NCBI GenBank assembly: GCA_026391715.1 | Contig: JAPLDO010000042.1 | Location: 1-64,000 of the forward strand | Length of the DNA stretch: 64,000 nucleotides | Origin: Bacteroidota bacterium | GTDB lineage: Bacteria; Bacteroidota; Bacteroidia; Bacteroidales; FEN-979 | Direction of reading: 5' to 3' | In this document: in pieces, positions 1 to 64,000 of the stretch | Position numbering within the stretch: position 1 is the stretch's first letter | Layout of the letters: every line of letters starts with the position of its first letter | The notes under the pieces: model-generated | The model's database searches: none | What the model was told of the DNA's origin: nothing | What the model saw: the letters and a program-made list of their open reading frames with translations, nothing else | Position numbers and translations under genes: made by a program

Positions 1-572
1 TTCACATTCGACTCGCAGCCGGGCGTGGCGATCACTTCGGCGCCGATTTCCTTCAGCCATGCAAACCTCTCAGGGCTCATCTCTTCGGGTAAAATCGCAA
101 CGGCTGTTACATCCATCAGGTATGAATCGAAAGCGCCTCCGCGGCAGTAATTTCCGGTTGAAGGCCATACTGCCTTGTGGTAAGTGGGGTCAAACTGCCC
201 CGTGATTATCCGCGGAGCCAGGCAACCATAAGCGGCGCCAACTTTATGCGCCCCGGTGGGAAACCACTTACCTGCCATTACGATGATCCTCGCTTCTATT
301 CCTGTAATGGATCTGGGGAGTTCAATAAAATTGGGACTCCCATATAATCCTCCGAAGGGTTTTGGCTCGTTTTTCCAGGTTATGCGGAACAGATTCAGGG
401 GATGAAGATCCCATAATCCGATATTTTTTAACTGGTCTTTTATCTTTCCCGGTATCAGTTCCGGGTTCTGCATCTGGGCGAATGTCGGGAGAATAATTCC
501 CTTTTCACGATAGCGGTCAATGGCTTTCTGCAGGATGTTGTGGTCAACAATTTGATTTGTAACAGGGATCAT
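1..572 (-). CDS. PLP-dependent cysteine synthase-family protein, 3' part beyond window
   Basis: Runs off the left edge; about 190 N-terminal residues are visible, starting at an ATG at 570-572. The translation begins MIPVTNQIVDHNILQKAI and includes FPTGAHKVGAAYG, where the lysine is the likely Schiff-base residue for pyridoxal phosphate, and STGNYCRGGA, resembling the phosphate-binding loop of fold-type II enzymes. From memory it matches a Bacteroidetes family usually annotated 'pyridoxal-5'-phosphate-dependent protein subunit beta', related to cysteine synthase and threonine dehydratase. The substrate cannot be told from this fragment. The start lies 12 bases from the end of the restriction specificity gene on the same strand, so read-through from the restriction cassette is possible. 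Confidence 0.8.
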   Translation of the reverse strand, partial: MIPVTNQIVDHNILQKAIDRYREKGIILPTFAQMQNPELIPGKIKDQLKNIGLWDLHPLNLFRITWKNEPKPFGGLYGSPNFIELPRSITGIEARIIVMAGKWFPTGAHKVGAAYGCLAPRIITGQFDPTYHKAVWPSTGNYCRGGAFDSYLMDVTAVAILPEEMSPERFAWLKEIGAEVIATPGCESNV

Positions 573-584
573 AATGATTGGAGT

Positions 585-1997
585 TTATTTTGTTATCGCA
601 TTTATAATTATCTGATTTATTTCCTCTTTCTTTTCGTGAATTTTTTTATCAAACTCTCTTTGTTTATCGGTTTCATTTTTAATTACAGCAACTATTTTTT
701 CCTGCACGGCAAATGAAATTTCAGGTATTGGGAGTTCTCTTACCTGTGATGGGAAAATATTTGTGTTATTCCCTAGTCCTTTTTTGTGTGTATTAATTAA
801 ATATTGAAAAAAACCTGTTCTGAAATAGTAATAAGCAAAAACAGGATTATAGTTTTTCAGCTTAATTCGCATAGTAAAATCTGCATACACGGCATCGGTT
901 TCGTCATTGTCTATTATTGCAACTTTGCCAATTGTTCCTTCGCCGCTTCTTGCCATTAGAATATCATTCAAGGCAATTCTTTTATTTGGATTTGCATCAA
1001 AATAGGATTGATCTACTGTTTTTGCTTCTTCTGTTTCAAACCGCCAATTCTTTATGTCCGCCATTGAAACATAGTATTGCTCGCCGTTTTCGTTATAGTC
1101 GGATGGGGAGATACTTTTACCAAGCGTTATGTCTTCTGATAAATAATCTTTGATACGTTTTGAAGTCTGGGCTTTCAGGATTTGAGAAATATATGCGCCC
1201 GGTTTGTTGTGAAACTTGAAACTGAAACGATTGTCAATATTATTTGCAAAAGCGCTGAAAGGAATACTCATTAAATGCACATTTCTTAACTCCTGAAAAG
1301 CTTTTTCATCCCATCCAAACCATGAAGTAAATACTTCATCAATAATATCTGTATCAGGTTTGATCTGAGAGTTGAGTTTTTTTATTTCGGCTTCTAATGG
1401 TGCGATTATTTTTACAACGTCGTGTTGTTTTACCACATCAATATCCGGCATTCTCAATCTCAGAAAATCTTTCTCCCTATATGTAGGAATACCAATACCT
1501 CTTGATAAATTTGTGTCAAGAATTTCCTTTAGTTGCCGGCTTCTTAAAATATATGCCAGAAATTTTTTATGCCAGTTTTTTTTTATTTTGAAAATGTAAA
1601 AACCATTGGAAAATACATAATCCGACATATCGGCATTAAAAAATAATGCCGGCGATTTTGCACCCTTTAAACTTGAAATAAGAATATGATTTTGATTTGC
1701 AGAATATTTTATTCTTCCCGGATGTTCGTCTTTGGTAACTTCAATAAAATTGATAATTTCATTAGCTACGTCAAAATTTGATTTATTTGTGCTAACCCCT
1801 TTATAAACCTGTCCCTCTTCATATTTGAATAAAATATAATCAGGTTCTAATACATATTTTAATTTAATGCTGCTATCGAAATTATTGAAGCCAAATGGAA
1901 ACCAGTTTCTTTCATTGATAAACTGATGAAATTTATAATCAAATCTCATCTGATCATCTTTTGCAAAATTTTTAAAAAAGGTGTGAAATATTCTCAT
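585..1997 (-). CDS. hsdS: Restriction-modification DNA specificity subunit (HsdS-like)
   Basis: A 470-residue protein with the two-repeat architecture of type I/IIB specificity subunits: two target-recognition domains (about residues 20-200 and 255-455), each followed by a helical spacer. Typical signatures are GIGIPTYREKDFLRLRMP in the first half, and YYVSMADIKNW plus LPIPEISFAVQEKIVAVI in the second. It would choose the DNA site for the adjacent nuclease-methyltransferase fusion. It is downstream of that gene on the same strand after a 90-base gap. Both recognition domains look complete. The N-terminal domain is AT-rich, as is common for often-exchanged recognition domains. The recognition sequence cannot be predicted. 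Confidence 0.88.
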   Translation of the reverse strand: MRIFHTFFKNFAKDDQMRFDYKFHQFINERNWFPFGFNNFDSSIKLKYVLEPDYILFKYEEGQVYKGVSTNKSNFDVANEIINFIEVTKDEHPGRIKYSANQNHILISSLKGAKSPALFFNADMSDYVFSNGFYIFKIKKNWHKKFLAYILRSRQLKEILDTNLSRGIGIPTYREKDFLRLRMPDIDVVKQHDVVKIIAPLEAEIKKLNSQIKPDTDIIDEVFTSWFGWDEKAFQELRNVHLMSIPFSAFANNIDNRFSFKFHNKPGAYISQILKAQTSKRIKDYLSEDITLGKSISPSDYNENGEQYYVSMADIKNWRFETEEAKTVDQSYFDANPNKRIALNDILMARSGEGTIGKVAIIDNDETDAVYADFTMRIKLKNYNPVFAYYYFRTGFFQYLINTHKKGLGNNTNIFPSQVRELPIPEISFAVQEKIVAVIKNETDKQREFDKKIHEKKEEINQIIINAITK

Positions 1998-2087
1998 ATC
2001 AGCGTTAATATGTTGAATCCGTCCCTACTGTGAGCTACTATGAATTATTCATCTTGGTTATGTTTAAAAAACCGGATGGCAATTTTA

Positions 2088-4823
2088 TTAATCCCATTTT
2101 ACAGTTTGTCTGAAGTGGTCAAGTATTTTTACTTTTTCTGTTTTGCGAAGCAAAACATCTTCACTTTTCCAAAGAGAAAGTATGCCCGATGTGAATAAGT
2201 CAACCAATTCTTTTTGTGTTCTTTCGTAATATTTTTCCAACAACTTGTTTCCATTATAGTATTGGCTCAAGGCTGCTTTCACCTCTTTCAAATTATTTTG
2301 TGCGTTGGAATATTCCATTTTCAATTTCTCTGACCTCTTTTCTTCCTTTTCTAATTCTTTATCTGATTTATCAGTATTGATTCCCTTTTCGTTTTGGTCA
2401 GATACTTTTTTCTGTCTGACAGGTATAGTTTTTTCTGTTTCTTCAATATTCCTTTTCAGTTCCGCCACAATTTCGGAAAAATGATTTTCTGCTTTCGTAT
2501 TATCAAGCATCAAAGGGGCTGCCTCAATATCAAATAAATCATTCTGAACATCGGTTAAAACTCTAACTTTTGTTCTCTTGTAACCAACGTTTTCAGCTTC
2601 AGCCATAAATATGCTATAATCAATTTGCTTACTAACTTCGCCAAAAACCCACCAGGAATTGCAGCGCCCGAATAATTCAATTGTGTCGTTATCAATACTG
2701 CTTACCTCTTCAATTTCTGCTTTGTATTTTTCTAATATTTCTTTAACCGTAAGCGAAAGATCTTTTGGTTCCAAATAATCTTTGAGGAAGTAATGAATGT
2801 TTTCAAGCGCTACCTTATCATCATCTTCTTTAATTGAAGGATACTTTTCCTTTTTTTCTCCTTTAATATAAACTGAAATGTAACTGGCAGTCCTTGTTTT
2901 TAGTTTACTCCACTCAGATTGAAATTTATTCCAGCGTGTATTCCACACGGCTACTTCAACTGCCGTTTTCTTTTGTGCAAACAATAAACTTGTCTTGGTT
3001 GATGTGAAAGGTTCAAAAGTTACTTGTGGCAAACTAACCACCGCTTTAACTTTGAAGTATTTGTAAATGAAAAGCCGGATGTATTTATTTTCAGTTGTAT
3101 CAAAAACACTTTCCGGTAATACGATTCCCATCCTGCCTCCTTCTTTTAGCAGTTGGTAATAGCGTTCAATAAAAAGATTTTCTGAATTTTTCTTTTTGTG
3201 AAAAATGAAAGTCCGTTCAACTTTTTGTTTTGTCACGGTATCCAAATCAACGCTGAAAGGCGGGTTGCTGATTATGACGTCAAATTGCCCGTTTGTATGT
3301 TTGTTTACATAAAATTCTTCCGGTTCCTGAAAAATTAAAACATTTGTTCCCCCTGAATTTTTTACATAGAAAGTAAAAGGCAACAAACCATCCTGAACAA
3401 ATAGATTTGCCGAACCGTCACCGTGTAAAATCATATTCACTTTTGCTGCTGTGCCTAAATCAAAATTGCTATCAGCGCCATATAAGTAAGTTCCTGCCCA
3501 GGTATTTTCCTGTTTTTCGGGGAAATAAACATCAAACCATCTTTGCACTTGATTACTGCTGTCCAACTCATCATTGCGTTTGTGTTTTAGCTCCTTTGTA
3601 ATTGCTTTCATTGCCTCAATCAGGAAAGTGCCACTGCCACAGGATGGGTCAATGACGTATGGCAAATCCTGTTTTTCATTCAAGCGTTGAATTGCAAGGT
3701 TATCTAACTCCAAAGCATAGAGAATAAAACGAACAACATTGATTGGTGTGAAAAATTGTCCTTTAGTTTGTTTGAAACCGTCCCTTGTAATGCTTTCAAA
3801 GAAATCACCTAAAATATCTGTTCCATCAACCTGGCTTCTTCCATCAATCAATGAAATGTCCTCTAATTCCTGAACGGTATAAATGAGTTTCGAAAGAGGG
3901 AATTTTTCTTCATTGATAATGTATGTCTTTGCAAGTTTAACAGGGTCAACTAAATTCAATTTTTTCTCTAATGCCCGGCGATATAATTCATTAATCCTGT
4001 CAAATACTTTCTCGGGTTTTTCTATTTCTACGCTTCCTTTTCCATCATCAAAACCAAAAATTTGAAAATCATATCGCTGCCCTTTTTTCTTTTCGTCTTC
4101 ATCCTGAATTTTTGCAAGAATGATGTTTACCAGTGAATTGAAAACTTCGGTATCAGTTGTTCCACCGCCACCCCAAAGAACATTGTGCAAATTTCTGCTC
4201 AGACTTAATACTTCATCGCGTGTGAAGTTTGTTCTTAAATCGTGTTTCCTGTCTCCCTTTATAAAAGGGGGTTTTCTTGGCTTGCCATATCCTGCTGAAA
4301 GTTCATTTGAAATTGAAGGTCTTCCTTCCAAATCCCAATGTTCAAATTCTTTGTGTTGTTTATAATCAATAATAATTGCCTGGTCTGATAACTCGCCGCC
4401 TTTGAAATCTAAAGTATAATAAACAAGATATTTACTGTCGCCTTGCATTCTCGCTAATTTGAAAAGCTGTCCTTCAATAAATCCTTTATCAGCCTCCCAT
4501 TTGTCCGGCGATTTCACTTCAATAAAAAAGAATACTTCACCTTTTATATCCCTGACTAAAACGTCAATCCGCGCTTTCCTGACAGATGGTCTGCCTATTT
4601 CATATTCTACCTCAATATCAATCAACTCAGGACTATAATCCAACTCATTTACCAATCTATTTACAAGATATGCTCTTACTATCTCTTCGTCGCCTGTTGG
4701 AATTGCAATTCCCCGGCGGTTATTGATTTTGTGATGTAAGATAGTTTTTTTGTCAGGATCAATTTCCACTATCTTGTCCTTTGCATTACTTAAAGTTTGA
4801 AGAACTTTTTCTTTCCAGTTCAT
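2088..4823 (-). CDS. Nuclease-N6-adenine methyltransferase fusion (BcgI-like/type I-like RM subunit)
   Basis: A 911-residue fusion. Residues 45-105 resemble the HsdR N-terminal PD-(D/E)XK nuclease (D87, then E102-V-K104 in FFFIEVKSP). Residues 335-680 form an HsdM-like N6-adenine methyltransferase with motif I DPSCGSGTF (392-400) and catalytic NPPF (520-523). Residues about 765-880 are rich in K/E and probably coiled-coil. No helicase (DEAD/Walker) domain is present here or nearby, so it should not translocate like a type I enzyme. Nuclease plus methylase in one chain with a separate S subunit is the layout of BcgI-type (type IIB) enzymes; cutting by this protein is inferred. Its start overlaps the end of the upstream regulator by four bases (ATGA), implying coupled translation. 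Confidence 0.85.
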   Translation of the reverse strand: MNWKEKVLQTLSNAKDKIVEIDPDKKTILHHKINNRRGIAIPTGDEEIVRAYLVNRLVNELDYSPELIDIEVEYEIGRPSVRKARIDVLVRDIKGEVFFFIEVKSPDKWEADKGFIEGQLFKLARMQGDSKYLVYYTLDFKGGELSDQAIIIDYKQHKEFEHWDLEGRPSISNELSAGYGKPRKPPFIKGDRKHDLRTNFTRDEVLSLSRNLHNVLWGGGGTTDTEVFNSLVNIILAKIQDEDEKKKGQRYDFQIFGFDDGKGSVEIEKPEKVFDRINELYRRALEKKLNLVDPVKLAKTYIINEEKFPLSKLIYTVQELEDISLIDGRSQVDGTDILGDFFESITRDGFKQTKGQFFTPINVVRFILYALELDNLAIQRLNEKQDLPYVIDPSCGSGTFLIEAMKAITKELKHKRNDELDSSNQVQRWFDVYFPEKQENTWAGTYLYGADSNFDLGTAAKVNMILHGDGSANLFVQDGLLPFTFYVKNSGGTNVLIFQEPEEFYVNKHTNGQFDVIISNPPFSVDLDTVTKQKVERTFIFHKKKNSENLFIERYYQLLKEGGRMGIVLPESVFDTTENKYIRLFIYKYFKVKAVVSLPQVTFEPFTSTKTSLLFAQKKTAVEVAVWNTRWNKFQSEWSKLKTRTASYISVYIKGEKKEKYPSIKEDDDKVALENIHYFLKDYLEPKDLSLTVKEILEKYKAEIEEVSSIDNDTIELFGRCNSWWVFGEVSKQIDYSIFMAEAENVGYKRTKVRVLTDVQNDLFDIEAAPLMLDNTKAENHFSEIVAELKRNIEETEKTIPVRQKKVSDQNEKGINTDKSDKELEKEEKRSEKLKMEYSNAQNNLKEVKAALSQYYNGNKLLEKYYERTQKELVDLFTSGILSLWKSEDVLLRKTEKVKILDHFRQTVKWD

Positions 4824-5002
4824 TTCTTCATTTCTGTTAAATATTTTATTCTATCCTCAGCTACTTTTAATACCAATTCTCCAGGCTTTTCGTAATGAAT
4901 TTCTGGAAAGGCAGCAACCTTACGCAAGGGTAGTCCGTTTCCTTCTCTTAACTGCCTTAATTTTTCTCCTATTGTTTCTGTTGACACATACTCAATTGAC
5001 AT
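4820..5002 (-). CDS. Small HTH (XRE-type) regulator, apparently internally deleted
   Basis: A 60-residue reading frame first in the restriction operon. Its beginning (TIGEKLRQLREGNGLPLRKVAAF) matches the first two helices of XRE-family regulators found next to Bacteroidetes restriction genes, and its end (VLKVAEDRIKYLTEMKK) matches the C terminus of the same family as I recall it. Family members are about 110 residues. The recognition helix and the following dimerisation region seem missing, with the join near residue 30. The frame is kept, so translational coupling to the methylase gene is preserved. It may be a non-functional controller relic retained as a leader cistron. The family comparison is from memory. 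Confidence 0.6.
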   Translation of the reverse strand: MSIEYVSTETIGEKLRQLREGNGLPLRKVAAFPEIHYEKPGELVLKVAEDRIKYLTEMKK

Positions 5003-5009
5003 TATTTGT

Positions 5010-5040
5010 CAAAAATATGAACTTTTATTTTATAAACCAA
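5010..5040 (-). promoter_or_regulatory. Bacteroidetes-type promoter for the restriction operon
   Basis: Read on the minus strand: TTG (5038-5040), 20 bases, then TATTTTTG (5010-5017), a good match to the TTTG/TAnnTTTG consensus of Bacteroidetes housekeeping promoters. The -7 box ends only seven bases before the regulator ATG at 5002, so the transcript should start at or almost at the start codon (leaderless or nearly so). Confidence 0.6.
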
Positions 5041-5116
5041 CTGATTTCAAAAAACTTATCAACATTTTATTTTGAATTTTCATGAAGGAGTTTACCAGTG
5101 GAGCATATCACCAGGT

Positions 5117-8100
5117 TCATTCCATCTCCATCGCCCCTTTCAGGATGACGCTCATCTCGGCGGCAAAGGTAAAATGAAATTCCCTGACGCATGGAGTAAG
5201 AAATTTCACCTCTATTAAACTGAAATCATCCTTCCTGATTAACGCTTTTACCTGATCGGTTTCATAAATATAGTTGTTTTCCACAAGGCTGAGGGTCCTT
5301 ATGTGGTTCTGCTCTTTGTAAATAAGAACCAGACGGTCGGAAAGGCGGCTCAGGAAAAAGCCGGTTGCCTCTTCATTGAATGACTGAATTGAAAGACAAA
5401 GTCCTGGCTTGTCTGCAAATGGTCTGCCCGCGGTTGGGCAAAATGTGCTGCAGTTACCGCATTCATTGCACAGGTCGCGGATATTCATAACCTGGTATGG
5501 CTGTTCAACCCGGAAGATATCATCATTTATGAAGCCGACAGAACCATTTTCCAGCAATACAGCTTTCTGCATCTGGTATGTAACCGGTTCCACCTGAAAA
5601 CTGAAATTTGCGAGGTTCGGACATACCGAAACGCAAACATTGCAGATTACATCGCACTGCAAACAACGCGAAGCCTCATTACGCGCCTGCTCTGCCGTTA
5701 GTGACGACATAACCAGGTTGAAATTCCGGCGTTGATTGATGGAGGTTTCTGCCGGAGAAAACCCAAACGAGCGCGTAGCCTTTTTTACCATGAGGTTCCC
5801 CCAACCGCTGGAGCAGATCCTCCTCCCTTCCCCCTCCGGGAAAGGGGTCGGGGGTGGGGGGGATATCTCCTCCGCCGCCTTTCTTCCATCCCCAATGGCA
5901 TTAATGGCAGTTGAAGCGCCGCGCAAAGCATCACCTCCAATATACAGATTTGGAATGGAAGTCAGATAACTTCCCGGAGAGACCTTTAGATCGCCGGGAG
6001 CCAGAAAATCAAAGGCTATTTCCTGACCAATGGCCGGAATTATGGTATCGCAGGGAATCTCGAACTCGGAATCAGGCAGATCAATGGGAAGAACCCTGCC
6101 GTCTTTTCCTTTTACTGACAGCGCTGTTTTGCAGCATACGAGGGCAACAACCATATTGTTTTCCTGTCTGATACGCACCGGTCTGGTTTGTTCATACAAG
6201 GCAACCCCTTCCTCCATTACAGCTTTTATTTCGCCATTATCGGCAGGCATCTCCCTGATCGTACGCCGGTAAACGATAGTCACGCGCCCCGATTCCCCAA
6301 CCATTCTGTACGCAGTGCGGGCAGCGTCCATTGCGGTATTTCCGCCGCCGATAATCACAACCTGTTTTCCGGAAAAGTGAATATTCCCTTTCCTTACGTC
6401 GAATAAAAATTGCAGAGGATCAAGAACGCCTTCCGAATTTATCCCGTCAATGTTCAGTCGTGACGATCGTTGCGCGCCAACGGCAATGAAAACAGCATCG
6501 AATTCGCTTCTGAGGACATCAAATTTTTGCTTATCAACAGGATAATTATCATGAAGTTTAACCCCTGAATCGAGGATGCGCCTGACGTCGGTTTCAATGG
6601 CGCCGGAAGTCAGTCTGAATGCCGGTATGGCTGCGGAAACCATTCCTCCCGGAATTTCTTTTTGTTCAAAAACATGAACTTCAAATCCAGCTTTTCTTAA
6701 AAACCATGCGCACGTTAAACCGGCGGGACCGGCGCCAATTACCGCTATCCTCCCCTCCCCCGCCGGGAGAGGGGTCGGGGGTGAGGGGCATGAACCCTCC
6801 GCCACAAACCGCTTGATCTCCCTGATCCGTAATGCATCGTCGTAATTGATGCGGGTACACTTCATCTGGCAAAGATGGTCGCAAACCATACCTGTCACCG
6901 ATGGGAATGGATTAGTCCTCAAAATGGCTTCAAATGCTGCGGAAACGTTTCCGCTGGCAGTATGATACATATACACGGGAATGTCCTGGTTTGTGGGACA
7001 GGTATCGGTGCAGGGCGCGTGAATGCAATCAAACCATCCCAGTTGCCGCGATGTTTTTATTGAGGGTTCAGAAAAATGATCCTTGTGATAGGCGGAATTC
7101 GAGGAAACACGGTTGGCGTAGTTATTCAGATTTTTCAGCGCCGCCAGCTTCACAGATTCCTCATAATCTATGTTATCTGCAATATCAACGCCGAAAGAGT
7201 TTTCCTGCGTCAGATTCTGACGATCAAAGGATACCGGCGATCGGGATCGGTTAATGATGAACTCATCGAGGTTTGACGCTTTTACAAGATTGATCTCATC
7301 GCGCAGGATATCGAGGTACTGGTGAAGCCTTCCGTATCCGCCAGGCTTTAACAGATCGCTGCAAACTGTTGCCGGTTTCAAGCCGCAGGCAATTACGTCG
7401 GCAACATTGAAACAATCAACGCCAGCCGAAAATGATATGTCAAGCTGCCCAAGAAGGTCATTCTGAAGTTTTCGCGCCAGTTGAATACTTATTGGATGGA
7501 GCGCCCGTCCGCTGAGATACATCATTTTTTCAGAAGAAGCAAAAACATCTTTGTTATTGATGCTTTCGAGGGTATTGGTGAGCTTTACACTGAAGGTCAA
7601 GCCCTGATCGGAGGAGGCGCTGCCGAGAGAATCGAGAATCCGGTGGGCATCAGTATATTTCAGGTCGTGTTCGAATGCCTGATCAGGAACCTGGCTTGAG
7701 AAGCCCAGTCCGCCGTTCAGCAATGACCTGAGCTCGCCGGCGCCGAGAAGCGTAGGATTAAACTTGACGGTAGTATGCAGGTTTTGCTTCCGGATCAGAT
7801 AAAGTCCGATCTTTTCTATCTCTTCTGGCGGACAACCATGCATTGTGCTCAGTGTAACATGATCGGATATTGAGGTTGGAATTTCAATCTCATCAATCGC
7901 AGGATAAACCGGCCTTACAATCGTCCTTGCCTTTTCAAGTTCGGCGCTGCAGTTGCGCATCTTTTCAAGGAACCATTGTACATTATCCTTCAGGATTCCG
8001 TCAAGGTTATATCCCACACTCATATTGAAAAGCGTCCCAACAGGCATTTCGAAACCCAGTTCTTTCCGAAGGATATGGATGATGATCCAGGCATTCAGAT

Positions 8101-8467
8101 ACTCCCTGAATGAGGCTTCAAGTTTTAATTCCTGCGACCACTCACAGTTATATCCTTCATCCTGCATATCAATACAGGGTTTTGAAACTTCAAGTTCATC
8201 GAGTGTCTGAACTGTTTTTAATTCGATGTAACGGGCGCCGCAAAGCCAGGCAGCAATGATGTTGCCTGCAAGTTGTGAATGTGGTCCTGCTGCCACACCA
8301 ATGGGAGTTTCCAGTAAACGCCCGTAACGGCTCATCCTGAATGGATCGTATTTCCCGGGATGAAAAAAAAGAAGTCCGGGTATTCCATGGAACCTGTTTT
8401 TATTGATCTCATTGAGGGAAATCCTGAGAAGTTGCGGTAACGGAATTGGATTAAATTTTCCTGACAA
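5117..8467 (-). CDS. ygfK: YgfK-type flavin/iron-sulfur oxidoreductase
   Basis: A 1116-residue fusion. Residues 1-440 are a dihydroorotate-dehydrogenase-like barrel (PIGVAAGPHSQLAGN). Residues about 475-560 are the N-terminal Fe-S domain of the GltD family (CIHAPCTDTCPTNQDIP). Residues 574-900 carry an FAD Rossmann fold (VIGAGPAGLTCAW) and an NAD(P)H fold (VVIIGGGNTAMDAA, about 703-716). Two C-terminal ferredoxin-like clusters follow (CLQCDVICNVCVSVC near 935, CNECGNCSTFC near 1000). This order is that of YgfK, annotated as a putative selenate reductase subunit and found in anaerobic purine-catabolism gene sets. The start is TTG at 8465-8467: the following SGKFNPIP aligns with the family N terminus and no in-frame ATG precedes it. 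Two GC-rich repeats are translated in frame within it. A guanine deaminase gene is divergent. Confidence 0.87.
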   Translation of the reverse strand: MSGKFNPIPLPQLLRISLNEINKNRFHGIPGLLFFHPGKYDPFRMSRYGRLLETPIGVAAGPHSQLAGNIIAAWLCGARYIELKTVQTLDELEVSKPCIDMQDEGYNCEWSQELKLEASFREYLNAWIIIHILRKELGFEMPVGTLFNMSVGYNLDGILKDNVQWFLEKMRNCSAELEKARTIVRPVYPAIDEIEIPTSISDHVTLSTMHGCPPEEIEKIGLYLIRKQNLHTTVKFNPTLLGAGELRSLLNGGLGFSSQVPDQAFEHDLKYTDAHRILDSLGSASSDQGLTFSVKLTNTLESINNKDVFASSEKMMYLSGRALHPISIQLARKLQNDLLGQLDISFSAGVDCFNVADVIACGLKPATVCSDLLKPGGYGRLHQYLDILRDEINLVKASNLDEFIINRSRSPVSFDRQNLTQENSFGVDIADNIDYEESVKLAALKNLNNYANRVSSNSAYHKDHFSEPSIKTSRQLGWFDCIHAPCTDTCPTNQDIPVYMYHTASGNVSAAFEAILRTNPFPSVTGMVCDHLCQMKCTRINYDDALRIREIKRFVAEGSCPSPPTPLPAGEGRIAVIGAGPAGLTCAWFLRKAGFEVHVFEQKEIPGGMVSAAIPAFRLTSGAIETDVRRILDSGVKLHDNYPVDKQKFDVLRSEFDAVFIAVGAQRSSRLNIDGINSEGVLDPLQFLFDVRKGNIHFSGKQVVIIGGGNTAMDAARTAYRMVGESGRVTIVYRRTIREMPADNGEIKAVMEEGVALYEQTRPVRIRQENNMVVALVCCKTALSVKGKDGRVLPIDLPDSEFEIPCDTIIPAIGQEIAFDFLAPGDLKVSPGSYLTSIPNLYIGGDALRGASTAINAIGDGRKAAEEISPPPPTPFPEGEGRRICSSGWGNLMVKKATRSFGFSPAETSINQRRNFNLVMSSLTAEQARNEASRCLQCDVICNVCVSVCPNLANFSFQVEPVTYQMQKAVLLENGSVGFINDDIFRVEQPYQVMNIRDLCNECGNCSTFCPTAGRPFADKPGLCLSIQSFNEEATGFFLSRLSDRLVLIYKEQNHIRTLSLVENNYIYETDQVKALIRKDDFSLIEVKFLTPCVREFHFTFAAEMSVILKGAMEME
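5821..5862. repeat. GC-rich palindromic repeat inserted in frame in ygfK (copy 2)
   Basis: About 42 bases of C-rich then G-rich sequence forming an imperfect palindrome. On the minus strand it is translated as PPPPTPFPEGEGR, residues about 869-882 of YgfK, between the GltD-like core and the C-terminal ferredoxin region. It is closely similar to the copy at 6749-6790 and related to the intergenic copies at 23034 and 23127. Such 'P-PTPLP-GEG' translations are typical of intergenic palindromes, not of protein domains. Confidence 0.75.
6749..6790. repeat. GC-rich palindromic repeat inserted in frame in ygfK (copy 1)
   Basis: Same repeat family as at 5821-5862, in the same orientation. It is translated as PSPPTPLPAGEGR (about residues 560-573), directly before the FAD-binding GxGxxG loop and thus in an interdomain linker. 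The gene stays open through it. Confidence 0.75.
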
Positions 8468-8589
8468 GTTGAAAAGGGTTAGAATGTAAAACTTCCAAAA
8501 TTATGGATTCCCGGCGAGAAACAGTCCCATCATCGGAAAAAAACCAAATTGAATATCCCGTTGAATTCGTTTTGTATTGTTTTACATGT

Positions 8590-8597
8590 TATATTTG
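8590..8597 (+). promoter_or_regulatory. Possible -7 box of the guanine deaminase gene
   Basis: TATATTTG matches TAnnTTTG, 60 bases before the ATG. No good TTG lies at the expected 19-20 base distance upstream (TTTG at 8571-8574 is 15 bases away), so this is only a partial promoter match. Confidence 0.35.
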
Positions 8598-8657
8598 TCA
8601 TCATACCACCCCGTCATGTAAGCATTATCACATCAGGGTATTTTAATAACATTTTGC

Positions 8658-9131
8658 ATGGGCACAACTGAGGAGTATTTGAACAAGGCTTTCGAAGAAG
8701 CTTTTCATTCGGTCAGAAACAATGTGGGCGGACCGTTTGGCGCAGTGGTGGTAAAGGATGGCCGGATTATCGGAAAGGGGGGAAACCGTGTTAGTTCAAC
8801 CAACGATCCTACCGCTCACGCCGAAATTGTTGCAATTCGTGAAGCATGTAATGCTATAAATAGTTTTGACCTTTCCGGTTCAGAGCTTTATACCACCTGC
8901 GAACCTTGTCCCATGTGCCTTTCAGCCATTTACTGGGCAAATATCAAACAGGTTTTTTTTAGCTCAACCCGCCATCAGGCGGCAGAAATTGGGTTTAAGG
9001 ATAATCATATTTATGAAGAACTTTCCATTCAGCCGGAGGAAAGAAAAATTCCATTCATACCTGTCAGCCATAATCTGGCAACCCAACTCTTCAGGGAATG
9101 GACCGAAAAAACCGATAAAATAGCCTATTAG
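8658..9131 (+). CDS. guaD: Guanine deaminase / CDA-fold nucleoside deaminase
   Basis: A 157-residue zinc-dependent deaminase of the cytidine deaminase fold. The zinc site and catalytic acid are in HAEIVAIREA (H54, E56), and the cysteine ligands in EPCPMC (C84, C87). Length and sequence (GPFGAVVVKDG, YWANIKQVFFSSTR) fit the small Bacillus-type guanine deaminase, which converts guanine to xanthine and ammonia, better than tRNA adenosine deaminase TadA. It is divergent from ygfK, which supports a purine-degradation role (inference). It ends just before a strong terminator. Confidence 0.85.
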   Translation: MGTTEEYLNKAFEEAFHSVRNNVGGPFGAVVVKDGRIIGKGGNRVSSTNDPTAHAEIVAIREACNAINSFDLSGSELYTTCEPCPMCLSAIYWANIKQVFFSSTRHQAAEIGFKDNHIYEELSIQPEERKIPFIPVSHNLATQLFREWTEKTDKIAY

Positions 9132-9140
9132 AACCAAAAA

Positions 9141-9172
9141 AAAAGCGAAACGATTTTCACCGTTTCGCTTTT
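9141..9172. terminator. Bidirectional intrinsic terminator
   Basis: A perfect 12-base-pair stem, AAAAGCGAAACG / CGTTTCGCTTTT, around an 8-base loop, with A and T runs on both sides. It lies between the convergent guanine deaminase and LruC lipoprotein genes and can serve both. Confidence 0.85.
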
Positions 9173-9194
9173 TAGTTAATTCTCTGTCTTTATA

Positions 9195-11237
9195 TTAGTG
9201 TGAGTAAATATACTGGGCATTCCTGTATGCCGGTTTAGCCTGATACCAGTCATAATATACAGCTCCTGCCGATTCGCCCCACGAAGTAAATTTCAGGTAA
9301 GGCTGGGTAACTTCAGCCTTCTCAACAGGATATTCAAAAGGACCCGAAACATCAATTGCCCATGAAAGATTGTTTTTCGTTACATAATAACGTCCCGACG
9401 CCGGATCGCTGTCATCCTGTGAAGTTCCAAAGAGCGACAAATCCGCGAGATTAGTTGGAGGATGATTTACAAGGTGAATTTCATGCCCGCGAACCTTATT
9501 AACAATTAGGAAGGGATTGTACGGAGGCGATCCGATGGCAGAAAGCGCGGTAGGAGTGGAAAGCGTAATCAAAATATTCATGGTATCCGGTTGCACGTAA
9601 GTAGCTCCTGGCGTAGTATTAACTCCCATTGAAGGTAGTCCGGGATAATGAAGAATATTATATCCGTTATCGAAGGCAATAATTGTAGCTTTCGATTGCC
9701 CCGCCTCGGTTCCGTTACCGCTCAGGGTGATGATGTTTTCCTGAAGATCGGTTCCGGTAACGCTGGCAATAAGCGATGGCGCAATAGGAAGTTGAATGCC
9801 GAAGCCATTATGATAACTTGCTCCCATGGCTTTGAGAATAAGTTTTGCCTTTATCTCCACAACCTTATTCTGTCCATTGGTAACCTGGTTAAAGTTGTAA
9901 TCAATTACCATATCATTGAAGTCGTAATCGCCTTTACCGGGCCACAAATCTTCAAAAGCAAGCGTTCCAACAGAAGTTTTGGTTGGATAGTAGTTGTTAA
10001 AAGCCCGCGTTGGATCGGTGGGATAATCATCAAAAGTGTCAGAAATGCCATCGTTGTCAGTATCGGTTTGGGTGTAATTCGGAAGCGGAATATTATTGGT
10101 GTTAATGGACGAAATTGGGTTAGCCGACACATAAAAAATAGCGTCATTAAAATCATTATCGGTAGAACCATCGCGCCGTTGATCTTCAAAACTGAGTAAA
10201 AACTTACCTCGACCAATGTCATTAAGCAGAACAGTATGTTGTTTTTTTGCAGGAAGCGATTCTGGGTTCAACTGATCGTCGGAATATAAAATCCAGTTTC
10301 CATTTGTAATTGTACCATTTCTGAAACCATCGGCAATGAGAACCCAGGCGATTTCTGTTCCCGGAGGAAAAGCGCCAAGATAAACTCTGTTTCCCGAAGC
10401 CAGACCGCCGCCGCTTCCACTGAATGATACATTCGGGAAAATGACATGACATGTATCAATGTCGGCAACTGTTACCGGAGGATTGTTGGTATTATATTTA
10501 TAGTACCCAAGAACGTTTCTGTACCCGGCGCCTTCATGAACAAATGTTACCCATACGTCGCAAGCATCGTCAAGAACAAGATTTCTTTCAAGTCCGGGCA
10601 GAAAATATTGAGGATGGCTTGTTGGCAGTGCGATATATTCAGGCATTGTTGCATTGATATCACTCAGCATCGAAGCGTCAATGGGGTCGTTGGTTGGAGT
10701 AAGATAAGTGGGAACGCCATTACTGTTGTATGTACCCATAGGTTTAAAAACGGAGTTCGTTGATTTAAAAGTACCGATTTCGCCATCCTTCATTGCCGGC
10801 GATTGCTTCCCGCCCAATTTACATTCCAAGTAACCGGAAGTAACTTTAACCTTTTGAAGATTTACAAATCCAATGGAATTTGTTCCAACAACCAACGAAT
10901 CATAAAGCAACGGAAAACGGTAATCGGTAGCGAAGATTCCATTGGCAGCCGTTACGCCGCTCAAAATGATTTGCCCGCTGTTTTCGGGATAATCGGTGTA
11001 AATATCTACCCTGATATTTGGAACCGGCACATCCGAATTATCAAGAGTTGATATTTTAATTCCAACCTGTCTTACCATTTCAAAGGTAAATCCTGCCGGA
11101 ACTTTCATGGTTTCAAATGAAGTGGCATTCGGCTCGGGAGGCGCAGAATTATCGGATTTTTTACATGATGTAGCAATCAGCAAAATCATAATGAATGCAG
11201 TTGCCATAAATAATTTCAAGATATTGGCGCTTTTCAT
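9195..11237 (-). CDS. LruC-domain surface lipoprotein
   Basis: A 680-residue lipoprotein: the N terminus has a hydrophobic segment ending in LLIATSC, a signal peptidase II lipobox with Cys25. The central region has a DUF4114-like segment (about 270-370) and a calcium-type aspartate-rich stretch, DTDNDGISDTFDDYPTDP. The C-terminal half (about 410-670) is an LruC domain (LAFEDLWPGKGDYDFNDMV; NKVRGHEIHLVNHPPT). LruC-domain proteins are widespread in Bacteroidetes and also known in Leptospira; their function is unsettled, probably surface binding or adhesion. It is paralogous to the next gene, with matching C-terminal halves. The two are separated by a terminator and an inverted repeat, so they are probably separate transcripts. 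Confidence 0.82.
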   Translation of the reverse strand: MKSANILKLFMATAFIMILLIATSCKKSDNSAPPEPNATSFETMKVPAGFTFEMVRQVGIKISTLDNSDVPVPNIRVDIYTDYPENSGQIILSGVTAANGIFATDYRFPLLYDSLVVGTNSIGFVNLQKVKVTSGYLECKLGGKQSPAMKDGEIGTFKSTNSVFKPMGTYNSNGVPTYLTPTNDPIDASMLSDINATMPEYIALPTSHPQYFLPGLERNLVLDDACDVWVTFVHEGAGYRNVLGYYKYNTNNPPVTVADIDTCHVIFPNVSFSGSGGGLASGNRVYLGAFPPGTEIAWVLIADGFRNGTITNGNWILYSDDQLNPESLPAKKQHTVLLNDIGRGKFLLSFEDQRRDGSTDNDFNDAIFYVSANPISSINTNNIPLPNYTQTDTDNDGISDTFDDYPTDPTRAFNNYYPTKTSVGTLAFEDLWPGKGDYDFNDMVIDYNFNQVTNGQNKVVEIKAKLILKAMGASYHNGFGIQLPIAPSLIASVTGTDLQENIITLSGNGTEAGQSKATIIAFDNGYNILHYPGLPSMGVNTTPGATYVQPDTMNILITLSTPTALSAIGSPPYNPFLIVNKVRGHEIHLVNHPPTNLADLSLFGTSQDDSDPASGRYYVTKNNLSWAIDVSGPFEYPVEKAEVTQPYLKFTSWGESAGAVYYDWYQAKPAYRNAQYIYSH

Positions 11238-11418
11238 AAGGCTTGGGTTTTAAAATATTTGAATACTGTTTAATTTTAATCCTTACTACGATAACCATGC
11301 CAGAAAATATAAATATTCATTTATGGCGGATTATCAAATAGTTAAACTAATTGATGAGCTTCATGTAAATCTCAAATTGGGAATATAGTCTCTATCAATG
11401 ATAGTATCTATTGCAATC

Positions 11419-11465
11419 AGCTTTAGCTGACTGAATCTGAATCTATTACAGTCAGCTAAAGCTGA
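11419..11465. repeat. 16-bp perfect inverted repeat containing CTTTAGCTGACTG
   Basis: CAGCTTTAGCTGACTG (11419-11434) and its exact reverse complement (11450-11465) around a 15-base loop, between the two LruC genes. The core GCTTTAGC resembles the GGCTAAAGCC repeats at 20.9, 32.3 and 50.4 kb, so it may belong to the same REP-like family. No T-run follows, and a separate terminator lies next to it. Confidence 0.6.
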
Positions 11466-11475
11466 CTGAACAAAA

Positions 11476-11507
11476 AAAAATCCCCGGTAATGTTCCCGGG
11501 GATTTTT
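11476..11507. terminator. Intrinsic terminator after the second LruC gene
   Basis: AAAAATCCCCGG (11476-11487) pairs with CCGGGGATTTTT (11496-11507) around an 8-base loop. Read on the minus strand it follows the stop codon of the 1059-residue lipoprotein gene by about 20 bases. Confidence 0.8.
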
Positions 11508-11525
11508 CTGTGTAACTTGAAACTA

Positions 11526-14500
11526 CTAATATATGAAACTGGGGTTTCGGTAGCCTGGTTTGTCCATATACCAATCCATATAAACCGCTCCCGATGACTG
11601 TGCCCATTCGGCAAAGTGCAGGTAGGCTTGAAGAATATCGGCTTTCTCAATAGGATAGTCAAAATCAACCGGAATTTCCAATCCCCAGGGTAATCCTGTT
11701 GCAGAGCGGTAATAAAATCCCAAAGCAGGATTTGAGGCGTCATTCATTGAACCAAAGTAAACCGGATTTGCTAATTGTGTTGGGGGATGATCCTTTAAAT
11801 GTACTTCCCTGGCACGATCCTGATTTACAAAGATAAACGCATTGTACGGCGGGGTTCCGATGCTGGTTTGCGGTGTTGAGAGGTGAACGGTTACCGTTTG
11901 AATCTCAGTTTGCACGGTGTATCCTCCATGAACGGTATTGATTATCGAGCGACCCAGAAGCGTGTTTACTGCATCAACAGGGATAATCACTGTATTTGTT
12001 GTATGACCTGCCTCATAGCCTTTTGGATCAATATTAACCACCGAACCAACTTTTATGCATCCCGTAACGCTTTCAATATTTGAGGGCAAGGTATTCAAAG
12101 AAACTCCAAATCCGTTGTCGAATGACGCTCCCGCAGCTTTTATCTTGAACTTTGCAATCAGATCAACAACTTTATTCTGGGCATTGGTGACTATTTTATA
12201 ATTAAAGTTCATAACGAGGTCGTTGAAATCATAATCTCCGAAAGCAGGCCATAAATCTTCAAATGCATAAGAGGCAAAATCAATTTCATTTGGATAATAT
12301 GAGTTGAAAGCGCGCGTTGCATCAGTTGGATATGCGTCAAGACCATCAGAAATACCATCTCCATCAGTATCAATCAGAGGCGGTGTGAGAACAACACATG
12401 ATATTATCAGGGTTTTGCTATCTGTTCCTGCGCTGTTGGAAGCTGTGAGCGTTACATTAGTTGTGCCTGTCGCAGTAGGAATCCCGCTGATTACACCGTA
12501 TTCGGAACTAAATGACAACCCTGCCGGAAGGTTTACAGCATTTAAAACAATGGGCTGTGTTCCTGTAGCTGTAAGCGCATAACTGAAAGGTTGATTTTTT
12601 ACTCCTTGTGCAGTTAAAAGACTTGTAATTTGCGGAGGCGTAACAGGTTCGTTGATTGTAATAACCAGAACTTTTGAGTCATTACCATATTCGTTCGAAG
12701 CTGTAAGCGTAACATTAACAACCGCCGCCTGCGATGGGGCGCCCTGAATGGTATGCGATTCTTCACTGAAATATAAACCTCCGGGAAGGTTCGTCGCATT
12801 GTATGTTATGGGCGATGAACCGCTTGCCGTTACAGTATAAGTAATAAACTGCTGCCCGGTTGTACCGTTTGCCGTAAGTGAACTTGAAATAGATGGCGGA
12901 GTTCCAACCGTAAGAATTAGAGTTTTATTATTAGTTCCGTAAGGGTTGCTTGCAGAGATGGGAATATTGTATACGCCGGCGGAAGCTGGCGATCCTGTAA
13001 TTTCATGGGTTGTTGCATTAAAGGTTAGCCCCGATGGTAAATTGGTTGCAGCATAAGTTATCGGACTTGTTCCTGAAGCGATGACGGCATAAGTGAATGA
13101 CTGGTTAACCGGAGTATGTGCGGTAAGCGTACTCGTAATTACGGGCGCAGAACCCGGACCGAGTATCGTAAAAACCAGAGTTTTTGAGTCAGTTCCAACA
13201 AGATTATCAGCGGTTAGCGCTACATTTCGCACCTGAGCCGTTGTTGGTGTTCCACTTATGGTATGGGTGGCGGCATTATATGAAAGACCTGTTGGCAGAT
13301 TGGTTGCAGTATAGGTTATCGGACCGGTACCGGTTGCAGTTATTATATATGGCGTAATTGCCTGACCAACTATTCCCGCTGCTGTAAGTGTACTTGTGAT
13401 AACAGGAGACTGGGGAGCGCTGCAATCCTGGGAGGCAATGGTATATCCCGGATTGTGCCAGGTGATATTCGGACCAAATGAGCCATTCTTTGGACTTATT
13501 GAAGATGCCCAGAAATCAATATACCCTGTAAACGATACCGAGGAGACGTTACTTGACGTCGTACCCAGCGCATGTATCTGCGCCCCCTGCGACGATGGAC
13601 CTACTATATCCCCCTCAATATTGAAAACGCCGGTTTCAATAAGGCTTTGCGATCCCAGAGAGATATGCGCGCCACCGGAAAAAATTGTTTTACCGGTAAT
13701 TTTTATATAGCCATTCTGATTGTTTACCAAGCCAGGGTTAGATGTGGAACCCGAAGTTATTTTAAAGGCTTCCGACGAAGCGCTGTTAACAAACAATTGA
13801 CAATAATTAATAATCCGTCCCTCTTCTCCGGTTTGCAAACTCTGAACCACAGTTGCATGATATTCATTAATAAAGACGCCTCTTACATCTAAACCGTTTG
13901 ACATTGTTAGCGTCCCCCAGTTATGAAGGGTTGCGTCGCTCTTGATTTGAAACTTTTTATCGTTACCGGTTTGGGCGCAGTTTGCAGTTCCGTAATTTTC
14001 AATTGTTCCATTTAAATCAGGAACCGGCAGAGTTACATATCCCGATGGGGAAATAATTAATTTCCCGGAACCGGAAAGTGATGTAATATTGGCAGTGCCA
14101 CAAATCCGTACAATCCCGTTTTGATTTATTGTCAAGCCGATATTGCTTACCGTAACTCCCGGCTGAACAACAAAAATCTGTCCCGAATTAACAGTATAGT
14201 TTCCATTATTAACGATGGGGGTTCCTGTATTACAATCATTGGATGTTATTTCAGACGATGATTTTGTTCCTGATTGTCCAAAAGTATAATTCAGGGTTGT
14301 TCCTGTTATAGGAACTGAAACGTATTCATTAATACCTTCAGGAGAAACTTTGCCAATCCATAGCTCTTTCAACCTGGAAGGCACCCGCTGGTTGGTTTTA
14401 AACTGAGCGTTGGCGTCGGTAGCTCCGGTAGCAATAAGTTTTCCGCCCGATTTTGGGTCTTCCTGATAAATTTGAATTACAGAAAGCTGTTGCGAACCCG

Positions 14501-14705
14501 AAGTAAAAACGCCGATGGTAATATCCAGGTTGATAAAATTATCAAACTGAAATGACGGGTTGATCGCTAATTCGGTGAATTTTGTAGGAACATTTGTTGA
14601 CGGTTCGCTACTTTTCCGACACCCGGTCTGAATAAAAAGCATTGAAAGCAACACAAGAGCCACTGCCAGGGTTGTGGAAGTTCTTAAAATTGAAAATGGT
14701 TTCAT
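11526..14705 (-). CDS. LruC-domain lipoprotein with four putative Ig-like repeats
   Basis: A 1059-residue lipoprotein with a hydrophobic leader ending in FIQTGC (lipobox). After a short N-terminal domain there is a repetitive beta-rich segment (about 165-425; INQNGIVRICGTANI, GSGKLIISPSGYV), then four repeats of about 88 residues (about 435-780). Each starts like PVITSTLTA and contains YTATNLPTGLSYNAATHTISGTP, typical of He_PIG 'putative Ig' domains. An aspartate-rich linker (DTDGDGISDGLDAYPTD) leads to an LruC domain (about 800-1055) like that of the neighbouring lipoprotein. The layout suggests a stalked surface protein with a C-terminal ligand-binding or adhesive head (inference). Confidence 0.83.
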   Translation of the reverse strand: MKPFSILRTSTTLAVALVLLSMLFIQTGCRKSSEPSTNVPTKFTELAINPSFQFDNFINLDITIGVFTSGSQQLSVIQIYQEDPKSGGKLIATGATDANAQFKTNQRVPSRLKELWIGKVSPEGINEYVSVPITGTTLNYTFGQSGTKSSSEITSNDCNTGTPIVNNGNYTVNSGQIFVVQPGVTVSNIGLTINQNGIVRICGTANITSLSGSGKLIISPSGYVTLPVPDLNGTIENYGTANCAQTGNDKKFQIKSDATLHNWGTLTMSNGLDVRGVFINEYHATVVQSLQTGEEGRIINYCQLFVNSASSEAFKITSGSTSNPGLVNNQNGYIKITGKTIFSGGAHISLGSQSLIETGVFNIEGDIVGPSSQGAQIHALGTTSSNVSSVSFTGYIDFWASSISPKNGSFGPNITWHNPGYTIASQDCSAPQSPVITSTLTAAGIVGQAITPYIITATGTGPITYTATNLPTGLSYNAATHTISGTPTTAQVRNVALTADNLVGTDSKTLVFTILGPGSAPVITSTLTAHTPVNQSFTYAVIASGTSPITYAATNLPSGLTFNATTHEITGSPASAGVYNIPISASNPYGTNNKTLILTVGTPPSISSSLTANGTTGQQFITYTVTASGSSPITYNATNLPGGLYFSEESHTIQGAPSQAAVVNVTLTASNEYGNDSKVLVITINEPVTPPQITSLLTAQGVKNQPFSYALTATGTQPIVLNAVNLPAGLSFSSEYGVISGIPTATGTTNVTLTASNSAGTDSKTLIISCVVLTPPLIDTDGDGISDGLDAYPTDATRAFNSYYPNEIDFASYAFEDLWPAFGDYDFNDLVMNFNYKIVTNAQNKVVDLIAKFKIKAAGASFDNGFGVSLNTLPSNIESVTGCIKVGSVVNIDPKGYEAGHTTNTVIIPVDAVNTLLGRSIINTVHGGYTVQTEIQTVTVHLSTPQTSIGTPPYNAFIFVNQDRAREVHLKDHPPTQLANPVYFGSMNDASNPALGFYYRSATGLPWGLEIPVDFDYPIEKADILQAYLHFAEWAQSSGAVYMDWYMDKPGYRNPSFIY

Positions 14706-14726
14706 AATTTATTTTTTTTGTTTGTT

Positions 14727-14734
14727 CAAAGATA
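14727..14734 (-). promoter_or_regulatory. Possible -7 box of the LruC/Ig lipoprotein gene
   Basis: On the minus strand TATCTTTG matches TAnnTTTG about 21 bases before the ATG. A TTTG lies 14 bases further upstream, shorter than the usual 19-20, so the match is incomplete. Confidence 0.35.
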
Positions 14735-14838
14735 CCTAAAAATCGTACCAAACTCTGAATATTTTAATTAATTATTGATAAACAATACCTTAGATTAACT
14801 CACCAGAAAATAAGTGTCTTAAATTGGGAATAATTGTC

Positions 14839-15186
14839 TCAAATCATTCTGAACTGGGAATTCACAACCAGTAAAATCTCTTCGAGGTTTTTAAGAAGAT
14901 TTAAAAACAGAGGTTCATTGGCGGGCGACAACTCCAATTTCTCAAGCTGTTGGATAATTTCAACTATGCTACATACTCCCATAACCATTAATGAAGGTTT
15001 CATTTTATGGAGGATGGCTTTAACCTTTGCAAAGTTTCCGGCGTCAATAAAATTTCTGATCTCCTGCATCGCTGTTTCATTTTGAGAAATAAAAAGCGAG
15101 ATCATTTCATGAAAGAAAAGTTCATCGCTTTCTGCAATGATCCGGAGTTCCTTAAGGTCGTATAACTTTTCCGGTTTTTTTTTCAT
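14839..15186 (-). CDS. HPt (histidine phosphotransfer) domain protein
   Basis: A 115-residue, all-helical single-domain protein. The segment FAKVKAILHKMKPSLMVMG carries the likely phosphorylated histidine (H60) in the HxxK arrangement of HPt domains. It would relay phosphate between a hybrid kinase and a response regulator. It follows the sigma-54 response regulator gene by 13 bases on the same strand, so that regulator is a plausible partner. No hybrid kinase is encoded nearby. Confidence 0.78.
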   Translation of the reverse strand: MKKKPEKLYDLKELRIIAESDELFFHEMISLFISQNETAMQEIRNFIDAGNFAKVKAILHKMKPSLMVMGVCSIVEIIQQLEKLELSPANEPLFLNLLKNLEEILLVVNSQFRMI

Positions 15187-15199
15187 GGCTTTACAGTAG

Positions 15200-16546
15200 T
15201 CAGATCAGGTTGTTTTGCTTCATCCGGTAAAGGGTTGATTTCCCAATACCCAGTTTTTTGGAAACCAGCACAATGTCATCCTTGTATTTATCGAGGTATG
15301 ATTTGATGATGATCCTGGTATATTCTTCCATAGTCATTTCTCCGGAATTAAGAAAATCAGTTGGCAAGGTTGTTTGAGAGAAGATGATATCCTCCGGCGT
15401 CAATGTTTTTCCGTTCGACATAACTACCGAAAGATCAATAATTGCTTTAAGTTCCCTGATGTTCCCCGGATAGGAATAACGGAGCAGTTTTTCACTTGCC
15501 TCACTTGAAAACCCGACAGGAATCAGATTATTTTCTTTACAAAACGATTCAGCAAAATGTTTGGCAAGGATTAGAATATCATTGGTTCGTTCGCGCAGGG
15601 GCGGCAAATGGATAGGCAGACCAAGCAACCGATAAAAAAGATCCTGTCGGAAATTGCCTTTGGCAACTTCATCTTTTAAATCGCGATGGGTTGCAACAAT
15701 GAGTCGGAGATCGAGGGAAATAGTATCTTTCCCGCCAATTCTCACAAGCTCCCGCTCCTGAATCACCCTGAGTAACTTTGATTGAAGGGCAATATCCATA
15801 TCGCCAATCTCATCAAGAAACAGCGTTCCTTCGCTGGCTTCCTCAAACTTACCGGTTTTTCGGGTGTTAGCTCCGGTAAAGGCGCCCTTTTCATAACCAA
15901 AGAGTTCACTTTCCAGTAAATCCTTGGGAATTGCCGACATATTTACAGCAACAAATGGTTTTTTCCTGCGTATCGAATTATAATGAATGGCTTTTGCCAC
16001 TACTTCTTTTCCTGTTCCGGTTTCACCTGTAATAGAAACATTAATATTGGTCTTGCTCGCCTTTTCAATAAGCGAATATATATTTCTGACCTCCTGACTG
16101 TTTCCAACTATCGTCTTTTCAAAATCATATTTGCGGGCAACCTCTTCCTGTAGCTTTTCAACCTGTTTTTTCAACGCCCTGTTTTCGCGAATGCGCAGGA
16201 TTGCATTCCATAACCGCGACCTGGAATCCTGATCCTTTACAATGTAATCATAAGCGCCATCTTTTAATAAACCAAGCGCGGTTGAAATGTCCTTCTGTCC
16301 GGAAACAATAATAACCTGGGTTTCCGGACTGATTTGCCGAATCTTCTTTAATACCAAGGCTCCATTCAAATCCGGAAGGTTATAATCGAGCGTCACCACA
16401 TCCGGCTTCAGATGGATGTTATCAATAAACTCCTTACCGGTTAAAAAAAGCCGGGTATCGTAATCCGGGTTCGATGAAATAAAATGTTTCAGATATTCTC
16501 CATAAAACTTATCATCCTCAACAATGAAAATTGAAAAACTGTTCAT
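15200..16546 (-). CDS. Sigma-54-dependent response regulator (NtrC family)
   Basis: A 448-residue regulator. The receiver domain (1-120) has phospho-acceptor D54 (DVVTLDYNLPD). The AAA+ domain (about 142-370) has Walker A GETGTGKE (174-181) and the sigma-54-contacting GAFTGA loop (221-226). A Fis-type helix-turn-helix closes the protein (VLVSKKLGIGKSTLYRMK). It should activate sigma-54 promoters upon phosphorylation. It forms a likely operon with the HPt gene downstream. It may control the neighbouring LruC lipoproteins, but I found no convincing -24/-12 site in front of them. Confidence 0.88.
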   Translation of the reverse strand: MNSFSIFIVEDDKFYGEYLKHFISSNPDYDTRLFLTGKEFIDNIHLKPDVVTLDYNLPDLNGALVLKKIRQISPETQVIIVSGQKDISTALGLLKDGAYDYIVKDQDSRSRLWNAILRIRENRALKKQVEKLQEEVARKYDFEKTIVGNSQEVRNIYSLIEKASKTNINVSITGETGTGKEVVAKAIHYNSIRRKKPFVAVNMSAIPKDLLESELFGYEKGAFTGANTRKTGKFEEASEGTLFLDEIGDMDIALQSKLLRVIQERELVRIGGKDTISLDLRLIVATHRDLKDEVAKGNFRQDLFYRLLGLPIHLPPLRERTNDILILAKHFAESFCKENNLIPVGFSSEASEKLLRYSYPGNIRELKAIIDLSVVMSNGKTLTPEDIIFSQTTLPTDFLNSGEMTMEEYTRIIIKSYLDKYKDDIVLVSKKLGIGKSTLYRMKQNNLI

Positions 16547-16608
16547 GATTTCCTGAATTGGGAATTTGGTTTCAATTTGACATAGTTTCCCGAAAGCAAA
16601 TGTATAAA

Positions 16609-16677
16609 TAAATAGCGAGGTGGAGAGGCAGCAAGGCAGCGAAATAGTAAAATAGCGAAAATGGTGAAATGAAATAG
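16609..16677. repeat. Low-complexity AGCGA/GGCAGC repeat tract
   Basis: Degenerate short direct repeats (aatagcgagg, ggcagcaaggcagcgaaatag, aaaatagcgaaaatggtg) in the intergenic region between the divergent regulator and TonB-C genes. The units vary in length and look like a decayed tandem repeat. No hairpin or ORF is seen in it. Confidence 0.45.
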
Positions 16678-16678
16678 T

Positions 16679-16686
16679 TATCTTTG
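16679..16686 (+). promoter_or_regulatory. Possible -7 box for the TonB-C-like gene
   Basis: TATCTTTG matches TAnnTTTG, 30 bases before the ATG at 16717. The upstream region is the low-complexity tract and has no TTG at the right distance. Confidence 0.35.
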
Positions 16687-16716
16687 TGGAGGAGATAAAA
16701 AAAGAAAAAAAAGAAA

Positions 16717-17175
16717 ATGGCTGAATTTCATAAAAAAAAGCAGTTTCTGAATATGCCTAAATATCCGGGTGGCGGCGAGGCATTTAAGGCATTTGTCGCT
16801 GAAAATTTGCATTATCCTGTAGAAGCGATGGAGGCAAATATTGAAGGAAGCGTTATGGTTGAGTACGATGTTCACGATACCGGCGAGGTTTCAAATTCGC
16901 ATATTATCAAAGGTTTGGGATATGGTTGCGATGAAGAAGCAATCAGGGTGATAAATTTGCTGAAGTTCGAAAAGGTAAAAAACAGGGGGCTTCGCGTAAA
17001 AATGACTACCAAAACCACTATCCATTTCAGGTTGCCGGGTGGCGTTAGAATCAATTATGCAGTTACAAATACCAATGAAACTGAAAAAATCAAAGACCCT
17101 GAAAAAAATAAGCCAGGTCAGGTTAAATATGAATACACAATATCATTTTCGGGCGACCAATCCGAAATAGTTTAA
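16717..17175 (+). CDS. TonB C-terminal-domain-like protein without membrane anchor
   Basis: A 152-residue protein matching the TonB C-terminal fold: PKYPGGGEAFKAFVAENLHYPVEAMEANIEGSV, then VEYDVHDTGEVS and GCDEEAIRVINLLKFE. In energy-transducing TonB this domain contacts outer-membrane receptors. Here the N-terminal membrane helix and proline-rich spacer are absent and there is no signal peptide, so it is not a standard transducer; a cytoplasmic protein that borrows the fold is possible. It is divergent from the response regulator. The role is unknown. Confidence 0.72.
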   Translation: MAEFHKKKQFLNMPKYPGGGEAFKAFVAENLHYPVEAMEANIEGSVMVEYDVHDTGEVSNSHIIKGLGYGCDEEAIRVINLLKFEKVKNRGLRVKMTTKTTIHFRLPGGVRINYAVTNTNETEKIKDPEKNKPGQVKYEYTISFSGDQSEIV

Positions 17176-17228
17176 CTGCTTATCTGCTGTGGTCAAGTTG
17201 TAAATAAGTTTGGAGCAGGTATTATGAA

Positions 17229-17320
17229 GAATAATGTCACCCCTCCGGGGTTTACAAAAACTTCGATCGTATAAAAGGTTGGTTGGTTACCAATCCCGAA
17301 GGTATGACATGATTATAGAA
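17229..17320. repeat. TTCGGG-type inverted-repeat element
   Basis: The left arm AATAATGTCACCCCTCCGGG and the right arm, which reads TAATCATGTCATACCTTCGG when reverse-complemented, are imperfect inverted copies about 90 bases apart. Related arms occur at 22931-22960, 23206-23230 and 56095-56118, so this is a dispersed intergenic element, with no coding capacity. Confidence 0.6.
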
Positions 17321-17397
17321 AAGAGATGTTATGATCCTTGAGAACGATAAACTTTTTTATGCAAATAAGCAGTTTTTACTAAGCAAACCATTTATAT

Positions 17398-17931
17398 ATG
17401 TTTCTTCACCGTCCAACTGAGATGAAACCGCCGGAGAATCCCGGTTTTCGCTTCTACATAGGGCTTGCCATATTTATTACTTCGTTTTTTATGCTTCCGA
17501 TTGGTCTGACTTTACGGGAATTTGTTGTCGGTTCTTTCTGGAAAGGCTTTGTGCTTGCGATATTCTGGATCAGTGCGCCGCTGATGAAAATCGGCAGCAT
17601 CGCGCTCCTTGGCAAGTCATCGTATGCCTGGATCAATTACCGGATGCATTATATTTATCATCATGTAGCCAAGCCCCATAAAGTTACCCCCTTACGGTAC
17701 AATATAGGGCTGGCGCTATTTATCCTGCCGTTTCTTCCCAATTACATGATCTCTTTTATGCCTCACATGTTTCACATTACTTTGCATACCCGGTATTTTA
17801 TCATCATTGCCTCCGACGTAGTTTTCATATTCAGCCTCTTTGTGCTTGGAGGCGATTTCTGGGACAAACTTCGAGCTTTGTTTATCTATAAAGCGAAGGC
17901 AACCTTTGAGGATGACCCAAAAAAAAAGTAA
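17398..17931 (+). CDS. Four-helix membrane protein (transporter-suffix-like)
   Basis: A 177-residue protein with four hydrophobic segments, roughly 20-45, 50-72, 103-122 and 130-155. Both halves share a pattern: GFRFYIGLAIFITSFFMLPIG and LRYNIGLALFILPFLPNY, and the C-terminal part ends GGDFWDKLRALFIYKA. This resembles Bacteroidetes proteins annotated 'transporter suffix domain-containing', by recollection only. A second ATG eight codons downstream (17422) may be the true start. It is convergent with the TonB receptor gene, whose end is 5 bases away. Function unknown. Confidence 0.62.
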   Translation: MFLHRPTEMKPPENPGFRFYIGLAIFITSFFMLPIGLTLREFVVGSFWKGFVLAIFWISAPLMKIGSIALLGKSSYAWINYRMHYIYHHVAKPHKVTPLRYNIGLALFILPFLPNYMISFMPHMFHITLHTRYFIIIASDVVFIFSLFVLGGDFWDKLRALFIYKAKATFEDDPKKK

Positions 17932-17935
17932 AATA

Positions 17936-20080
17936 TCAAAGCCTCAACCTCAGACTTACGAAGAACTCCCTGCCCGGCGCCGCCTGATAGCTGTTGTAAT
18001 CGGGACCGTTATTGGGTTCTGTGAAACCAAAGTACTGTTCGTCAAACATGTTTTTACAGAATATTCCAAGATCTCCTTTGAGAGAACCTAATTTCCAACC
18101 ATAATTCAAATTTGCATTGGCAACTGTAAAACCTGTACGTTCAGAAGAACTCCGCACAATTCCGTTTTCAGTGTAATTATTGTAAATCGAATCATCAACC
18201 TGGATATACCATTTTGATTCGTACTGAATATTAAGCGTCGCTGTAAAATACTTTAGGAATTTCAGGGAAGCTTCGGCGGTAAGAATATGCTGAGGACATT
18301 GGGGAATCCAATGACCGCTAACGCTGTCGGGTGAAGTATATTGAAAATGCGAATAAGTATAAGCGACATTGAATTTTAGAAAATCCAGCGGAGAATATGA
18401 TAAATATGTTTCCACACCCCACCTTTTACTTTCACCCATATTGCCAAAAAATGCAGTATTGTTGCCTCTTCCAGGAACGCTATACCGATAAAATTCATCT
18501 TTGGAGCTTATACTGAAACCAGTTATATCATAATAAAACTTCTTTCCGATTTCACCCCTCACTCCGATTTCACCACCCAGGGAGGATGATGGTTTAATGA
18601 GCGAATTGAACCCGCCATATTTAACGGGATTATTATACAACTCGTCTTCCGTTGGCGCTAAAAAACCTGAACCGTAGCTTGCATAGATGTTGGCAACTGT
18701 GGCAAGATCATAAGCTAAGCCTATGCGAAAGGTGGGTTTTTGAAAAGTTTTACTCTCGCTTATTGTTGAGGAATCCAATCTGTTGTAAACATAATCATAA
18801 CGAACGTTGAGAAGCGCGTAGAGTTTTTTGGCAATATCAAGCTTGTCTATGAGAAACACGCCAGTACTTCTTTGACGAATAACCTGGTTGATCAGCAATT
18901 TGTTGAGGTCGAAAACTTCCTCGCTCCAATAGCTGTCAACCCTGTTGTCATTTATATGATCTCCGTCAGGTACGGCAAAATTGTGTTCTGTCATTTTCAT
19001 TGATTGATAATCCACACCTAAGCTAAGATGGTTAAAAAGGTTTTCCTTGCCGAAGTGAAGATTATACTGCGCTGAAATCCCCGGGTTGATATATGGTTTA
19101 TAATCATCCCCATTGTTGGAAGTCTCCTGGTAATTATTAAACCTGATAAAACCCCTGACCGCGACGTCCTGATTTTTCGCAAAAGCGTAATTAATGGTCG
19201 TGGCGCCTGTAAGCCGTTGTGTTTTATGAAACTCATTATAGCGGATAGCATCGGTATTGGCTGCCCGGTGACCAACGGTATCGTACCGGCTCAGATTAAT
19301 GCCTTCGGAATTTTGATTAAAATAGCTTGTGTAGGTGAGCGCCTGGGTAATCTTTATTTTATCCGAAGGAGTCCATGTAAGTTTTTCACTCAGATTGTCT
19401 GCCATATATGACTGATGCACACGATAACCATGACTCTGCGTATGAGAATAAGAAATTCTGTAGTTCACATTACCCTGTGTGCCGTCAACTTGTCCGAGAA
19501 TTTTCCAGAAACCATTTGAACCGGCAGAAGTGTATAATGAACTGTTCACCGGTTTATCGCCGCCATCTTTTGTGGTAATATTAATAAGACCACCCGTTGC
19601 GCTTGCCCCATACATTGATGCTGCGAGTCCTTTAACAACTTCAATATTTTTTACGGTTTCCCAGTCAACATCATATAAATCGGGTGCAAAACCGCCAGGG
19701 TTGTTAATAGAAATACCATCAATGTAAACGCCGATACCCCTGAATCCGCTTTCTGTTAAAACACCCTGCCCGCGGATATACACGTGAACCCTTGACCCGC
19801 CTGTGCCGTTGTCAATTTTAACGCCGGGAACAAGCCTCAAAGCATCATCCGCAGCAATCGTTTTTGTCATTGTGGATAACTGTGCGCCAGACACCACCGA
19901 AATAGCGGCAGGAATTTCCCTGAGCGGGATATTAATTCGTAACGCGCTGACGACAATTTCGTTCAACATTTTCGATGCAACGGTATCCCGTTTAATACCT
20001 GATTCAACTTGCTTTTCCTGAGCAAGGGCAGAAAAAGAAAAGAAAATAATAAGAGAGAGAAAAATATATTTTGGTTTCAT
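17936..20080 (-). CDS. TonB-dependent outer-membrane receptor
   Basis: A 714-residue receptor. A Sec signal peptide (FLSLIIFFSFSALAQ) is followed by a plug domain (about 40-165: VVSALRINIPLREIP, VHVYIRGQGVLTESGFRG, VKGLAASMYGASATGGLINITTK) and a 22-strand-type barrel ending in aromatic-rich REFFVSLRLRL. There is no N-terminal carboxypeptidase-like domain and no SusD partner, so a siderophore, metal or cofactor receptor is more likely than a glycan transporter. The substrate cannot be deduced. A small membrane-anchored protein gene lies upstream on the same strand, 142 bases away. Confidence 0.88.
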   Translation of the reverse strand: MKPKYIFLSLIIFFSFSALAQEKQVESGIKRDTVASKMLNEIVVSALRINIPLREIPAAISVVSGAQLSTMTKTIAADDALRLVPGVKIDNGTGGSRVHVYIRGQGVLTESGFRGIGVYIDGISINNPGGFAPDLYDVDWETVKNIEVVKGLAASMYGASATGGLINITTKDGGDKPVNSSLYTSAGSNGFWKILGQVDGTQGNVNYRISYSHTQSHGYRVHQSYMADNLSEKLTWTPSDKIKITQALTYTSYFNQNSEGINLSRYDTVGHRAANTDAIRYNEFHKTQRLTGATTINYAFAKNQDVAVRGFIRFNNYQETSNNGDDYKPYINPGISAQYNLHFGKENLFNHLSLGVDYQSMKMTEHNFAVPDGDHINDNRVDSYWSEEVFDLNKLLINQVIRQRSTGVFLIDKLDIAKKLYALLNVRYDYVYNRLDSSTISESKTFQKPTFRIGLAYDLATVANIYASYGSGFLAPTEDELYNNPVKYGGFNSLIKPSSSLGGEIGVRGEIGKKFYYDITGFSISSKDEFYRYSVPGRGNNTAFFGNMGESKRWGVETYLSYSPLDFLKFNVAYTYSHFQYTSPDSVSGHWIPQCPQHILTAEASLKFLKYFTATLNIQYESKWYIQVDDSIYNNYTENGIVRSSSERTGFTVANANLNYGWKLGSLKGDLGIFCKNMFDEQYFGFTEPNNGPDYNSYQAAPGREFFVSLRLRL

Positions 20081-20222
20081 AATTGTGTTGTTTGTTGAAG
20101 TAAAAAATTTTGGGATTTATGCTTGTCCTTACCCAATGGAATTGAATAATCGGATATCAATAGAGAATGATTTTATTGCTCAGATTGAAAATCCCGTTGG
20201 GGATAAAAGAAAACAGATGAAA

Positions 20223-20753
20223 TCAGGCTGATTTCGGAGGCGGCGCCAGATGGACGAGATAAATCGGGAATATCGGCGCATTTATAACCGGGAAATGAAA
20301 GGTTGTAACCTGCTCCGGAATCTGAATCGGCGTGTTATGTATCAGAGCCTGTGTTATCAGATTGTGTAAAAGCGCCCTGATGGGCTTATCCTGATGAGTT
20401 GTAGCTCCATGTCCGCTACGAATCAGAAAAAGAGAGAAATTGGCTAACAACGTCTCTTCCTTTTTATCATGGAGGCAATAAAAAAAGGTTGTATCACCGC
20501 TTTTACGTTCTACAACCACATCGTAAAGTTTCCCAAACCAGGTAAATTCGGATTTTTCGACCCGACGGAAATTCCTGTTTGATTCCGGGTGTAGAATTTT
20601 CAAAATGACCATTGCATCTTGATAGGAACCACTTTTGATGTGAGTGGTCATTTCAGAATGAAGGCAGTGTTGATTGTACCGGAACACAAAATTGAATCCT
20701 AAAATATTCAAAAGGAAAGCGAGTAAAATTCCGATGATTGCAACCTTTTTCAA
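20223..20753 (-). CDS. Small exported/membrane-anchored protein next to TonB receptor
   Basis: No family recognised with certainty. The product begins with a lysine pair and a hydrophobic segment (KKVAIIGILLAFLLNILGFNFVF) that acts as signal peptide or anchor; the remaining ~145 residues are soluble and end in LVHLAPPPKSA. No ATG fits; TTG at 20751-20753, directly before the hydrophobic segment, gives 176 residues. An upstream TTG at 20828 would add 25 hydrophilic residues. The position upstream of a TonB-receptor gene suggests co-transcription and a role with it, which is an inference. Confidence 0.55.
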   Translation of the reverse strand: MKKVAIIGILLAFLLNILGFNFVFRYNQHCLHSEMTTHIKSGSYQDAMVILKILHPESNRNFRRVEKSEFTWFGKLYDVVVERKSGDTTFFYCLHDKKEETLLANFSLFLIRSGHGATTHQDKPIRALLHNLITQALIHNTPIQIPEQVTTFHFPVINAPIFPIYLVHLAPPPKSA

Positions 20754-20909
20754 GTGGTTTATTTTCGGATGACAAGTTAGTAAACTGCGGTTCGGCGAGC
20801 AGTGGTCAGGGGTGGCAAAATTAAACAATTATGCTGTAAAACTTCCGTTTATTGGATTTATTCTGCCCCCTTCAACTATTATGCAAATTCCAGGTTCCGG
20901 CTCAAGGTT

Positions 20910-21076
20910 CAACTTTGAGTCTACTCCGAAAAGTAGTTAGAAAAATAAGAATTTGGCTAAAGCCCGGAATGTCAGCAACTTGAATTGCCACTATCTTAAG
21001 GTAGTAGCAATTGATAACCAGATAGTTACTGGACTTTAGTCAAAATTGTTTCCTTTTCGGAGTATGCTCAACTTTG
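20910..21076. repeat. MITE-like element with nested inverted repeats
   Basis: A 167-base element. The outer arms (20910-20932 and 21054-21076) are imperfect inverted copies sharing TACTCCGAAAA. Inside them lie inverted TTTGGCTAAAGCCC (20952-20965) and GGACTTTAGTCAAAA (21031-21045), and a central hairpin (ATTGC-ACTA / TAGT-GCAAT, 20984-21011). It has no ORF. The right arm overlaps the 3' end of the MobB-like gene and supplies its stop codon (21068). Relatives are at 32272 and 50376. Confidence 0.7.
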
Positions 21077-21646
21077 AACTTTGAACTCGGTAACGCTCAG
21101 CGGTTCATAATACCATTGTCCCCCCGACCATTTTATTCTCAGCGCAACTTCATCCGCAGAAAAAATCCGGGCAGGCAAAACAAAATCGGCAAGTCTTTCC
21201 GATCTCTTTTTCGATTCGGCAAAGCCTTCACCACCGGAAGTGATAAAGATCATAATTGCGGGCTTAATTTTGCCGCCAAGAGCTCCCGATTCACAAATCA
21301 CGGGTCGTTTCTCAGGGTTGCAAACATTCATGAAAATCGTAAAAGCCTCGTCAAGATGGCAATCTTCCGCCTCCATAAAAAAGGATGCGCCGGCTCCGGC
21401 TTGAAGATACTGACCGCTGTTTTTATGGTGAGGTTCAATATCCTGATAAATCCTGAAATTTTCAGAGGAATATGAGATTTTTGAATTTCCGAGAGAATCA
21501 TGCTTATGCGGCGAAATTTTCAGAGCTATCAGTGGAACTGAATGATGAAAAGCGCGGATCAGCGCGGTTGCAAGCCATGTTTTTCCAACTTTTTTCCCCG
21601 AACCTGAGATGATGATAAACTGCCCGAAAAGTTTTCGATCCATCAT
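21068..21646 (-). CDS. MobB-like P-loop protein
   Basis: A 192-residue protein starting with a P-loop, IIISGSGKKVGKT (Walker A about 15-23), then KISPHKHD and ICESGALGGKIKPAIMIFI, the layout of SIMIBI-class GTPases such as MobB. MobB assists attachment of GMP to molybdopterin. The cluster context (modE, a molybdopterin reductase and mobA within 8 kb) supports a molybdenum-cofactor role. Sequence similarity to classical MobB is only partial, so another cofactor-chaperone GTPase is possible. The last residues (FKVQS) and the stop codon lie in the arm of a repeat element, so the native C terminus may have been replaced. Confidence 0.6.
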   Translation of the reverse strand: MMDRKLFGQFIIISGSGKKVGKTWLATALIRAFHHSVPLIALKISPHKHDSLGNSKISYSSENFRIYQDIEPHHKNSGQYLQAGAGASFFMEAEDCHLDEAFTIFMNVCNPEKRPVICESGALGGKIKPAIMIFITSGGEGFAESKKRSERLADFVLPARIFSADEVALRIKWSGGQWYYEPLSVTEFKVQS

Positions 21647-21657
21647 TAGGAATATCG

Positions 21658-22389
21658 CTAATGGATGATCAATTTAACGCAGGCAAACAGGAGAACAAGC
21701 ACAAGAGAGAGTTTGAAATATCGGATTGGTAAAACCTTTACAGAAGTTAACGACCCGATTAATCCACCCACAATAACTACGAAAATCCAAATATAAAAAT
21801 GCGGCGGCACAATCAGATTATCTATGCCAAGTCCTGCCAACCCAGCCAGGGAATTGCACAAAATGAACAGCGATGAATACAAACCGGTCTCTTTTACGCC
21901 CGCCCAATGCATGAAAATCAATATCGGACTGAGAATAATGCCGCCGCCTATGCCGATCATCCCCGATAAGAACCCCAACGCCATTCCGATTACCGCTGAA
22001 ATCAGAATAGATGGCGGAGGTTTAACATCGTAATCCTGCGATTGCCGGTACAACAAGCGGAGAAGAGCCACGAATAATAGCAATCCAAGAATCAGCCGGT
22101 AAGTGGATGAATTGATGTGAATCATGGCGCCAAGAAAAGCCATTGGAATTGACGGCAGAAGAAATGGAAGTATCAGTTTCCACCGCAACCGATACCCTTT
22201 GTTAAAATTGAAAAATGCTATTCCGGCAACAAAGAGATTAAGAATCAGAGCAGCGCTGCGAAAATAGAGCATGTTTATCTCGAAAATTGACATGATTGCC
22301 AAATATCCGCTCGCCCCGCCATGACCCACCGAAGAGTACAACATGGCAACGAGTAACATCGAAAATAACAATGCAAAAGTCCCTTCCAT
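21658..22389 (-). CDS. TauE/SafE-family sulfite/sulfur-compound exporter
   Basis: A 243-residue membrane protein with about seven to eight helices and two similar halves. Signatures are YSSVGHGGASGYLAIMS near the N terminus and LGFLSGMIGIGGGIILSPIL near residue 140, characteristic of TauE/SafE permeases. These move small anions such as sulfite, sulfoacetate or related compounds across the inner membrane. It lies between the MobB-like and ModE genes on the same strand (11 bases before the former), next to a sulfur-type reductase gene set, which fits export of a sulfur oxyanion product or substrate handling. Confidence 0.85.
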   Translation of the reverse strand: MEGTFALLFSMLLVAMLYSSVGHGGASGYLAIMSIFEINMLYFRSAALILNLFVAGIAFFNFNKGYRLRWKLILPFLLPSIPMAFLGAMIHINSSTYRLILGLLLFVALLRLLYRQSQDYDVKPPPSILISAVIGMALGFLSGMIGIGGGIILSPILIFMHWAGVKETGLYSSLFILCNSLAGLAGLGIDNLIVPPHFYIWIFVVIVGGLIGSLTSVKVLPIRYFKLSLVLVLLFACVKLIIH

Positions 22390-22470
22390 CTGTTTTCGTT
22401 GTTCCCTTGAAGGAACAACGCTTCAAAAATACAATTATTCTGATTACGCAGTAACTGCGGCTGAAGATTT

Positions 22471-22821
22471 CTATTCTTCTCTGAAAAACTGTTCCTGATC
22501 TGTTAGAAATTTAACAAAACTGATTTCAAAGCTCCGAAACCTGCCGATCATGCTCCTACCTGCTGCCGTGACTATAGTAGCGCCGCCTCCTTTTCCACCA
22601 TGACTGAAAGTAACCAAAGGCGACGACGAAAGCCGGTTGACCGATTTAATGGCATAGTAAGCTTTCCGGTACGACATTCCCATAGCTATTGCCGCTTTCC
22701 TCAAAGAACCAAGCTCTCCAATCTTTTCAAGCAATTCAACCCGCCCGGTTCCAATGAAATTTTCTCCCTCTGTTTCTAACCAGATTCTTCCTTTAGGTTC
22801 TGGGAAAACTTGATCCATCAT
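22471..22821 (-). CDS. modE: ModE N-terminal-type molybdate-responsive regulator
   Basis: A 116-residue winged-helix protein of the LysR/ModE type: GRVELLEKIGELGSLRKAAIAMGMSYRKAYYAIKSVN is the characteristic helix-turn-helix, followed by SHGGKGGGATIVTAAG. The C-terminal molybdate-binding TOBE domains of full ModE are absent, so it is the DNA-binding half only, a common stand-alone form. Divergent from the molybdopterin reductase operon, it probably regulates it. No molybdate ABC transporter genes are nearby. Confidence 0.82.
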   Translation of the reverse strand: MMDQVFPEPKGRIWLETEGENFIGTGRVELLEKIGELGSLRKAAIAMGMSYRKAYYAIKSVNRLSSSPLVTFSHGGKGGGATIVTAAGRSMIGRFRSFEISFVKFLTDQEQFFREE

Positions 22822-23251
22822 TCAATCTTTTCAACAAAAATATAAAAACTTAAATCCTGTTCATATCGAAACAATTATATTTATACATTTGTTTAAAAAT
22901 TCACAGTAGTTTTTTTTACTGCTTTTTGCCTGAAATCATGTCATCACTTCGGGATTATGTTGCAAACTCGAGAGCGCTCCGAAAAGTGAAAAATATAAAT
23001 AAACTGCTATTTGTCATATCATCCTTTATTTTACCCCACCCCCAACCCCTCCCCAAAAAGGGAGGGGAGTCGGGTTCTAATCGGCATAATACCATGATTA
23101 ACCGAGCTATGGCATATTAGCGCCAGCCTCCCCCTTCCCTTTTTGGGGATGGGGGTTGGGGGGAAGGGGTCTGGGGGGAAGGGGGTTGTGGGGAAGGGGT
23201 CTTATGGCAGGGGTGACATTATTATAGAAAGTTTTTAAACTTCAACCATTC
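22822..23251. other. Gene-free 430-bp region between modE and the reductase operon
   Basis: AT-rich sequence next to modE (a TACATTTG -7-like box at 22884-22891 reads rightward, without a clear -33 match), followed by the composite repeat described separately. I see no coding sequence. The promoter of the reductase operon must lie in or before the repeats. Confidence 0.5.
22931..23230. repeat. Composite repeat: TTCGGG-type arms with two GC-rich palindromes
   Basis: The left arm (22934-22959, AATCATGTCATCACTTCGGG) and the inverted right arm (23206-23230, ending GTGACATTATTATAGAAA) match the element at 17229-17320. Between them are two GC-rich repeats of the ygfK-insert type: 23034-23074, and in opposite orientation 23127-23204, the latter expanded by direct repeats of GGGGAAGGGGTCT-like units. 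This suggests repeats inserted into a repeat. Confidence 0.6.
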
Positions 23252-25498
23252 ATGAATCGCAGGAATTTCATCAGAATTTCAACCCTCGGAGCCGGAGGCG
23301 CCATGCTTGGCGGAATTATGTCGGGAAGCGGCAAAGAACCATCGTTACTCGATAGGTTAACAGGGAAATCGCCAACGGATGATTTTAAGTATTTGCGCAC
23401 GCCAACTTATTGTGAAGTCTGTTTCTGGAAGTGCGCTGGTTGGGTTTATAAAAATGACCAGGGCGAAATCTGGAAAATCATCGGAAATGAGATTGATCCG
23501 CATTGCAACGGCAGATTGTGCCCAAGAGGCACCGGCGGCGTTGGAATGTATTATGATCAGGATCGCCTGAAAACTCCAATGATTCGCACTGGCGAGAGAG
23601 GCAAACAATCGTTTAAACGCGCAAGCTGGGATGAGGCGCTTGATTTTGTGGCGAAAAAACTTGACCACATTGGCAAAAAATACGGACCGGAAACAGTTGC
23701 CCTGATTACTCACGGCTCTGGCGGAAAAATTCTTACCACCTTAATGAAAGCTTACGGTTCCGATTCCATTGCAGGTCCATCTTACGCGCAATGCAAAGGT
23801 CCTCGCGAAGCTGCCTTCAACCTCACCTTCGGGGCTTCGCTTGAATCGCCCGAGCCTACCGATATCAGGAATACCAAATGCCTTGTGCTTATTGGCAGTC
23901 ACCTCGGCGAAAATATGCACAATACCCAGGTTCAGGAGATGGCTGACGCCATTGACCGAGGCGCCTGCATAATCACAGTGGATCCGAGGTTTTCAACGGT
24001 TGCCGGGAAGTCGAAATTCTGGTTGCCCATTAAACCTGCCACCGACATCGCCCTTTTGTTAGCCTGGATGAATGTGCTGATTAACAACAATTGGTATGAT
24101 AAGGAATATATAGAAAAATATGCATCAGGATTCGACAAACTAAAAGATTATATTCAGCCTTTCACCCCCGAATGGGCTTATGGTATCACCACAATTGACC
24201 CGGTTAAGATCCATGATACCGCGAAGGAAATGGCAAATGCCGCGCCGGCGGTTATTATCCATCCGGGTCGCCATGTTACCTGGTATGGCGACGATACCCA
24301 GCGTTCGCGGGCAATCGCCATCCTGAACGCATTGCTTGGTTCGTGGGGGCGTCGCGGCGGGTTTTATCTTGCGGAATTAAAAGCGATCCCGGAGTACCCT
24401 CATCCGCCATTTCCACCTGTCAACAAATCATGGCGCGACATACTTGGCGATCAATATCCTTTTGCCGAATTGCCTCTCGCGAATGCTATTGTAGATGGCT
24501 CAATTCCAGGTCGCCTGAAGGATTTTCAATACCGCGGATGGATCGTCAATGGCTCAAACCTGAACATGACCATGCCCGACTCGCGGAAAACCCTCGAAGC
24601 AATTCAGAACCTTGAACTGCTTGTGGTCATTGATACTATGCCGATGGAGATCACCGGCTGGGCAGATGTGGTGTTGCCCGAATGTACCTACCTCGAACGG
24701 TATGATGTGCTGCGCAACGACCACAACCGCGAGCCGGTGATTGCCCTGCGTATGCCCGCCGCCGAACCAAAATACGACACAAAACCCGATTGGTGGATCG
24801 CCAAAGAATTGGCAAATAAAATGGGGCTTGGCAAATATTTCGACTGGAAAAATATCGAAGAGTTTCTCGATTATAAACTTCAGCGAATGGGAAGTTCACT
24901 GAAAGAGATGAAAAAAATTGGCGTTAAAAAGTACGCCCGCGAAGGCGGCGACCTCTATTTCTCTGCCGAAAACCCGCCAACTTATGATACGCCATCGGGA
25001 AAAATTGAACTTTACTCGACACAACTGGAACAAGCCGGATTTGATCCATTGCCTCGTTATACGACGCACGAAGAACCCCCCGAAGGCTATTACCGGTTGA
25101 ATTACGGGCGAACGCAGTCGCATACCTTCAGCCGCACTTCAAACAACCCAAACCTTTCTGCCATCATGCCTGAAAATGCCGTTTGGGTAAACCCGAAAGT
25201 TGCAGCCAACTGGCAATTTAAAGACGGGCAGGATGTGTGGTTGAAAAATCAGGACGGCGCAATAACGCCATTCCCGGCAAAAATCAGGATTACTGAACGG
25301 ATCCGATGGGATTCAGTTTATATCGTCCATGGATTCGGTCACACAAGTCAATTGCTTTCACGCGCCTACGGAAAAGGGGTCAGCGATGCGGCGCTGATTA
25401 CCAAAGTATTGATAGATCCTGTGATGGGAGGCACCGGCATGCGCGGAAATTTTGTCACGTTTTTAACTGAAAACCCGGATAAGGAGGTGAAAGCATGA
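23252..25498 (+). CDS. Molybdopterin oxidoreductase catalytic subunit (PsrA/PhsA-like)
   Basis: A 748-residue exported enzyme. The N terminus NRRNFIRISTLGAGG is a Tat-type signal. A [4Fe-4S] site follows, C54-x2-C57-x3-C61-x28-C90 (YCEVCFWKC ... LCPRG). The body has molybdopterin-bis-MGD binding motifs, and C181 (SYAQCKGPREAAF) is a candidate molybdenum ligand. It belongs to the DMSO-reductase superfamily, close to polysulfide/thiosulfate reductases; the precise substrate (polysulfide, thiosulfate, tetrathionate, or an arsenic or selenium oxyanion) is not decidable here. It overlaps the iron-sulfur subunit gene by four bases. Sulfur-transport and rhodanese genes follow, which favours a sulfur substrate. 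Confidence 0.85.
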   Translation: MNRRNFIRISTLGAGGAMLGGIMSGSGKEPSLLDRLTGKSPTDDFKYLRTPTYCEVCFWKCAGWVYKNDQGEIWKIIGNEIDPHCNGRLCPRGTGGVGMYYDQDRLKTPMIRTGERGKQSFKRASWDEALDFVAKKLDHIGKKYGPETVALITHGSGGKILTTLMKAYGSDSIAGPSYAQCKGPREAAFNLTFGASLESPEPTDIRNTKCLVLIGSHLGENMHNTQVQEMADAIDRGACIITVDPRFSTVAGKSKFWLPIKPATDIALLLAWMNVLINNNWYDKEYIEKYASGFDKLKDYIQPFTPEWAYGITTIDPVKIHDTAKEMANAAPAVIIHPGRHVTWYGDDTQRSRAIAILNALLGSWGRRGGFYLAELKAIPEYPHPPFPPVNKSWRDILGDQYPFAELPLANAIVDGSIPGRLKDFQYRGWIVNGSNLNMTMPDSRKTLEAIQNLELLVVIDTMPMEITGWADVVLPECTYLERYDVLRNDHNREPVIALRMPAAEPKYDTKPDWWIAKELANKMGLGKYFDWKNIEEFLDYKLQRMGSSLKEMKKIGVKKYAREGGDLYFSAENPPTYDTPSGKIELYSTQLEQAGFDPLPRYTTHEEPPEGYYRLNYGRTQSHTFSRTSNNPNLSAIMPENAVWVNPKVAANWQFKDGQDVWLKNQDGAITPFPAKIRITERIRWDSVYIVHGFGHTSQLLSRAYGKGVSDAALITKVLIDPVMGGTGMRGNFVTFLTENPDKEVKA

Positions 25499-26028
25499 GA
25501 CTTGCAATGGCAATTGATACCAAAAAATGCGTAGGCTGCAGCGATTGCGTAGTAAGCTGCCAGACTGAAAATAGCGTGCCTATCGGATATTGCCGCGATT
25601 GGATTGTGGAGGTCAACGACGGAACTTATCCACAGCTTGAGATGGAGATTCGCTCGGAACGATGCAACCAGTGTTCCAACTCCCCTTGCGTGCGTTGTTG
25701 CCCTACCGGCGCCAGTCATTACGATTACGGCGGAATTGTGCTGGTAACTCCGCACAAATGCATCGGCTGCGGAGCCTGCATTTCATCATGTCCTTATGAC
25801 GCCCGTTATCCCCATCCCAAAGGATATGTTGACAAATGTACTTTTTGCGTTCATCGCGTCAAAGAGGGATTGCCTCCGGCATGCGTTGCTGTGTGTCCAA
25901 CCAAGTGCCTCTATTTTGGCGATACTGACGATCAGAGGAGTGAAATATCCCTGGTTTTGAAAAAAAGGAAGTACAAACGGCTTATCCCCGAAGCCGGTAC
26001 AAATCCCAACCTTTACTTTTTAATCTGA
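25495..26028 (+). CDS. Four-cluster [4Fe-4S] electron-transfer subunit (PsrB-like)
   Basis: A 177-residue ferredoxin-type subunit with four cysteine groups: CVGCSDCVVSC (from C12), CNQCSNSPCVRCC, CIGCGACISSC and CTFC...CVAVCP, predicted to hold four [4Fe-4S] clusters. It passes electrons between the membrane subunit and the molybdenum subunit. There is no own signal peptide, as expected if it is co-exported with the Tat-signal partner. Translationally coupled to the gene upstream (ATGA overlap) and 5 bases before the membrane subunit gene. Confidence 0.9.
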   Translation: MRLAMAIDTKKCVGCSDCVVSCQTENSVPIGYCRDWIVEVNDGTYPQLEMEIRSERCNQCSNSPCVRCCPTGASHYDYGGIVLVTPHKCIGCGACISSCPYDARYPHPKGYVDKCTFCVHRVKEGLPPACVAVCPTKCLYFGDTDDQRSEISLVLKKRKYKRLIPEAGTNPNLYFLI

Positions 26029-26033
26029 AAGCC

Positions 26034-26975
26034 ATGAGAGAAGAGTTAATCATCAGCGGTCGCAACAACCCCATGGTTGATCCGGTTCTGAATATCTGGC
26101 ATTGGCAAATACCTTTGTATCTGTTCCTTGGCGGCGTGGCTGCCGGCATTTTGTTTTTTGCGTCGCTCTATTTTATTATGGGCAGGGAAAAAAAATATCC
26201 CGCCGCCATAAAATGGGCGCCCTTTCTCACCCCATTTTTATTGGTAATTGGATTGGGGGCGTTGTTTCTCGATCTCAACCACAAGGCTTTTTTCTGGCAA
26301 CTATATCTTACATTTCGCATTGAATCGCCGATGTCGTGGGGCGCCTGGATTCTGATGGTTATTACTCCTTTGTCCATCGTTTGGTGTGCAACATGGATAA
26401 AAGAGTTGAAACCCGGCTGGCATTGGAAATATCCTTTCCTCGATCAATGGGAGGCTTTTTTTAAAAAACATCGCCTTATAATCGCCTGGATTATGTTGAT
26501 CTCCGCAGTAATCCTCGGGGTTTATACCGGGATTCTGCTTTCAGCCTTTAACGCGCGACCGCTTTGGAATACCAGCATCCTGGGTCCCTTGTTTTTCGCC
26601 TCCAGTCTTTCAACCGGCGCCGCAGTTATTATGCTGATGGCGAAAAGTCACCTCGAACGCAACATCTTCAGCCGCATTGATCTGATCTTGATCGCAATTG
26701 AGATGTTCCTGATCGTTCACATGTTCATGGGTTTTCAGGCAAGTACCCAGGTTCAGATTGACGCTGCAAACATGTTCCTCGGAGGAGCTTACACGGAGGT
26801 ATTCTGGATTTTCGTGGTAATAATCGGATTATTGGTTCCGGCAATCCTCGAAATACTTGAATTGCTCGGATATAAAATTCCCATTATCATTACTTCATCG
26901 CTTATTTTAACCGGAGGAATCTTTTTAAGGTTTGTAATTGTTTATGCCGGGCAGGCGAGTAGGTATCTTTATTGA
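26034..26975 (+). CDS. NrfD/PsrC-type membrane quinol-interacting subunit
   Basis: A 313-residue integral membrane protein with about eight helices, of the NrfD/PsrC family: WHWQIPLYLFLGGVAAGILF at the start, then LDLNHKAFFWQLYLTFRIESPMSWGAW and FFASSLSTGAAVIM. It anchors the reductase and exchanges electrons with the menaquinone pool. Third gene of the reductase operon. Confidence 0.9.
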   Translation: MREELIISGRNNPMVDPVLNIWHWQIPLYLFLGGVAAGILFFASLYFIMGREKKYPAAIKWAPFLTPFLLVIGLGALFLDLNHKAFFWQLYLTFRIESPMSWGAWILMVITPLSIVWCATWIKELKPGWHWKYPFLDQWEAFFKKHRLIIAWIMLISAVILGVYTGILLSAFNARPLWNTSILGPLFFASSLSTGAAVIMLMAKSHLERNIFSRIDLILIAIEMFLIVHMFMGFQASTQVQIDAANMFLGGAYTEVFWIFVVIIGLLVPAILEILELLGYKIPIIITSSLILTGGIFLRFVIVYAGQASRYLY

Positions 26976-27002
26976 GAAGGAGGGAAGAAGGAGGGGAACA
27001 TT

Positions 27003-27044
27003 GAAAGAAGAAAGAAGAAAGAAGAAAGAAGAAAGAATAAAGAA
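27003..27044. repeat. 7-bp tandem repeat (GAAAGAA) x6
   Basis: Five perfect GAAAGAA units and one TAAAGAA variant, 15 bases before the ATG of the first YeeE/YedE half. A change in copy number would alter spacing in the leader but no reading frame. The tract is purine-only and sits where a ribosome would bind. Confidence 0.85.
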
Positions 27045-27058
27045 AAACGAATAAAAAA

Positions 27059-27592
27059 ATGGAAAAAACAACTTTATCTAACAGGACAAAATACCTGAAC
27101 CCATACATTGGCGGGGTATTGCTTGGTTTGGTACTGCTCGCTGCCAATTTTATTGCCGGACGGGGTCTTGGCGCGAGCGGAGCTATTAAAAGCGTAGTAG
27201 TCTCAACCACACAAACAGTGGCGCCAAAGTATGCCGAAAATGCCCGTTTTTTCAAGGAATATAAAGAAGAGCATTCCGGCTCGCCCATGAAAAACTGGTT
27301 GGTTTTCCAGATGCTTGGCGTGTTGGTTGGCGGCTTTGTCTCCGGGGCATTTGCCGGACGACTTAAATTCAAGGTTGAGCATAGTCCGAAAATTACATCG
27401 CGCCGGAGGTTGATTTTCGCACTGCTTGGCGGAATATTTTTCGGCGTTGGCTCCCAACTTGGAAGGGGTTGCACAAGCGGATCTGCCCTGAGCGGGATGG
27501 CTGTTTTATCCTTCGGGGGCATTATTACCATGATGGCAATTTTTGGCGGAGCTTATGCGCTCGCCTGGTTTTTCCGTAAAAACTGGATATAA
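27059..27592 (+). CDS. YeeE/YedE sulfur-transport half (first)
   Basis: A 177-residue membrane protein with about four helices. The signature FGVGSQLGRGCTSGSALSGMAVLSFGG contains the conserved cysteine of YeeE/YedE (TsuA-like) transporters, in which cysteines relay thiosulfate or sulfur across the inner membrane. In this lineage the transporter is often split into two ORFs; the second half follows 17 bases downstream. The split matches the two pseudo-symmetric halves of the single-chain protein. Confidence 0.85.
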   Translation: MEKTTLSNRTKYLNPYIGGVLLGLVLLAANFIAGRGLGASGAIKSVVVSTTQTVAPKYAENARFFKEYKEEHSGSPMKNWLVFQMLGVLVGGFVSGAFAGRLKFKVEHSPKITSRRRLIFALLGGIFFGVGSQLGRGCTSGSALSGMAVLSFGGIITMMAIFGGAYALAWFFRKNWI

Positions 27593-27609
27593 TTTTAAAA
27601 CTTACTGAA

Positions 27610-28200
27610 ATGGGACCATTAGCAGTCAATGATATAATTTCTTCCAATACCAATTTTTTTCTCGCATTTGTGATTGGTATCGGATTCGGGTTTGTACTCG
27701 AACAATGCGGTTTCTCTTCCAGCCGTAAACTTGCCGGACTTTTTTACGGATACGACATGGTCGTTTTGAAGGTCTTTTTCACAGGAGGCGTTACAGCCAT
27801 GCTTGGATTACTGTTTTTCAGCCTTTTCGGATGGGTTGATCTCGGCATGGTGTATGTTAACCCTACCTTTCTTGCCTCCGCCGTTGTGGGAGGGCTCATC
27901 ATGGGCGCAGGGTTCATCATGGGCGGCTTTTGCCCGGGAACAAGTTTTTGCGGCGCGGCAATCGGGAAGATTGACGCCATGATTTTCATTCTCGGATTGT
28001 TTATCGGCGTCTATTTTTATGCCTTCGGCTATCCGCTGTTCGAAACCCTGTATAAGGCAACTCCCATGGGATCGCCAAAAATTTCAACCATGATCGGACT
28101 TAGCGATGGAATCTTCGCGCTGATCCTTGTTGTAGTGGCTCTCGGAATGTTTTATGTATCGGAATGGGTGGAGAAGACATTTCCAAGAGAGGAATATTAA
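27610..28200 (+). CDS. YeeE/YedE sulfur-transport half (second)
   Basis: A 196-residue membrane protein with EQCGFSSSRKLAGLFYG and MGGFCPGTSFCGAAIGKIDA, the two conserved cysteine motifs of YeeE/YedE transporters. Together with the preceding gene it should make a complete sulfur-compound (probably thiosulfate) transporter. The stop codon is 17 bases before the ATG of the rhodanese-like gene. Confidence 0.87.
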   Translation: MGPLAVNDIISSNTNFFLAFVIGIGFGFVLEQCGFSSSRKLAGLFYGYDMVVLKVFFTGGVTAMLGLLFFSLFGWVDLGMVYVNPTFLASAVVGGLIMGAGFIMGGFCPGTSFCGAAIGKIDAMIFILGLFIGVYFYAFGYPLFETLYKATPMGSPKISTMIGLSDGIFALILVVVALGMFYVSEWVEKTFPREEY

Positions 28201-28217
28201 TCTTTAAACCAAGTACT

Positions 28218-28844
28218 ATGAAACCTTTGCATTACCTCACATTAGTCCTTTTGATACTGGCGGTCATCATCGCCCTCGTACCGCAAAATACGACCAGACC
28301 TTATAAATTAACCGCGGAACAGTTGCTGTCAGAAATCCGCACCGGAACCCAGTTTGTCAGTCCCGACGAGGTAGCTGATAAAATTATTCAGAAGGATCCA
28401 TCCATCCAACTGATAGATGTTCGTAACCCCCGCGAATTTGATATGTTCAGCTTGCCGGGAGCTATAAATATTCCGCTTCAGGATATCCTGTCGGAAGCCA
28501 ATTATGAAGCGCTAAATCAGGGCGCCAAAATGAACATCCTCTATTCAAATGGTTCAACAGAAGCCAATGAAGCATGGTTGCTGACCCGGCAACTGGGTTT
28601 TCAGAACAACTATGTTTTGCAAGGCGGACTCAATTACTGGATGGAAAAAATCATGAACCCTGAAAAGCCAGGTAATCTTGCCGCCAATGATGAAATTGCT
28701 CTGTATGATTTCCGTAAGGCGGCGTCTGCCGCATTGGGCGGTGGAAATGTTACCGCAATTGCTCCTGCCGCAAAAGACGCCGGGGCTCCCAAACCAGGCG
28801 TGGTTCCTGTGAAGAAAAAGAAAAAAGCCTCCGGAGGTTGCTGA
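28218..28844 (+). CDS. Membrane-anchored rhodanese-like protein lacking the active-site Cys
   Basis: A 208-residue protein with an N-terminal hydrophobic anchor (LTLVLLILAVIIALV) and one rhodanese domain (about 45-145): LIDVRNPREFDMFSLPGAINIPL and VLQGGLNYWMEKI are typical. The active loop, usually YCxxGxR, reads ILYSNGSTEANEAW, so Ser110 replaces the sulfur-carrying cysteine. The only cysteine in the whole chain is the last residue, C208, after an Ala/Pro-rich tail and KKKKKASGGC. I chose ATG 28218 because an earlier in-frame ATG (28164) overlaps the transporter gene and lacks the leader position. It may bind sulfane sulfur through the terminal cysteine, or be a non-catalytic binding protein. 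Confidence 0.82.
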   Translation: MKPLHYLTLVLLILAVIIALVPQNTTRPYKLTAEQLLSEIRTGTQFVSPDEVADKIIQKDPSIQLIDVRNPREFDMFSLPGAINIPLQDILSEANYEALNQGAKMNILYSNGSTEANEAWLLTRQLGFQNNYVLQGGLNYWMEKIMNPEKPGNLAANDEIALYDFRKAASAALGGGNVTAIAPAAKDAGAPKPGVVPVKKKKKASGGC

Positions 28845-28853
28845 TCCTGGAAA

Positions 28854-29414
28854 TCACACGAGATCATTAGTAGAATTCACATTCTTGAAAACATAAGCCG
28901 GGGTTTCACCGGCTAAATCCCCCACGGACATCACTCTGTTGGATATGTCTGTTATCATATCCAGCGGACTTAGCCTTCCACTTTCAATATTTGCAGCGAT
29001 CTGCTGAAGCAGATCCCGGTGATAAAAACCACAAAGCGGTTCAACAAATCCATCGTGAGTGGGGACAAGCAGTTTGTCGGCATGTGGAAGCCCGGCAATC
29101 AATAATTCAATCAAACCTTTTGATACATTCGGCATGTCGCAGGTAAGGACGAGGTTCCAGGGGGTTTCGCTTACCTCCAATCCCGCATGAATACCTACCA
29201 GCGGCGCCTTGATCGGGAACCTGTCGCCGATAACCGGAAATCCTATTGAATCAAGCTCATGGCTGTTGGAAACAATCAGAATCCGGTTTGTAAATTGCAA
29301 CGCCAGATCAATGGAAAATTGAATTAATGGTTTCCCGCGAAAAGCCATTAGCGCTTTGTTGGCGCCCATCCGCCGGCTTCGTCCGCCGGCAAGAATTATG
29401 GCAGTGAAATTCAT
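28854..29414 (-). CDS. mobA: Molybdenum cofactor guanylyltransferase MobA
   Basis: A 186-residue nucleotidyltransferase. AIILAGGRSRRMGANKAL is the GTP-binding signature; LVLTCDMPNVS holds the metal-binding aspartate; LCGFYHRD follows. It joins GMP to molybdopterin to give the guanine-dinucleotide cofactor needed by the DMSO-reductase-family enzyme encoded 3 kb upstream. It is convergent with the rhodanese-like gene, whose stop is 9 bases away, with no recognisable terminator between. Confidence 0.92.
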   Translation of the reverse strand: MNFTAIILAGGRSRRMGANKALMAFRGKPLIQFSIDLALQFTNRILIVSNSHELDSIGFPVIGDRFPIKAPLVGIHAGLEVSETPWNLVLTCDMPNVSKGLIELLIAGLPHADKLLVPTHDGFVEPLCGFYHRDLLQQIAANIESGRLSPLDMITDISNRVMSVGDLAGETPAYVFKNVNSTNDLV

Positions 29415-29446
29415 GGAAATTAGTTTCGGGTTTCAGATTCAGCTTT

Positions 29447-29481
29447 CGTCCCTCGTCCCTCGTCCCTCGTCCCTCGTCCCT
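29447..29481. repeat. 7-bp tandem repeat (CGTCCCT) x5
   Basis: Five perfect units between mobA and the DUF302 gene; the array abuts the DUF302 stop codon (29484-29486). Same unit length as the GAAAGAA array at 27003, but a different sequence. Not coding. Confidence 0.9.
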
Positions 29482-29483
29482 CG

Positions 29484-29876
29484 TTATTTCCCCAAACTAA
29501 CAATGATCCCCTGCAGAATCCCCGTCACCTCAATTGCCAGCTCCCCCAAAGCCGGATTTTCTATAGCCATCATTGAAGCCATAGGATTCACTGCCGAAAC
29601 TTCGGTGGTTCCATTACCTTTATCAATTACGAGTACGTTGCAGGGAAGCATCGTCCCTATTTTTTCTTCGGCTTGCAGGGCTTTATAGGCAAAACCCGGA
29701 TTGCACATCCCAAGTATTTTGTATTCCTTCATCTCCACGCCAAGCTTTTCATTTAGTTTCTGGCGCATATCAATTTCTGAAATTAACCCGAAACCTTTCT
29801 CTTTCAAGGCGGCAAGAGCTTTTGATTCAGCCTCGGCAAAGCTGCAATTCAGAATAGTTGTGAAATAGTAATTCAT
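29484..29876 (-). CDS. DUF302 domain protein
   Basis: A 130-residue protein matching the DUF302 family: FAEAESKALAALKEKGFGLISEIDM, then YKILGMCNPGFAYKALQAEEKIGTMLPCNVLV. DUF302 proteins often occur with sulfur-oxidation, rhodanese and thioredoxin genes in anaerobes; the biochemical role is not established. Here it sits 2 bases after the thioredoxin gene and with OsmC in one minus-strand run. The two cysteines (CNPG, LPCN) are conserved in many members and may bind a metal or sulfur. Confidence 0.85.
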   Translation of the reverse strand: MNYYFTTILNCSFAEAESKALAALKEKGFGLISEIDMRQKLNEKLGVEMKEYKILGMCNPGFAYKALQAEEKIGTMLPCNVLVIDKGNGTTEVSAVNPMASMMAIENPALGELAIEVTGILQGIIVSLGK

Positions 29877-29878
29877 AA

Positions 29879-30301
29879 TTATTTGTATTTAAGCATGTTA
29901 ATTTTATTGATTAAAAAATCCTTTTGCTTTACGCCCACGATGCGGTCCACCTCCTTGCCATTCCTGAAAATGATGATGGTTGGAATGTTCCTTACGGCGT
30001 ATTTCTGAGATATTGATTGATATTCTTCGATGTTGACTTTACAAATTGCCGCCTGGTCGCCAATCTCTTCCGCAATTTCATTAAGAATTGGCGCCATCAT
30101 TTTGCAAGGCATGCACCAGGAAGCCCAGAAATCAACCAGGGCTATTCCTTTACTTATCTGTTGTGCAAAGTTTTTATCGGTCAGAATTTTAATCTTGGCG
30201 CTATCGGGTCCTGTGGGCGTTTTTTTTACTTTCCGGTACATAAAGAACATATAGCCGGAAAAAAGGACAAGCACGGCAATAATTATCAGGATGGTTATCA
30301 T
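29879..30301 (-). CDS. Membrane-anchored thioredoxin
   Basis: A 140-residue protein: an N-terminal transmembrane helix (ITILIIIAVLVLFSGYMFFM) and a thioredoxin domain with active site FWASWCMPCK (C63, C66). The middle residues Met-Pro differ from the usual Gly-Pro. The orientation (short N-terminus, positive residues after the helix) is ambiguous. It probably reduces disulfides or persulfides connected with the adjacent sulfur genes; it has a near-zero gap to DUF302. Confidence 0.88.
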   Translation of the reverse strand: MITILIIIAVLVLFSGYMFFMYRKVKKTPTGPDSAKIKILTDKNFAQQISKGIALVDFWASWCMPCKMMAPILNEIAEEIGDQAAICKVNIEEYQSISQKYAVRNIPTIIIFRNGKEVDRIVGVKQKDFLINKINMLKYK

Positions 30302-30381
30302 TGTAATATTATAGGTGAAAATATGTGTACTGCAAAGATGGGAAATAATGACAATTTATTGTAAATTCCAAATGCGCTTTT

Positions 30382-30804
30382 TTATCCCGTTTTAATCAGG
30401 ATTTCATAAGTGATTTCCATCGCTTTTTTATAAACGAATGAGACTCCGCAGTAGCGTTCCTGGGAGAGATCAATCGCTTTTTTCAACTGGTCAACATGTA
30501 AATCGTTGCCGGTGAATTCATATACTATGTGCATCTTTTCATAGTGTTTCGGATGATCTTCGGTAACATCTGCTTCCACACGGATATTCAGACCGGAAAA
30601 TTCTACCCGCATTTTTTTCAGCATGGAAACCACATCCATGCCGGTACACCCTGCAAGCGCCGCAAGCATCAGCTCCTTGGGACGTGAGCCCTTGTTTTCG
30701 CCGCCAACTACAGGAAGCGCATCCATCATCACGCTATGCCCGCTAACGTTTGCATCAAAAAGCATATTTCCTTTCCAGGCGGTGTTTACGATATGTTTTG
30801 CCAT
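30382..30804 (-). CDS. OsmC-family peroxiredoxin-like protein
   Basis: A 140-residue OsmC/Ohr-type protein with the two catalytic cysteines, C53 in ALAGCTGMDVVSML and C119 in SQERYCGVSF. Members reduce organic peroxides or persulfides; the YhfA-like subgroup is often linked to sulfur metabolism. It lies upstream of thioredoxin and DUF302 on the same strand (80-base gap), which suggests a thiol/persulfide defence role next to the sulfur reductase. Confidence 0.88.
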   Translation of the reverse strand: MAKHIVNTAWKGNMLFDANVSGHSVMMDALPVVGGENKGSRPKELMLAALAGCTGMDVVSMLKKMRVEFSGLNIRVEADVTEDHPKHYEKMHIVYEFTGNDLHVDQLKKAIDLSQERYCGVSFVYKKAMEITYEILIKTG

Positions 30805-30815
30805 ATTTATTGGTT

Positions 30816-32132
30816 TTATTTGATAATTACCTTGCGGACAGCAGAAAAATGGTCATTGCTGATTTGAACAAAGTAGATTCCTTTTGGGTAATCAGTAAGG
30901 TTGAGTTCCTCCTGCAAGTTCATTGTACTATTCCATGATTTTGCCAACACTTTAACGCCGCTGACATCCGAAATGGTTAAGTTGAAAGGCTCATCAACAG
31001 AATAATTTACATGTAAAGCAAATCTTCCGTCGGAAGGATTAGGGGAAATACTGAAAACCATTGAACTTCCAACTACTTCTGACTTGCCGGTTGGCGCGTC
31101 AAAATGTACGATACGCAAATCAACAACATTCGCGGAACATGGGCTTTGCGGAAACGCGGTAAGACTAAGTTCCACAATTCCGCCATCTTTGTCGGCAGTA
31201 CCTGGAAGGTATTCGCCGGTTAAAGAAGCTGGCGCGGTAAATGTTCCGGTTCCGTTTGTCGCCCATGCAACTGAAGAATAATTAGCGGCTATTCCGCCCA
31301 GCGGAACCGAGGTTGTTATATATGCGCAGGTTGTATCATCCCCGGCAAAAGCTGTAGCCGGCTGGGTAACTGTAACATTCGCAGGGGCGTCAACCGAACC
31401 GGCGCCATCGGAAACCTGCGCAATATATTGTGTTGAAACCGTCGGAATTACTGTGGGATTCTGTATTGACGATGTAAATCCTGGCGGTATCGAAGTCCAC
31501 TGATAAGTATAGCTTCCACTTCCTCCAACGGCAGCCACATTAAGCTGAACAGTTTGTCCGGCGCAAACCTGCGAAGGAGTGGCAGAAGCGGTAGCGGAGA
31601 GAGGAAGCGCGGTATTTTCACTTACGATCAGCGTACTTAGTTTTGTGTTTGCTTTTGCAACTGTAAATGCGCCATAAAAGGTTACAACGCCTGTTCCGGT
31701 TGAAGGAGCAGTCCAGGTAAAAGACCAGGTAACAGTTGAAGAGGTGCTTCCCGCCGAGTTCTGGGTTACATACTTGGTTCCTCCCGTCACGAGATGGTTT
31801 CCGGTTCCTGCCGCCAGCGTGCCAAGCTGAACGCCTGATGGATCCTGTGGCGACACCTCAAATCCTTTTTTGCCGGTACCGCTTACAGTGACGGTAATGG
31901 TATAAACAACTCCCGGAGTATAACCCTGCGTAGGAATATTAGACGTTATCCAGCCGCTCACCGTGGCTGCAGATCCATTGTGACAACTTACACAATGATG
32001 ACCATCGCCCGGCGAGCCGGTATAACCGGCAGGAGCTCCGGAAGGATATGCCATGGAGCGGACACTAAATCCAAATAAGATGATTGCCGCGAGAATTACC
32101 GGCATAAAAAGCAAAAAAGCAGATTTCCTCAT
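30816..32132 (-). CDS. Secreted reeler/'choice-of-anchor V'-like protein with one heme motif and T9SS domain
   Basis: A 438-residue secreted protein. The signal peptide ends near FSVRSMAYP; the mature start SGAPAGYTGSPGDGHHCVSCHNGSA contains a single c-type heme motif CVSCH (47-51). Then comes a reeler-like beta domain (about 60-190: GYTPGVVYTITVTVSGTGKKGFEVS), a PKD-like domain (about 195-260), and at the end a type IX secretion sorting domain (about 360-438: SISPNPSDGRFALHV ... GIYFVQISN). It should be delivered to the cell surface by T9SS. The stop is 11 bases before the OsmC start, so it may be the first gene of that run. Confidence 0.82.
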   Translation of the reverse strand: MRKSAFLLFMPVILAAIILFGFSVRSMAYPSGAPAGYTGSPGDGHHCVSCHNGSAATVSGWITSNIPTQGYTPGVVYTITVTVSGTGKKGFEVSPQDPSGVQLGTLAAGTGNHLVTGGTKYVTQNSAGSTSSTVTWSFTWTAPSTGTGVVTFYGAFTVAKANTKLSTLIVSENTALPLSATASATPSQVCAGQTVQLNVAAVGGSGSYTYQWTSIPPGFTSSIQNPTVIPTVSTQYIAQVSDGAGSVDAPANVTVTQPATAFAGDDTTCAYITTSVPLGGIAANYSSVAWATNGTGTFTAPASLTGEYLPGTADKDGGIVELSLTAFPQSPCSANVVDLRIVHFDAPTGKSEVVGSSMVFSISPNPSDGRFALHVNYSVDEPFNLTISDVSGVKVLAKSWNSTMNLQEELNLTDYPKGIYFVQISNDHFSAVRKVIIK

Positions 32133-32235
32133 AAACGCTGGTTTTAATTAATTTGTTAGTGAATAAAATTGTTTCAAATAGCGCTGTAAATGTACTAAAT
32201 ATAAAGCAAACGGGTTACAGTATGACATTCTGATC

Positions 32236-32320
32236 GCAAATTCCAAGTCCCAAATTCCAGGTCTCAAATTCTTGAGTCCACTCCGAAAAGTGGGTATAAA
32301 AATCAAAATTTGGCTAAAGC
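32236..32320. repeat. AATTCCA direct repeats plus one end of the TTTGGCTAAAGC element
   Basis: Degenerate copies of CAAATTCCAAGTCC (32236-32270) run into GAGTCCACTCCGAAAAGT (32274-32291) and AAAATTTGGCTAAAGC (32305-32320), the same order as the left half of the element at 20910. No right half is found downstream, so this is a partial copy. It ends inside the zinc-ribbon gene and provides that gene's TAG stop (32314-32316). Confidence 0.6.
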
Positions 32321-32658
32321 TGTTGAATAGCTTTTGTTTGCGTGGTGCGGATGGAGCTATCGGAATTCCCGATGGCAATCAATTGTTGTGGCACCTTTTC
32401 TTGTACCGATAACAGCAGAAGGCGTTTTGTTTTTGGATCGTGCGAAAACAGGTCGGATATCATGGCAGAGAGGCGCTGCTGGTTTTGCAGGAGTCCGGTG
32501 CCATACACCTGCAACATATTGCTCAGGACAACTTCTGTGCTGAGCAGTTGCGCTTGCTCGTTCAGCATTTGCAATATATCGACCTGGCAAAACGGGCATT
32601 TACTCAAAGATATGTTTTTCGGGGGCGTCCATTCACCCTGGCAACTGGTGCATTTCAT
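32314..32658 (-). CDS. Zinc-ribbon protein, probably 3'-truncated by a repeat
   Basis: A 114-residue frame starting at ATG 32656-32658. MKCTSCQGEW ... LSKCPFCQVDIL is a two-CxxC zinc ribbon. A helical segment follows (VVLSNMLQVYGTGLLQNQQRLSAMISDLFSHDPKTKRLLLLSVQEKVPQQL), a unit I recall occurring more than once in longer Bacteroidetes zinc-ribbon proteins. The stop codon lies in the GGCTAAAGC repeat, so the end of the protein was probably lost. An in-frame upstream ATG (32802) would overlap the neighbouring small gene and is less likely. Function unknown. Confidence 0.6.
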   Translation of the reverse strand: MKCTSCQGEWTPPKNISLSKCPFCQVDILQMLNEQAQLLSTEVVLSNMLQVYGTGLLQNQQRLSAMISDLFSHDPKTKRLLLLSVQEKVPQQLIAIGNSDSSIRTTQTKAIQQL

Positions 32659-32669
32659 AGGTGTATAAT

Positions 32670-32822
32670 TTATTTCTTTCCAAATAGCGCTTTGAGAATA
32701 GCGCTTCCGATTTTTTTCTCCAAGCCGCTTCGGGTGGTCGGGATGCCTGTTTCCCTGGCAATTTCTTGCTTGACCTGAGTGATTCCGAGGAATCGTTTCC
32801 ATGAAAATGTGAATCCACGCAT
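32670..32822 (-). CDS. Small basic protein (50 aa), FSWKR family
   Basis: MRGFTFSWKRFLGITQVKQEI is followed by ARETGIPTTRSGLEKKIGSAI and LKALFGKK. It resembles a recurring family of ~50-residue basic proteins with F-SWKRALGI and GIPTTRSGxxxKxG motifs, known to me from several bacterial phyla without an assigned function. The start is the ATG at 32820-32822; the longer version from 32882 adds a non-matching extension. It is 11 bases upstream of the zinc-ribbon gene, so the two are probably one operon. Confidence 0.6.
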   Translation of the reverse strand: MRGFTFSWKRFLGITQVKQEIARETGIPTTRSGLEKKIGSAILKALFGKK

Positions 32823-33538
32823 GATAACTGTTTTTGAGGTTATTAGATGGGTGTTTTTCTTTTCCGCAAAAACATCAACCAATCAATGTTGTTGCACCAT
32901 AATATGATTTATCAAATTCGGAAGTTTTGTATATGCCGGCGATGATTGATCAACAGACACAAAAGTAGAAATAATTGGTTGAAATATGGGCGGATTTTAA
33001 AACTCCTGTATTACTCCGCTTTAATACCTTATCTTTTATTTTGATGTTTTTTTTGGCACAATATTTTTGACAACCTTCTGCATCTCTTTATTGATAAGCG
33101 TTACAGAGAGAAATATTTTTGACCAACTTTTAAAAGCCTGTTTGGTTCTGGTGTGTCCAGGTTAGGTTTTCAGCGATAAGTTTAATCGTAATCCCTATAT
33201 TCTGGAAACGTTGGGATTCATAAATGATCAACAGCCAATGATTGCCAATCCTGTGCTTAGGTTTAGCTGAACCGTTTCCTTTGAAAAGATAACCTTCTAT
33301 TTCATTTTGAAGCTGTCTCCGAATCATAATATATGAATACGCTCATAAATATTTCAAAGTTTTTTCCGACCTCAGACCGCCTTCCCTTCAATATTTCCAC
33401 ATTTTAAAGGAAATATTTCCTGTTTTAACCGGAAAAATGCATGGTTCCTTCTACTGCATCCGGGAATTAAAATATGTGTTTAATGATTTACTTTGCAATT
33501 GTTACTTGATCGAACAACCCAACCCCAAAAAACAGCGC
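32823..33538. other. Gene-poor 716-bp region with an ATPase gene relic
   Basis: Apart from the pseudogene at 33130-33327 I see no coding sequence. The region is AT-rich and lies between divergent genes, so it should hold the promoters of the small basic protein (left) and of the secreted beta-helix protein (right). A TTGGCACAATATTTTTGA stretch at 33053-33070 is only a half match to a sigma-54 site. Confidence 0.5.
33130..33327 (-). pseudogene. Relic of an AAA_14/DUF4143-type ATPase
   Basis: A 65-codon frame. Its beginning, MIRRQLQNEIEGYLFKG, matches the start of DUF4143-family ATPases, and WLLIIYESQRFQNIGITIKLIAENL matches their Walker B region (normally IIDEAQRIENIGxTLKLI). The Walker A segment normally between them is absent, the Walker B Asp-Glu-Ala is degraded to Tyr-Glu-Ser, and the frame ends shortly after. 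This is best read as a large internal deletion plus C-terminal loss. The family match is from memory. Confidence 0.5.
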
Positions 33539-35542
33539 ATGAAAACACATTTTCTTTTGATGATTGTTATCTTTTGTTTGGAAATTCAGTCTTTCGCACA
33601 AAACTCCTGGTATGTGTCCACCACCGGGAGCAACTCCACCGGGAATGGCAGCCTTGCCAATCCCTACGCCACTATTCAGTATGCCCTTTATAATTGGGCG
33701 CTCCAGCCCGGCGATTCCGTTATCGTGCGCGGGGGAAATTATGTCAGCGACGAGATCAGGATTGACATGAACGACATTACCCTTAAATCTTACCCTGGCG
33801 AATGGGCGGTGATCACAGCTTCCGTACTGGACGAGGATATCGCTTCATGCATTTACTATCATAATGTGGATATGGTTGGCGGTACGCTCGAACGGCTGGA
33901 AATTGTCGGGGGATATTATTACGGTATCAAAACAGAAAGCGATTGGAACTGGGGCAACCCGATCCCTATGCGGCATGGATCGAGCAACATCACCATCAGG
34001 AATTGTAAAATCCACGATACCGGGCGGGACTGTATCAAAATTGTTCCCGCCAGCGATAACATTGTGATTGAAAATTGTGAAATCTACAATTCGGGAATTG
34101 GCCCGGCAAATCTACCCATCAACAATGGTCCGAATGCTGAAGGAATTGATGTTGTGAATGCCGATAATCTCGTGGTGAAAAACTGCTATCTGCATAATCT
34201 ATCAACTACGGGGATATATTCAAAAGGCGGTTCGATCAATACATTAATTGAAGGCAACCTGGTCATTGGAACCGGCAACATGGGAATCCTCCTTGGGTTT
34301 TATACCGATGAGGAGTGGTTTGATACTATCGCAAACCCGCTGTTCTACGAGAACCTGAACGGGATTGTAAGGAACAACATCATCATCAATTCGTCTGGCG
34401 AAGGTTTGGGAATGTATGGCGCATATACGCCGGCTGTGTATAACAACACGGTTATCAATTGTGGCTGGGGCATGCATGGGTCAATTTTTTACAACACGGG
34501 ATATATGTGGTTAAACAGCCTGAACGACATGTACGCCGTGCCCTGCCGGGATGTGTTTGTGCAAAACAATGTCATTGTCCAGGACGATTCAATAACCACG
34601 CCCGTGGAGTATATCCGTTATTATGATAATATCCCCGGCACCAATATGCTGGGCAATTGCAACATCAACCATAACCGGTTTTACCGTCCTTCAGGCATAT
34701 ATTTCATAAAGAGTACCTGGTGGCAGAATTTGAGCCTGGGCGACTGGAGGGACACCACCGGGTATGACATGAACAGTTGGCAAGGGAATCCATTGCTTGA
34801 CATCAATTATCATCTGACTGCAACAAGCCCCTGTATCAACACGGCATATCCGGTATCGGGGCTGGTTTACGATTATGATGGCGGGACCAGGACAAACCCC
34901 ACGGACGTTGGGGCTGATGAATATCTCGCAGGCGCCATCCTGACAATCCCTCCCCCGGCAGGCGTGATTGGCACAGGCGGGTATATCCCCACGATTCCGG
35001 CAACCAATTCTGTGTCCAACCAAACGGTACAAAATGGGCAGGTCAAGTGCTATAATGCAACACAAACAATAACCGTGTCAGGAACGGGCGCCCCCTTCAT
35101 TGTAAGCGCCGGTGGCAGCGCCACATTTATTGCCGGTCAGAATATCATTTACCTCACGGGAACAAAAGTTGATTCGGGCGGGTATCTGCTTGGATATATC
35201 ACTGCCAACGGACAATATTGTGGGTTCCAGGCAGCCCCCGCGATGATGAGCGCCGTGAATTGGAACGAGGAGTACATAATAAATTCAGGGCAGTCTTTGT
35301 TAAAAGTTTACCCCAACCCAACCAGCGGACGCTTTTTCATTGAATTAAACGGAGATTGTAAAAGCTCAAAAGCAACCATTGAAATCATCGGCATGCGCGG
35401 CGACAAGGTGTTTTCATTCGCATTGAATGATGAAAAGAAGCGCCAGTTCTCTCTCGCCGGAAATCCTGCCGGGATTTATTTTATCCGGTTGATTTCAGAA
35501 ACCGGAACAGAAACGGCAAAGATTGTCTATAGTCCTGAGTAA
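33539..35542 (+). CDS. Secreted parallel beta-helix protein with T9SS sorting domain
   Basis: A 667-residue secreted protein; ATG 33539 precedes a clean signal peptide (KTHFLLMIVIFCLEIQSFAQ). WYVSTTGSNSTGNGSLANPYATIQYAL is the usual start of right-handed beta-helix proteins of the polysaccharide-lyase/choice-of-anchor Q type, and NPTDVGADEY (about 455) closes the helix. Many N-rich coils lie between (NIVIENCEIYNSG, NGIVRNNIIINSSGEG). A C-terminal sorting domain (VYPNPTSGRFFIELNG ... GIYFIRLISETG) targets it to the surface. It probably degrades or binds a polysaccharide; no catalytic residues could be assigned. Confidence 0.85.
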   Translation: MKTHFLLMIVIFCLEIQSFAQNSWYVSTTGSNSTGNGSLANPYATIQYALYNWALQPGDSVIVRGGNYVSDEIRIDMNDITLKSYPGEWAVITASVLDEDIASCIYYHNVDMVGGTLERLEIVGGYYYGIKTESDWNWGNPIPMRHGSSNITIRNCKIHDTGRDCIKIVPASDNIVIENCEIYNSGIGPANLPINNGPNAEGIDVVNADNLVVKNCYLHNLSTTGIYSKGGSINTLIEGNLVIGTGNMGILLGFYTDEEWFDTIANPLFYENLNGIVRNNIIINSSGEGLGMYGAYTPAVYNNTVINCGWGMHGSIFYNTGYMWLNSLNDMYAVPCRDVFVQNNVIVQDDSITTPVEYIRYYDNIPGTNMLGNCNINHNRFYRPSGIYFIKSTWWQNLSLGDWRDTTGYDMNSWQGNPLLDINYHLTATSPCINTAYPVSGLVYDYDGGTRTNPTDVGADEYLAGAILTIPPPAGVIGTGGYIPTIPATNSVSNQTVQNGQVKCYNATQTITVSGTGAPFIVSAGGSATFIAGQNIIYLTGTKVDSGGYLLGYITANGQYCGFQAAPAMMSAVNWNEEYIINSGQSLLKVYPNPTSGRFFIELNGDCKSSKATIEIIGMRGDKVFSFALNDEKKRQFSLAGNPAGIYFIRLISETGTETAKIVYSPE

Positions 35543-35646
35543 TCGCAAGCGATCTATTCCGCTACTGACTCAGAACGTCCAATATTTTTTAGTTTATCGG
35601 GATGCTGTGGTTGCAAGTCAATTCCGGGTTGAGAGCCAATATCCTG

Positions 35647-36183
35647 CTATTGTACCGCACCAAATTCACTGCGGCACCTGATGCATAGTGAATGTCCTTT
35701 CTGGTCAATATCCTCCACATAAGCGCTTGATCGCATTACACAATCAGGAACATGACAGTGAATCAATCCGAAGGTATGGCCGAGTTCGTGGACAACCTCT
35801 TTTATTAAGCGCGTCAGCATAAGATCCTCATCAGCCGGCATACCATAACTTTCATTGCTCAGCCGGTAACGCGAAGCTATTCCTGAACGACCGTTTAAAT
35901 ATGCCTGCCCGAAAATATAGGTTAGGATTGGAATAAAAAGATCAACACTGAATAATCCGATTGTTTTCAGAGAGCCTGGAATAGAAATATCATCAACCGT
36001 TTTTAATAGTTTGTTCCCATTGTACTGCCTTCGGGCAGGGTCAAAAAATTCGCTCAGGTCAATGTGAGATTCCTTAATATTTACGGGATAGTTAAATTCC
36101 TGCTTAACGGCTTCGCCGATCTTTTCAAGAAAGTGTTTCTCGAAGTACCCGAAAGAGATTATTGTAATATTTTGAGAAGTCAT
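35647..36183 (-). CDS. Archaemetzincin-family zinc metalloprotease
   Basis: A 178-residue protein with the complete archaemetzincin signature HELGHTFGLIHC (132-143), whose three histidines bind catalytic zinc with Glu133 as base. The additional cysteines C143, C148 (PDCVM) and CIRC (167-170) form the structural second zinc site specific to this family. No signal peptide, so probably cytoplasmic. Bacterial members are scattered and their substrates unknown. No operon partner is evident. Confidence 0.9.
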   Translation of the reverse strand: MTSQNITIISFGYFEKHFLEKIGEAVKQEFNYPVNIKESHIDLSEFFDPARRQYNGNKLLKTVDDISIPGSLKTIGLFSVDLFIPILTYIFGQAYLNGRSGIASRYRLSNESYGMPADEDLMLTRLIKEVVHELGHTFGLIHCHVPDCVMRSSAYVEDIDQKGHSLCIRCRSEFGAVQ

Positions 36184-36251
36184 TCAGAAAACGTCAGGAT
36201 AAAATGCAGCTTAACCCTAAGGGTTTAGTGGCAATGACAAACACAGTTGTT

Positions 36252-37592
36252 TTATTCATCAGGTTTCAGATCGTACTTTCTGATCTTGTTATAAAGGGTT
36301 ACCCGGTCAACTTTCAAAGCTTTTGCGGTGCGGGAAATATTCCAACTATATTTGTTCAGAATCTGCCGGATAAAGGTCTTTTCGAAATCGTCGAGGCTTT
36401 CAATGGAATTATCAATCATATCCTTTCCAAAAGGAAGATCTTTCAGCGTGATTTTCTTGCCGTTGCCGATTACGATGGCGCGTTCTATCATGTTTTCAAG
36501 TTCGCGTATATTCCCTGGAAAAGGGTGTGCCTCCATTCGCCGTAATGCCGCTTCGTCAATAGTAATCATCTGTTTATTCATGGTAGTGCAGTATTTTTTT
36601 ATAAAATAATCCACCAGCAATGAAATATCCTCAATTCGATCGCGGAGCGGCGGCACGGTAATATTCACAACATTAAGCCGGTAATACAAATCCTCTCTGA
36701 AAATTCCTTGTTCAACCATACTTTTCAGATCGCGGTTAGTTGCGCAAATCACTCTGAAATCGGAAGATATCTCTTTATTGCCGCCAACTCTGACGAAACT
36801 CTTTGTTTCGAGAACACGCAACAATTCAATCTGCATTTTTGAAGAAATGGTGGCAATTTCATCGAGAAAGATTGTGCCGCTGTCGGCCATTTCAAACCTC
36901 CCTTTCCGGTTGTAGATTGCCCCGGTAAACGCGCCCTTTTCGTGTCCGAATAATTCGCTTTCAAGCAGGCTTTCGCTGAGCGCGCCGCAATGAACGCTTA
37001 CCAGCGGATAATATTTACGCGAAGAATTGGAATGAATTGCACGCGCAATCAACTCTTTCCCGGTTCCGCTTTCACCGGTGATGATAACTGAAGAGTTCGA
37101 TTGCGCAACACTCTCTACCTGCTTCAACACCTTTCTCATTGCTTCGCTGTTACCGATCAGGTCTTCGATGTTTTCGAGCGAACCGACTTTGATTTTCAGT
37201 ATTTCGTTTTCCTGTGAAAGCGTGATTTGCTTTGTTGCATTCCTGATCAGGTGCGACAGGTCGTCGGGATCAAATGGCTTTGTAACATAATCATAAGCGC
37301 CGTCTTTCAGCGCCATAACTGCCGTATCAACCGTTGCAAACGCCGTCATGACAATTACAATAGCCTCTTTTTTTAAGGCTTTTATGCGTCTGAGCATCTC
37401 CAATCCATCCATTCCCGGCATTTTAATATCGGCAAGAATGATATCGTAATGAGTAGATTCGATAAGTTGCAAGGCTTTTTTCGCATTTTCGGCACATTCT
37501 ACCTGGTAGCCGTCTTCGAGGAACCAGTTGTTTAAGGAATCCCTTACCGATTCTTCATCATCAACAATAAGAATTGTTATTTTTTTAGCCAT
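36252..37592 (-). CDS. Sigma-54-dependent response regulator (AtoC/ZraR type)
   Basis: A 446-residue regulator: receiver (1-120) with phospho-acceptor D55 (IILADIKMPGMDG), AAA+ domain with Walker A ITGESGTGKE and GHEKGAFTGA for sigma-54 contact, and a Fis-type helix-turn-helix at the end (WNISRTAKALKVDRVTLYNKIRKY). It follows the heme-motif sensor kinase gene by 12 bases on the same strand, so the two form a dedicated pair. Target promoters are unknown. Confidence 0.92.
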   Translation of the reverse strand: MAKKITILIVDDEESVRDSLNNWFLEDGYQVECAENAKKALQLIESTHYDIILADIKMPGMDGLEMLRRIKALKKEAIVIVMTAFATVDTAVMALKDGAYDYVTKPFDPDDLSHLIRNATKQITLSQENEILKIKVGSLENIEDLIGNSEAMRKVLKQVESVAQSNSSVIITGESGTGKELIARAIHSNSSRKYYPLVSVHCGALSESLLESELFGHEKGAFTGAIYNRKGRFEMADSGTIFLDEIATISSKMQIELLRVLETKSFVRVGGNKEISSDFRVICATNRDLKSMVEQGIFREDLYYRLNVVNITVPPLRDRIEDISLLVDYFIKKYCTTMNKQMITIDEAALRRMEAHPFPGNIRELENMIERAIVIGNGKKITLKDLPFGKDMIDNSIESLDDFEKTFIRQILNKYSWNISRTAKALKVDRVTLYNKIRKYDLKPDE

Positions 37593-37604
37593 TCCGGTTT
37601 CTCT

Positions 37605-39278
37605 TTAATTTTTGATCAAAGGTAAAGTAATTGCAAAGGTTGTACCATGTCCCGGTTCAGATATTACCTGTATCTTACCTTTATGGCTTTGAATGATGCC
37701 ATGCACAATAGGCAGCCCTAAACCAATCCCGCTAGCCTTTTGCTTTGTTGAAAAGAAAGGTTCGAAAATATGTGGGGTGTCCTCAGCCGATATCCCAATA
37801 CCGTTATCAATTATTTCAAACCTGATTGTTTCGCTATCAGCATTTAGGGTTTTGATAATAATTTCTCCGTTTTCCGGCGATGCTTCGGTTGAATTGACGA
37901 GCATAGCCACACATGCCTGTTTTATCTGGTTCGGGCTGCAATAAATCAGATCGGAGGCGGCGGTAAAATCGGTATAGAAGTTAATATTTGCAATTTTAAT
38001 TGGATGGGTCATTAATTCATAAGTATCCTTTAGAATTTCATGAAGATGTCGCGGCTCAAAATCCTCCTGATCCTTTTTAGAAAACTCAAGCAGCCCTTTT
38101 ACAATATCGCCGCAACGTTTTGCTTCATTTTCGATCAGTTTTAAATGCTTCAGCATTGAATCCCTTTTGCTTACATATTGGTCGGCATTACTCAACTGTT
38201 TGTAAATAAGTTTTGTGTAGATCAAAATGCCGGATAAGGGATTATTAATTTCATGTGCCACCGAAGATGATAATTTACCAAGCGAGGCAAGTCGTTCAAT
38301 ATGGATCAACTCATTCTGGGCAGAGCTTAATTCTTCCGATTTTTTCTGAACCTTGTATTCCAGTTGTTGCGACCAGTTTTCAAGCTCATTGGTTGCTGCC
38401 TGAAGATTGTCAAGCATGTCGTTAAAAGCCTGGGAAACCACCTTCATGTCGTCAAGCTGGTTGGGACTAATTTCAAGCCGGGTGCTTGTGTCTCCGTTGG
38501 CAACGGCGACGCTGGCTTTCACCAGTGCATTCAAGGGGTTTTTAATTCTTCGCCTTGTGAACAGGATAAGGAAACCAACAAGGAAAAGCGTGGTGAATAT
38601 GGCAAGAAGGAAAAATTCGGTGGAAGATTTGGCAACAGCGGCGTCAAGTTCTGCCAGAGGAATTTTGATAATCAGCGAGCCAAGTATTTTATCAGTCACC
38701 GGATGGGCATGACATGAACTTTGGTAACAGGATTTTTCGTTGAGAATGGGCAATTTTATCAGCAGATGTCTTCCGGTGTTATCGTTGTGATTCATCTTGC
38801 AATCACTGTTGGTATTAATGATCTTATAATGCTTTTCATTCCCCGGAAACATTGTTTTAAGATCGTTGTGACAACTGATGCAGTTCGGGTTGCTGTGATT
38901 GTTATTTGTATCGGAAGGAATTGATGAATATACAAGGTCATCCTTGATATCATACATGTTTACTTCATCAATACCGGGCATTGTATTGATTATATCGAGG
39001 GTGTTCTGAAGGGTGCTTTTATCATTCTCGAGCATTGAATGATATAACGATCCGCCCACGATAGAACCAATGTTATTGCCATTCTGACTAATCACGGTAT
39101 TTAGATATTCCTCATTTACCGAGCGAAAGATAATACTGAATGAGACAAACAGAAAAACGGAGGAAACCAGAATGATAAAAACTACACGGCTGTAAATAGA
39201 AGATCTTAATTTCACATATTTCATAAAAATTGTCTTTCCGGCGATATTCTCATTTCGGTATTTGTTAAAGAAAATCAT
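37605..39278 (-). CDS. Sensor histidine kinase with c-type heme motifs in its sensor domain
   Basis: A 557-residue kinase (or 539 from ATG 39224). A transmembrane helix (about 31-52) leads into an extracytoplasmic domain (53-220) with CISCH (133-137) and CYQSSCH (184-190), i.e. CX2CH and CX4CH heme-attachment motifs. A second helix (about 222-240) is followed by HAMP, a coiled coil, HisKA with H342 (SSSVAHEINNPLSG) and an ATPase domain (IDNGIGI, SGIGLGLPIVHG). It probably senses redox state or a gas through covalently bound heme, as in DUF3365-like kinases. It is the partner of the sigma-54 regulator immediately downstream. Confidence 0.88.
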   Translation of the reverse strand: MIFFNKYRNENIAGKTIFMKYVKLRSSIYSRVVFIILVSSVFLFVSFSIIFRSVNEEYLNTVISQNGNNIGSIVGGSLYHSMLENDKSTLQNTLDIINTMPGIDEVNMYDIKDDLVYSSIPSDTNNNHSNPNCISCHNDLKTMFPGNEKHYKIINTNSDCKMNHNDNTGRHLLIKLPILNEKSCYQSSCHAHPVTDKILGSLIIKIPLAELDAAVAKSSTEFFLLAIFTTLFLVGFLILFTRRRIKNPLNALVKASVAVANGDTSTRLEISPNQLDDMKVVSQAFNDMLDNLQAATNELENWSQQLEYKVQKKSEELSSAQNELIHIERLASLGKLSSSVAHEINNPLSGILIYTKLIYKQLSNADQYVSKRDSMLKHLKLIENEAKRCGDIVKGLLEFSKKDQEDFEPRHLHEILKDTYELMTHPIKIANINFYTDFTAASDLIYCSPNQIKQACVAMLVNSTEASPENGEIIIKTLNADSETIRFEIIDNGIGISAEDTPHIFEPFFSTKQKASGIGLGLPIVHGIIQSHKGKIQVISEPGHGTTFAITLPLIKN

Positions 39279-39478
39279 ACTGTGACTATTGTTGAATGGG
39301 TTTCCGGTAGTTTGATGGTAGTTTAAATTTCACTGCAATTTAATAAAAACCAACGATTCAAATCCGATTTTTATTTCAGAACAAAAAGTTTTTGAATAGA
39401 CGCTTGTTGAAGAATGTTACAAAATAAACAGTTTCAGAAGAACTGATGTGGGGCAACAGCGCTATAAATTAGGAGCGG

Positions 39479-41134
39479 TCACAATTTCCTTTCTCCCAGC
39501 TCCTTACTCCCTGGTAGCATAAAACTGAAGGTACTTCCCTTGCCCTCTTCGCTCTCAACCCAAATCTTTCCGCCATGTTTTTCAATAAAATCCTTACAAA
39601 TGATAAGTCCCAGCCCTGTGCTCGGTTCGCCTTCGGTACCTTTGCGGTTAATTTGCTCGCTCAATTGAAAAAGATTGTCCGTGATTTTTTTATTCATTCC
39701 GATACCTGTATCCGAAATTGAAATTTCAACTGCATTATTGGGCTGTGGTTTTGCTGCAACTTTGATTTTTCCATTTTTCGGAGTAAACTTTACAGCATTG
39801 AAAATCAAATTACGCATCAGACCTTCGAACATGTGTAAGTCAGCGATTACTTTCAGATTCTCTGGGATATCATAGCTAATCGTTATCTTTTTATTATCGG
39901 CTGCTTCGAAAATCAATTCAAGATTATTTCCAATATTATCCGATATAATAAATGTTTCAGGTTTGAAACCCATTAATCCACGTTGCATCAACGCCCATTC
40001 CAGCAAGTTATCCACAAAATTGAAAAGTTTGTTTGCCGCGTTTCTCATATACACAATAATCTTACGACTCTTCTCCAACGTAAAGGTTGGCAATTCCTCA
40101 GCCATCTTTGGTGAATAACTAAAAAATGTCTGGAACGGGCTGTGCAAATCGTGGGCAATAATGGAAAAGAATTTGTCTTTTTCGGCATTAACCTTTCGTA
40201 AACTATCTTCGCTTTTTTGAAGCCCTTCCACTGCCTGTTTATATTCGGTGATATCCCGATTGACGGAGATAAAATCGGTGATTTGGTTTGCTTCATCTGT
40301 TATTCTGGAAACTGTTGAAATAATGGGAATGAGAGAGCCATCACGATGGTTCTGGGTCACTTCGCCTTTCCAGTAGCCATCCTGGGAAATCTTTTGAAGA
40401 ATCGCCTCAAGAGAATCTCCATGATAAATATTTTTGATAAACATCCCAAATGGCTTCCCGATAACCTCAGAGGCTTTCCATCCATATTGCTTTTCTGCCG
40501 TCTTATTCCAGAATTGTATATTGTACTTGATATCAGTCGCTATAACAGCATCCGAAACATTTTCAAGCAACCCCGACTGATAACGGATTTTCTCTTCATT
40601 TCGTAATCGCTCGGTGATATCAACAATTGTAACAAAGCATTGTTCCCAATTTCCCCTGACGACACCAACAATGTGGACAAATATTGGTGAGTTTTTATTG
40701 TCTGACAGTTTTACATCACAAGATTCTTTTACTTTGCCGGTAAAAACTTTTCTAAGAAAGAGATTGAAAACAGGTTTTGTATCGTGAGTTACAAAATCAC
40801 AAAATGATTTGTTTTTTAATCGTGAACGATCTTTACAAATCATTTGCGCTGCCGTGAGGTTTAGATCAGTAATCTTTCCTTCTTTGGAAAGTATGAAATA
40901 TCCAGTCGGAGAATAATCGAATAATTCAATAAATTTTTCGGCGGCAGTATCCGCCTGCTTTTTTGCCAGCAGCAGTTCTTCGTTTTGCAAATTCAACTCT
41001 ATCTGATGCACCTCAAGTTCGTGAAGGAGTTTCAGGGTATCGGTTTCAGACAGGTTGATGGGGTACTTTTTCAGCGCCTCCTCTGCCTTTTGGCGTAGGA
41101 TTTCGGCTTTCGATTTTTTATTGGAACTTTTCAA
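39479..41134 (-). CDS. PAS-domain sensor histidine kinase, cytoplasmic
   Basis: A 551-residue kinase without transmembrane segments. The N-terminal coiled coil (residues 10-65; EVHQIELNLQNEELLLAK is a common lead-in) is followed by two PAS domains (about 66-175 and 185-295), HisKA with H328 (FFSIIAHDLHSPFQT), and an ATPase domain (NLIFNAVKFTPKNGKI, ISDTGIGM, GLGLIICKDFIEKHGG). The start is TTG at 41132-41134; the next Met is about 100 residues in, and the N-terminal coiled coil is typical of the family, so TTG is favoured. No response regulator is adjacent in the same operon. Confidence 0.87.
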   Translation of the reverse strand: MKSSNKKSKAEILRQKAEEALKKYPINLSETDTLKLLHELEVHQIELNLQNEELLLAKKQADTAAEKFIELFDYSPTGYFILSKEGKITDLNLTAAQMICKDRSRLKNKSFCDFVTHDTKPVFNLFLRKVFTGKVKESCDVKLSDNKNSPIFVHIVGVVRGNWEQCFVTIVDITERLRNEEKIRYQSGLLENVSDAVIATDIKYNIQFWNKTAEKQYGWKASEVIGKPFGMFIKNIYHGDSLEAILQKISQDGYWKGEVTQNHRDGSLIPIISTVSRITDEANQITDFISVNRDITEYKQAVEGLQKSEDSLRKVNAEKDKFFSIIAHDLHSPFQTFFSYSPKMAEELPTFTLEKSRKIIVYMRNAANKLFNFVDNLLEWALMQRGLMGFKPETFIISDNIGNNLELIFEAADNKKITISYDIPENLKVIADLHMFEGLMRNLIFNAVKFTPKNGKIKVAAKPQPNNAVEISISDTGIGMNKKITDNLFQLSEQINRKGTEGEPSTGLGLIICKDFIEKHGGKIWVESEEGKGSTFSFMLPGSKELGERKL

Positions 41135-41270
41135 AATTATATCTTGTAAAGAATCGGTATTTTTTCATTTTCATTGGAATTGAGAACAAAAATTTGATAC
41201 TCAAAATCAAATTATTGTTCAAATGTAAAACTTTAAACCAGCAAAACTGATTACTAAACCGATTATTTTC

Positions 41271-41278
41271 TAAATTTG
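41271..41278 (+). promoter_or_regulatory. Possible -7 box of sppA
   Basis: TAAATTTG matches TAnnTTTG 22 bases before the ATG of sppA. No TTG at the usual upstream distance, so only half of the promoter is convincing. Confidence 0.4.
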
Positions 41279-41300
41279 TTACCAATCAAAAATTCAAATT

Positions 41301-43061
41301 ATGAAACAGTTTTTCAAATTCATGTTTGCCAGTATGCTGGGAACATTTCTAATGATTGTTATTGTAGTTCTAATAACTTTTGGAATTGTTGCCGCCTTTG
41401 TGGCTGCCGCATCCAGTGAGGAAGTAATTATCTCTAAAAATACCTTATTGCATGTAAAACTCAATAAATCAATTGTTGACCGGAGTTCAAAAACGAAGTT
41501 TGTGATGGGTTATGCCGGACCGGATAAATTAATTGGACTTAATGATATTTTAGCCAATCTGAAAAAAGCAAAGCTTGATGATAAAATTGATGGAATTTAC
41601 CTCGATTTAAGCGAAATTCCGGCTGGGATTTCAACGGTAAATGAAATCCGCGACGGACTTATTGATTTCAAATCCTCCGGCAAATTTATCTGGGCATACA
41701 GTGAAGTTTACTCGCAAAAATCATATTTCCTCGCCAGCGTTGCCGATAAAATCTTTCTGAACCCTCAGGGAATTATAGAGTTCAAAGGTCTTACTTACGA
41801 AGGGGCTTTCCTGAAGGGCTTACTTGCAAAACTCGATATTAAAATGCAGGTAATTCGTCACGGAAAGTTTAAAGCTGCCACAGAGCCTTTGTTTCTCGAT
41901 AAAATGAGCGCTGAAAACCGGGAACAGATAACAAAATTAATCAACGATGTTTGGGATGACATGTTGATTGCCATTTCGGAATCGCGAAAGATTTCCCGAC
42001 AGGATTTGAACCGAATTGCCGACAGTTTATTGCTACAGACGCCGGAAGACGCCCTTCGGTTAAAATTTGTGGATCAACTGATTTATAAAGATGAATTGAT
42101 TGCTGAGTTCAAAAAGAAACTGAAACTGGAATCAAAGGATAAAATTGAATATGTATCGCTGGAAAGTTACACTGATGTAGCGGACACTAAGAAATCTGTT
42201 TCCGGGAACGCTAAAATTGCGATTATTTATGCCAGCGGCTCAATTGGCGGCGGTGAAGGAGATGATGAATCAATTGGTTCGGAAAGAATATCAAAAGCAA
42301 TAAGAAAGGCGCGGGAAGACGATAAAATCAAAGCGATTGTATTTCGTATCAACTCAGGCGGAGGCAGCGCATTGGCAAGCGATGTGATATGGCGTGAAAT
42401 TGACCTTGCCCGTAAAGCGAAACCGGTTGTTGCTTCGCTGGGCGACGTAGCCGCCAGCGGAGGTTATTACATTGCCTGCGCCGCCACAAAAATTATTGCA
42501 GATCCATCAACAATTACGGGTTCGATTGGCGTTTTTGGCGTTATCCCCAACATGGAAGGTCTATTTTCAAACAAGCTTGGAATTACATTTGATTGGGCAA
42601 TGACCAATAAAAACGGCGATTACATTCAGGTTATGAAACCGCTTTCTCCTTATCAAACCCTATTGATCCAGCGTGAAGTTGACCATATTTACGATGTTTT
42701 CACGGGTAAAGTTGCAGATGGCAGGAAACTTTCAAGAGAAAAGGTGGATAACATAGGACAGGGGCGCATCTGGAGCGGCGTTGATGCAGAAAAACTCGGA
42801 CTGATTGATGAATTTGGCGGATTAACCAAAGCTGTTGAAATTGCAGCAAAACTGGCGAAAGTGAAAGATTACAGAACCATCTCTTTGCCGGAACAAAAGG
42901 AGTGGTTTCAGGAGTTGATTGACCAAATAACCGGAAACGATCCGTCGGCAAAAATCAGGGAGGCATTGGGACCAGACTATCGGTACTACCAGTACTTTAA
43001 AGAGATTCGGGAGATGAATGGCATTCAGACCCGATTACTTATGGATATAAATATCAATTAA
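41301..43061 (+). CDS. sppA: Signal peptide peptidase SppA, long (67K) type
   Basis: A 586-residue membrane-anchored serine protease (one N-terminal helix, residues 8-37) with two tandem ClpP-like halves, as in E. coli protease IV. The nucleophile is S386 in GDVAASGGYY and the general base K191 in RHGKFKAATEPL, contributed by the other half. It degrades cleaved signal peptides in the membrane. It is monocistronic, divergent from the PAS kinase gene and convergent with the next gene. Confidence 0.93.
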   Translation: MKQFFKFMFASMLGTFLMIVIVVLITFGIVAAFVAAASSEEVIISKNTLLHVKLNKSIVDRSSKTKFVMGYAGPDKLIGLNDILANLKKAKLDDKIDGIYLDLSEIPAGISTVNEIRDGLIDFKSSGKFIWAYSEVYSQKSYFLASVADKIFLNPQGIIEFKGLTYEGAFLKGLLAKLDIKMQVIRHGKFKAATEPLFLDKMSAENREQITKLINDVWDDMLIAISESRKISRQDLNRIADSLLLQTPEDALRLKFVDQLIYKDELIAEFKKKLKLESKDKIEYVSLESYTDVADTKKSVSGNAKIAIIYASGSIGGGEGDDESIGSERISKAIRKAREDDKIKAIVFRINSGGGSALASDVIWREIDLARKAKPVVASLGDVAASGGYYIACAATKIIADPSTITGSIGVFGVIPNMEGLFSNKLGITFDWAMTNKNGDYIQVMKPLSPYQTLLIQREVDHIYDVFTGKVADGRKLSREKVDNIGQGRIWSGVDAEKLGLIDEFGGLTKAVEIAAKLAKVKDYRTISLPEQKEWFQELIDQITGNDPSAKIREALGPDYRYYQYFKEIREMNGIQTRLLMDININ

Positions 43062-43081
43062 TTATACTAAAGTTCGCGCTA

Positions 43082-44095
43082 TTACCTCATCGGATATTTT
43101 ATAAAGATTTCTTCACTCTTCATAAGGATATCAATATACTGCGCTCTTTTATACGCAAATGGATCTTTTTGATTTTTACGCGCCAGTTTTCCTTTAAACG
43201 ATTCGATAGTACTATACTTTTTGCCGTCCATCCACTGGTTAAGCTCCTCAATGATTTTACTGATCTGGTCAATGCCATGCTTATAAATGACGCTCACCAC
43301 CTGAACTGTATCAGCGCCGGCAAGAATCATTTTTGCAACATCTGTTCCACTATATATGCCGGTATTGGCGCACAAAGAGCCTCTGATTTCGCCAAATAAT
43401 AGCCCGATAAAGCGTAAAGGCAATCTGTTGTCCTCTTCATGGCTTAAGTTATATGGAAAATGATGTTCCTCTTTTTCAAGGTCAATATCAGGCTGAAACA
43501 GGCGGTTGAAAAGAACAAACCCGTCAACGCCGGCATAGTACATATTTTGTATTACCATAAGGGTATTGGTGTAGAACGGGCTAAGTTTCACGCTAACCGG
43601 AATTTTAACGCTTTTCTTTACTTCGCTTACCACATCGAGTTGCTCGTTTATTATGGCTTTTCCCTCGCGTTTAAAATCTCCGGGAACGGCGTAAAAATTC
43701 AATTCGAGCGCATTGATTCCGGTATTTTCCAGTTGTTTGGCATATTCAACCCATGTTTCGTCGAATGTACAGTTAAGGCTGGCAATAACAGGAATGTTAA
43801 CTGCATTTACAACTTTCTTTAAGTGGGATAAATGTTCGCGTGGTCCGGCATGTTCAAGATCAGGGAAGAGACTGATCATTTCAGCGTGGCGTTCATTATA
43901 CTGGTTCAACTCTTCCGACATTTGGAGACGCTCAAGTTCAACCTGCTCCTCAAAAAGTGTTTTATACACAATAGCCGCAGCGCCGGCAGCCTCCATCCTT
44001 TTGCAATTGTCCACATCTTTCACGAGATTGCTCGCGCCTACAATGATAGGGTTCTTTAACTGAAGCCCCATATAACGTGTTGATAAATCAGCCAT
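43082..44095 (-). CDS. Dihydroorotate dehydrogenase-like FMN protein
   Basis: A 337-residue TIM-barrel flavoprotein: LSTRYMGLQLKNPIIVGASNLVKD at the start, ASLNCTFDETWVEYAKQLENTGINALELNFY in the middle, and GSLCANTGIYSGTDVAKMILAGADTVQVVSV as the FMN phosphate site. It is related to PyrD/PreA but divergent from the pyrimidine-pathway enzyme, so 'dihydroorotate dehydrogenase-like' is the safe name. It lies 52 bases downstream of PFOR on the same strand, a pairing I recall from other Bacteroidetes, which suggests a ferredoxin-linked reaction. Confidence 0.82.
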   Translation of the reverse strand: MADLSTRYMGLQLKNPIIVGASNLVKDVDNCKRMEAAGAAAIVYKTLFEEQVELERLQMSEELNQYNERHAEMISLFPDLEHAGPREHLSHLKKVVNAVNIPVIASLNCTFDETWVEYAKQLENTGINALELNFYAVPGDFKREGKAIINEQLDVVSEVKKSVKIPVSVKLSPFYTNTLMVIQNMYYAGVDGFVLFNRLFQPDIDLEKEEHHFPYNLSHEEDNRLPLRFIGLLFGEIRGSLCANTGIYSGTDVAKMILAGADTVQVVSVIYKHGIDQISKIIEELNQWMDGKKYSTIESFKGKLARKNQKDPFAYKRAQYIDILMKSEEIFIKYPMR

Positions 44096-44147
44096 GTCTG
44101 TTAGTTTTAAAATTTTATCCTACCGCAAATATAAATTTTTCTGATTA

Positions 44148-47100
44148 TTACTTTTCGTATTTCATTTCTGATAAACGTTTGTAGTGTTCATAGCGCCACT
44201 TTGCATTGACTTCGGCAGCCTTGAATAATTCCTCTGCCTCCTCCGGAAACATCTTTGTAAGCGACGTATAACGCACCTCTCCATTCAGAAAATCCTGGAA
44301 AGTAGCCCAGTCGGGCAGCTTGGAATCGAGGGTAAATGGGTTTTTACCTTCTTTGCCATTCATCGGATTATACCTGTAAAGTTGCCAATAGCCGGAAGTA
44401 ACTGCGCGATCCATCTCTTCTTCAACCTTGCCCATGCCGAGTTTTAACCCATGATTAATACAGGGAGCGTAAGCGATAATGAGAGAAGGTCCGGGATATG
44501 ACTCCGCTTCTTTAACAGCCCTGAATAATTGACTGTTGTTGGCTCCCATAGATACCTGAGAAACGTGAACGTACCCATAAGTCATTGCCATAGCGCCTAA
44601 ATCCTTTTTCTTGACTTTCTTTCCTGATGCGGCAAATTTTGCAACGGCGCCAACAGGAGTTGATTTTGAAGATTGTCCGCCGGTATTTGAATAAACTTCG
44701 GTATCAAGCACAAGAATGTTGACATCTTCACCGGAGGCAATCACATGGTCAAGTCCTCCGTAACCAATATCATAAGCCCAACCATCGCCGCCAATGATCC
44801 AGATTGATTTTTTGATCATATATTGACGAAGACTTAGAAGTTCATGGGCGGTTTCAGATGATTCTTTTTCTAATAAAGGAATTAAGGTCAGAGTTGCCTG
44901 TTTCGAAGCTTCCGCATTGTACATTCCGTCTATCCATGATTTCATAGCGTCGAGAGTAGCCGCGCTCATCATGTTTTGCTTGATTGCGGCGCGCATCCGG
45001 TCTGCCATACGTTTACGCAGTTGCCCAATACCAACCGCCATTCCGTAACCATACTCGGCATTATCTTCAAACAATGAATTTGCCCAGGCAGGTCCTTGTC
45101 CATTTACGTTTGGACGATAAGGTGTGAATGGAGCTGTGCCTCCGTATATTGACGAACATCCGGTAGCGTTTGAAATGATCATTCGTTCACCGTAAAGCTG
45201 AGTCAGCAATTTAATATATGGAGTTTCGCCACAACCGGCGCAGGCGCCAGAAAATTCAAAAAGCGGCTGAGCAAACTGACTGTTTTTAAATGTTTTGAAA
45301 CGATCAATAATATCAGTTTTGTAAGTTACCTTCTCAATGAGGTAATCCCAGTTTTGGATTTCATTCATTTGACTTCCCAATGTTCGCAACTCAAGCGCCT
45401 TGGTTTTGGCGGGACAAACATCCACACAGTTGCCGCAACCGGTACAATCAAGCACACTTACCTGAATTTTGAATTCCATGCCAGTCAGTTCTTTGCCTAT
45501 AGCCTTGAGTGTTTCCATACCATCTGGCGATTGACTCTTTTCGGCGTCATTCAGAAGGAAAGGTCTTATTGCAGCATGAGGACAAACATAAGCGCACTGA
45601 TTACATTGAATGCAGTTTTCGGCAATCCATTCAGGAACGTTCACGGCGATTCCGCGTTTTTCAAGTTGAGTTGTGCCACAGGGGAAAGTGCCATCTTCCC
45701 TGCCAACAAATGCGCTCACAGGAATATCATCGCCATTCATAGCGCTTACCGGATCAAAAATCGTGCGGACAAATATATCTTTTGCAGAATCAGCGGGCGC
45801 TTCAATTTTAATTTGCGACCATTCAGCAGGAATTTCGATTTCGGTAAGTTCACCGCCCCGGTCAATGGCGGCATAATTCATAGTTACAATTTCTTCGCCC
45901 TTGCGACCATAAGTTTTGTATATGGCTTTCTTCATATCGGTAACAGTTTTTTCAAAAGGAATTACCTCCGATACTTTGAAAAACGCCGACTGCATAATGG
46001 AGTTTGTACGGTTTCCAAGTCCGATCTCTTCGGCGATCTTGGTTGCATCAATGATATAGAACCTGATCTTGTGATCGGCAAGGTATTTCTTCATGTGATC
46101 GGGCAGCCGGTTCTTTGTCTCTTCAGCGGTCCAGATTGAATTAAGCAGGAAAGTGCCTCCATCTTTCAGTCCTTTCAGCATGTCATATTTTTCGAGATAT
46201 GCAGGCACGTGACAAGCAACAAAATCGGGTGTGATTACAAGATACGGAGAACGTATCGGAGCGTCTCCAAACCGAAGGTGAGAAACGGTAACGCCGCCTG
46301 ATTTCTTTGAATCATAAGCAAAATATGCCTGTGCATACTTGTCGGTATTATCGCCTATAATTTTGATTGAATTTTTGTTGGCGCCAACTGTTCCATCGGA
46401 ACCGATTCCATAGAATTTGGCGGAATATGAGCCTTTAGGCGAGATATCAATTTCCGGTATCAGGGGCAGCGAATGAAAAGTAACATCATCAATGATTCCG
46501 ACAGTAAAATGGTTCTTAGGTTCTTTGGCTTTCAGATTATTGTAAACCGTAAGAATCTGTGCGGGCGTTGTATCTTTTGAACTGAGACCATACCGTCCGG
46601 CTATGATAGTCGGTCTGGTTTCCTTATCATAGAATAAATCGCGGATATCAAGATAGAGAGGATCGCCATTTGCGCCTGGTTCCTTTGTACGGTCGAGTAC
46701 ACAAATTCGTTTGACGCTTTCAGGAAATATGTTGAAAAAATATTTATCCGAGAATGGTCTGTAAAGATGAACAGATATCAATCCAACCTTTTCGCCCTGA
46801 GCCATTAAATAATCAATGACTTCCTTGATAGTATCAGTTATTGAACCCATTGCAATCACAATATTTTCAGCCAGTGGATCGCCGTAATAGGTAAAAGGAT
46901 GGTAAACCCGACCGGTCATTTTTGTAATCTCCTGCATGTAGGAGTCGACAACATCGGGGATTGGCTCATAAAAACGGTTGACAGCCTCCTTAGCCTGGAA
47001 GAAAATGTCGGGATTTTGCGCAGTGCCGCGGGTAACGGGATGTTCGGGATTAAGCGCGCGATCGCGAAACTCCTGGAGCGCTTTATGATCAAGTAATTTG

Positions 47101-47681
47101 AGCATATCCTCATCTTCAAGCATTTCAATTTTTTGAATCTCATGCGAGGTTCGGAAACCATCAAAGAAATGGAGGAAAGGAACCCTCAGTTTAATTGCCG
47201 ATAAATGAGCTATTCCTGCAAGGTCCATCACTTCCTGCACCGAACCTGTAGCCAGCATTGCAAAACCGGTTTGGCGGGTTGCATAAACATCGCTATGGTC
47301 TCCAAATATTGAAAGCGCGTGCGCCGCAACCGACCTGGCGCTAACATGGAATACTGCGGGCAGTAATTCGCCGGCAAGTTTATACATGTTCGGGATCATC
47401 AGTAACAAGCCTTGTGAAGCCGTAAAAGTTGTAGTAAGGGCGCCTGCCTGAAGCGAACCGTGAAGCGCGCCCGCAGCGCCTGCTTCCGACTGCATTTCGA
47501 CTACTTTTACCTCTTCGCCAAAAAGGTTCTTACGACCGTGTGCCGCCCATTCATCAACATTTTCTGCCATGTTCGACGATGGAGTGATTGGATAGATAGC
47601 CGCAACTTCACTAAACATGTAGGCGATATGAGAGGCAGCCTGGTTTCCGTCACACGATAAATATTTTTTTACTTTACTCAT
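44148..47681 (-). CDS. nifJ: Pyruvate:ferredoxin (flavodoxin) oxidoreductase
   Basis: A 1177-residue single-chain PFOR, the usual length. Domain order: TPP-pyrimidine domain (YPITPSSNMAE near the start), transketolase-C-like domain, gamma domain, a two-[4Fe-4S] ferredoxin domain (CIQCNQCAYVCPHAAIRP and CTGCGNCVDVCPAKTKAL), and a TPP-binding domain (GDGWAYDIGYGG, EVYSNTGGQSSKSTP). It converts pyruvate and CoA to acetyl-CoA, CO2 and reduced ferredoxin. A strong marker of anaerobic metabolism; the reduced ferredoxin could feed a hydrogenase, for which maturation genes lie 8 kb away. Confidence 0.96.
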   Translation of the reverse strand: MSKVKKYLSCDGNQAASHIAYMFSEVAAIYPITPSSNMAENVDEWAAHGRKNLFGEEVKVVEMQSEAGAAGALHGSLQAGALTTTFTASQGLLLMIPNMYKLAGELLPAVFHVSARSVAAHALSIFGDHSDVYATRQTGFAMLATGSVQEVMDLAGIAHLSAIKLRVPFLHFFDGFRTSHEIQKIEMLEDEDMLKLLDHKALQEFRDRALNPEHPVTRGTAQNPDIFFQAKEAVNRFYEPIPDVVDSYMQEITKMTGRVYHPFTYYGDPLAENIVIAMGSITDTIKEVIDYLMAQGEKVGLISVHLYRPFSDKYFFNIFPESVKRICVLDRTKEPGANGDPLYLDIRDLFYDKETRPTIIAGRYGLSSKDTTPAQILTVYNNLKAKEPKNHFTVGIIDDVTFHSLPLIPEIDISPKGSYSAKFYGIGSDGTVGANKNSIKIIGDNTDKYAQAYFAYDSKKSGGVTVSHLRFGDAPIRSPYLVITPDFVACHVPAYLEKYDMLKGLKDGGTFLLNSIWTAEETKNRLPDHMKKYLADHKIRFYIIDATKIAEEIGLGNRTNSIMQSAFFKVSEVIPFEKTVTDMKKAIYKTYGRKGEEIVTMNYAAIDRGGELTEIEIPAEWSQIKIEAPADSAKDIFVRTIFDPVSAMNGDDIPVSAFVGREDGTFPCGTTQLEKRGIAVNVPEWIAENCIQCNQCAYVCPHAAIRPFLLNDAEKSQSPDGMETLKAIGKELTGMEFKIQVSVLDCTGCGNCVDVCPAKTKALELRTLGSQMNEIQNWDYLIEKVTYKTDIIDRFKTFKNSQFAQPLFEFSGACAGCGETPYIKLLTQLYGERMIISNATGCSSIYGGTAPFTPYRPNVNGQGPAWANSLFEDNAEYGYGMAVGIGQLRKRMADRMRAAIKQNMMSAATLDAMKSWIDGMYNAEASKQATLTLIPLLEKESSETAHELLSLRQYMIKKSIWIIGGDGWAYDIGYGGLDHVIASGEDVNILVLDTEVYSNTGGQSSKSTPVGAVAKFAASGKKVKKKDLGAMAMTYGYVHVSQVSMGANNSQLFRAVKEAESYPGPSLIIAYAPCINHGLKLGMGKVEEEMDRAVTSGYWQLYRYNPMNGKEGKNPFTLDSKLPDWATFQDFLNGEVRYTSLTKMFPEEAEELFKAAEVNAKWRYEHYKRLSEMKYEK

Positions 47682-47815
47682 AATACATTGATTTTTATGT
47701 ACTTAATTCTTGTGCTGTGAATTTCCTAACAAGCCGCAAAATTACACATTATATTGGAAAAACAGGAACAAATGCAATTGAATTTGCAGAGACATTACGC
47801 CAATCTATTTTTTTC

Positions 47816-47845
47816 TTGCACGTAAAAAGAAATTTTGTAATTTTG
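47816..47845 (+). promoter_or_regulatory. Promoter of tRNA-Glu
   Basis: TTG (47816-47818), 19 bases, then TAATTTTG (47838-47845): a full match to the Bacteroidetes -33/-7 consensus and spacing, ending 19 bases before the mature tRNA. Confidence 0.7.
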
Positions 47846-47864
47846 CGCTTCCAAAACAAGTACT

Positions 47865-47936
47865 GGCCGGTTCGTCTAGGGGTTAGGACGCCAGGTTTTC
47901 ATCCTGGTAACAGGGGTTCGATTCCCCTACAGGCTA
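47865..47936 (+). tRNA. tRNA-Glu (anticodon TTC)
   Basis: A full cloverleaf of 72 bases. The anticodon stem CCAGG/CCTGG encloses TTTTCAT, with anticodon TTC at 47898-47900; the T-arm is AGGGG TTCGATT CCCCT; the D-arm carries the usual CGTCTAGGGGTTAGGACG. CCA is not encoded. The acceptor stem GGCCGGT / ACAGGCT has one G-A mismatch (position 5-68), where relatives have a C-G pair by my recollection. Confidence 0.93.
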
Positions 47937-47951
47937 CGGGAAATTATTATC

Positions 47952-47982
47952 AAACCCTGTAAATCATAGATTTACAGGGTTT
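47952..47982 (+). terminator. Intrinsic terminator of tRNA-Glu
   Basis: AAACCCTGTAAAT (47952-47964) pairs perfectly with ATTTACAGGGTTT (47970-47982) over a 5-base loop, followed by a T-rich tract. Confidence 0.88.
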
Positions 47983-48189
47983 TTTATTTTTCAAATGGCG
48001 AATAATTGGTCGAATTTGAGTATAGGATGTTGCAAACTTTCGTTGAAAAGGATATTGTCTTCAGAGCGATAAATTCAGGGCAACTGTGCGCCGTCAGAGG
48101 TATTTAATTAATGCTTACTTTTGTAAACCTATTTCCACAGAGTTGCCCCCGGAAGCGCTTTACGGGGGTTGTATTGTAAAAGGCAAAAT

Positions 48190-49833
48190 ATGCAAGAACC
48201 CACCAGGTTAACCTTTCCGGCTTTCTTTTCAGCGACACTCACCAGGTTTAGCGAAAGAAATGCACTGGCTTTTGTTGGACAAAAACCGATAACCTATTCT
48301 GAAACCGATAAGCGTATAAAAGCAGTCATTGCTTTCCTGGAAAACCTGGGCGTATTGCCTGGCGACAAGGTTGCCATCCTAGCAACGAATCAACCAAATT
48401 GGGCTATTTCTTATTTTGCGGTTACTTTTATGGGCGCGGTTGTTGTACCGCTACTTCCTGAATTTCTTGCCACAGAGATTTCTTCCCTCCTGGAACATTC
48501 CGAAACAAAAGTAATTTTCGCCTCCGAAGCAATGGCGTCCAAATTGACGGAGGTATCAACTACAAACCTTCAGTCTGTTATCAGAATTGATAATTTTTCA
48601 GTGATTAGGTCAGTCATCAGCGATGCAGTTTACAATCCCGAGGCTTTACCGATAAATCATTATAATGTTGAAGAAGATGATCTTGCCGCCATCATCTATA
48701 CATCAGGAACCACCGGTACGCCAAAAGGGGTGATGCTAAGTCATAAGAACATCTGCTTCAATGCTATCAAAGGTTTTGAAATTCAGAATATACTCGAAAC
48801 CGACCGGTTTCTCTCAATCCTGCCATTATCCCATACTTACGAAAACACACTGGGGCTTATCCTCCCGATGTATCGCGGAGCATGTGTTTATTACCTTGGA
48901 AAACCGCCTACGCCGGCATTGCTTCTTCCCGCGCTGCTTGCGGTGAAACCAACTACTATTCTTACGGTTCCGATGATCATCGAAAAAATTTTCCGTTCAA
49001 AGATATTGCCCGCGTTTACCGAGAAAAAAGCAATAAGCCTTCTTTATAAAATTCCCGCGGTCCGCAAATTATTGCATAAAATCGCCGGTAAAAAACTGAT
49101 GCAGACCTTCGGGGGCGAATTGCGCTTTTTTGGGGTCGGAGGCGCTAAATTGAATAAAACCGTTGAACGGTTTCTGATCGAAAGCCGCTTCCCTTATGCC
49201 GTTGGTTACGGGCTTACCGAATGTGCGCCGCTGCTCGCAGGTTTTAACCCGCAACATCCTACGCTTCAGTCAACCGGTCCGGCTTGCATTGGGGTTGATC
49301 TGAAAATCATGAGTACAAACAAACATACCGGCGAAGGGGAAATCTGGGCAAAGGGCGACAACATTATGAAAGGCTATTACAAAGAACCAACCCTCACAAG
49401 TGAAATTCTTACCCCCGACGGCTGGCTGAAAACCGGCGATCTGGGCGCTTTTGACAAAAATGGAAACCTATTTATCAAAGGCAGGGTCAAAAGTATGATC
49501 GTGCGGTCAAACGGCGAAAATGTTTATCCTGAAGATATCGAATCGGTAATCAACAATTTTCGTCATGTAGTCGAATCACTGGTGGTTGAGAAAAAAGGTA
49601 AGCTTATTGCCCTGGTACATTTTAACCAGGAAGAAATAGAACTCCGCTATAATTATTTGAAAGACGAAGTATCCAATTATGTTGACCAGAAAATTGAAGA
49701 ACTTAGATTGGAACTTCAGGCGTATGTAAACGCGCGTGTCAATAAATTTTCCCAGGTACAACTCGTGGTCTATCAGCAAAATCCATTCGATAAAACAGCC
49801 ACGCAGAAGATTAAGAGGTTCCTTTATACGTAA
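48190..49833 (+). CDS. AMP-forming long-chain acyl-CoA synthetase
   Basis: A 547-residue adenylate-forming enzyme. Core motifs: IIYTSGTTGTPKGVMLSHKN (P-loop), VGYGLTECAPLLAG (A4/A5), GWLKTGDLGAFDKNGNLFIKGR (A7-A8) and a C-terminal lysine-bearing segment (FDKTATQKIKRFL) that would serve catalysis. It activates fatty acids to acyl-CoA via acyl-AMP. The ATG at 48190 is chosen over an upstream TTG at 48169. It ends one base before the start codon of the ECF sigma factor gene, an unusual tightness given their unrelated roles. Confidence 0.88.
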   Translation: MQEPTRLTFPAFFSATLTRFSERNALAFVGQKPITYSETDKRIKAVIAFLENLGVLPGDKVAILATNQPNWAISYFAVTFMGAVVVPLLPEFLATEISSLLEHSETKVIFASEAMASKLTEVSTTNLQSVIRIDNFSVIRSVISDAVYNPEALPINHYNVEEDDLAAIIYTSGTTGTPKGVMLSHKNICFNAIKGFEIQNILETDRFLSILPLSHTYENTLGLILPMYRGACVYYLGKPPTPALLLPALLAVKPTTILTVPMIIEKIFRSKILPAFTEKKAISLLYKIPAVRKLLHKIAGKKLMQTFGGELRFFGVGGAKLNKTVERFLIESRFPYAVGYGLTECAPLLAGFNPQHPTLQSTGPACIGVDLKIMSTNKHTGEGEIWAKGDNIMKGYYKEPTLTSEILTPDGWLKTGDLGAFDKNGNLFIKGRVKSMIVRSNGENVYPEDIESVINNFRHVVESLVVEKKGKLIALVHFNQEEIELRYNYLKDEVSNYVDQKIEELRLELQAYVNARVNKFSQVQLVVYQQNPFDKTATQKIKRFLYT

Positions 49834-49834
49834 A

Positions 49835-50368
49835 ATGGATGAACAGGCATTCGAGTTTCTTTTTCGGAGTCATTTTAAGGGACTTTGCCAGTTTGCTTAT
49901 GGTTATGTTAAAGATTATGAAGGAGCCCGTGAAATAGTTCAGGATTCTTTTGTGAGCCTTTGGATGAAGCGCGATTCCATTGATCTCTCAAAACCTGTGA
50001 AAACCTATCTTTCCACAACAGTCCGCAACAAATGCCTGAATTATCTGCGCGATAACCGGAAATTCAGCGGGGAATTGCTGGCGCTCGAAAACCTTTCGGA
50101 AAGCGCCACTTATGAGCAGCCTGATAAGCTGATTGAACGGGATATTCGCGAACAAATTGATGCGGCCATTAATGAACTTCCAGAAAAATGCCGGGAAGTC
50201 TTCATCCTTAACCGCTTTAAAAACCTGAAGTACCAGCAGATTGCCGAGAAACTCGGAATCTCGGTGAAAACCGTGGAATCCCAAATGTCGAAAGCGTTGC
50301 GGCATCTGCGGATTCGACTGGCGGAATACTTCCCTTTTGTTTTGGTCTTTTTGATTAGCGTTCATTAG
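49835..50368 (+). CDS. ECF RNA polymerase sigma factor
   Basis: A 177-residue sigma-70 family protein: region 2 (FEFLFRSHFKGLCQFAYGYVKDYEGAREIVQDSFVSLW) and region 4 (INELPEKCREVFILNRFKNLKYQQIAEKLGISVKTVESQMSKALRHLR). It fits the FecI-like Bacteroidetes group that controls a TonB receptor through a FecR anti-sigma factor, which is encoded next. ATG 49835 is one base after the synthetase stop; a longer in-frame extension would overlap that gene and has no family support. Confidence 0.92.
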   Translation: MDEQAFEFLFRSHFKGLCQFAYGYVKDYEGAREIVQDSFVSLWMKRDSIDLSKPVKTYLSTTVRNKCLNYLRDNRKFSGELLALENLSESATYEQPDKLIERDIREQIDAAINELPEKCREVFILNRFKNLKYQQIAEKLGISVKTVESQMSKALRHLRIRLAEYFPFVLVFLISVH

Positions 50369-50375
50369 TTTAAAT

Positions 50376-50527
50376 AATTTGGCTAAAGCCGGGGGTGTTT
50401 CGGGCTTTTGTTCACCTCCGGCTAAAGCCGGAGGCAATTCAAAGCGACAATGGAATTTATGAATTGCCAATAGCTTTAGCTATTGGATAGAATGAAAGCA
50501 AATCTATTGGCTCTAACCAAATTTGAG
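50376..50527. repeat. MITE/REP-like element with TTTGGCTAAAGCC ends
   Basis: AATTTGGCTAAAGCC (50376-50390) and, inverted, GGCTCTAACCAAATTTGAG (50509-50527) bound a 152-base element. Inside are a 20-base hairpin CCTCCGGCTAAAGCCGGAGG (50415-50434) and the palindrome CCAATAGCTTTAGCTATTGG, flanked by inverted GGCAATTCA and TGAATTGCC. It is related to the elements at 20910 and 32236. It lies between the sigma and anti-sigma genes; no ORF. Confidence 0.7.
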
Positions 50528-50602
50528 AACTATTTTTCAGAAATGTAACCTACCGAATAAGGGTAACTCCAATCAAAGGTGTACTATTCACAGGAAAATG
50601 CC

Positions 50603-51669
50603 ATGAAAACCGATTCAACATATTATAGCGACCTAATCACAACATATTTCAGCGGGGAAGCTACTCCTGAAGAAATCCGCGAACTGGAAACCTGGGTTAA
50701 GGCAGATCCGGCGAACCGCAAACAATTCCAGGCATATCACAAAGTATGGAAAGCTGTAGGAACCAACCTCAACAGCCCTTCATTGGATATTTCCAGTGAA
50801 TGGAATAATCTGAAATCAAGAATATCAAAAGAAACTACGGAACAACATCATACTCCGGGCATTGTAAAAGAAATCCGAAATCCCAATTCCGAAATCCGAA
50901 ATCCCAATTCCTAAATCCGAAATCCCAATTCCTAACCTGGTCATATAGTATCGCTGCATTTTTTCTTTTACTTATAGTTCCTGCATTTTTGATGTACCGC
51001 TCTTTTTCTTCTGCGGATGAGTTGAAGATCGCAGCTTCCGGTAAAATTTCAGAATTTACACTTCCCGACGGCACAAAAGTTACGTTGAACAATGGCGCAA
51101 CACTTACTTATCCCTCAAAGTTTACCGGCGGGTTTCGCAAAATTTCTTTGAATGGCGAAGCCTGGTTTGAAGTTGCCCACGATCGCGCCCATCCTTTTGT
51201 TGTCAATGCAGGAAAAACCGTGATCCAGGTTCTTGGAACTTCATTCTCGGTGAACACCAAAGGATACCGGAACTGTCGTGAGATTATCCTCGCTGCCGGA
51301 AAAGTTAAGGTATATCGCGATGATAAGCCTGATGATCCTGTTTTTCTTAGTCCCGGCGAAAAAGCCAGCGTTCCTGCGGATGGGCAGCCAATAATCAAAT
51401 CCGTTAATGATGATGAAAACTTCCTGGCATGGAAAACCAAGCACATTATCTTCAGCAATACTTCGATGAATGAAGCGGCGGCATTGCTGTCGAAGGTATA
51501 TGACGTCAGAATCCGGTTTTCCGATAACCGGTTAAGCGGTTGTAAAATAACCGCTACCTTTGACAAACAATCCCTTGAATCGGTATTGAATGTCATTAAA
51601 GTCACCCTTGATCTTCAGGTTCGGTACGCCGGCAGAAACATTGAACTCTCCGGCGCCGGATGCAATTAA
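50603..51669 (+). pseudogene. FecR-type anti-sigma factor, frame broken
   Basis: The N-terminal part (50603-50914, 103 residues; SDLITTYFSGEATPEEIRELETWVKADPANRKQF) is the cytoplasmic FecR domain. The transmembrane helix (SIAAFFLLLIVPAFLMY) and periplasmic FecR domain (FTLPDGTKVTLNNGATLTYPSKF ... GEAWFEVAHD ... VLGTSFSVNTKG) continue in the -1 frame up to 51669. The two frames overlap by about 105 bases (50809-50914), so a single -1 shift restores a protein of about 355 residues. A 21-base repeat array sits in the overlap and gives the stop. It could be a true mutation, a sequencing/assembly error, or less likely programmed frameshifting. It would regulate the sigma factor before it and the receptor after it. 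Confidence 0.8.
50870..50932. repeat. 21-bp tandem repeat x3 in the anti-sigma gene
   Basis: Three units of GAAATCCGAAATCCCAATTC(C), the third beginning with T instead of G, which creates the TAA at 50912-50914. Each unit repeats the motif AAATCC/AATTCC. Related AATTCC/AATCCC sequences lie at 32236 and near 61165, suggesting a dispersed simple repeat. Confidence 0.9.
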
Positions 51670-51673
51670 TGGA

Positions 51674-54355
51674 ATGATGGTCATATCGGCGCCCTTGCGG
51701 ACAACCCTCATCACTCTTCTGTTCATTTTTTTTTATTACTGCTCTGCAAACCTTTATTCCCAGGACCTTTCCGGAAATATCACCCTGCATATTCATAACA
51801 AACCGATTTCAGCGGTACTGAAACAGATCACTGAAATTTCAAAAATTGAATTTTCCTATAATCCCGAATCCCTGCCTGTTGAGAAAAACATATCCGTCGA
51901 AATCGCCAATATGCCGCTACGGGAAGCGCTCGACGCCATTTTGATTGCCAATGGAATTGAATACATTGTGGTTGAGAAACATATTGTGCTGAAAAAAAAA
52001 TCGGCGGATGAAGTTCCAGAAATGATTCCGGAAAAAACCGCGCTCCATCGGTATACACTTAGCGGTTTCCTTTACGATAAAAGTACCGGTGAAGCGCTGA
52101 TCGGCGCCAATGTCTATGTAAAAGGCGCTACCATCGGCGCGATGACCAACGGTTATGGTTTTTTTTCTCTGACACTCAGCAGCGGCATCTATCCTGTGGT
52201 CTTTTCATATCTTGGATTCAAATCCGCCGAACGTGAAATAATCCTGAACGAGGATGTAAGGATATCCATTGAACTGGAGGATGACCATCTCGAAATAAGC
52301 GAAGTGGAAATCCTTGCTTCTGAGGGCGAATCAGATGTTTTTGCCCGGCAGATGAGCGGGATCAGTTTCTCACAGAAAACCCTCGGAAGGTTGCCGGGTT
52401 TTGGCGGCGACCTTGATATTATCAGGGCTTTACAGGCAGTTCCGGGGATCCAGACATTTGGAGATGGTTCTTCGTTGTATTATGTCAGAGGCGGAAACAG
52501 CGATCAGAATCTGATGTTGATTGACGAGGTTCCCGTTTACAACCCATCGCATCTGTTCGGCTTTTTCTCGGCATTTTCGCCCGATGCCATAAACAGCGTC
52601 CAGGTTTATAAGGGCGATTTCCCGGCAAAATATGGAGGAAGGCTTTCATCGGTTATTGATATTAAAGCGAAGGAAGGAAATATGAAAAGATTCGGTTGCT
52701 CAGGAAACATCGGTCCCTACGCTTCAAATCTCACCATCGAAGGGCCAATCGTGAAAAACAGGAGTTCATTTATTCTTTCAGGACGGATATCAACCCTCAA
52801 TTGGCTTACCAACCTGAAAAACTTCAACAAAAGTTTCAGCTTTCAGTTCTTCGATGTTAATGCCAAACTGAACTATTCGCTGAACAACAACAACCACATT
52901 TTCCTGACATTTTATTATGGTCTCGATGATTTCAGCCGGTATAATTCCGTTGAGGTGAACTCCTATGGAATCGGCTGGAATAACCTTGCCGGCACCTTCC
53001 GCTGGAACCATATTTTCAGCAACCGGTTATTCTTTAATACTACCTTTAATTTCAGCCGGTACAATTACAGCTTAAACCTTCCGCAGGAGGCGAATGGATA
53101 CTGGAAATCGTCCATTGCCAATCTTACCCTGAAAACCGATGCGGCATGGTATCTGAATCCGAAAAATACAATCCGGTCGGGAGTTGAAGTTACTTACCAC
53201 TATTCCGATCCGGGGAATGTAACCCTCGAAAACGGGAATGCCTCACCGGATGTTCCCGTTGTTGCTGAATATCATTCGATGGAATATGTAATCTATCTTT
53301 CGAATGAGCAGCAGATCGGGAAGAAATTTTCACTGAGATACGGTATCAGGTTGCCGGTATGGCAGGATTTTGGCCCCACGAAGGTTTACTATTTTGACGC
53401 CAACCACAAGGTTATTGATACCATTGGTTATGTTTCGGGTGAAGCCTATTCAACCGCTTTCAGTCCCGAACCCCGTGTGAATATCCAGTATCAGTTGAGC
53501 AATGTATCTTCCGTAAAGGGAAGCTACAGCCGCACTACCCAGTTTCTTCAGCAGCTTTCAAATTCAACCAGCCCGTTCACATCGCTTGAAGTATGGGCGC
53601 CCTGCGGTGTGAACATCGCGCCTCAAACTGCCGATCAGGTTGCCATTGGATATTTCAGGGAGCTGGCAAAACGGAAATTCTCGCTGTCGGTGGAAGGTTA
53701 CTATAAATGGTTCCATAACCGCCTTGATTACCGCGATCACGCAAACCTCCTCTTCAATACCCTCATCGAGGGAGAATTGCGGTTTGGAAAAGGCTGGTCC
53801 TATGGCGTCGAACTGATGTTGCGGAAAACCTCTGGTAATCTGACAGGTTGGATCGGTTATACATGGTCAAGGGCTTTTGTTCAAACCCCCGGGGTTAACA
53901 ACGGTGACATTTATCCTGCCAGTTACGACCGGCCGCACGACTTCTGCATAAACATATCATGGGACGATAAAAAACACTGGCTGCTTACCGCAAACTGGAT
54001 TTACATGACCGGCGCCGCCATCACAACTCCAGTTGGTTTTTACCTTCAGAATGGCTACACGATCCCATTGTACGGCGCCAAAAACAACGACAGGCTGCCC
54101 GATTATCACCGGCTTGATTTGTCGGCTACCTACCATTTCAATAAACCGGGAAACCGCTACCGGCACAGCCTTGCAGTGACAATTTACAATGCATACAGCC
54201 GGCTTAATCCGTTTTCGGTAAGTTTCAATAAAATCATGAATGACAATGGCGAATTTGTCGTTCCTTCAAATATCAACGGAACATATCAACTGGTTCCTAC
54301 CGCGATGTCGGTGGCAGGGATGATCCCGTCAATTAATTATCAATTCAGGTTCTGA
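51674..54355 (+). CDS. TonB-dependent receptor with STN and carboxypeptidase-like domains
   Basis: About 894 residues. Signal peptide (LRTTLITLLFIFFYYCSANLYSQ), STN domain (about 50-110; ISAVLKQITEISKIEFSYNPESL) that contacts the anti-sigma factor, carboxypeptidase-like regulatory domain (about 125-205; GEALIGANVYVKGATIGAMTNGYGFFSL), plug (about 225-345; VRGGNSDQNLMLIDEVPVYNPSHLFG) and barrel ending in INYQFRF. The start is ATG 51674 or the adjacent ATG 51677, just after the anti-sigma stop at 51669. It is a signal-transducing receptor for an unknown ligand, followed by a DUF4249 lipoprotein, a standard Bacteroidetes pairing. Confidence 0.9.
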   Translation: MMVISAPLRTTLITLLFIFFYYCSANLYSQDLSGNITLHIHNKPISAVLKQITEISKIEFSYNPESLPVEKNISVEIANMPLREALDAILIANGIEYIVVEKHIVLKKKSADEVPEMIPEKTALHRYTLSGFLYDKSTGEALIGANVYVKGATIGAMTNGYGFFSLTLSSGIYPVVFSYLGFKSAEREIILNEDVRISIELEDDHLEISEVEILASEGESDVFARQMSGISFSQKTLGRLPGFGGDLDIIRALQAVPGIQTFGDGSSLYYVRGGNSDQNLMLIDEVPVYNPSHLFGFFSAFSPDAINSVQVYKGDFPAKYGGRLSSVIDIKAKEGNMKRFGCSGNIGPYASNLTIEGPIVKNRSSFILSGRISTLNWLTNLKNFNKSFSFQFFDVNAKLNYSLNNNNHIFLTFYYGLDDFSRYNSVEVNSYGIGWNNLAGTFRWNHIFSNRLFFNTTFNFSRYNYSLNLPQEANGYWKSSIANLTLKTDAAWYLNPKNTIRSGVEVTYHYSDPGNVTLENGNASPDVPVVAEYHSMEYVIYLSNEQQIGKKFSLRYGIRLPVWQDFGPTKVYYFDANHKVIDTIGYVSGEAYSTAFSPEPRVNIQYQLSNVSSVKGSYSRTTQFLQQLSNSTSPFTSLEVWAPCGVNIAPQTADQVAIGYFRELAKRKFSLSVEGYYKWFHNRLDYRDHANLLFNTLIEGELRFGKGWSYGVELMLRKTSGNLTGWIGYTWSRAFVQTPGVNNGDIYPASYDRPHDFCINISWDDKKHWLLTANWIYMTGAAITTPVGFYLQNGYTIPLYGAKNNDRLPDYHRLDLSATYHFNKPGNRYRHSLAVTIYNAYSRLNPFSVSFNKIMNDNGEFVVPSNINGTYQLVPTAMSVAGMIPSINYQFRF

Positions 54356-55176
54356 TGCGAAAAATTCTGCACAACATCATATTGACGATAATGATTTCAG
54401 GCTGCGTAAAGGAGACAGTTTGGACGCCGCCTGATTCTCCGCAGACAAATCTTGTGGTTGACGCGATAATAACCGACGAAGTAAAATCGCACAAGATTTA
54501 TCTGACTACGCCGGTTTCACAATTAAATCAATCCCCTAAGCCTTATACCGGCGCCAGCGTTCTGATCAGCAATGAAGATTCGACATGGCAACTTACGGAA
54601 AACCCAGCCGATCCCGGGTGTTATCAAACCCCATCCTGGTTTTCGGCAAAACTTCAAAAAAACTATTCTTTGGTAATTGCCCGCAACGACCAGGTTTATA
54701 CTGCAAAAGCCACCATGTTGCCTTCAAAGCCTTTTCCGGAGCTGAAGTACCTGAAAAATGACGGGAACAACCTCTATTATGTTGACTGGGTTGCCAATGC
54801 GTTTACAACGGGCGAAGCCGCAATGTGGGAATTGCTGATTGACTGGTCGCTGGTTCCGGGGTATGAGCAGCTTGATTCGCTTCATAATCATGCGCGGCTG
54901 CTTTTCTATACGCTGCCAACATTAGATGTAAGCGAAGTATTTGCCCCGAGGATGGAGACGACTTTTTTTCCGGCAGGCGCCAATATCACCGAGCGCCGTT
55001 ACTCGCTAACCCCTGCGCATGCCGAATTTATCCGCGAGGCGCTTCTCGAAACCAACTGGACGGGAGGTTTATTTACTGTGGCGCCGGCGAATGTAACTAC
55101 CAATATGAGCAATGGCGCGCTTGGGTTTTTCGGGGCATGCGGCGTATATGAACTTTCGATAATTGTGACCCGGTAA
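54355..55176 (+). CDS. DUF4249 outer-membrane-associated lipoprotein
   Basis: A 273-residue lipoprotein: leader ending in IMISGC (lipobox), then TNLVVDAIITDEVKSHKIYLTTP, PYTGASVLISNEDSTW and NYSLVIARNDQVYTAKATMLP, the N-terminal pattern of DUF4249 proteins that partner TonB receptors. The start codon overlaps the receptor stop by one base (TGATG), so the two are translationally coupled. Its role is presumably ligand capture at the cell surface. Ends normally (IIVTR). Confidence 0.85.
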   Translation: MRKILHNIILTIMISGCVKETVWTPPDSPQTNLVVDAIITDEVKSHKIYLTTPVSQLNQSPKPYTGASVLISNEDSTWQLTENPADPGCYQTPSWFSAKLQKNYSLVIARNDQVYTAKATMLPSKPFPELKYLKNDGNNLYYVDWVANAFTTGEAAMWELLIDWSLVPGYEQLDSLHNHARLLFYTLPTLDVSEVFAPRMETTFFPAGANITERRYSLTPAHAEFIREALLETNWTGGLFTVAPANVTTNMSNGALGFFGACGVYELSIIVTR

Positions 55177-55238
55177 TAACATTGAGTTCACTTCAGCGAT
55201 AATCATCATATTCAAAATTTGAGGGAGGAAATCCGAGT

Positions 55239-56072
55239 TTATTGAGATATGAATTGTTTCCCCAACCAATCAACCCACTCCTCCATTCCCTTACCCGTTT
55301 TCGCCGACATCAGAATAAATTCAAGATCCGGGTTCAGTTGCCGGGCATATTGCATGGCTGCTTCCATACTGAAATCAACATACGGCAGCAGGTCGGTTTT
55401 GTTGATGATGCAGAGATTGGAAGTCTGAAACATATAGGGATATTTCAGCGGTTTATCGTCGCCTTCGGTAACGCTGATCACCACTACCCGCTTGTGTTCG
55501 CCAAGGTCAAACATTGCCGGGCAAACGAGGTTGCCCACGTTTTCGATAAACAGAATTGAATCATTTTCAACTTCCATTTTTTTCAATGCAAGATGGATCA
55601 TTTTCGCGTCAAGGTGGCAACCCGAACCAGTGTTGATCTGAATAGCGGGCGCGCCAGATTTCTCGATGCGTTCGGCGTCGCGCGCTGTTTGCTGATCCCC
55701 TTCGATGACAAAGATCTTCCGGTTTTTGATCATGGACTCAATGGTCTTCTCCAGGATGGTTGTTTTACCTGAACCCGGCGAACTGACAAGGTTCAGCGTC
55801 AGCACATTCTTCCCTTCAAAATAACCGCGGTTCCGTTCAGCGAGGCGGTTGTTTTCCGAAAGGATATCCATGTTGAGGTTGATCGCCTTTTTAGTCGGAT
55901 GGTCGTGGGAATGAGCATGGCTGTGTCCATCGTGATTGTGTGAGAGGTCGTGTGGGTGTGAGTGAACGTGACCGTCATGGTCATGCTCGTGGTTATGCTC
56001 GTGATCGTGTTGGCGATGATGATCGCCAATTTTAAATTCGCCGGGGTTTCCGCATCCGCAGGTTTCGCACAT
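55239..56072 (-). CDS. hypB: Hydrogenase nickel incorporation GTPase HypB
   Basis: A 277-residue GTPase. The N terminus has the CETCGCG high-affinity nickel motif, then a long His-rich stretch (about residues 15-62, more than 20 His) for nickel storage. The G domain (about 95-270) has Walker A SSPGSGKTT, a metal-binding GSGCHLDAKM motif, and NKTDLL. It inserts Ni into [NiFe]-hydrogenase together with HypA. Last gene in the hyp run, after an 84-base gap from hypA that contains a repeat fragment. Confidence 0.94.
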   Translation of the reverse strand: MCETCGCGNPGEFKIGDHHRQHDHEHNHEHDHDGHVHSHPHDLSHNHDGHSHAHSHDHPTKKAINLNMDILSENNRLAERNRGYFEGKNVLTLNLVSSPGSGKTTILEKTIESMIKNRKIFVIEGDQQTARDAERIEKSGAPAIQINTGSGCHLDAKMIHLALKKMEVENDSILFIENVGNLVCPAMFDLGEHKRVVVISVTEGDDKPLKYPYMFQTSNLCIINKTDLLPYVDFSMEAAMQYARQLNPDLEFILMSAKTGKGMEEWVDWLGKQFISQ

Positions 56073-56094
56073 ATAAATTTGATTTATAATTTTA

Positions 56095-56118
56095 CAATCA
56101 TACCATCCCTTCGGGATT
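56095..56118. repeat. TTCGGG-type repeat arm
   Basis: CAATCATACCATCCCTTCGGG resembles one arm of the elements at 17229 and 22931. It lies between hypA and hypB, followed by three TCTTCTCAA-type short direct repeats (56133-56162) that run into the hypA stop codon. Confidence 0.45.
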
Positions 56119-56156
56119 CTGTTTCAAAACCAATCTTTTCAATCTTCTCAATCTTC

Positions 56157-56513
56157 TCAATCTATAATCCTGTCATCCGCCTGCATCGAAACCACCCTGA
56201 ATTCTTTTCCGCCAGAAATCTCCGAGGGAAAAATCCTGCATTGAGGACAGGTATCCAGCCGGTGGGTCATCACAAATTCTGAATTACAAGAGTGACATCT
56301 CCCTTTTCCTGGAGTTCGGATCATCTCAATTACTGCATTGTCCAGAATTGTATCCCTCACCAGCATTTCGAGCGCAGATTGAAAAGCATCCGCTTCAACG
56401 CCGCTCAGGTCGCCAACTTCGATCTGAAGTTCCTGAATTGTTGAAACGTTGTTTTTCACCGCTTCCCGTTTAACCAGTTCAATTACTTCGAGAGCCAGTG
56501 ATAGTTCATGCAT
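56157..56513 (-). CDS. hypA: Hydrogenase nickel incorporation protein HypA
   Basis: A 118-residue protein starting MHELSLALEVIELV, in which Met1-His2-Glu3 is the conserved nickel-binding N terminus. The zinc site consists of two cysteine pairs, CHSC and CPQC, about 70-95 residues in. It delivers Ni with HypB. The C terminus (DDRIID) ends within short direct repeats. It follows hypE by 12 bases. Confidence 0.95.
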   Translation of the reverse strand: MHELSLALEVIELVKREAVKNNVSTIQELQIEVGDLSGVEADAFQSALEMLVRDTILDNAVIEMIRTPGKGRCHSCNSEFVMTHRLDTCPQCRIFPSEISGGKEFRVVSMQADDRIID

Positions 56514-56525
56514 GTTGATATCGCT

Positions 56526-57548
56526 TTAACATATTCTTGGCAACGGGTCGCCCGTTAATGTATCAATAATTCGCCTGCCGCCGGTTTCGGTTTTCAGCGC
56601 TACTTTTCCAGGGTGATCGCCGGTAACTCTTCCAATTATAGCGCTCTTGCCGCCCAGGATATTTTTCTTCATCACCGTCAGGATTTTATCAGCTTCCTCA
56701 TGACCGGCAACGATTATCACCTTTCCTTCGTTGGCAATATGAAGCGGATCAAAGCCGAGTATTTCACACATTGCCGCCACGCCTCTGCTTATAGGCAATG
56801 CAGATTCATCAATTTCGATTCCAAAACCGGTTTTTCCAGTTAGTTCATTCAAAACGGTGGCAACGCCGCCACGCGTAGGATCGCGCATGAATTTCACAGA
56901 AACGGTTTGATCCAGTATTTCCCTGATCAGGTGGTTCAGCGAGGCGCAATCGGAAATTACCGGCGATTTGAAATTAAAGGATTCACGGGCGCTCATAACC
57001 GCCATTCCATGATCGCCGATGGCGCCATTAATCAGGATTATATCGCCGGGCTTGATATCGCGAGCCTTGCTCACAAAACGGTTTTCCTTTCTAACGCTGC
57101 CGATTCCTGCGGTATTGATGAAGAGTTTGTCGCATTTTCCTTTATTGACAACCTTTGTGTCGCCAGTCACGATAGTCACACGGGCATTCCGCGCCTCATC
57201 GGCAAGCGAGCTCACTATCAATTCAAGTTCTTTCATTGAAAAACCTTCTTCAATGATAAATGAAACGCTGAGATAAAGCGGGTCGGCGCCGGATACTGCA
57301 AGGTCGTTTACGGTGCCGCAAACAGCCAGTTTGCCGATGTTTCCGCCGGGGAAAAACAGGGGATCAATCACAAACGAATCGGTTGTAAAGGCAATATCCG
57401 CTGTATTTGCAGGAAGGATAGCTGCATCGGTCTGTTCATTCAGAATCGGATTCGCAAAGTACTTTAAGAATAAATTCTCTATGAGATTGTGCATCATCCT
57501 GCCGCCATTTCCATGACTCAGCAATATTTTATCTTCCACTGGATTCAT
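56526..57548 (-). CDS. hypE: Hydrogenase maturation protein HypE
   Basis: A 340-residue member of the PurM/ThiL superfamily. ILLSHGNGGRMMHNLIE at the start, GDTKVVNKGKCDKLFINTAGIG in the middle, and the C-terminal PRIC whose cysteine is carbamoylated by HypF and dehydrated to thiocyanate as the source of the CN ligands. Starts in an ATGA overlap with hypD. Confidence 0.96.
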   Translation of the reverse strand: MNPVEDKILLSHGNGGRMMHNLIENLFLKYFANPILNEQTDAAILPANTADIAFTTDSFVIDPLFFPGGNIGKLAVCGTVNDLAVSGADPLYLSVSFIIEEGFSMKELELIVSSLADEARNARVTIVTGDTKVVNKGKCDKLFINTAGIGSVRKENRFVSKARDIKPGDIILINGAIGDHGMAVMSARESFNFKSPVISDCASLNHLIREILDQTVSVKFMRDPTRGGVATVLNELTGKTGFGIEIDESALPISRGVAAMCEILGFDPLHIANEGKVIIVAGHEEADKILTVMKKNILGGKSAIIGRVTGDHPGKVALKTETGGRRIIDTLTGDPLPRIC

Positions 57549-58624
57549 AAGCGATATTTATAAAAGGCGGCACAATTACCTTCGCCCGAAACCATACAGG
57601 CGCCAACCGGAAATGAGGGTGTGCATACTTTGGCAAAGAGGCTGCAATCATTCGGAGTTTTAAGTCCCCGAAGGATAGATCCGCAGATACACCCTTTAGG
57701 ATCGGCTGGTTCAGGAACGGTGACATTGAAGTTTTTTTCGGCGTCGAAGAAGGAAAATTCGTTGCGAATCTTCAAACCGCTTTTTGGAATAATGCCAAGT
57801 CCACGCCAACGGTCGTCTTTCAGTTCAAAAACCTGCGATAAAAAACCTTGCGCTATTTTATTTCCTTCGCTCTGAACTACTCTTTGATACTGGATTTCCA
57901 CTTTTGGCAAGCCGGATTCAAACTGACGCACAAGCATCAAAATTGCCTGCATCAGATCAACCGGTTCGAATCCTGTAACAACAACGCCCAACTTGAAAAC
58001 ATCAGCGAGATCGTTATAAATAGCGGTTCCGGTTATGGCGCTTACATGACCGGGGGCGATAAAACCATCAATCTTAACTCCTTCGTTTACCAGCGCTTTC
58101 ATCACGGGAGGCATGACTTTATGAGCGCTGAGGACAAAAAAATTCTGAAGTTTTGCTTTTTTTGCCTCCACAATGGTTGCAGCCGTAGCAGGAGCGGTAG
58201 TTTCAAAACCGATTCCAGGGAAAATAACCTGCTTTTCAGGATTTTTTCCGGCAATTTCAAGAGCTTCGAGCGGTGAATAGATAATCCGGATATCGCGCCC
58301 GGCGGCGTTCTCTTTTTCAAGGGAACTAACTGAACCCGGCACGCGAATCAGATCGCCATAAGTTGTTATGACGACGCCCGGGATTTTACTGTAAGCGATA
58401 GCGGCGTCGAGAAAATGCTGACTTGAAACGCAAACCGGACAACCAGGTCCGGATATCAGCCGGATGGTTGGAGGCAGCAGAGAATGAATACCGAACCGGT
58501 GGATTGCCATAGTGTGACCGCCGCAAACCTCCATCAGCGTGATCTCTTTTGTGGAAATTCTTTTCACCTCTTCGGAAAGGGCGAGGATTATGTCTTTATT
58601 TCGAAATTCGGTGAGATATTGCAT
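57545..58624 (-). CDS. hypD: Hydrogenase maturation protein HypD
   Basis: A Fe-S scaffold protein of 359 residues with MEVCGGHTMAIHRFGI, ISGPGCPVCVSSQHFLD and GFETTAPATAA, the cysteine motifs that carry the Fe(CN)2CO group, and C-terminal cysteines CICGSILRG / C...C for the [4Fe-4S] cluster. ATG 58624 is chosen because MQYLTEFRNKD matches the family start; an earlier ATG (58663) would overlap hypC by 26 bases. Overlaps hypE by four bases. Confidence 0.94.
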   Translation of the reverse strand: MQYLTEFRNKDIILALSEEVKRISTKEITLMEVCGGHTMAIHRFGIHSLLPPTIRLISGPGCPVCVSSQHFLDAAIAYSKIPGVVITTYGDLIRVPGSVSSLEKENAAGRDIRIIYSPLEALEIAGKNPEKQVIFPGIGFETTAPATAATIVEAKKAKLQNFFVLSAHKVMPPVMKALVNEGVKIDGFIAPGHVSAITGTAIYNDLADVFKLGVVVTGFEPVDLMQAILMLVRQFESGLPKVEIQYQRVVQSEGNKIAQGFLSQVFELKDDRWRGLGIIPKSGLKIRNEFSFFDAEKNFNVTVPEPADPKGCICGSILRGLKTPNDCSLFAKVCTPSFPVGACMVSGEGNCAAFYKYRL

Positions 58625-58637
58625 GTACTTGTCGTTT

Positions 58638-58859
58638 TTAACCACTACTGCCTGCCACTTCATTCAAAAGCCGGAGGGTTTCCGCAGCCTCTTCAGCATC
58701 CACCTTCTGAATGGCGAAACCGGCATGAAGCATCACATAATCGCCGGGATTCACATCGTCGAGCAACAGAATACTCGCCCGGTATTCAACATCTTCAATG
58801 GTTAACAGAGCTGTCGCCCCATCAACGCTGATCACTTTTGCCGGTATTGCTAAACACAT
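58638..58859 (-). CDS. hypC: Hydrogenase maturation chaperone HypC
   Basis: A 73-residue protein with the conserved MCLAIPAKVISVDG start, in which Cys2 contacts HypD and the hydrogenase precursor, and GDYVMLHAGFAIQKVDAEEA. It overlaps the end of hypF by 10 bases, consistent with one hypFCDEAB operon. Confidence 0.95.
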   Translation of the reverse strand: MCLAIPAKVISVDGATALLTIEDVEYRASILLLDDVNPGDYVMLHAGFAIQKVDAEEAAETLRLLNEVAGSSG

Positions 58860-61213
58860 AATTTATCTCTCCTTTTTGACGCTATTGCCAGTTGCCCCAG
58901 CGCGATTCCTCCGTCGTTGGTGGGAACAGCGGCATGAGCGTAAACTTCAAACTTATTTTTCTTCAGTAAATCTATACTTCCTTCGAGCAGATATTTATTC
59001 TGAAAAACCCCGCCCGACAGCACAACTTTATTTATTTCTTCTCTTCCGCGGATGACATTTGCAGTTTCAAAGATAACAGAAATTATGGTATTGTGGAACT
59101 TTGATGCAATTATCGAGACGTCAGCGCCATTGATCAGATCGTCAACAATTCCACGGATTGTGGCGTCGAGTCTGATAATCTTGTCAATTTCAAAATGATA
59201 AAGTTCCTTACAGTTCTTATTAATCAGAGATTCGAGTCTCATTGGACCTTCGGCATGAAAAGAGGCTATCTGACACAAGCCAAGCAGCGATGCAACGGCG
59301 TCGAAAAGCCGTCCGGCGCCGGAAGTAAGCGGACAGTTTATGTTCCGGTCGATCATCCTGACCAGATTATTGATTTTTTCCAGATCAATTTCCCGGAAGA
59401 GAGGAAGATCAAGTTTGATGAAATCCTTACCGAAAACCTTGTAAAGCCAGGAAACGGCCATTCGCCAGGGTTCTTCGGTCGCTGCATCGCCTCCCGGAAG
59501 CGGGACATATTCAAAATGGGTAATCCGTTTGTAGTCCAATAAGTCGCAAACTAAAAACTCAGAACCCCAGATGTGACCATCATCCCCGTATCCCGTACCA
59601 TCCATTGCTACTCCGATCACCTTCTCGTCGAGGTGGTGTTCGGCCATACTCGCGGCAATGTGGGCATGGTGATGCTGCACATGAACGATTGGTAAATCCC
59701 TGAAATTTGCCGCAGTTTTTGTGGAGATGTATTCAGGATGCATATCCGCAGCGAGCAATGTAGGTTTTACGCGAAACAACCGCAGAAATTGCGAAATGGT
59801 TTGTTCGTAAAATTGTGCGGTTTCCAATCCCTGAAGGTCGCCGATGTGTTGACTTTGAAACGCTTTATTCCCTTTTCCAACACAAAAACAGTTAGTAAGT
59901 TCGGCGCCGAAAGCAATAATTCCATCGGCGTTTAGCGCCGTGCGGACAGGCGCCGGCACATAACCGCGCGAACGGCGGAAAATTCGCTCTTTTCCGTCAA
60001 TAATCCTTACAACCGAATCGTCAGTCCGGTTATAAATATCGCGGTTGTGCAGCACAATAGCATCCACGCAAGATGAGAACTGTGCAAGCGCCTCGTGGTT
60101 GTCAATCAGTATAGGTTCGCTGCTGAAATTTCCGCTGGTAAGCACAATGGCTGATGTTTTTAACCGCTGAAAGAGCATGTAGTGAAACGGCAAATATGGA
60201 AGCATTAACCCCAGAAGATTAACCCCGGCGTTAATATTTTTTGCTAATGGCGGCAGGTTGTCACAACTTTTCATTTCCAGCAGAACAATAGGTCGCCGCC
60301 ATGATAAAAGCGACTGCTCTTCAGTTTTTTCAACTGTTGCATACCGTTTCAATGTTTCGATGTTGCTGAACATCACCGCAAAGGGTTTTCCGTCGCGGTT
60401 TTTGATATTTCTCAGTTTTTCAACGGCAGCCTCATTGAAGGCGTCACAAGCGAGGTGCATACCTCCCAGTCCTTTGATAAGCGCGATTCCGCCGTTTCCG
60501 ATACATTTTGAAACATGATCGGTAATGACTTCAATTGACTCGCTGATCTTGTTTCCTTCAACAAATAATTCATATCTGGGACCGCAGATGGCGCAGGCAG
60601 TGGGTTGAGCATGGAATCGGCGGTCGAGAATATTTTCATACTCTTTCCGGCAATCCGGGCACATCGGAAAGGGCTGCATGGTGGTTTTTACCCTGTCGTA
60701 AGGCAGATCGCGAATAATGGTAAACCGCGGTCCGCAATTGGTGCAGTTTACGAAAGCATAATTCAAGCGATTTCCCTCTTTTTCAATATCTTCCATGCAT
60801 TCGCTGCAAACTGCAAGGTCGGGACTGATTTCCGTGACGTCATCGGAACAATCGGCGCTTTGAAGGATACTGAACTTTGTAAATATCTCAGGTTCGATTT
60901 CATTTGATGAAACATTTTCAATCATTGAAGCTAATGGCGCCTCCAATCTCAAAGAATTAAGAAATTGAGCGGCGTTTGAAGGATTCCCGCTGATGCAGAT
61001 CAGAACATTCTCATTTGTATTTTGCACCCATCCGGTAAGACCAAGATTTGTGGCAAGACGATATACAAACGGACGAAACCCGACTCCCTGTACCAATCCG
61101 GTTACCGTTATGTGGAGTGTTTGGTTTTTCAAGAGATTGAGTGGATTGAGTGGATTGAGTGGAACTTGGAACCTGGGATTTGGGATTTTGATAATAAATG
61201 TAAATTTATACAT
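58850..61213 (-). CDS. hypF: Carbamoyltransferase HypF
   Basis: A 787-residue protein with the full HypF architecture: acylphosphatase domain (about 32-120; TVTGLVQGVGFRPFVYRLA), two zinc-finger pairs (CSECMEDI...CTNCGPRF; CPDCRKEY...CAICGP), a YrdC-like domain (about 225-410) and a Kae1-like carbamoyltransferase domain (to 787; VHVQHHHAHIAASMAEH and MDGTGYGDDG). It transfers carbamoyl to HypE. The first ~30 residues (IPNPRFQVPLNPLNPLN) come from a 9-base tandem repeat and AATCCC-type sequence, not from the family fold; the native start may have been lost there. First gene of the operon, divergent from the permease gene 33 bases away. Confidence 0.94.
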   Translation of the reverse strand: MYKFTFIIKIPNPRFQVPLNPLNPLNLLKNQTLHITVTGLVQGVGFRPFVYRLATNLGLTGWVQNTNENVLICISGNPSNAAQFLNSLRLEAPLASMIENVSSNEIEPEIFTKFSILQSADCSDDVTEISPDLAVCSECMEDIEKEGNRLNYAFVNCTNCGPRFTIIRDLPYDRVKTTMQPFPMCPDCRKEYENILDRRFHAQPTACAICGPRYELFVEGNKISESIEVITDHVSKCIGNGGIALIKGLGGMHLACDAFNEAAVEKLRNIKNRDGKPFAVMFSNIETLKRYATVEKTEEQSLLSWRRPIVLLEMKSCDNLPPLAKNINAGVNLLGLMLPYLPFHYMLFQRLKTSAIVLTSGNFSSEPILIDNHEALAQFSSCVDAIVLHNRDIYNRTDDSVVRIIDGKERIFRRSRGYVPAPVRTALNADGIIAFGAELTNCFCVGKGNKAFQSQHIGDLQGLETAQFYEQTISQFLRLFRVKPTLLAADMHPEYISTKTAANFRDLPIVHVQHHHAHIAASMAEHHLDEKVIGVAMDGTGYGDDGHIWGSEFLVCDLLDYKRITHFEYVPLPGGDAATEEPWRMAVSWLYKVFGKDFIKLDLPLFREIDLEKINNLVRMIDRNINCPLTSGAGRLFDAVASLLGLCQIASFHAEGPMRLESLINKNCKELYHFEIDKIIRLDATIRGIVDDLINGADVSIIASKFHNTIISVIFETANVIRGREEINKVVLSGGVFQNKYLLEGSIDLLKKNKFEVYAHAAVPTNDGGIALGQLAIASKRRDKLCV
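61136..61162. repeat. 9-bp tandem repeat (ATTGAGTGG) x3 at the HypF N terminus
   Basis: Three perfect units, translated on the minus strand as PLNPLNPLN. Beside it, 61164-61192 holds AATCCC/AGTTCC-type sequence like that at 32236 and 50870. The repeat lies before the conserved acylphosphatase domain. Confidence 0.85.
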
Positions 61214-61246
61214 ATTTTAGTTATTTTAGCCCCATAAATATTTCAG

Positions 61247-61975
61247 ATGCTTACCTTTCTCACAGGTTTTGTTGCAAGTGTGGCTCATGTTGTCACAGGT
61301 CCCGACCATCTTGCAGCGGTAACGCCGCTGGCGATAGACAGCCGCAAGAAATCATGGATGATTGGATTATCGTGGGGTTTGGGGCATACCATAGGTATGT
61401 TGCTTATCGGATTGTTATTTGTCCTTTTCAAAGAGATATTGCCGGTTGAACTCATTTCGAAGCATAGCGAAACAGCTATCGGCATACTCCTCATCGGGAT
61501 TGGAGGATGGGCTATTTTGCGAACTTTTATGCGTCATTCGCATGGAAACCGACCTCATTCCCATTTTCATACCCGTCCGTTTTTGTATGCGCATTTTCAT
61601 AAACATTCGCATAGCGCTGAGTTGGAACATAAGGGTAGCCATCCTGACGGGCATGAGCATGACCACCCGGTTGCAGTTAAACAAAATGCTTTTACAGCGC
61701 TTTCCATAGGTATCTTCCACGGCTTTGCAGGTTTCAGCCATTTGTTTGCGCTGCTTCCTTCGCTCGCCCTGCCAACGGTATGGGCTTCCGTTATCTATGT
61801 TACAGCTTTTGCCTTAGGCACTATACTTACCATGGTTTTATTTGCCTTCATCCTCGGACTTGTGGCTTTCCGTTCGGTGGTAAAAGATAACCAGGTGTTT
61901 TTGAAATGGTTCACCTTTGGCGGAGGTTTGCTTGCAATAGCCATCGGTATTTTATGGCTCATCCATCCGGTTTGA
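61247..61975 (+). CDS. Nickel/cobalt-type permease with His-rich loop (NicO/HupE-like)
   Basis: A 242-residue membrane protein with six helices. HVVTGPDHLAAVTPLA in the first helix parallels the HX4DH metal signature of NiCoT/RcnA permeases; GLSWGLGHTIGMLLIG and GIFHGFAGFSHLFALLPSL are similar conserved segments. A hydrophilic loop (about 95-142) has 17 histidines. Probably imports or handles nickel for the hydrogenase maturation genes divergent from it. A TauE/UreH-type fold is the alternative label; the ion is inferred from motif and context. Confidence 0.8.
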   Translation: MLTFLTGFVASVAHVVTGPDHLAAVTPLAIDSRKKSWMIGLSWGLGHTIGMLLIGLLFVLFKEILPVELISKHSETAIGILLIGIGGWAILRTFMRHSHGNRPHSHFHTRPFLYAHFHKHSHSAELEHKGSHPDGHEHDHPVAVKQNAFTALSIGIFHGFAGFSHLFALLPSLALPTVWASVIYVTAFALGTILTMVLFAFILGLVAFRSVVKDNQVFLKWFTFGGGLLAIAIGILWLIHPV

Positions 61976-62115
61976 TATTGTAATCTGATTAGGCTCATTT
62001 TCAGCTAAAAATAGTACCTATGACTGATATTATTATCATTGGAAAGAGATCACCCGAAAAACATGATAAAACGAAATAACCAGATAAATGAAGCCAATTA
62101 CACAGTAAAGAGGAA

Positions 62116-63729
62116 TTGCTGGGATTAAATGTCAGGAATCTCTTTTCTGAAGGGATTCTGCAACAGAAACCATTGCGCTTCGACCTTCCTGAAGCGGGCG
62201 AAACACTGAAAATTGAAAGGGATCTTTTAAGAAAAGACAAGCAATTAATCTGTGTTGAGATTAATTTAAAAAAGATGCCCGATGGTACTTTTCAATCATT
62301 TTTCAGGGATATAACTCATCGAACCATTATTGAAAAGGCGCTGGCAGAATCGGAAAAGCGCTACCGGAAACTTCATGAGACCATGATGGATGGCTTTGTT
62401 TACACCAATATGTTTGGAAACATTATTGATTCAAATGAAGTTTACCGGCAAATGCTTGGTTATACTCAGGCTGAACTTGAAAAGCTGACCTATCTTGATC
62501 TAACGCCTGAAAAATGGCATTTAATCGAACATGAAATCGTTGCAAATCAGATACTCCCCGAAGGTTATTCATCTGTTTACGAAAAGGAATATATCAGGAA
62601 AGACGGAACCATTTTTCCTGTTGAACTCCGAACATCCCTCATTTATGACGATAAAGGAGTGCGGGAAGGCATGTGGGCAATTGTTCGCAATATTACCGCT
62701 CGAAAAAGCGCTGAAGAGCGTATACTGGAGTCGGAAGAAAAATTTCGCGATACCATTAATTCACTGCCGGACTGGATATACGTGGTCGACAGCAGTTTCT
62801 GCCTGGTAATGATAAATGCTTCACTTACCGACGCCATGACCTTTTCAGTTGGGAAAACAGATAGGATCGGCTCAAAAATCGAAGTTGATCACATGTTTTT
62901 CACCCCGGAAGACATTGCCGCTATTCACGCAGTTTTTAATTTCGGGTATTCGATTACCCGCAGGCAAAAAATATTCCTGACCAACCGTGAATTGTTTGCC
63001 GAGATCACTATGGTCCCAATCAGGAAAAATGACGAAGTGGTGAAGGTGATCGTGGTTATCCGCGATCGGTCGAAAGAAGAAGAGATAGAGGAACTGAAAC
63101 AGCGTAGCGCCGACCAGAAAGAGGTATTGCTGAGAGAAATACATCACAGGGTGAAAAATAACCTTGCCATTGTGATAAGCCTGTTGAGTTTCCAGTTGAA
63201 TGAAAATGCCAATCCCGAACTGAGGCGATTACTTGTTGATATCCAAACACGAATCCGCGCAATGGCATTGATACATGAACATCTTTACCGGTCGGAAAAC
63301 CTCGATAAGATCACTCTGACAACTTATATTACCTCCCTGATACAGATGATCGTTTCAACTTTTTCCATGCGCGAAATCCGAATTGAAACTAACCTGGAAC
63401 CGGTTGAGACATCCATCGAAACCGCTTTGCCTGTTGGTCTGATTGTTAACGAACTACTTACCAACGCCTTTAAATATGCTTTTCCTGGTAAATCAAAAGG
63501 CACAATCGCCATTGGACTAAAAAAAGCTGAAGAAGATTACTGCATAGTGACTGTTGGCGACAATGGCATTGGTTTTCCGCCCGCGTACTTTCCCGAATCA
63601 TCGGCTTCACTGGGCTTGTATATTGTCCGGCTGTTAACAGAACAACTGGATGGTTCCATTCACATTGACCGCGATAATGGCGCCACCTTCACTATCAGGT
63701 TCCGAAACCTGTTCAGAAAGTCAGGATAA
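62116..63729 (+). CDS. PAS sensor histidine kinase (HisKA_2 type), N-terminally truncated
   Basis: A kinase of about 537 residues with no ATG start: the frame opens at 62092 and the first usable codon is TTG 62116. The first PAS domain begins midway (ELLGLNVRNLF); two complete PAS domains follow (about 85-195 and 203-318), then a HisKA_2/HWE-like dimerisation domain (LLREIHHRVKNNL, H343/H344) and an ATPase domain (VGDNGIGFPP). Just upstream, the end of the missing half-domain (INEANY) is in another frame, so a frameshift or deletion hit the N terminus. It may still act as a cytoplasmic kinase if started at TTG. Confidence 0.78.
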   Translation: MLGLNVRNLFSEGILQQKPLRFDLPEAGETLKIERDLLRKDKQLICVEINLKKMPDGTFQSFFRDITHRTIIEKALAESEKRYRKLHETMMDGFVYTNMFGNIIDSNEVYRQMLGYTQAELEKLTYLDLTPEKWHLIEHEIVANQILPEGYSSVYEKEYIRKDGTIFPVELRTSLIYDDKGVREGMWAIVRNITARKSAEERILESEEKFRDTINSLPDWIYVVDSSFCLVMINASLTDAMTFSVGKTDRIGSKIEVDHMFFTPEDIAAIHAVFNFGYSITRRQKIFLTNRELFAEITMVPIRKNDEVVKVIVVIRDRSKEEEIEELKQRSADQKEVLLREIHHRVKNNLAIVISLLSFQLNENANPELRRLLVDIQTRIRAMALIHEHLYRSENLDKITLTTYITSLIQMIVSTFSMREIRIETNLEPVETSIETALPVGLIVNELLTNAFKYAFPGKSKGTIAIGLKKAEEDYCIVTVGDNGIGFPPAYFPESSASLGLYIVRLLTEQLDGSIHIDRDNGATFTIRFRNLFRKSG

Positions 63730-63742
63730 TATGGGCTTTTTG

Positions 63743-64000
63743 CTACAATTTCATAATCTTGCCCGTCAACAGGTTATCGTTAATCCTGATAGTGTATAAA
63801 AAGAGTCCTGATGGCAGGAATTTCCCTGCGTCGTCGCAACCATCCCATACCACTTCATATATTCCCGATTCACCGGGCTGAAGCGTCAAAGTCCGTACAA
63901 GTCTTCCCTGTAAATTGAACAAAGAGATGCAGATTGTCTCGCTGAGAGGTTGCTCAAGTGTAATCCTCAAAGTTGTTTTATCTGTGAACGGGTTTGGATA
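63743..64000 (-). CDS. T9SS type A sorting-domain protein, C-terminal end only
   Basis: Only 85 residues at the 3' end are in the window; the start is beyond the right edge. The visible part is a complete type IX secretion sorting domain: YPNPFTDKTTLRITLEQPLSETICI, LFNLQGRLVRTL, GIYEVVWDG and a basic C terminus (GKIMKL). The gene product is a surface or secreted protein of unknown function, convergent with the sensor kinase gene. Confidence 0.88.
   Translation of the reverse strand, partial: YPNPFTDKTTLRITLEQPLSETICISLFNLQGRLVRTLTLQPGESGIYEVVWDGCDDAGKFLPSGLFLYTIRINDNLLTGKIMKL

Follow-up and report, generated by a model that had tools for sequence, protein, structure and literature searches.

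The protein encoded at positions 28218–28844 (+) of the DNA analyzed here is a rhodanese by fold, not by catalytic loop, as it lacks the nucleophilic loop cysteine and has its sole cysteine as its last residue, and this combination was confirmed to be a conserved family trait across Bacteroidota. We consider it rather probable that the protein is an extracytoplasmic carrier of sulfane sulfur built on a rhodanese fold, which would use its tail-cysteine arm to serve a pair of YeeE transporter halves. The window, i.e. the whole stretch of DNA that was analyzed, comprises positions 1–64,000 of contig JAPLDO010000042.1 (assembly GCA_026391715.1) from a Bacteroidota bacterium (FEN-979).

The reading frame at 28218–28841 gives 208 residues ending in KKKKKASGGC, followed by the stop codon at 28842–28844; a longer in-frame start exists at 28164, but the alignment of homologues begins at the 28218 start instead. 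Translation together with the Pfam match bore out the description, given in an earlier note, of a rhodanese-like protein with a single cysteine at its very end (C208, codon tgc at 28839–28841). The match to Rhodanese (PF00581, E 3.9e-15) covers residues 49–143 (28362–28646, +), with rhodaneses being also the best PDB fold matches (Foldseek, E 2e-5). In the former active-site loop YSNGSTEA (residues 109–116; 28542–28565, +), starting with Y109, the usual position of the nucleophile is taken by Ser110 (codon 28545–28547), as had been noted. A structural model built on 55 sequences shows a helix at residues 3–20, overlapping the hydrophobic stretch of an N-terminal membrane anchor (residues 5–21; 28230–28280, +), and a rhodanese core with pLDDT of about 80. 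The C-terminal arm (residues 176–208; 28743–28841, +) is best read as flexible, in agreement with the earlier proposal, because pLDDT is below 50 over most of it, and near the tail the confidence of the model is too low to place C208 by Ser110. From the anchor, from lipoprotein signal peptides predicted in some relatives and paralogues, and from the twin-arginine motif of the neighboring PsrA-like protein (see below), we infer that the rhodanese domain probably faces outward. The 5.0 Mb source genome contains only one further rhodanese-domain match, an MnmH-like protein (tRNA selenouridine synthase).

The terminal cysteine proved to be conserved well beyond close relatives. A close copy was found in 13 of 19 same-genus genomes including the source, the twelve others being 80–88% identical, and relatives are found across the order. 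When 14 sequences with identities down to 33% were aligned, the linker was unalignable and G206, G207 and C208 were invariant. Scanning 84,980 species genomes gave 525 stretches encoding relatives, of which 80 were kept, mostly from Bacteroidales (Marinifilum, Labilibaculum, Carboxylicivirga, Prolixibacteraceae and MAGs from lakes and sediments). All 140 distinct relatives had a cysteine aligned with C208, this being the only cysteine in 122 of them, and 139 of the 140 lacked a cysteine at position 110 (Ser in 114, Gly in 12, Ala in 10). The tails ended in GGC (113), GGC plus one residue (13), EGC (12), DGC (1) or EECPDLN (1), so that the conserved element is Gly/Glu-Gly-Cys, at times with one residue added; the lysine run was ruled out as the key feature, since it is not conserved and other tails read IQVEGGC, PVSGGC or KKKKKEGC. 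Homologues adjoining YeeE genes, when aligned, likewise kept the terminal cysteine and lacked the loop cysteine. A frameshift creating the tail, an assembly artefact or mere chance could be ruled out, as the terminal cysteine is retained by relatives in over 100 genomes. The proposal that selection acts on the terminal cysteine together with the missing loop cysteine has thereby withstood the tests, by homologues and by frameshift, that had been named for its refutation.

Because those 140 relatives came from a profile that included the tail, the search was repeated with the domain only, in 295 genomes of the order, and the 30 top matches were examined together with 40 additional regions. Among 101 complete frames in this tail-blind set, 94 ended in a G-x-C-type tail, three had a cysteine within the last seven residues and four had no terminal cysteine, with a loop cysteine being present in six. 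The picture was thus the same, and selection bias from a GGC-trained profile was ruled out. At four loci (L148, L228, L234 and L244) the hit lacked the tail cysteine, yet another rhodanese of the same locus kept it. The tail was also found on rhodaneses retaining the loop cysteine and is therefore not simply a replacement for it.

The gene follows two YeeE/YedE halves and a molybdenum reductase, as had been pointed out, and that reductase can now be named PsrABC. Its catalytic subunit is a PsrA-like molybdopterin protein with a twin-arginine motif (23252–25498, +), which aligned over its whole length (residues 1–737, E 1.1e-192) with 2vpw_A, a subunit of the crystallized Thermus thermophilus polysulfide/thiosulfate reductase; the alignment includes the cysteine that serves as the Mo ligand in that family. 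The next two genes encode a PsrB-like iron-sulfur subunit (25495–26028, +; Fer4_11 and NrfC/DsrO/TtrB-type models) and a PsrC/NrfD-like membrane subunit (26034–26975, +; PF03916, E 7.2e-48), so that PsrA-, PsrB- and PsrC-type subunits in one operon make up a predicted polysulfide reductase. An NrfD query did not have the Thermus psr locus among its matches, and a plasmid search with the rhodanese query gave distant rhodaneses only. Upstream of the operon (21658–22821, −) are genes for a TauE-family exporter and a ModE-type molybdate regulator, neighbors fitting a molybdenum-enzyme operon, which recur in same-genus loci.

Between reductase and rhodanese are two half-size YeeE transporters, Yee1 (27059–27592, +; PmpA-like, PF04143 positions 173–309) and Yee2 (27610–28200, +; PmpB-like, PF04143 positions 13–155), covering the C-terminal and N-terminal halves of Sulf_transp, respectively, and being the only YeeE proteins of the source genome. 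PmpA and PmpB are known as a split YeeE, whose cysteines match C293 and C91 of TsuA that are required for transport (PMC11582611). Each half here has one conserved channel cysteine, C138 of Yee1 being kept in 127 of 127 and C108 of Yee2 in 133 of 133 readable rows. PmpA and PmpB as described have about 130 residues and are encoded beside SoxYZ-fusion or PQQ genes, whereas Yee1 and Yee2 have 177 and 196 residues and accompany a tail-cysteine rhodanese, to which Yee2 is in places fused. The order PsrA-like (MoA)–FeS–NrfD–Yee1–Yee2–rhodanese, on one strand, was found in nearly every long locus, making the rhodanese the sixth gene of a syntenic unit.

Other classes of Bacteroidota, as well as some Bacteroidales, have the rhodanese joined to the C-terminus of Yee2 in fusions of about 400 residues that keep the GGC end. 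The reductase at these loci is a cytochrome of the octaheme tetrathionate reductase family (TIGR04315, E about 1e-174 in examples) together with a cytochrome b561; a conserved unit of octaheme cytochrome, cytochrome b561, Yee1 and Yee2-rhodanese fusion was seen at L162–L171. In a third setting, genes for HdrA-like, TusA, predicted DsrE-like and full-length YeeE proteins accompany lipoprotein rhodaneses having both a canonical loop cysteine and an SSGGCGG or PSGGCGG end. The element constant across settings is YeeE with a tail-cysteine rhodanese. As further observations, lipoprotein rhodaneses with a loop cysteine and the GGCGG motif of SoxY were seen next to such TusA, DsrE-like, HdrA-like and YeeE genes at L154, L155, L174 and L175, and divergent Yee2-rhodanese fusions ending in GGLCS or GGLCG, some of them from the window's own genus or family, have a large protein containing CxxCH haem motifs as their neighbor at L150–L153, L172 and L173.

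Two or three rhodaneses lie side by side at many loci, with tails matching among the members of a locus: at L177 three proteins end in KRKKKEVEGGCG or RRKKKEVEGGCG, and at L143 three proteins end in VPVKKKQVGGGCE. When first and second paralogues were compared at 17 loci, identity over the nine residues preceding GGC was 67%, vs 25% with permuted loci, with none of 20,000 permutations reaching the observed value, and the identity of the bodies was 27.7% within a locus and 27.6% between loci. This suggests a partner shared by the rhodaneses of a locus. Gene conversion of 3′ ends, with no shared partner, may contribute, but as a full account of the tail matching we find it fairly doubtful. The L117 tails are indeed identical in DNA over 12 codons, but in most pairs synonymous sites have diverged and the residues are alike (overall, 58 codon differences are synonymous and 50 nonsynonymous), and conversion would leave the conservation of the cysteine itself untouched. 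A general sorting tag was ruled out, since the 2408 six-frame ORFs in the loci that reach 120 codons include 204 with an ending of this kind, every one of them from the rhodanese family. The third rhodanese at L143, L145, L146, L147 and L177 is a two-domain protein whose locus-specific GGC tail is that of the loop-less rhodaneses there; several two-domain rhodaneses have lipoprotein signals and loop cysteines, and could possibly be loaders of the arm.

In the carrier reading, the reactive cysteine would have shifted from the loop to a swinging arm like that of SoxY. The anchor would keep the rhodanese domain at the outer surface of the cytoplasmic membrane, where the nucleophile-less pocket may dock partners or bind sulfur anions. 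The terminal Gly-Gly-Cys on its disordered arm would become persulfidated, C208 thus holding sulfane sulfur, and would swing between partners as the SoxY arm does with its GGCGG. A lineage-specific reductase, PsrABC here and octaheme tetrathionate reductase elsewhere, would carry out the sulfur chemistry, with the arm being loaded by it or supplying it, and the arm would probably pass sulfur to or from the split YeeE of PmpA/PmpB type as its constant partner. The acceptance of sulfane sulfur by the terminal cysteine, as once proposed, is plausible from this context of Psr, octaheme tetrathionate reductase, YeeE and a SoxY-like GGC; covalent attachment through the same cysteine, offered at the time as another role, found no support. 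We favor the carrier reading because the tail cysteine is universal and the loop cysteine nearly always missing among the relatives, also with the tail-blind profile; because the PsrABC–Yee1–Yee2–rhodanese order is nearly invariant, the fusions keep GGC and the channel cysteines of both transporter halves, with their role in transport (PMC11582611), are conserved; because genes of sulfur metabolism adjoin in all three settings, including Hdr/TusA/DsrE with GGCGG-tailed rhodaneses; and because paralogues share tails rather than bodies, the tail is flexible and some relatives are predicted lipoproteins. Counting against it, the loss of the loop cysteine could mean a purely structural role, a few tail-blind hits lack the terminal cysteine, and the tail also occurs on rhodaneses with a loop cysteine. 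In addition, TusA, a candidate cytoplasmic acceptor should sulfur move inward, had no match in the source genome, whereas most of the control genomes gave one.

Precedents for such a carrier exist in SoxY, DsrC and Sud. SoxY binds sulfur on the cysteine of its GGCGG motif (PMC6067878), and likewise has a glycine-flanked C-terminal cysteine, a likely extracytoplasmic location and a sulfur-gene context; GGC was found in 126 of the 140 relatives and the exact GGCGG in some lipoprotein relatives, whereas the window protein ends in GGC only. It also differs in having a rhodanese fold and a membrane anchor, no SoxZ partner was seen, and Pfam matched Rhodanese only, so that by the searches made the two are not homologous; a search for SoxY gave no match in the source genome and none in the control genomes. 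DsrC binds sulfur on the penultimate cysteine of its C-terminal arm (PMC3397948), and DsrC/TusE thereby resemble the window protein in carrying sulfur on a flexible arm, but are cytoplasmic with another fold and other partners. YeeD/TsuB and TusA, the partners of YeeE/TsuA, are also small sulfur carriers encoded beside YeeE, with YeeD being cytoplasmic and TusA-like, whereas the window protein would act on the opposite face of the membrane. Sud shares the rhodanese fold, but its sulfur-carrying cysteine sits in the rhodanese loop, which here reads YSNGST. In Wolinella, Sud carries polysulfide for PsrABC in the periplasm (PMC2628731), and by profile it is a distant relative (1qxn, E 1e-5). The window protein may function in the manner of SoxY or Sud, but the features tested place it in neither family.

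That the arm acts as Sud does, offering sulfur from polysulfide to the active site of PsrA, or to the octaheme enzyme, with YeeE being served separately, is made conceivable by this kinship and by the Psr genes lying directly upstream, but seems unlikely to us, as lineages differ in their reductase but share YeeE, and it is YeeE, not the reductase, to which the rhodanese is fused. Still less probable is a disulfide tether, by which the terminal cysteines would link paralogues, or the protein and its transporter, and carry no sulfur. Matching tails on adjacent paralogues would agree with it, but many genomes, the source included, have a single copy, and the constant sulfur-gene context and the likeness to the GGCGG of SoxY would be left unexplained. 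Handling of selenium or a metal by C208 appears very improbable, for although the transporter halves gave weak scores with selenium-related YedE models, the TsuA thiosulfate model scored higher for Yee1, the neighboring enzymes are sulfur-compound reductases, and one cysteine without other conserved ligands makes a poor metal site.

Extending the carrier reading, the phylum may use such proteins widely as extracytoplasmic carriers for YeeE-type transporters, the rhodanese domain having ceded its chemistry to a portable, swinging C-terminal GGC arm common to several rhodaneses of a locus and recognized by one partner, as an outside counterpart of cytoplasmic YeeD/TusA; we see nearly as much reason to accept as to doubt this wider proposal. 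How extracytoplasmic sulfane sulfur reaches YeeE-type transporters has been discussed for SoxYZ and SoxT (PMC11582611), and a carrier with one conserved cysteine, linked or even fused to its transporter, makes this transfer addressable with single-residue mutants. In the literature that our search reached, to which most subscription journals did not belong, no description of the tail-cysteine rhodanese arrangement was found. Many Bacteroidota proteins annotated as 'rhodanese' cannot use the textbook loop-cysteine mechanism, and this affects the annotation of sulfur cycling in anoxic lakes and sediments.

Elsewhere in the window, genes for MobA, DUF302, a membrane-anchored thioredoxin and OsmC follow the operon (28854–30804, −) and recur in several same-genus loci, and an apparent hydrogenase maturation (Hyp) cluster lies at 55239–61213 (−); after it, at 61247, comes a possible nickel/cobalt transporter.
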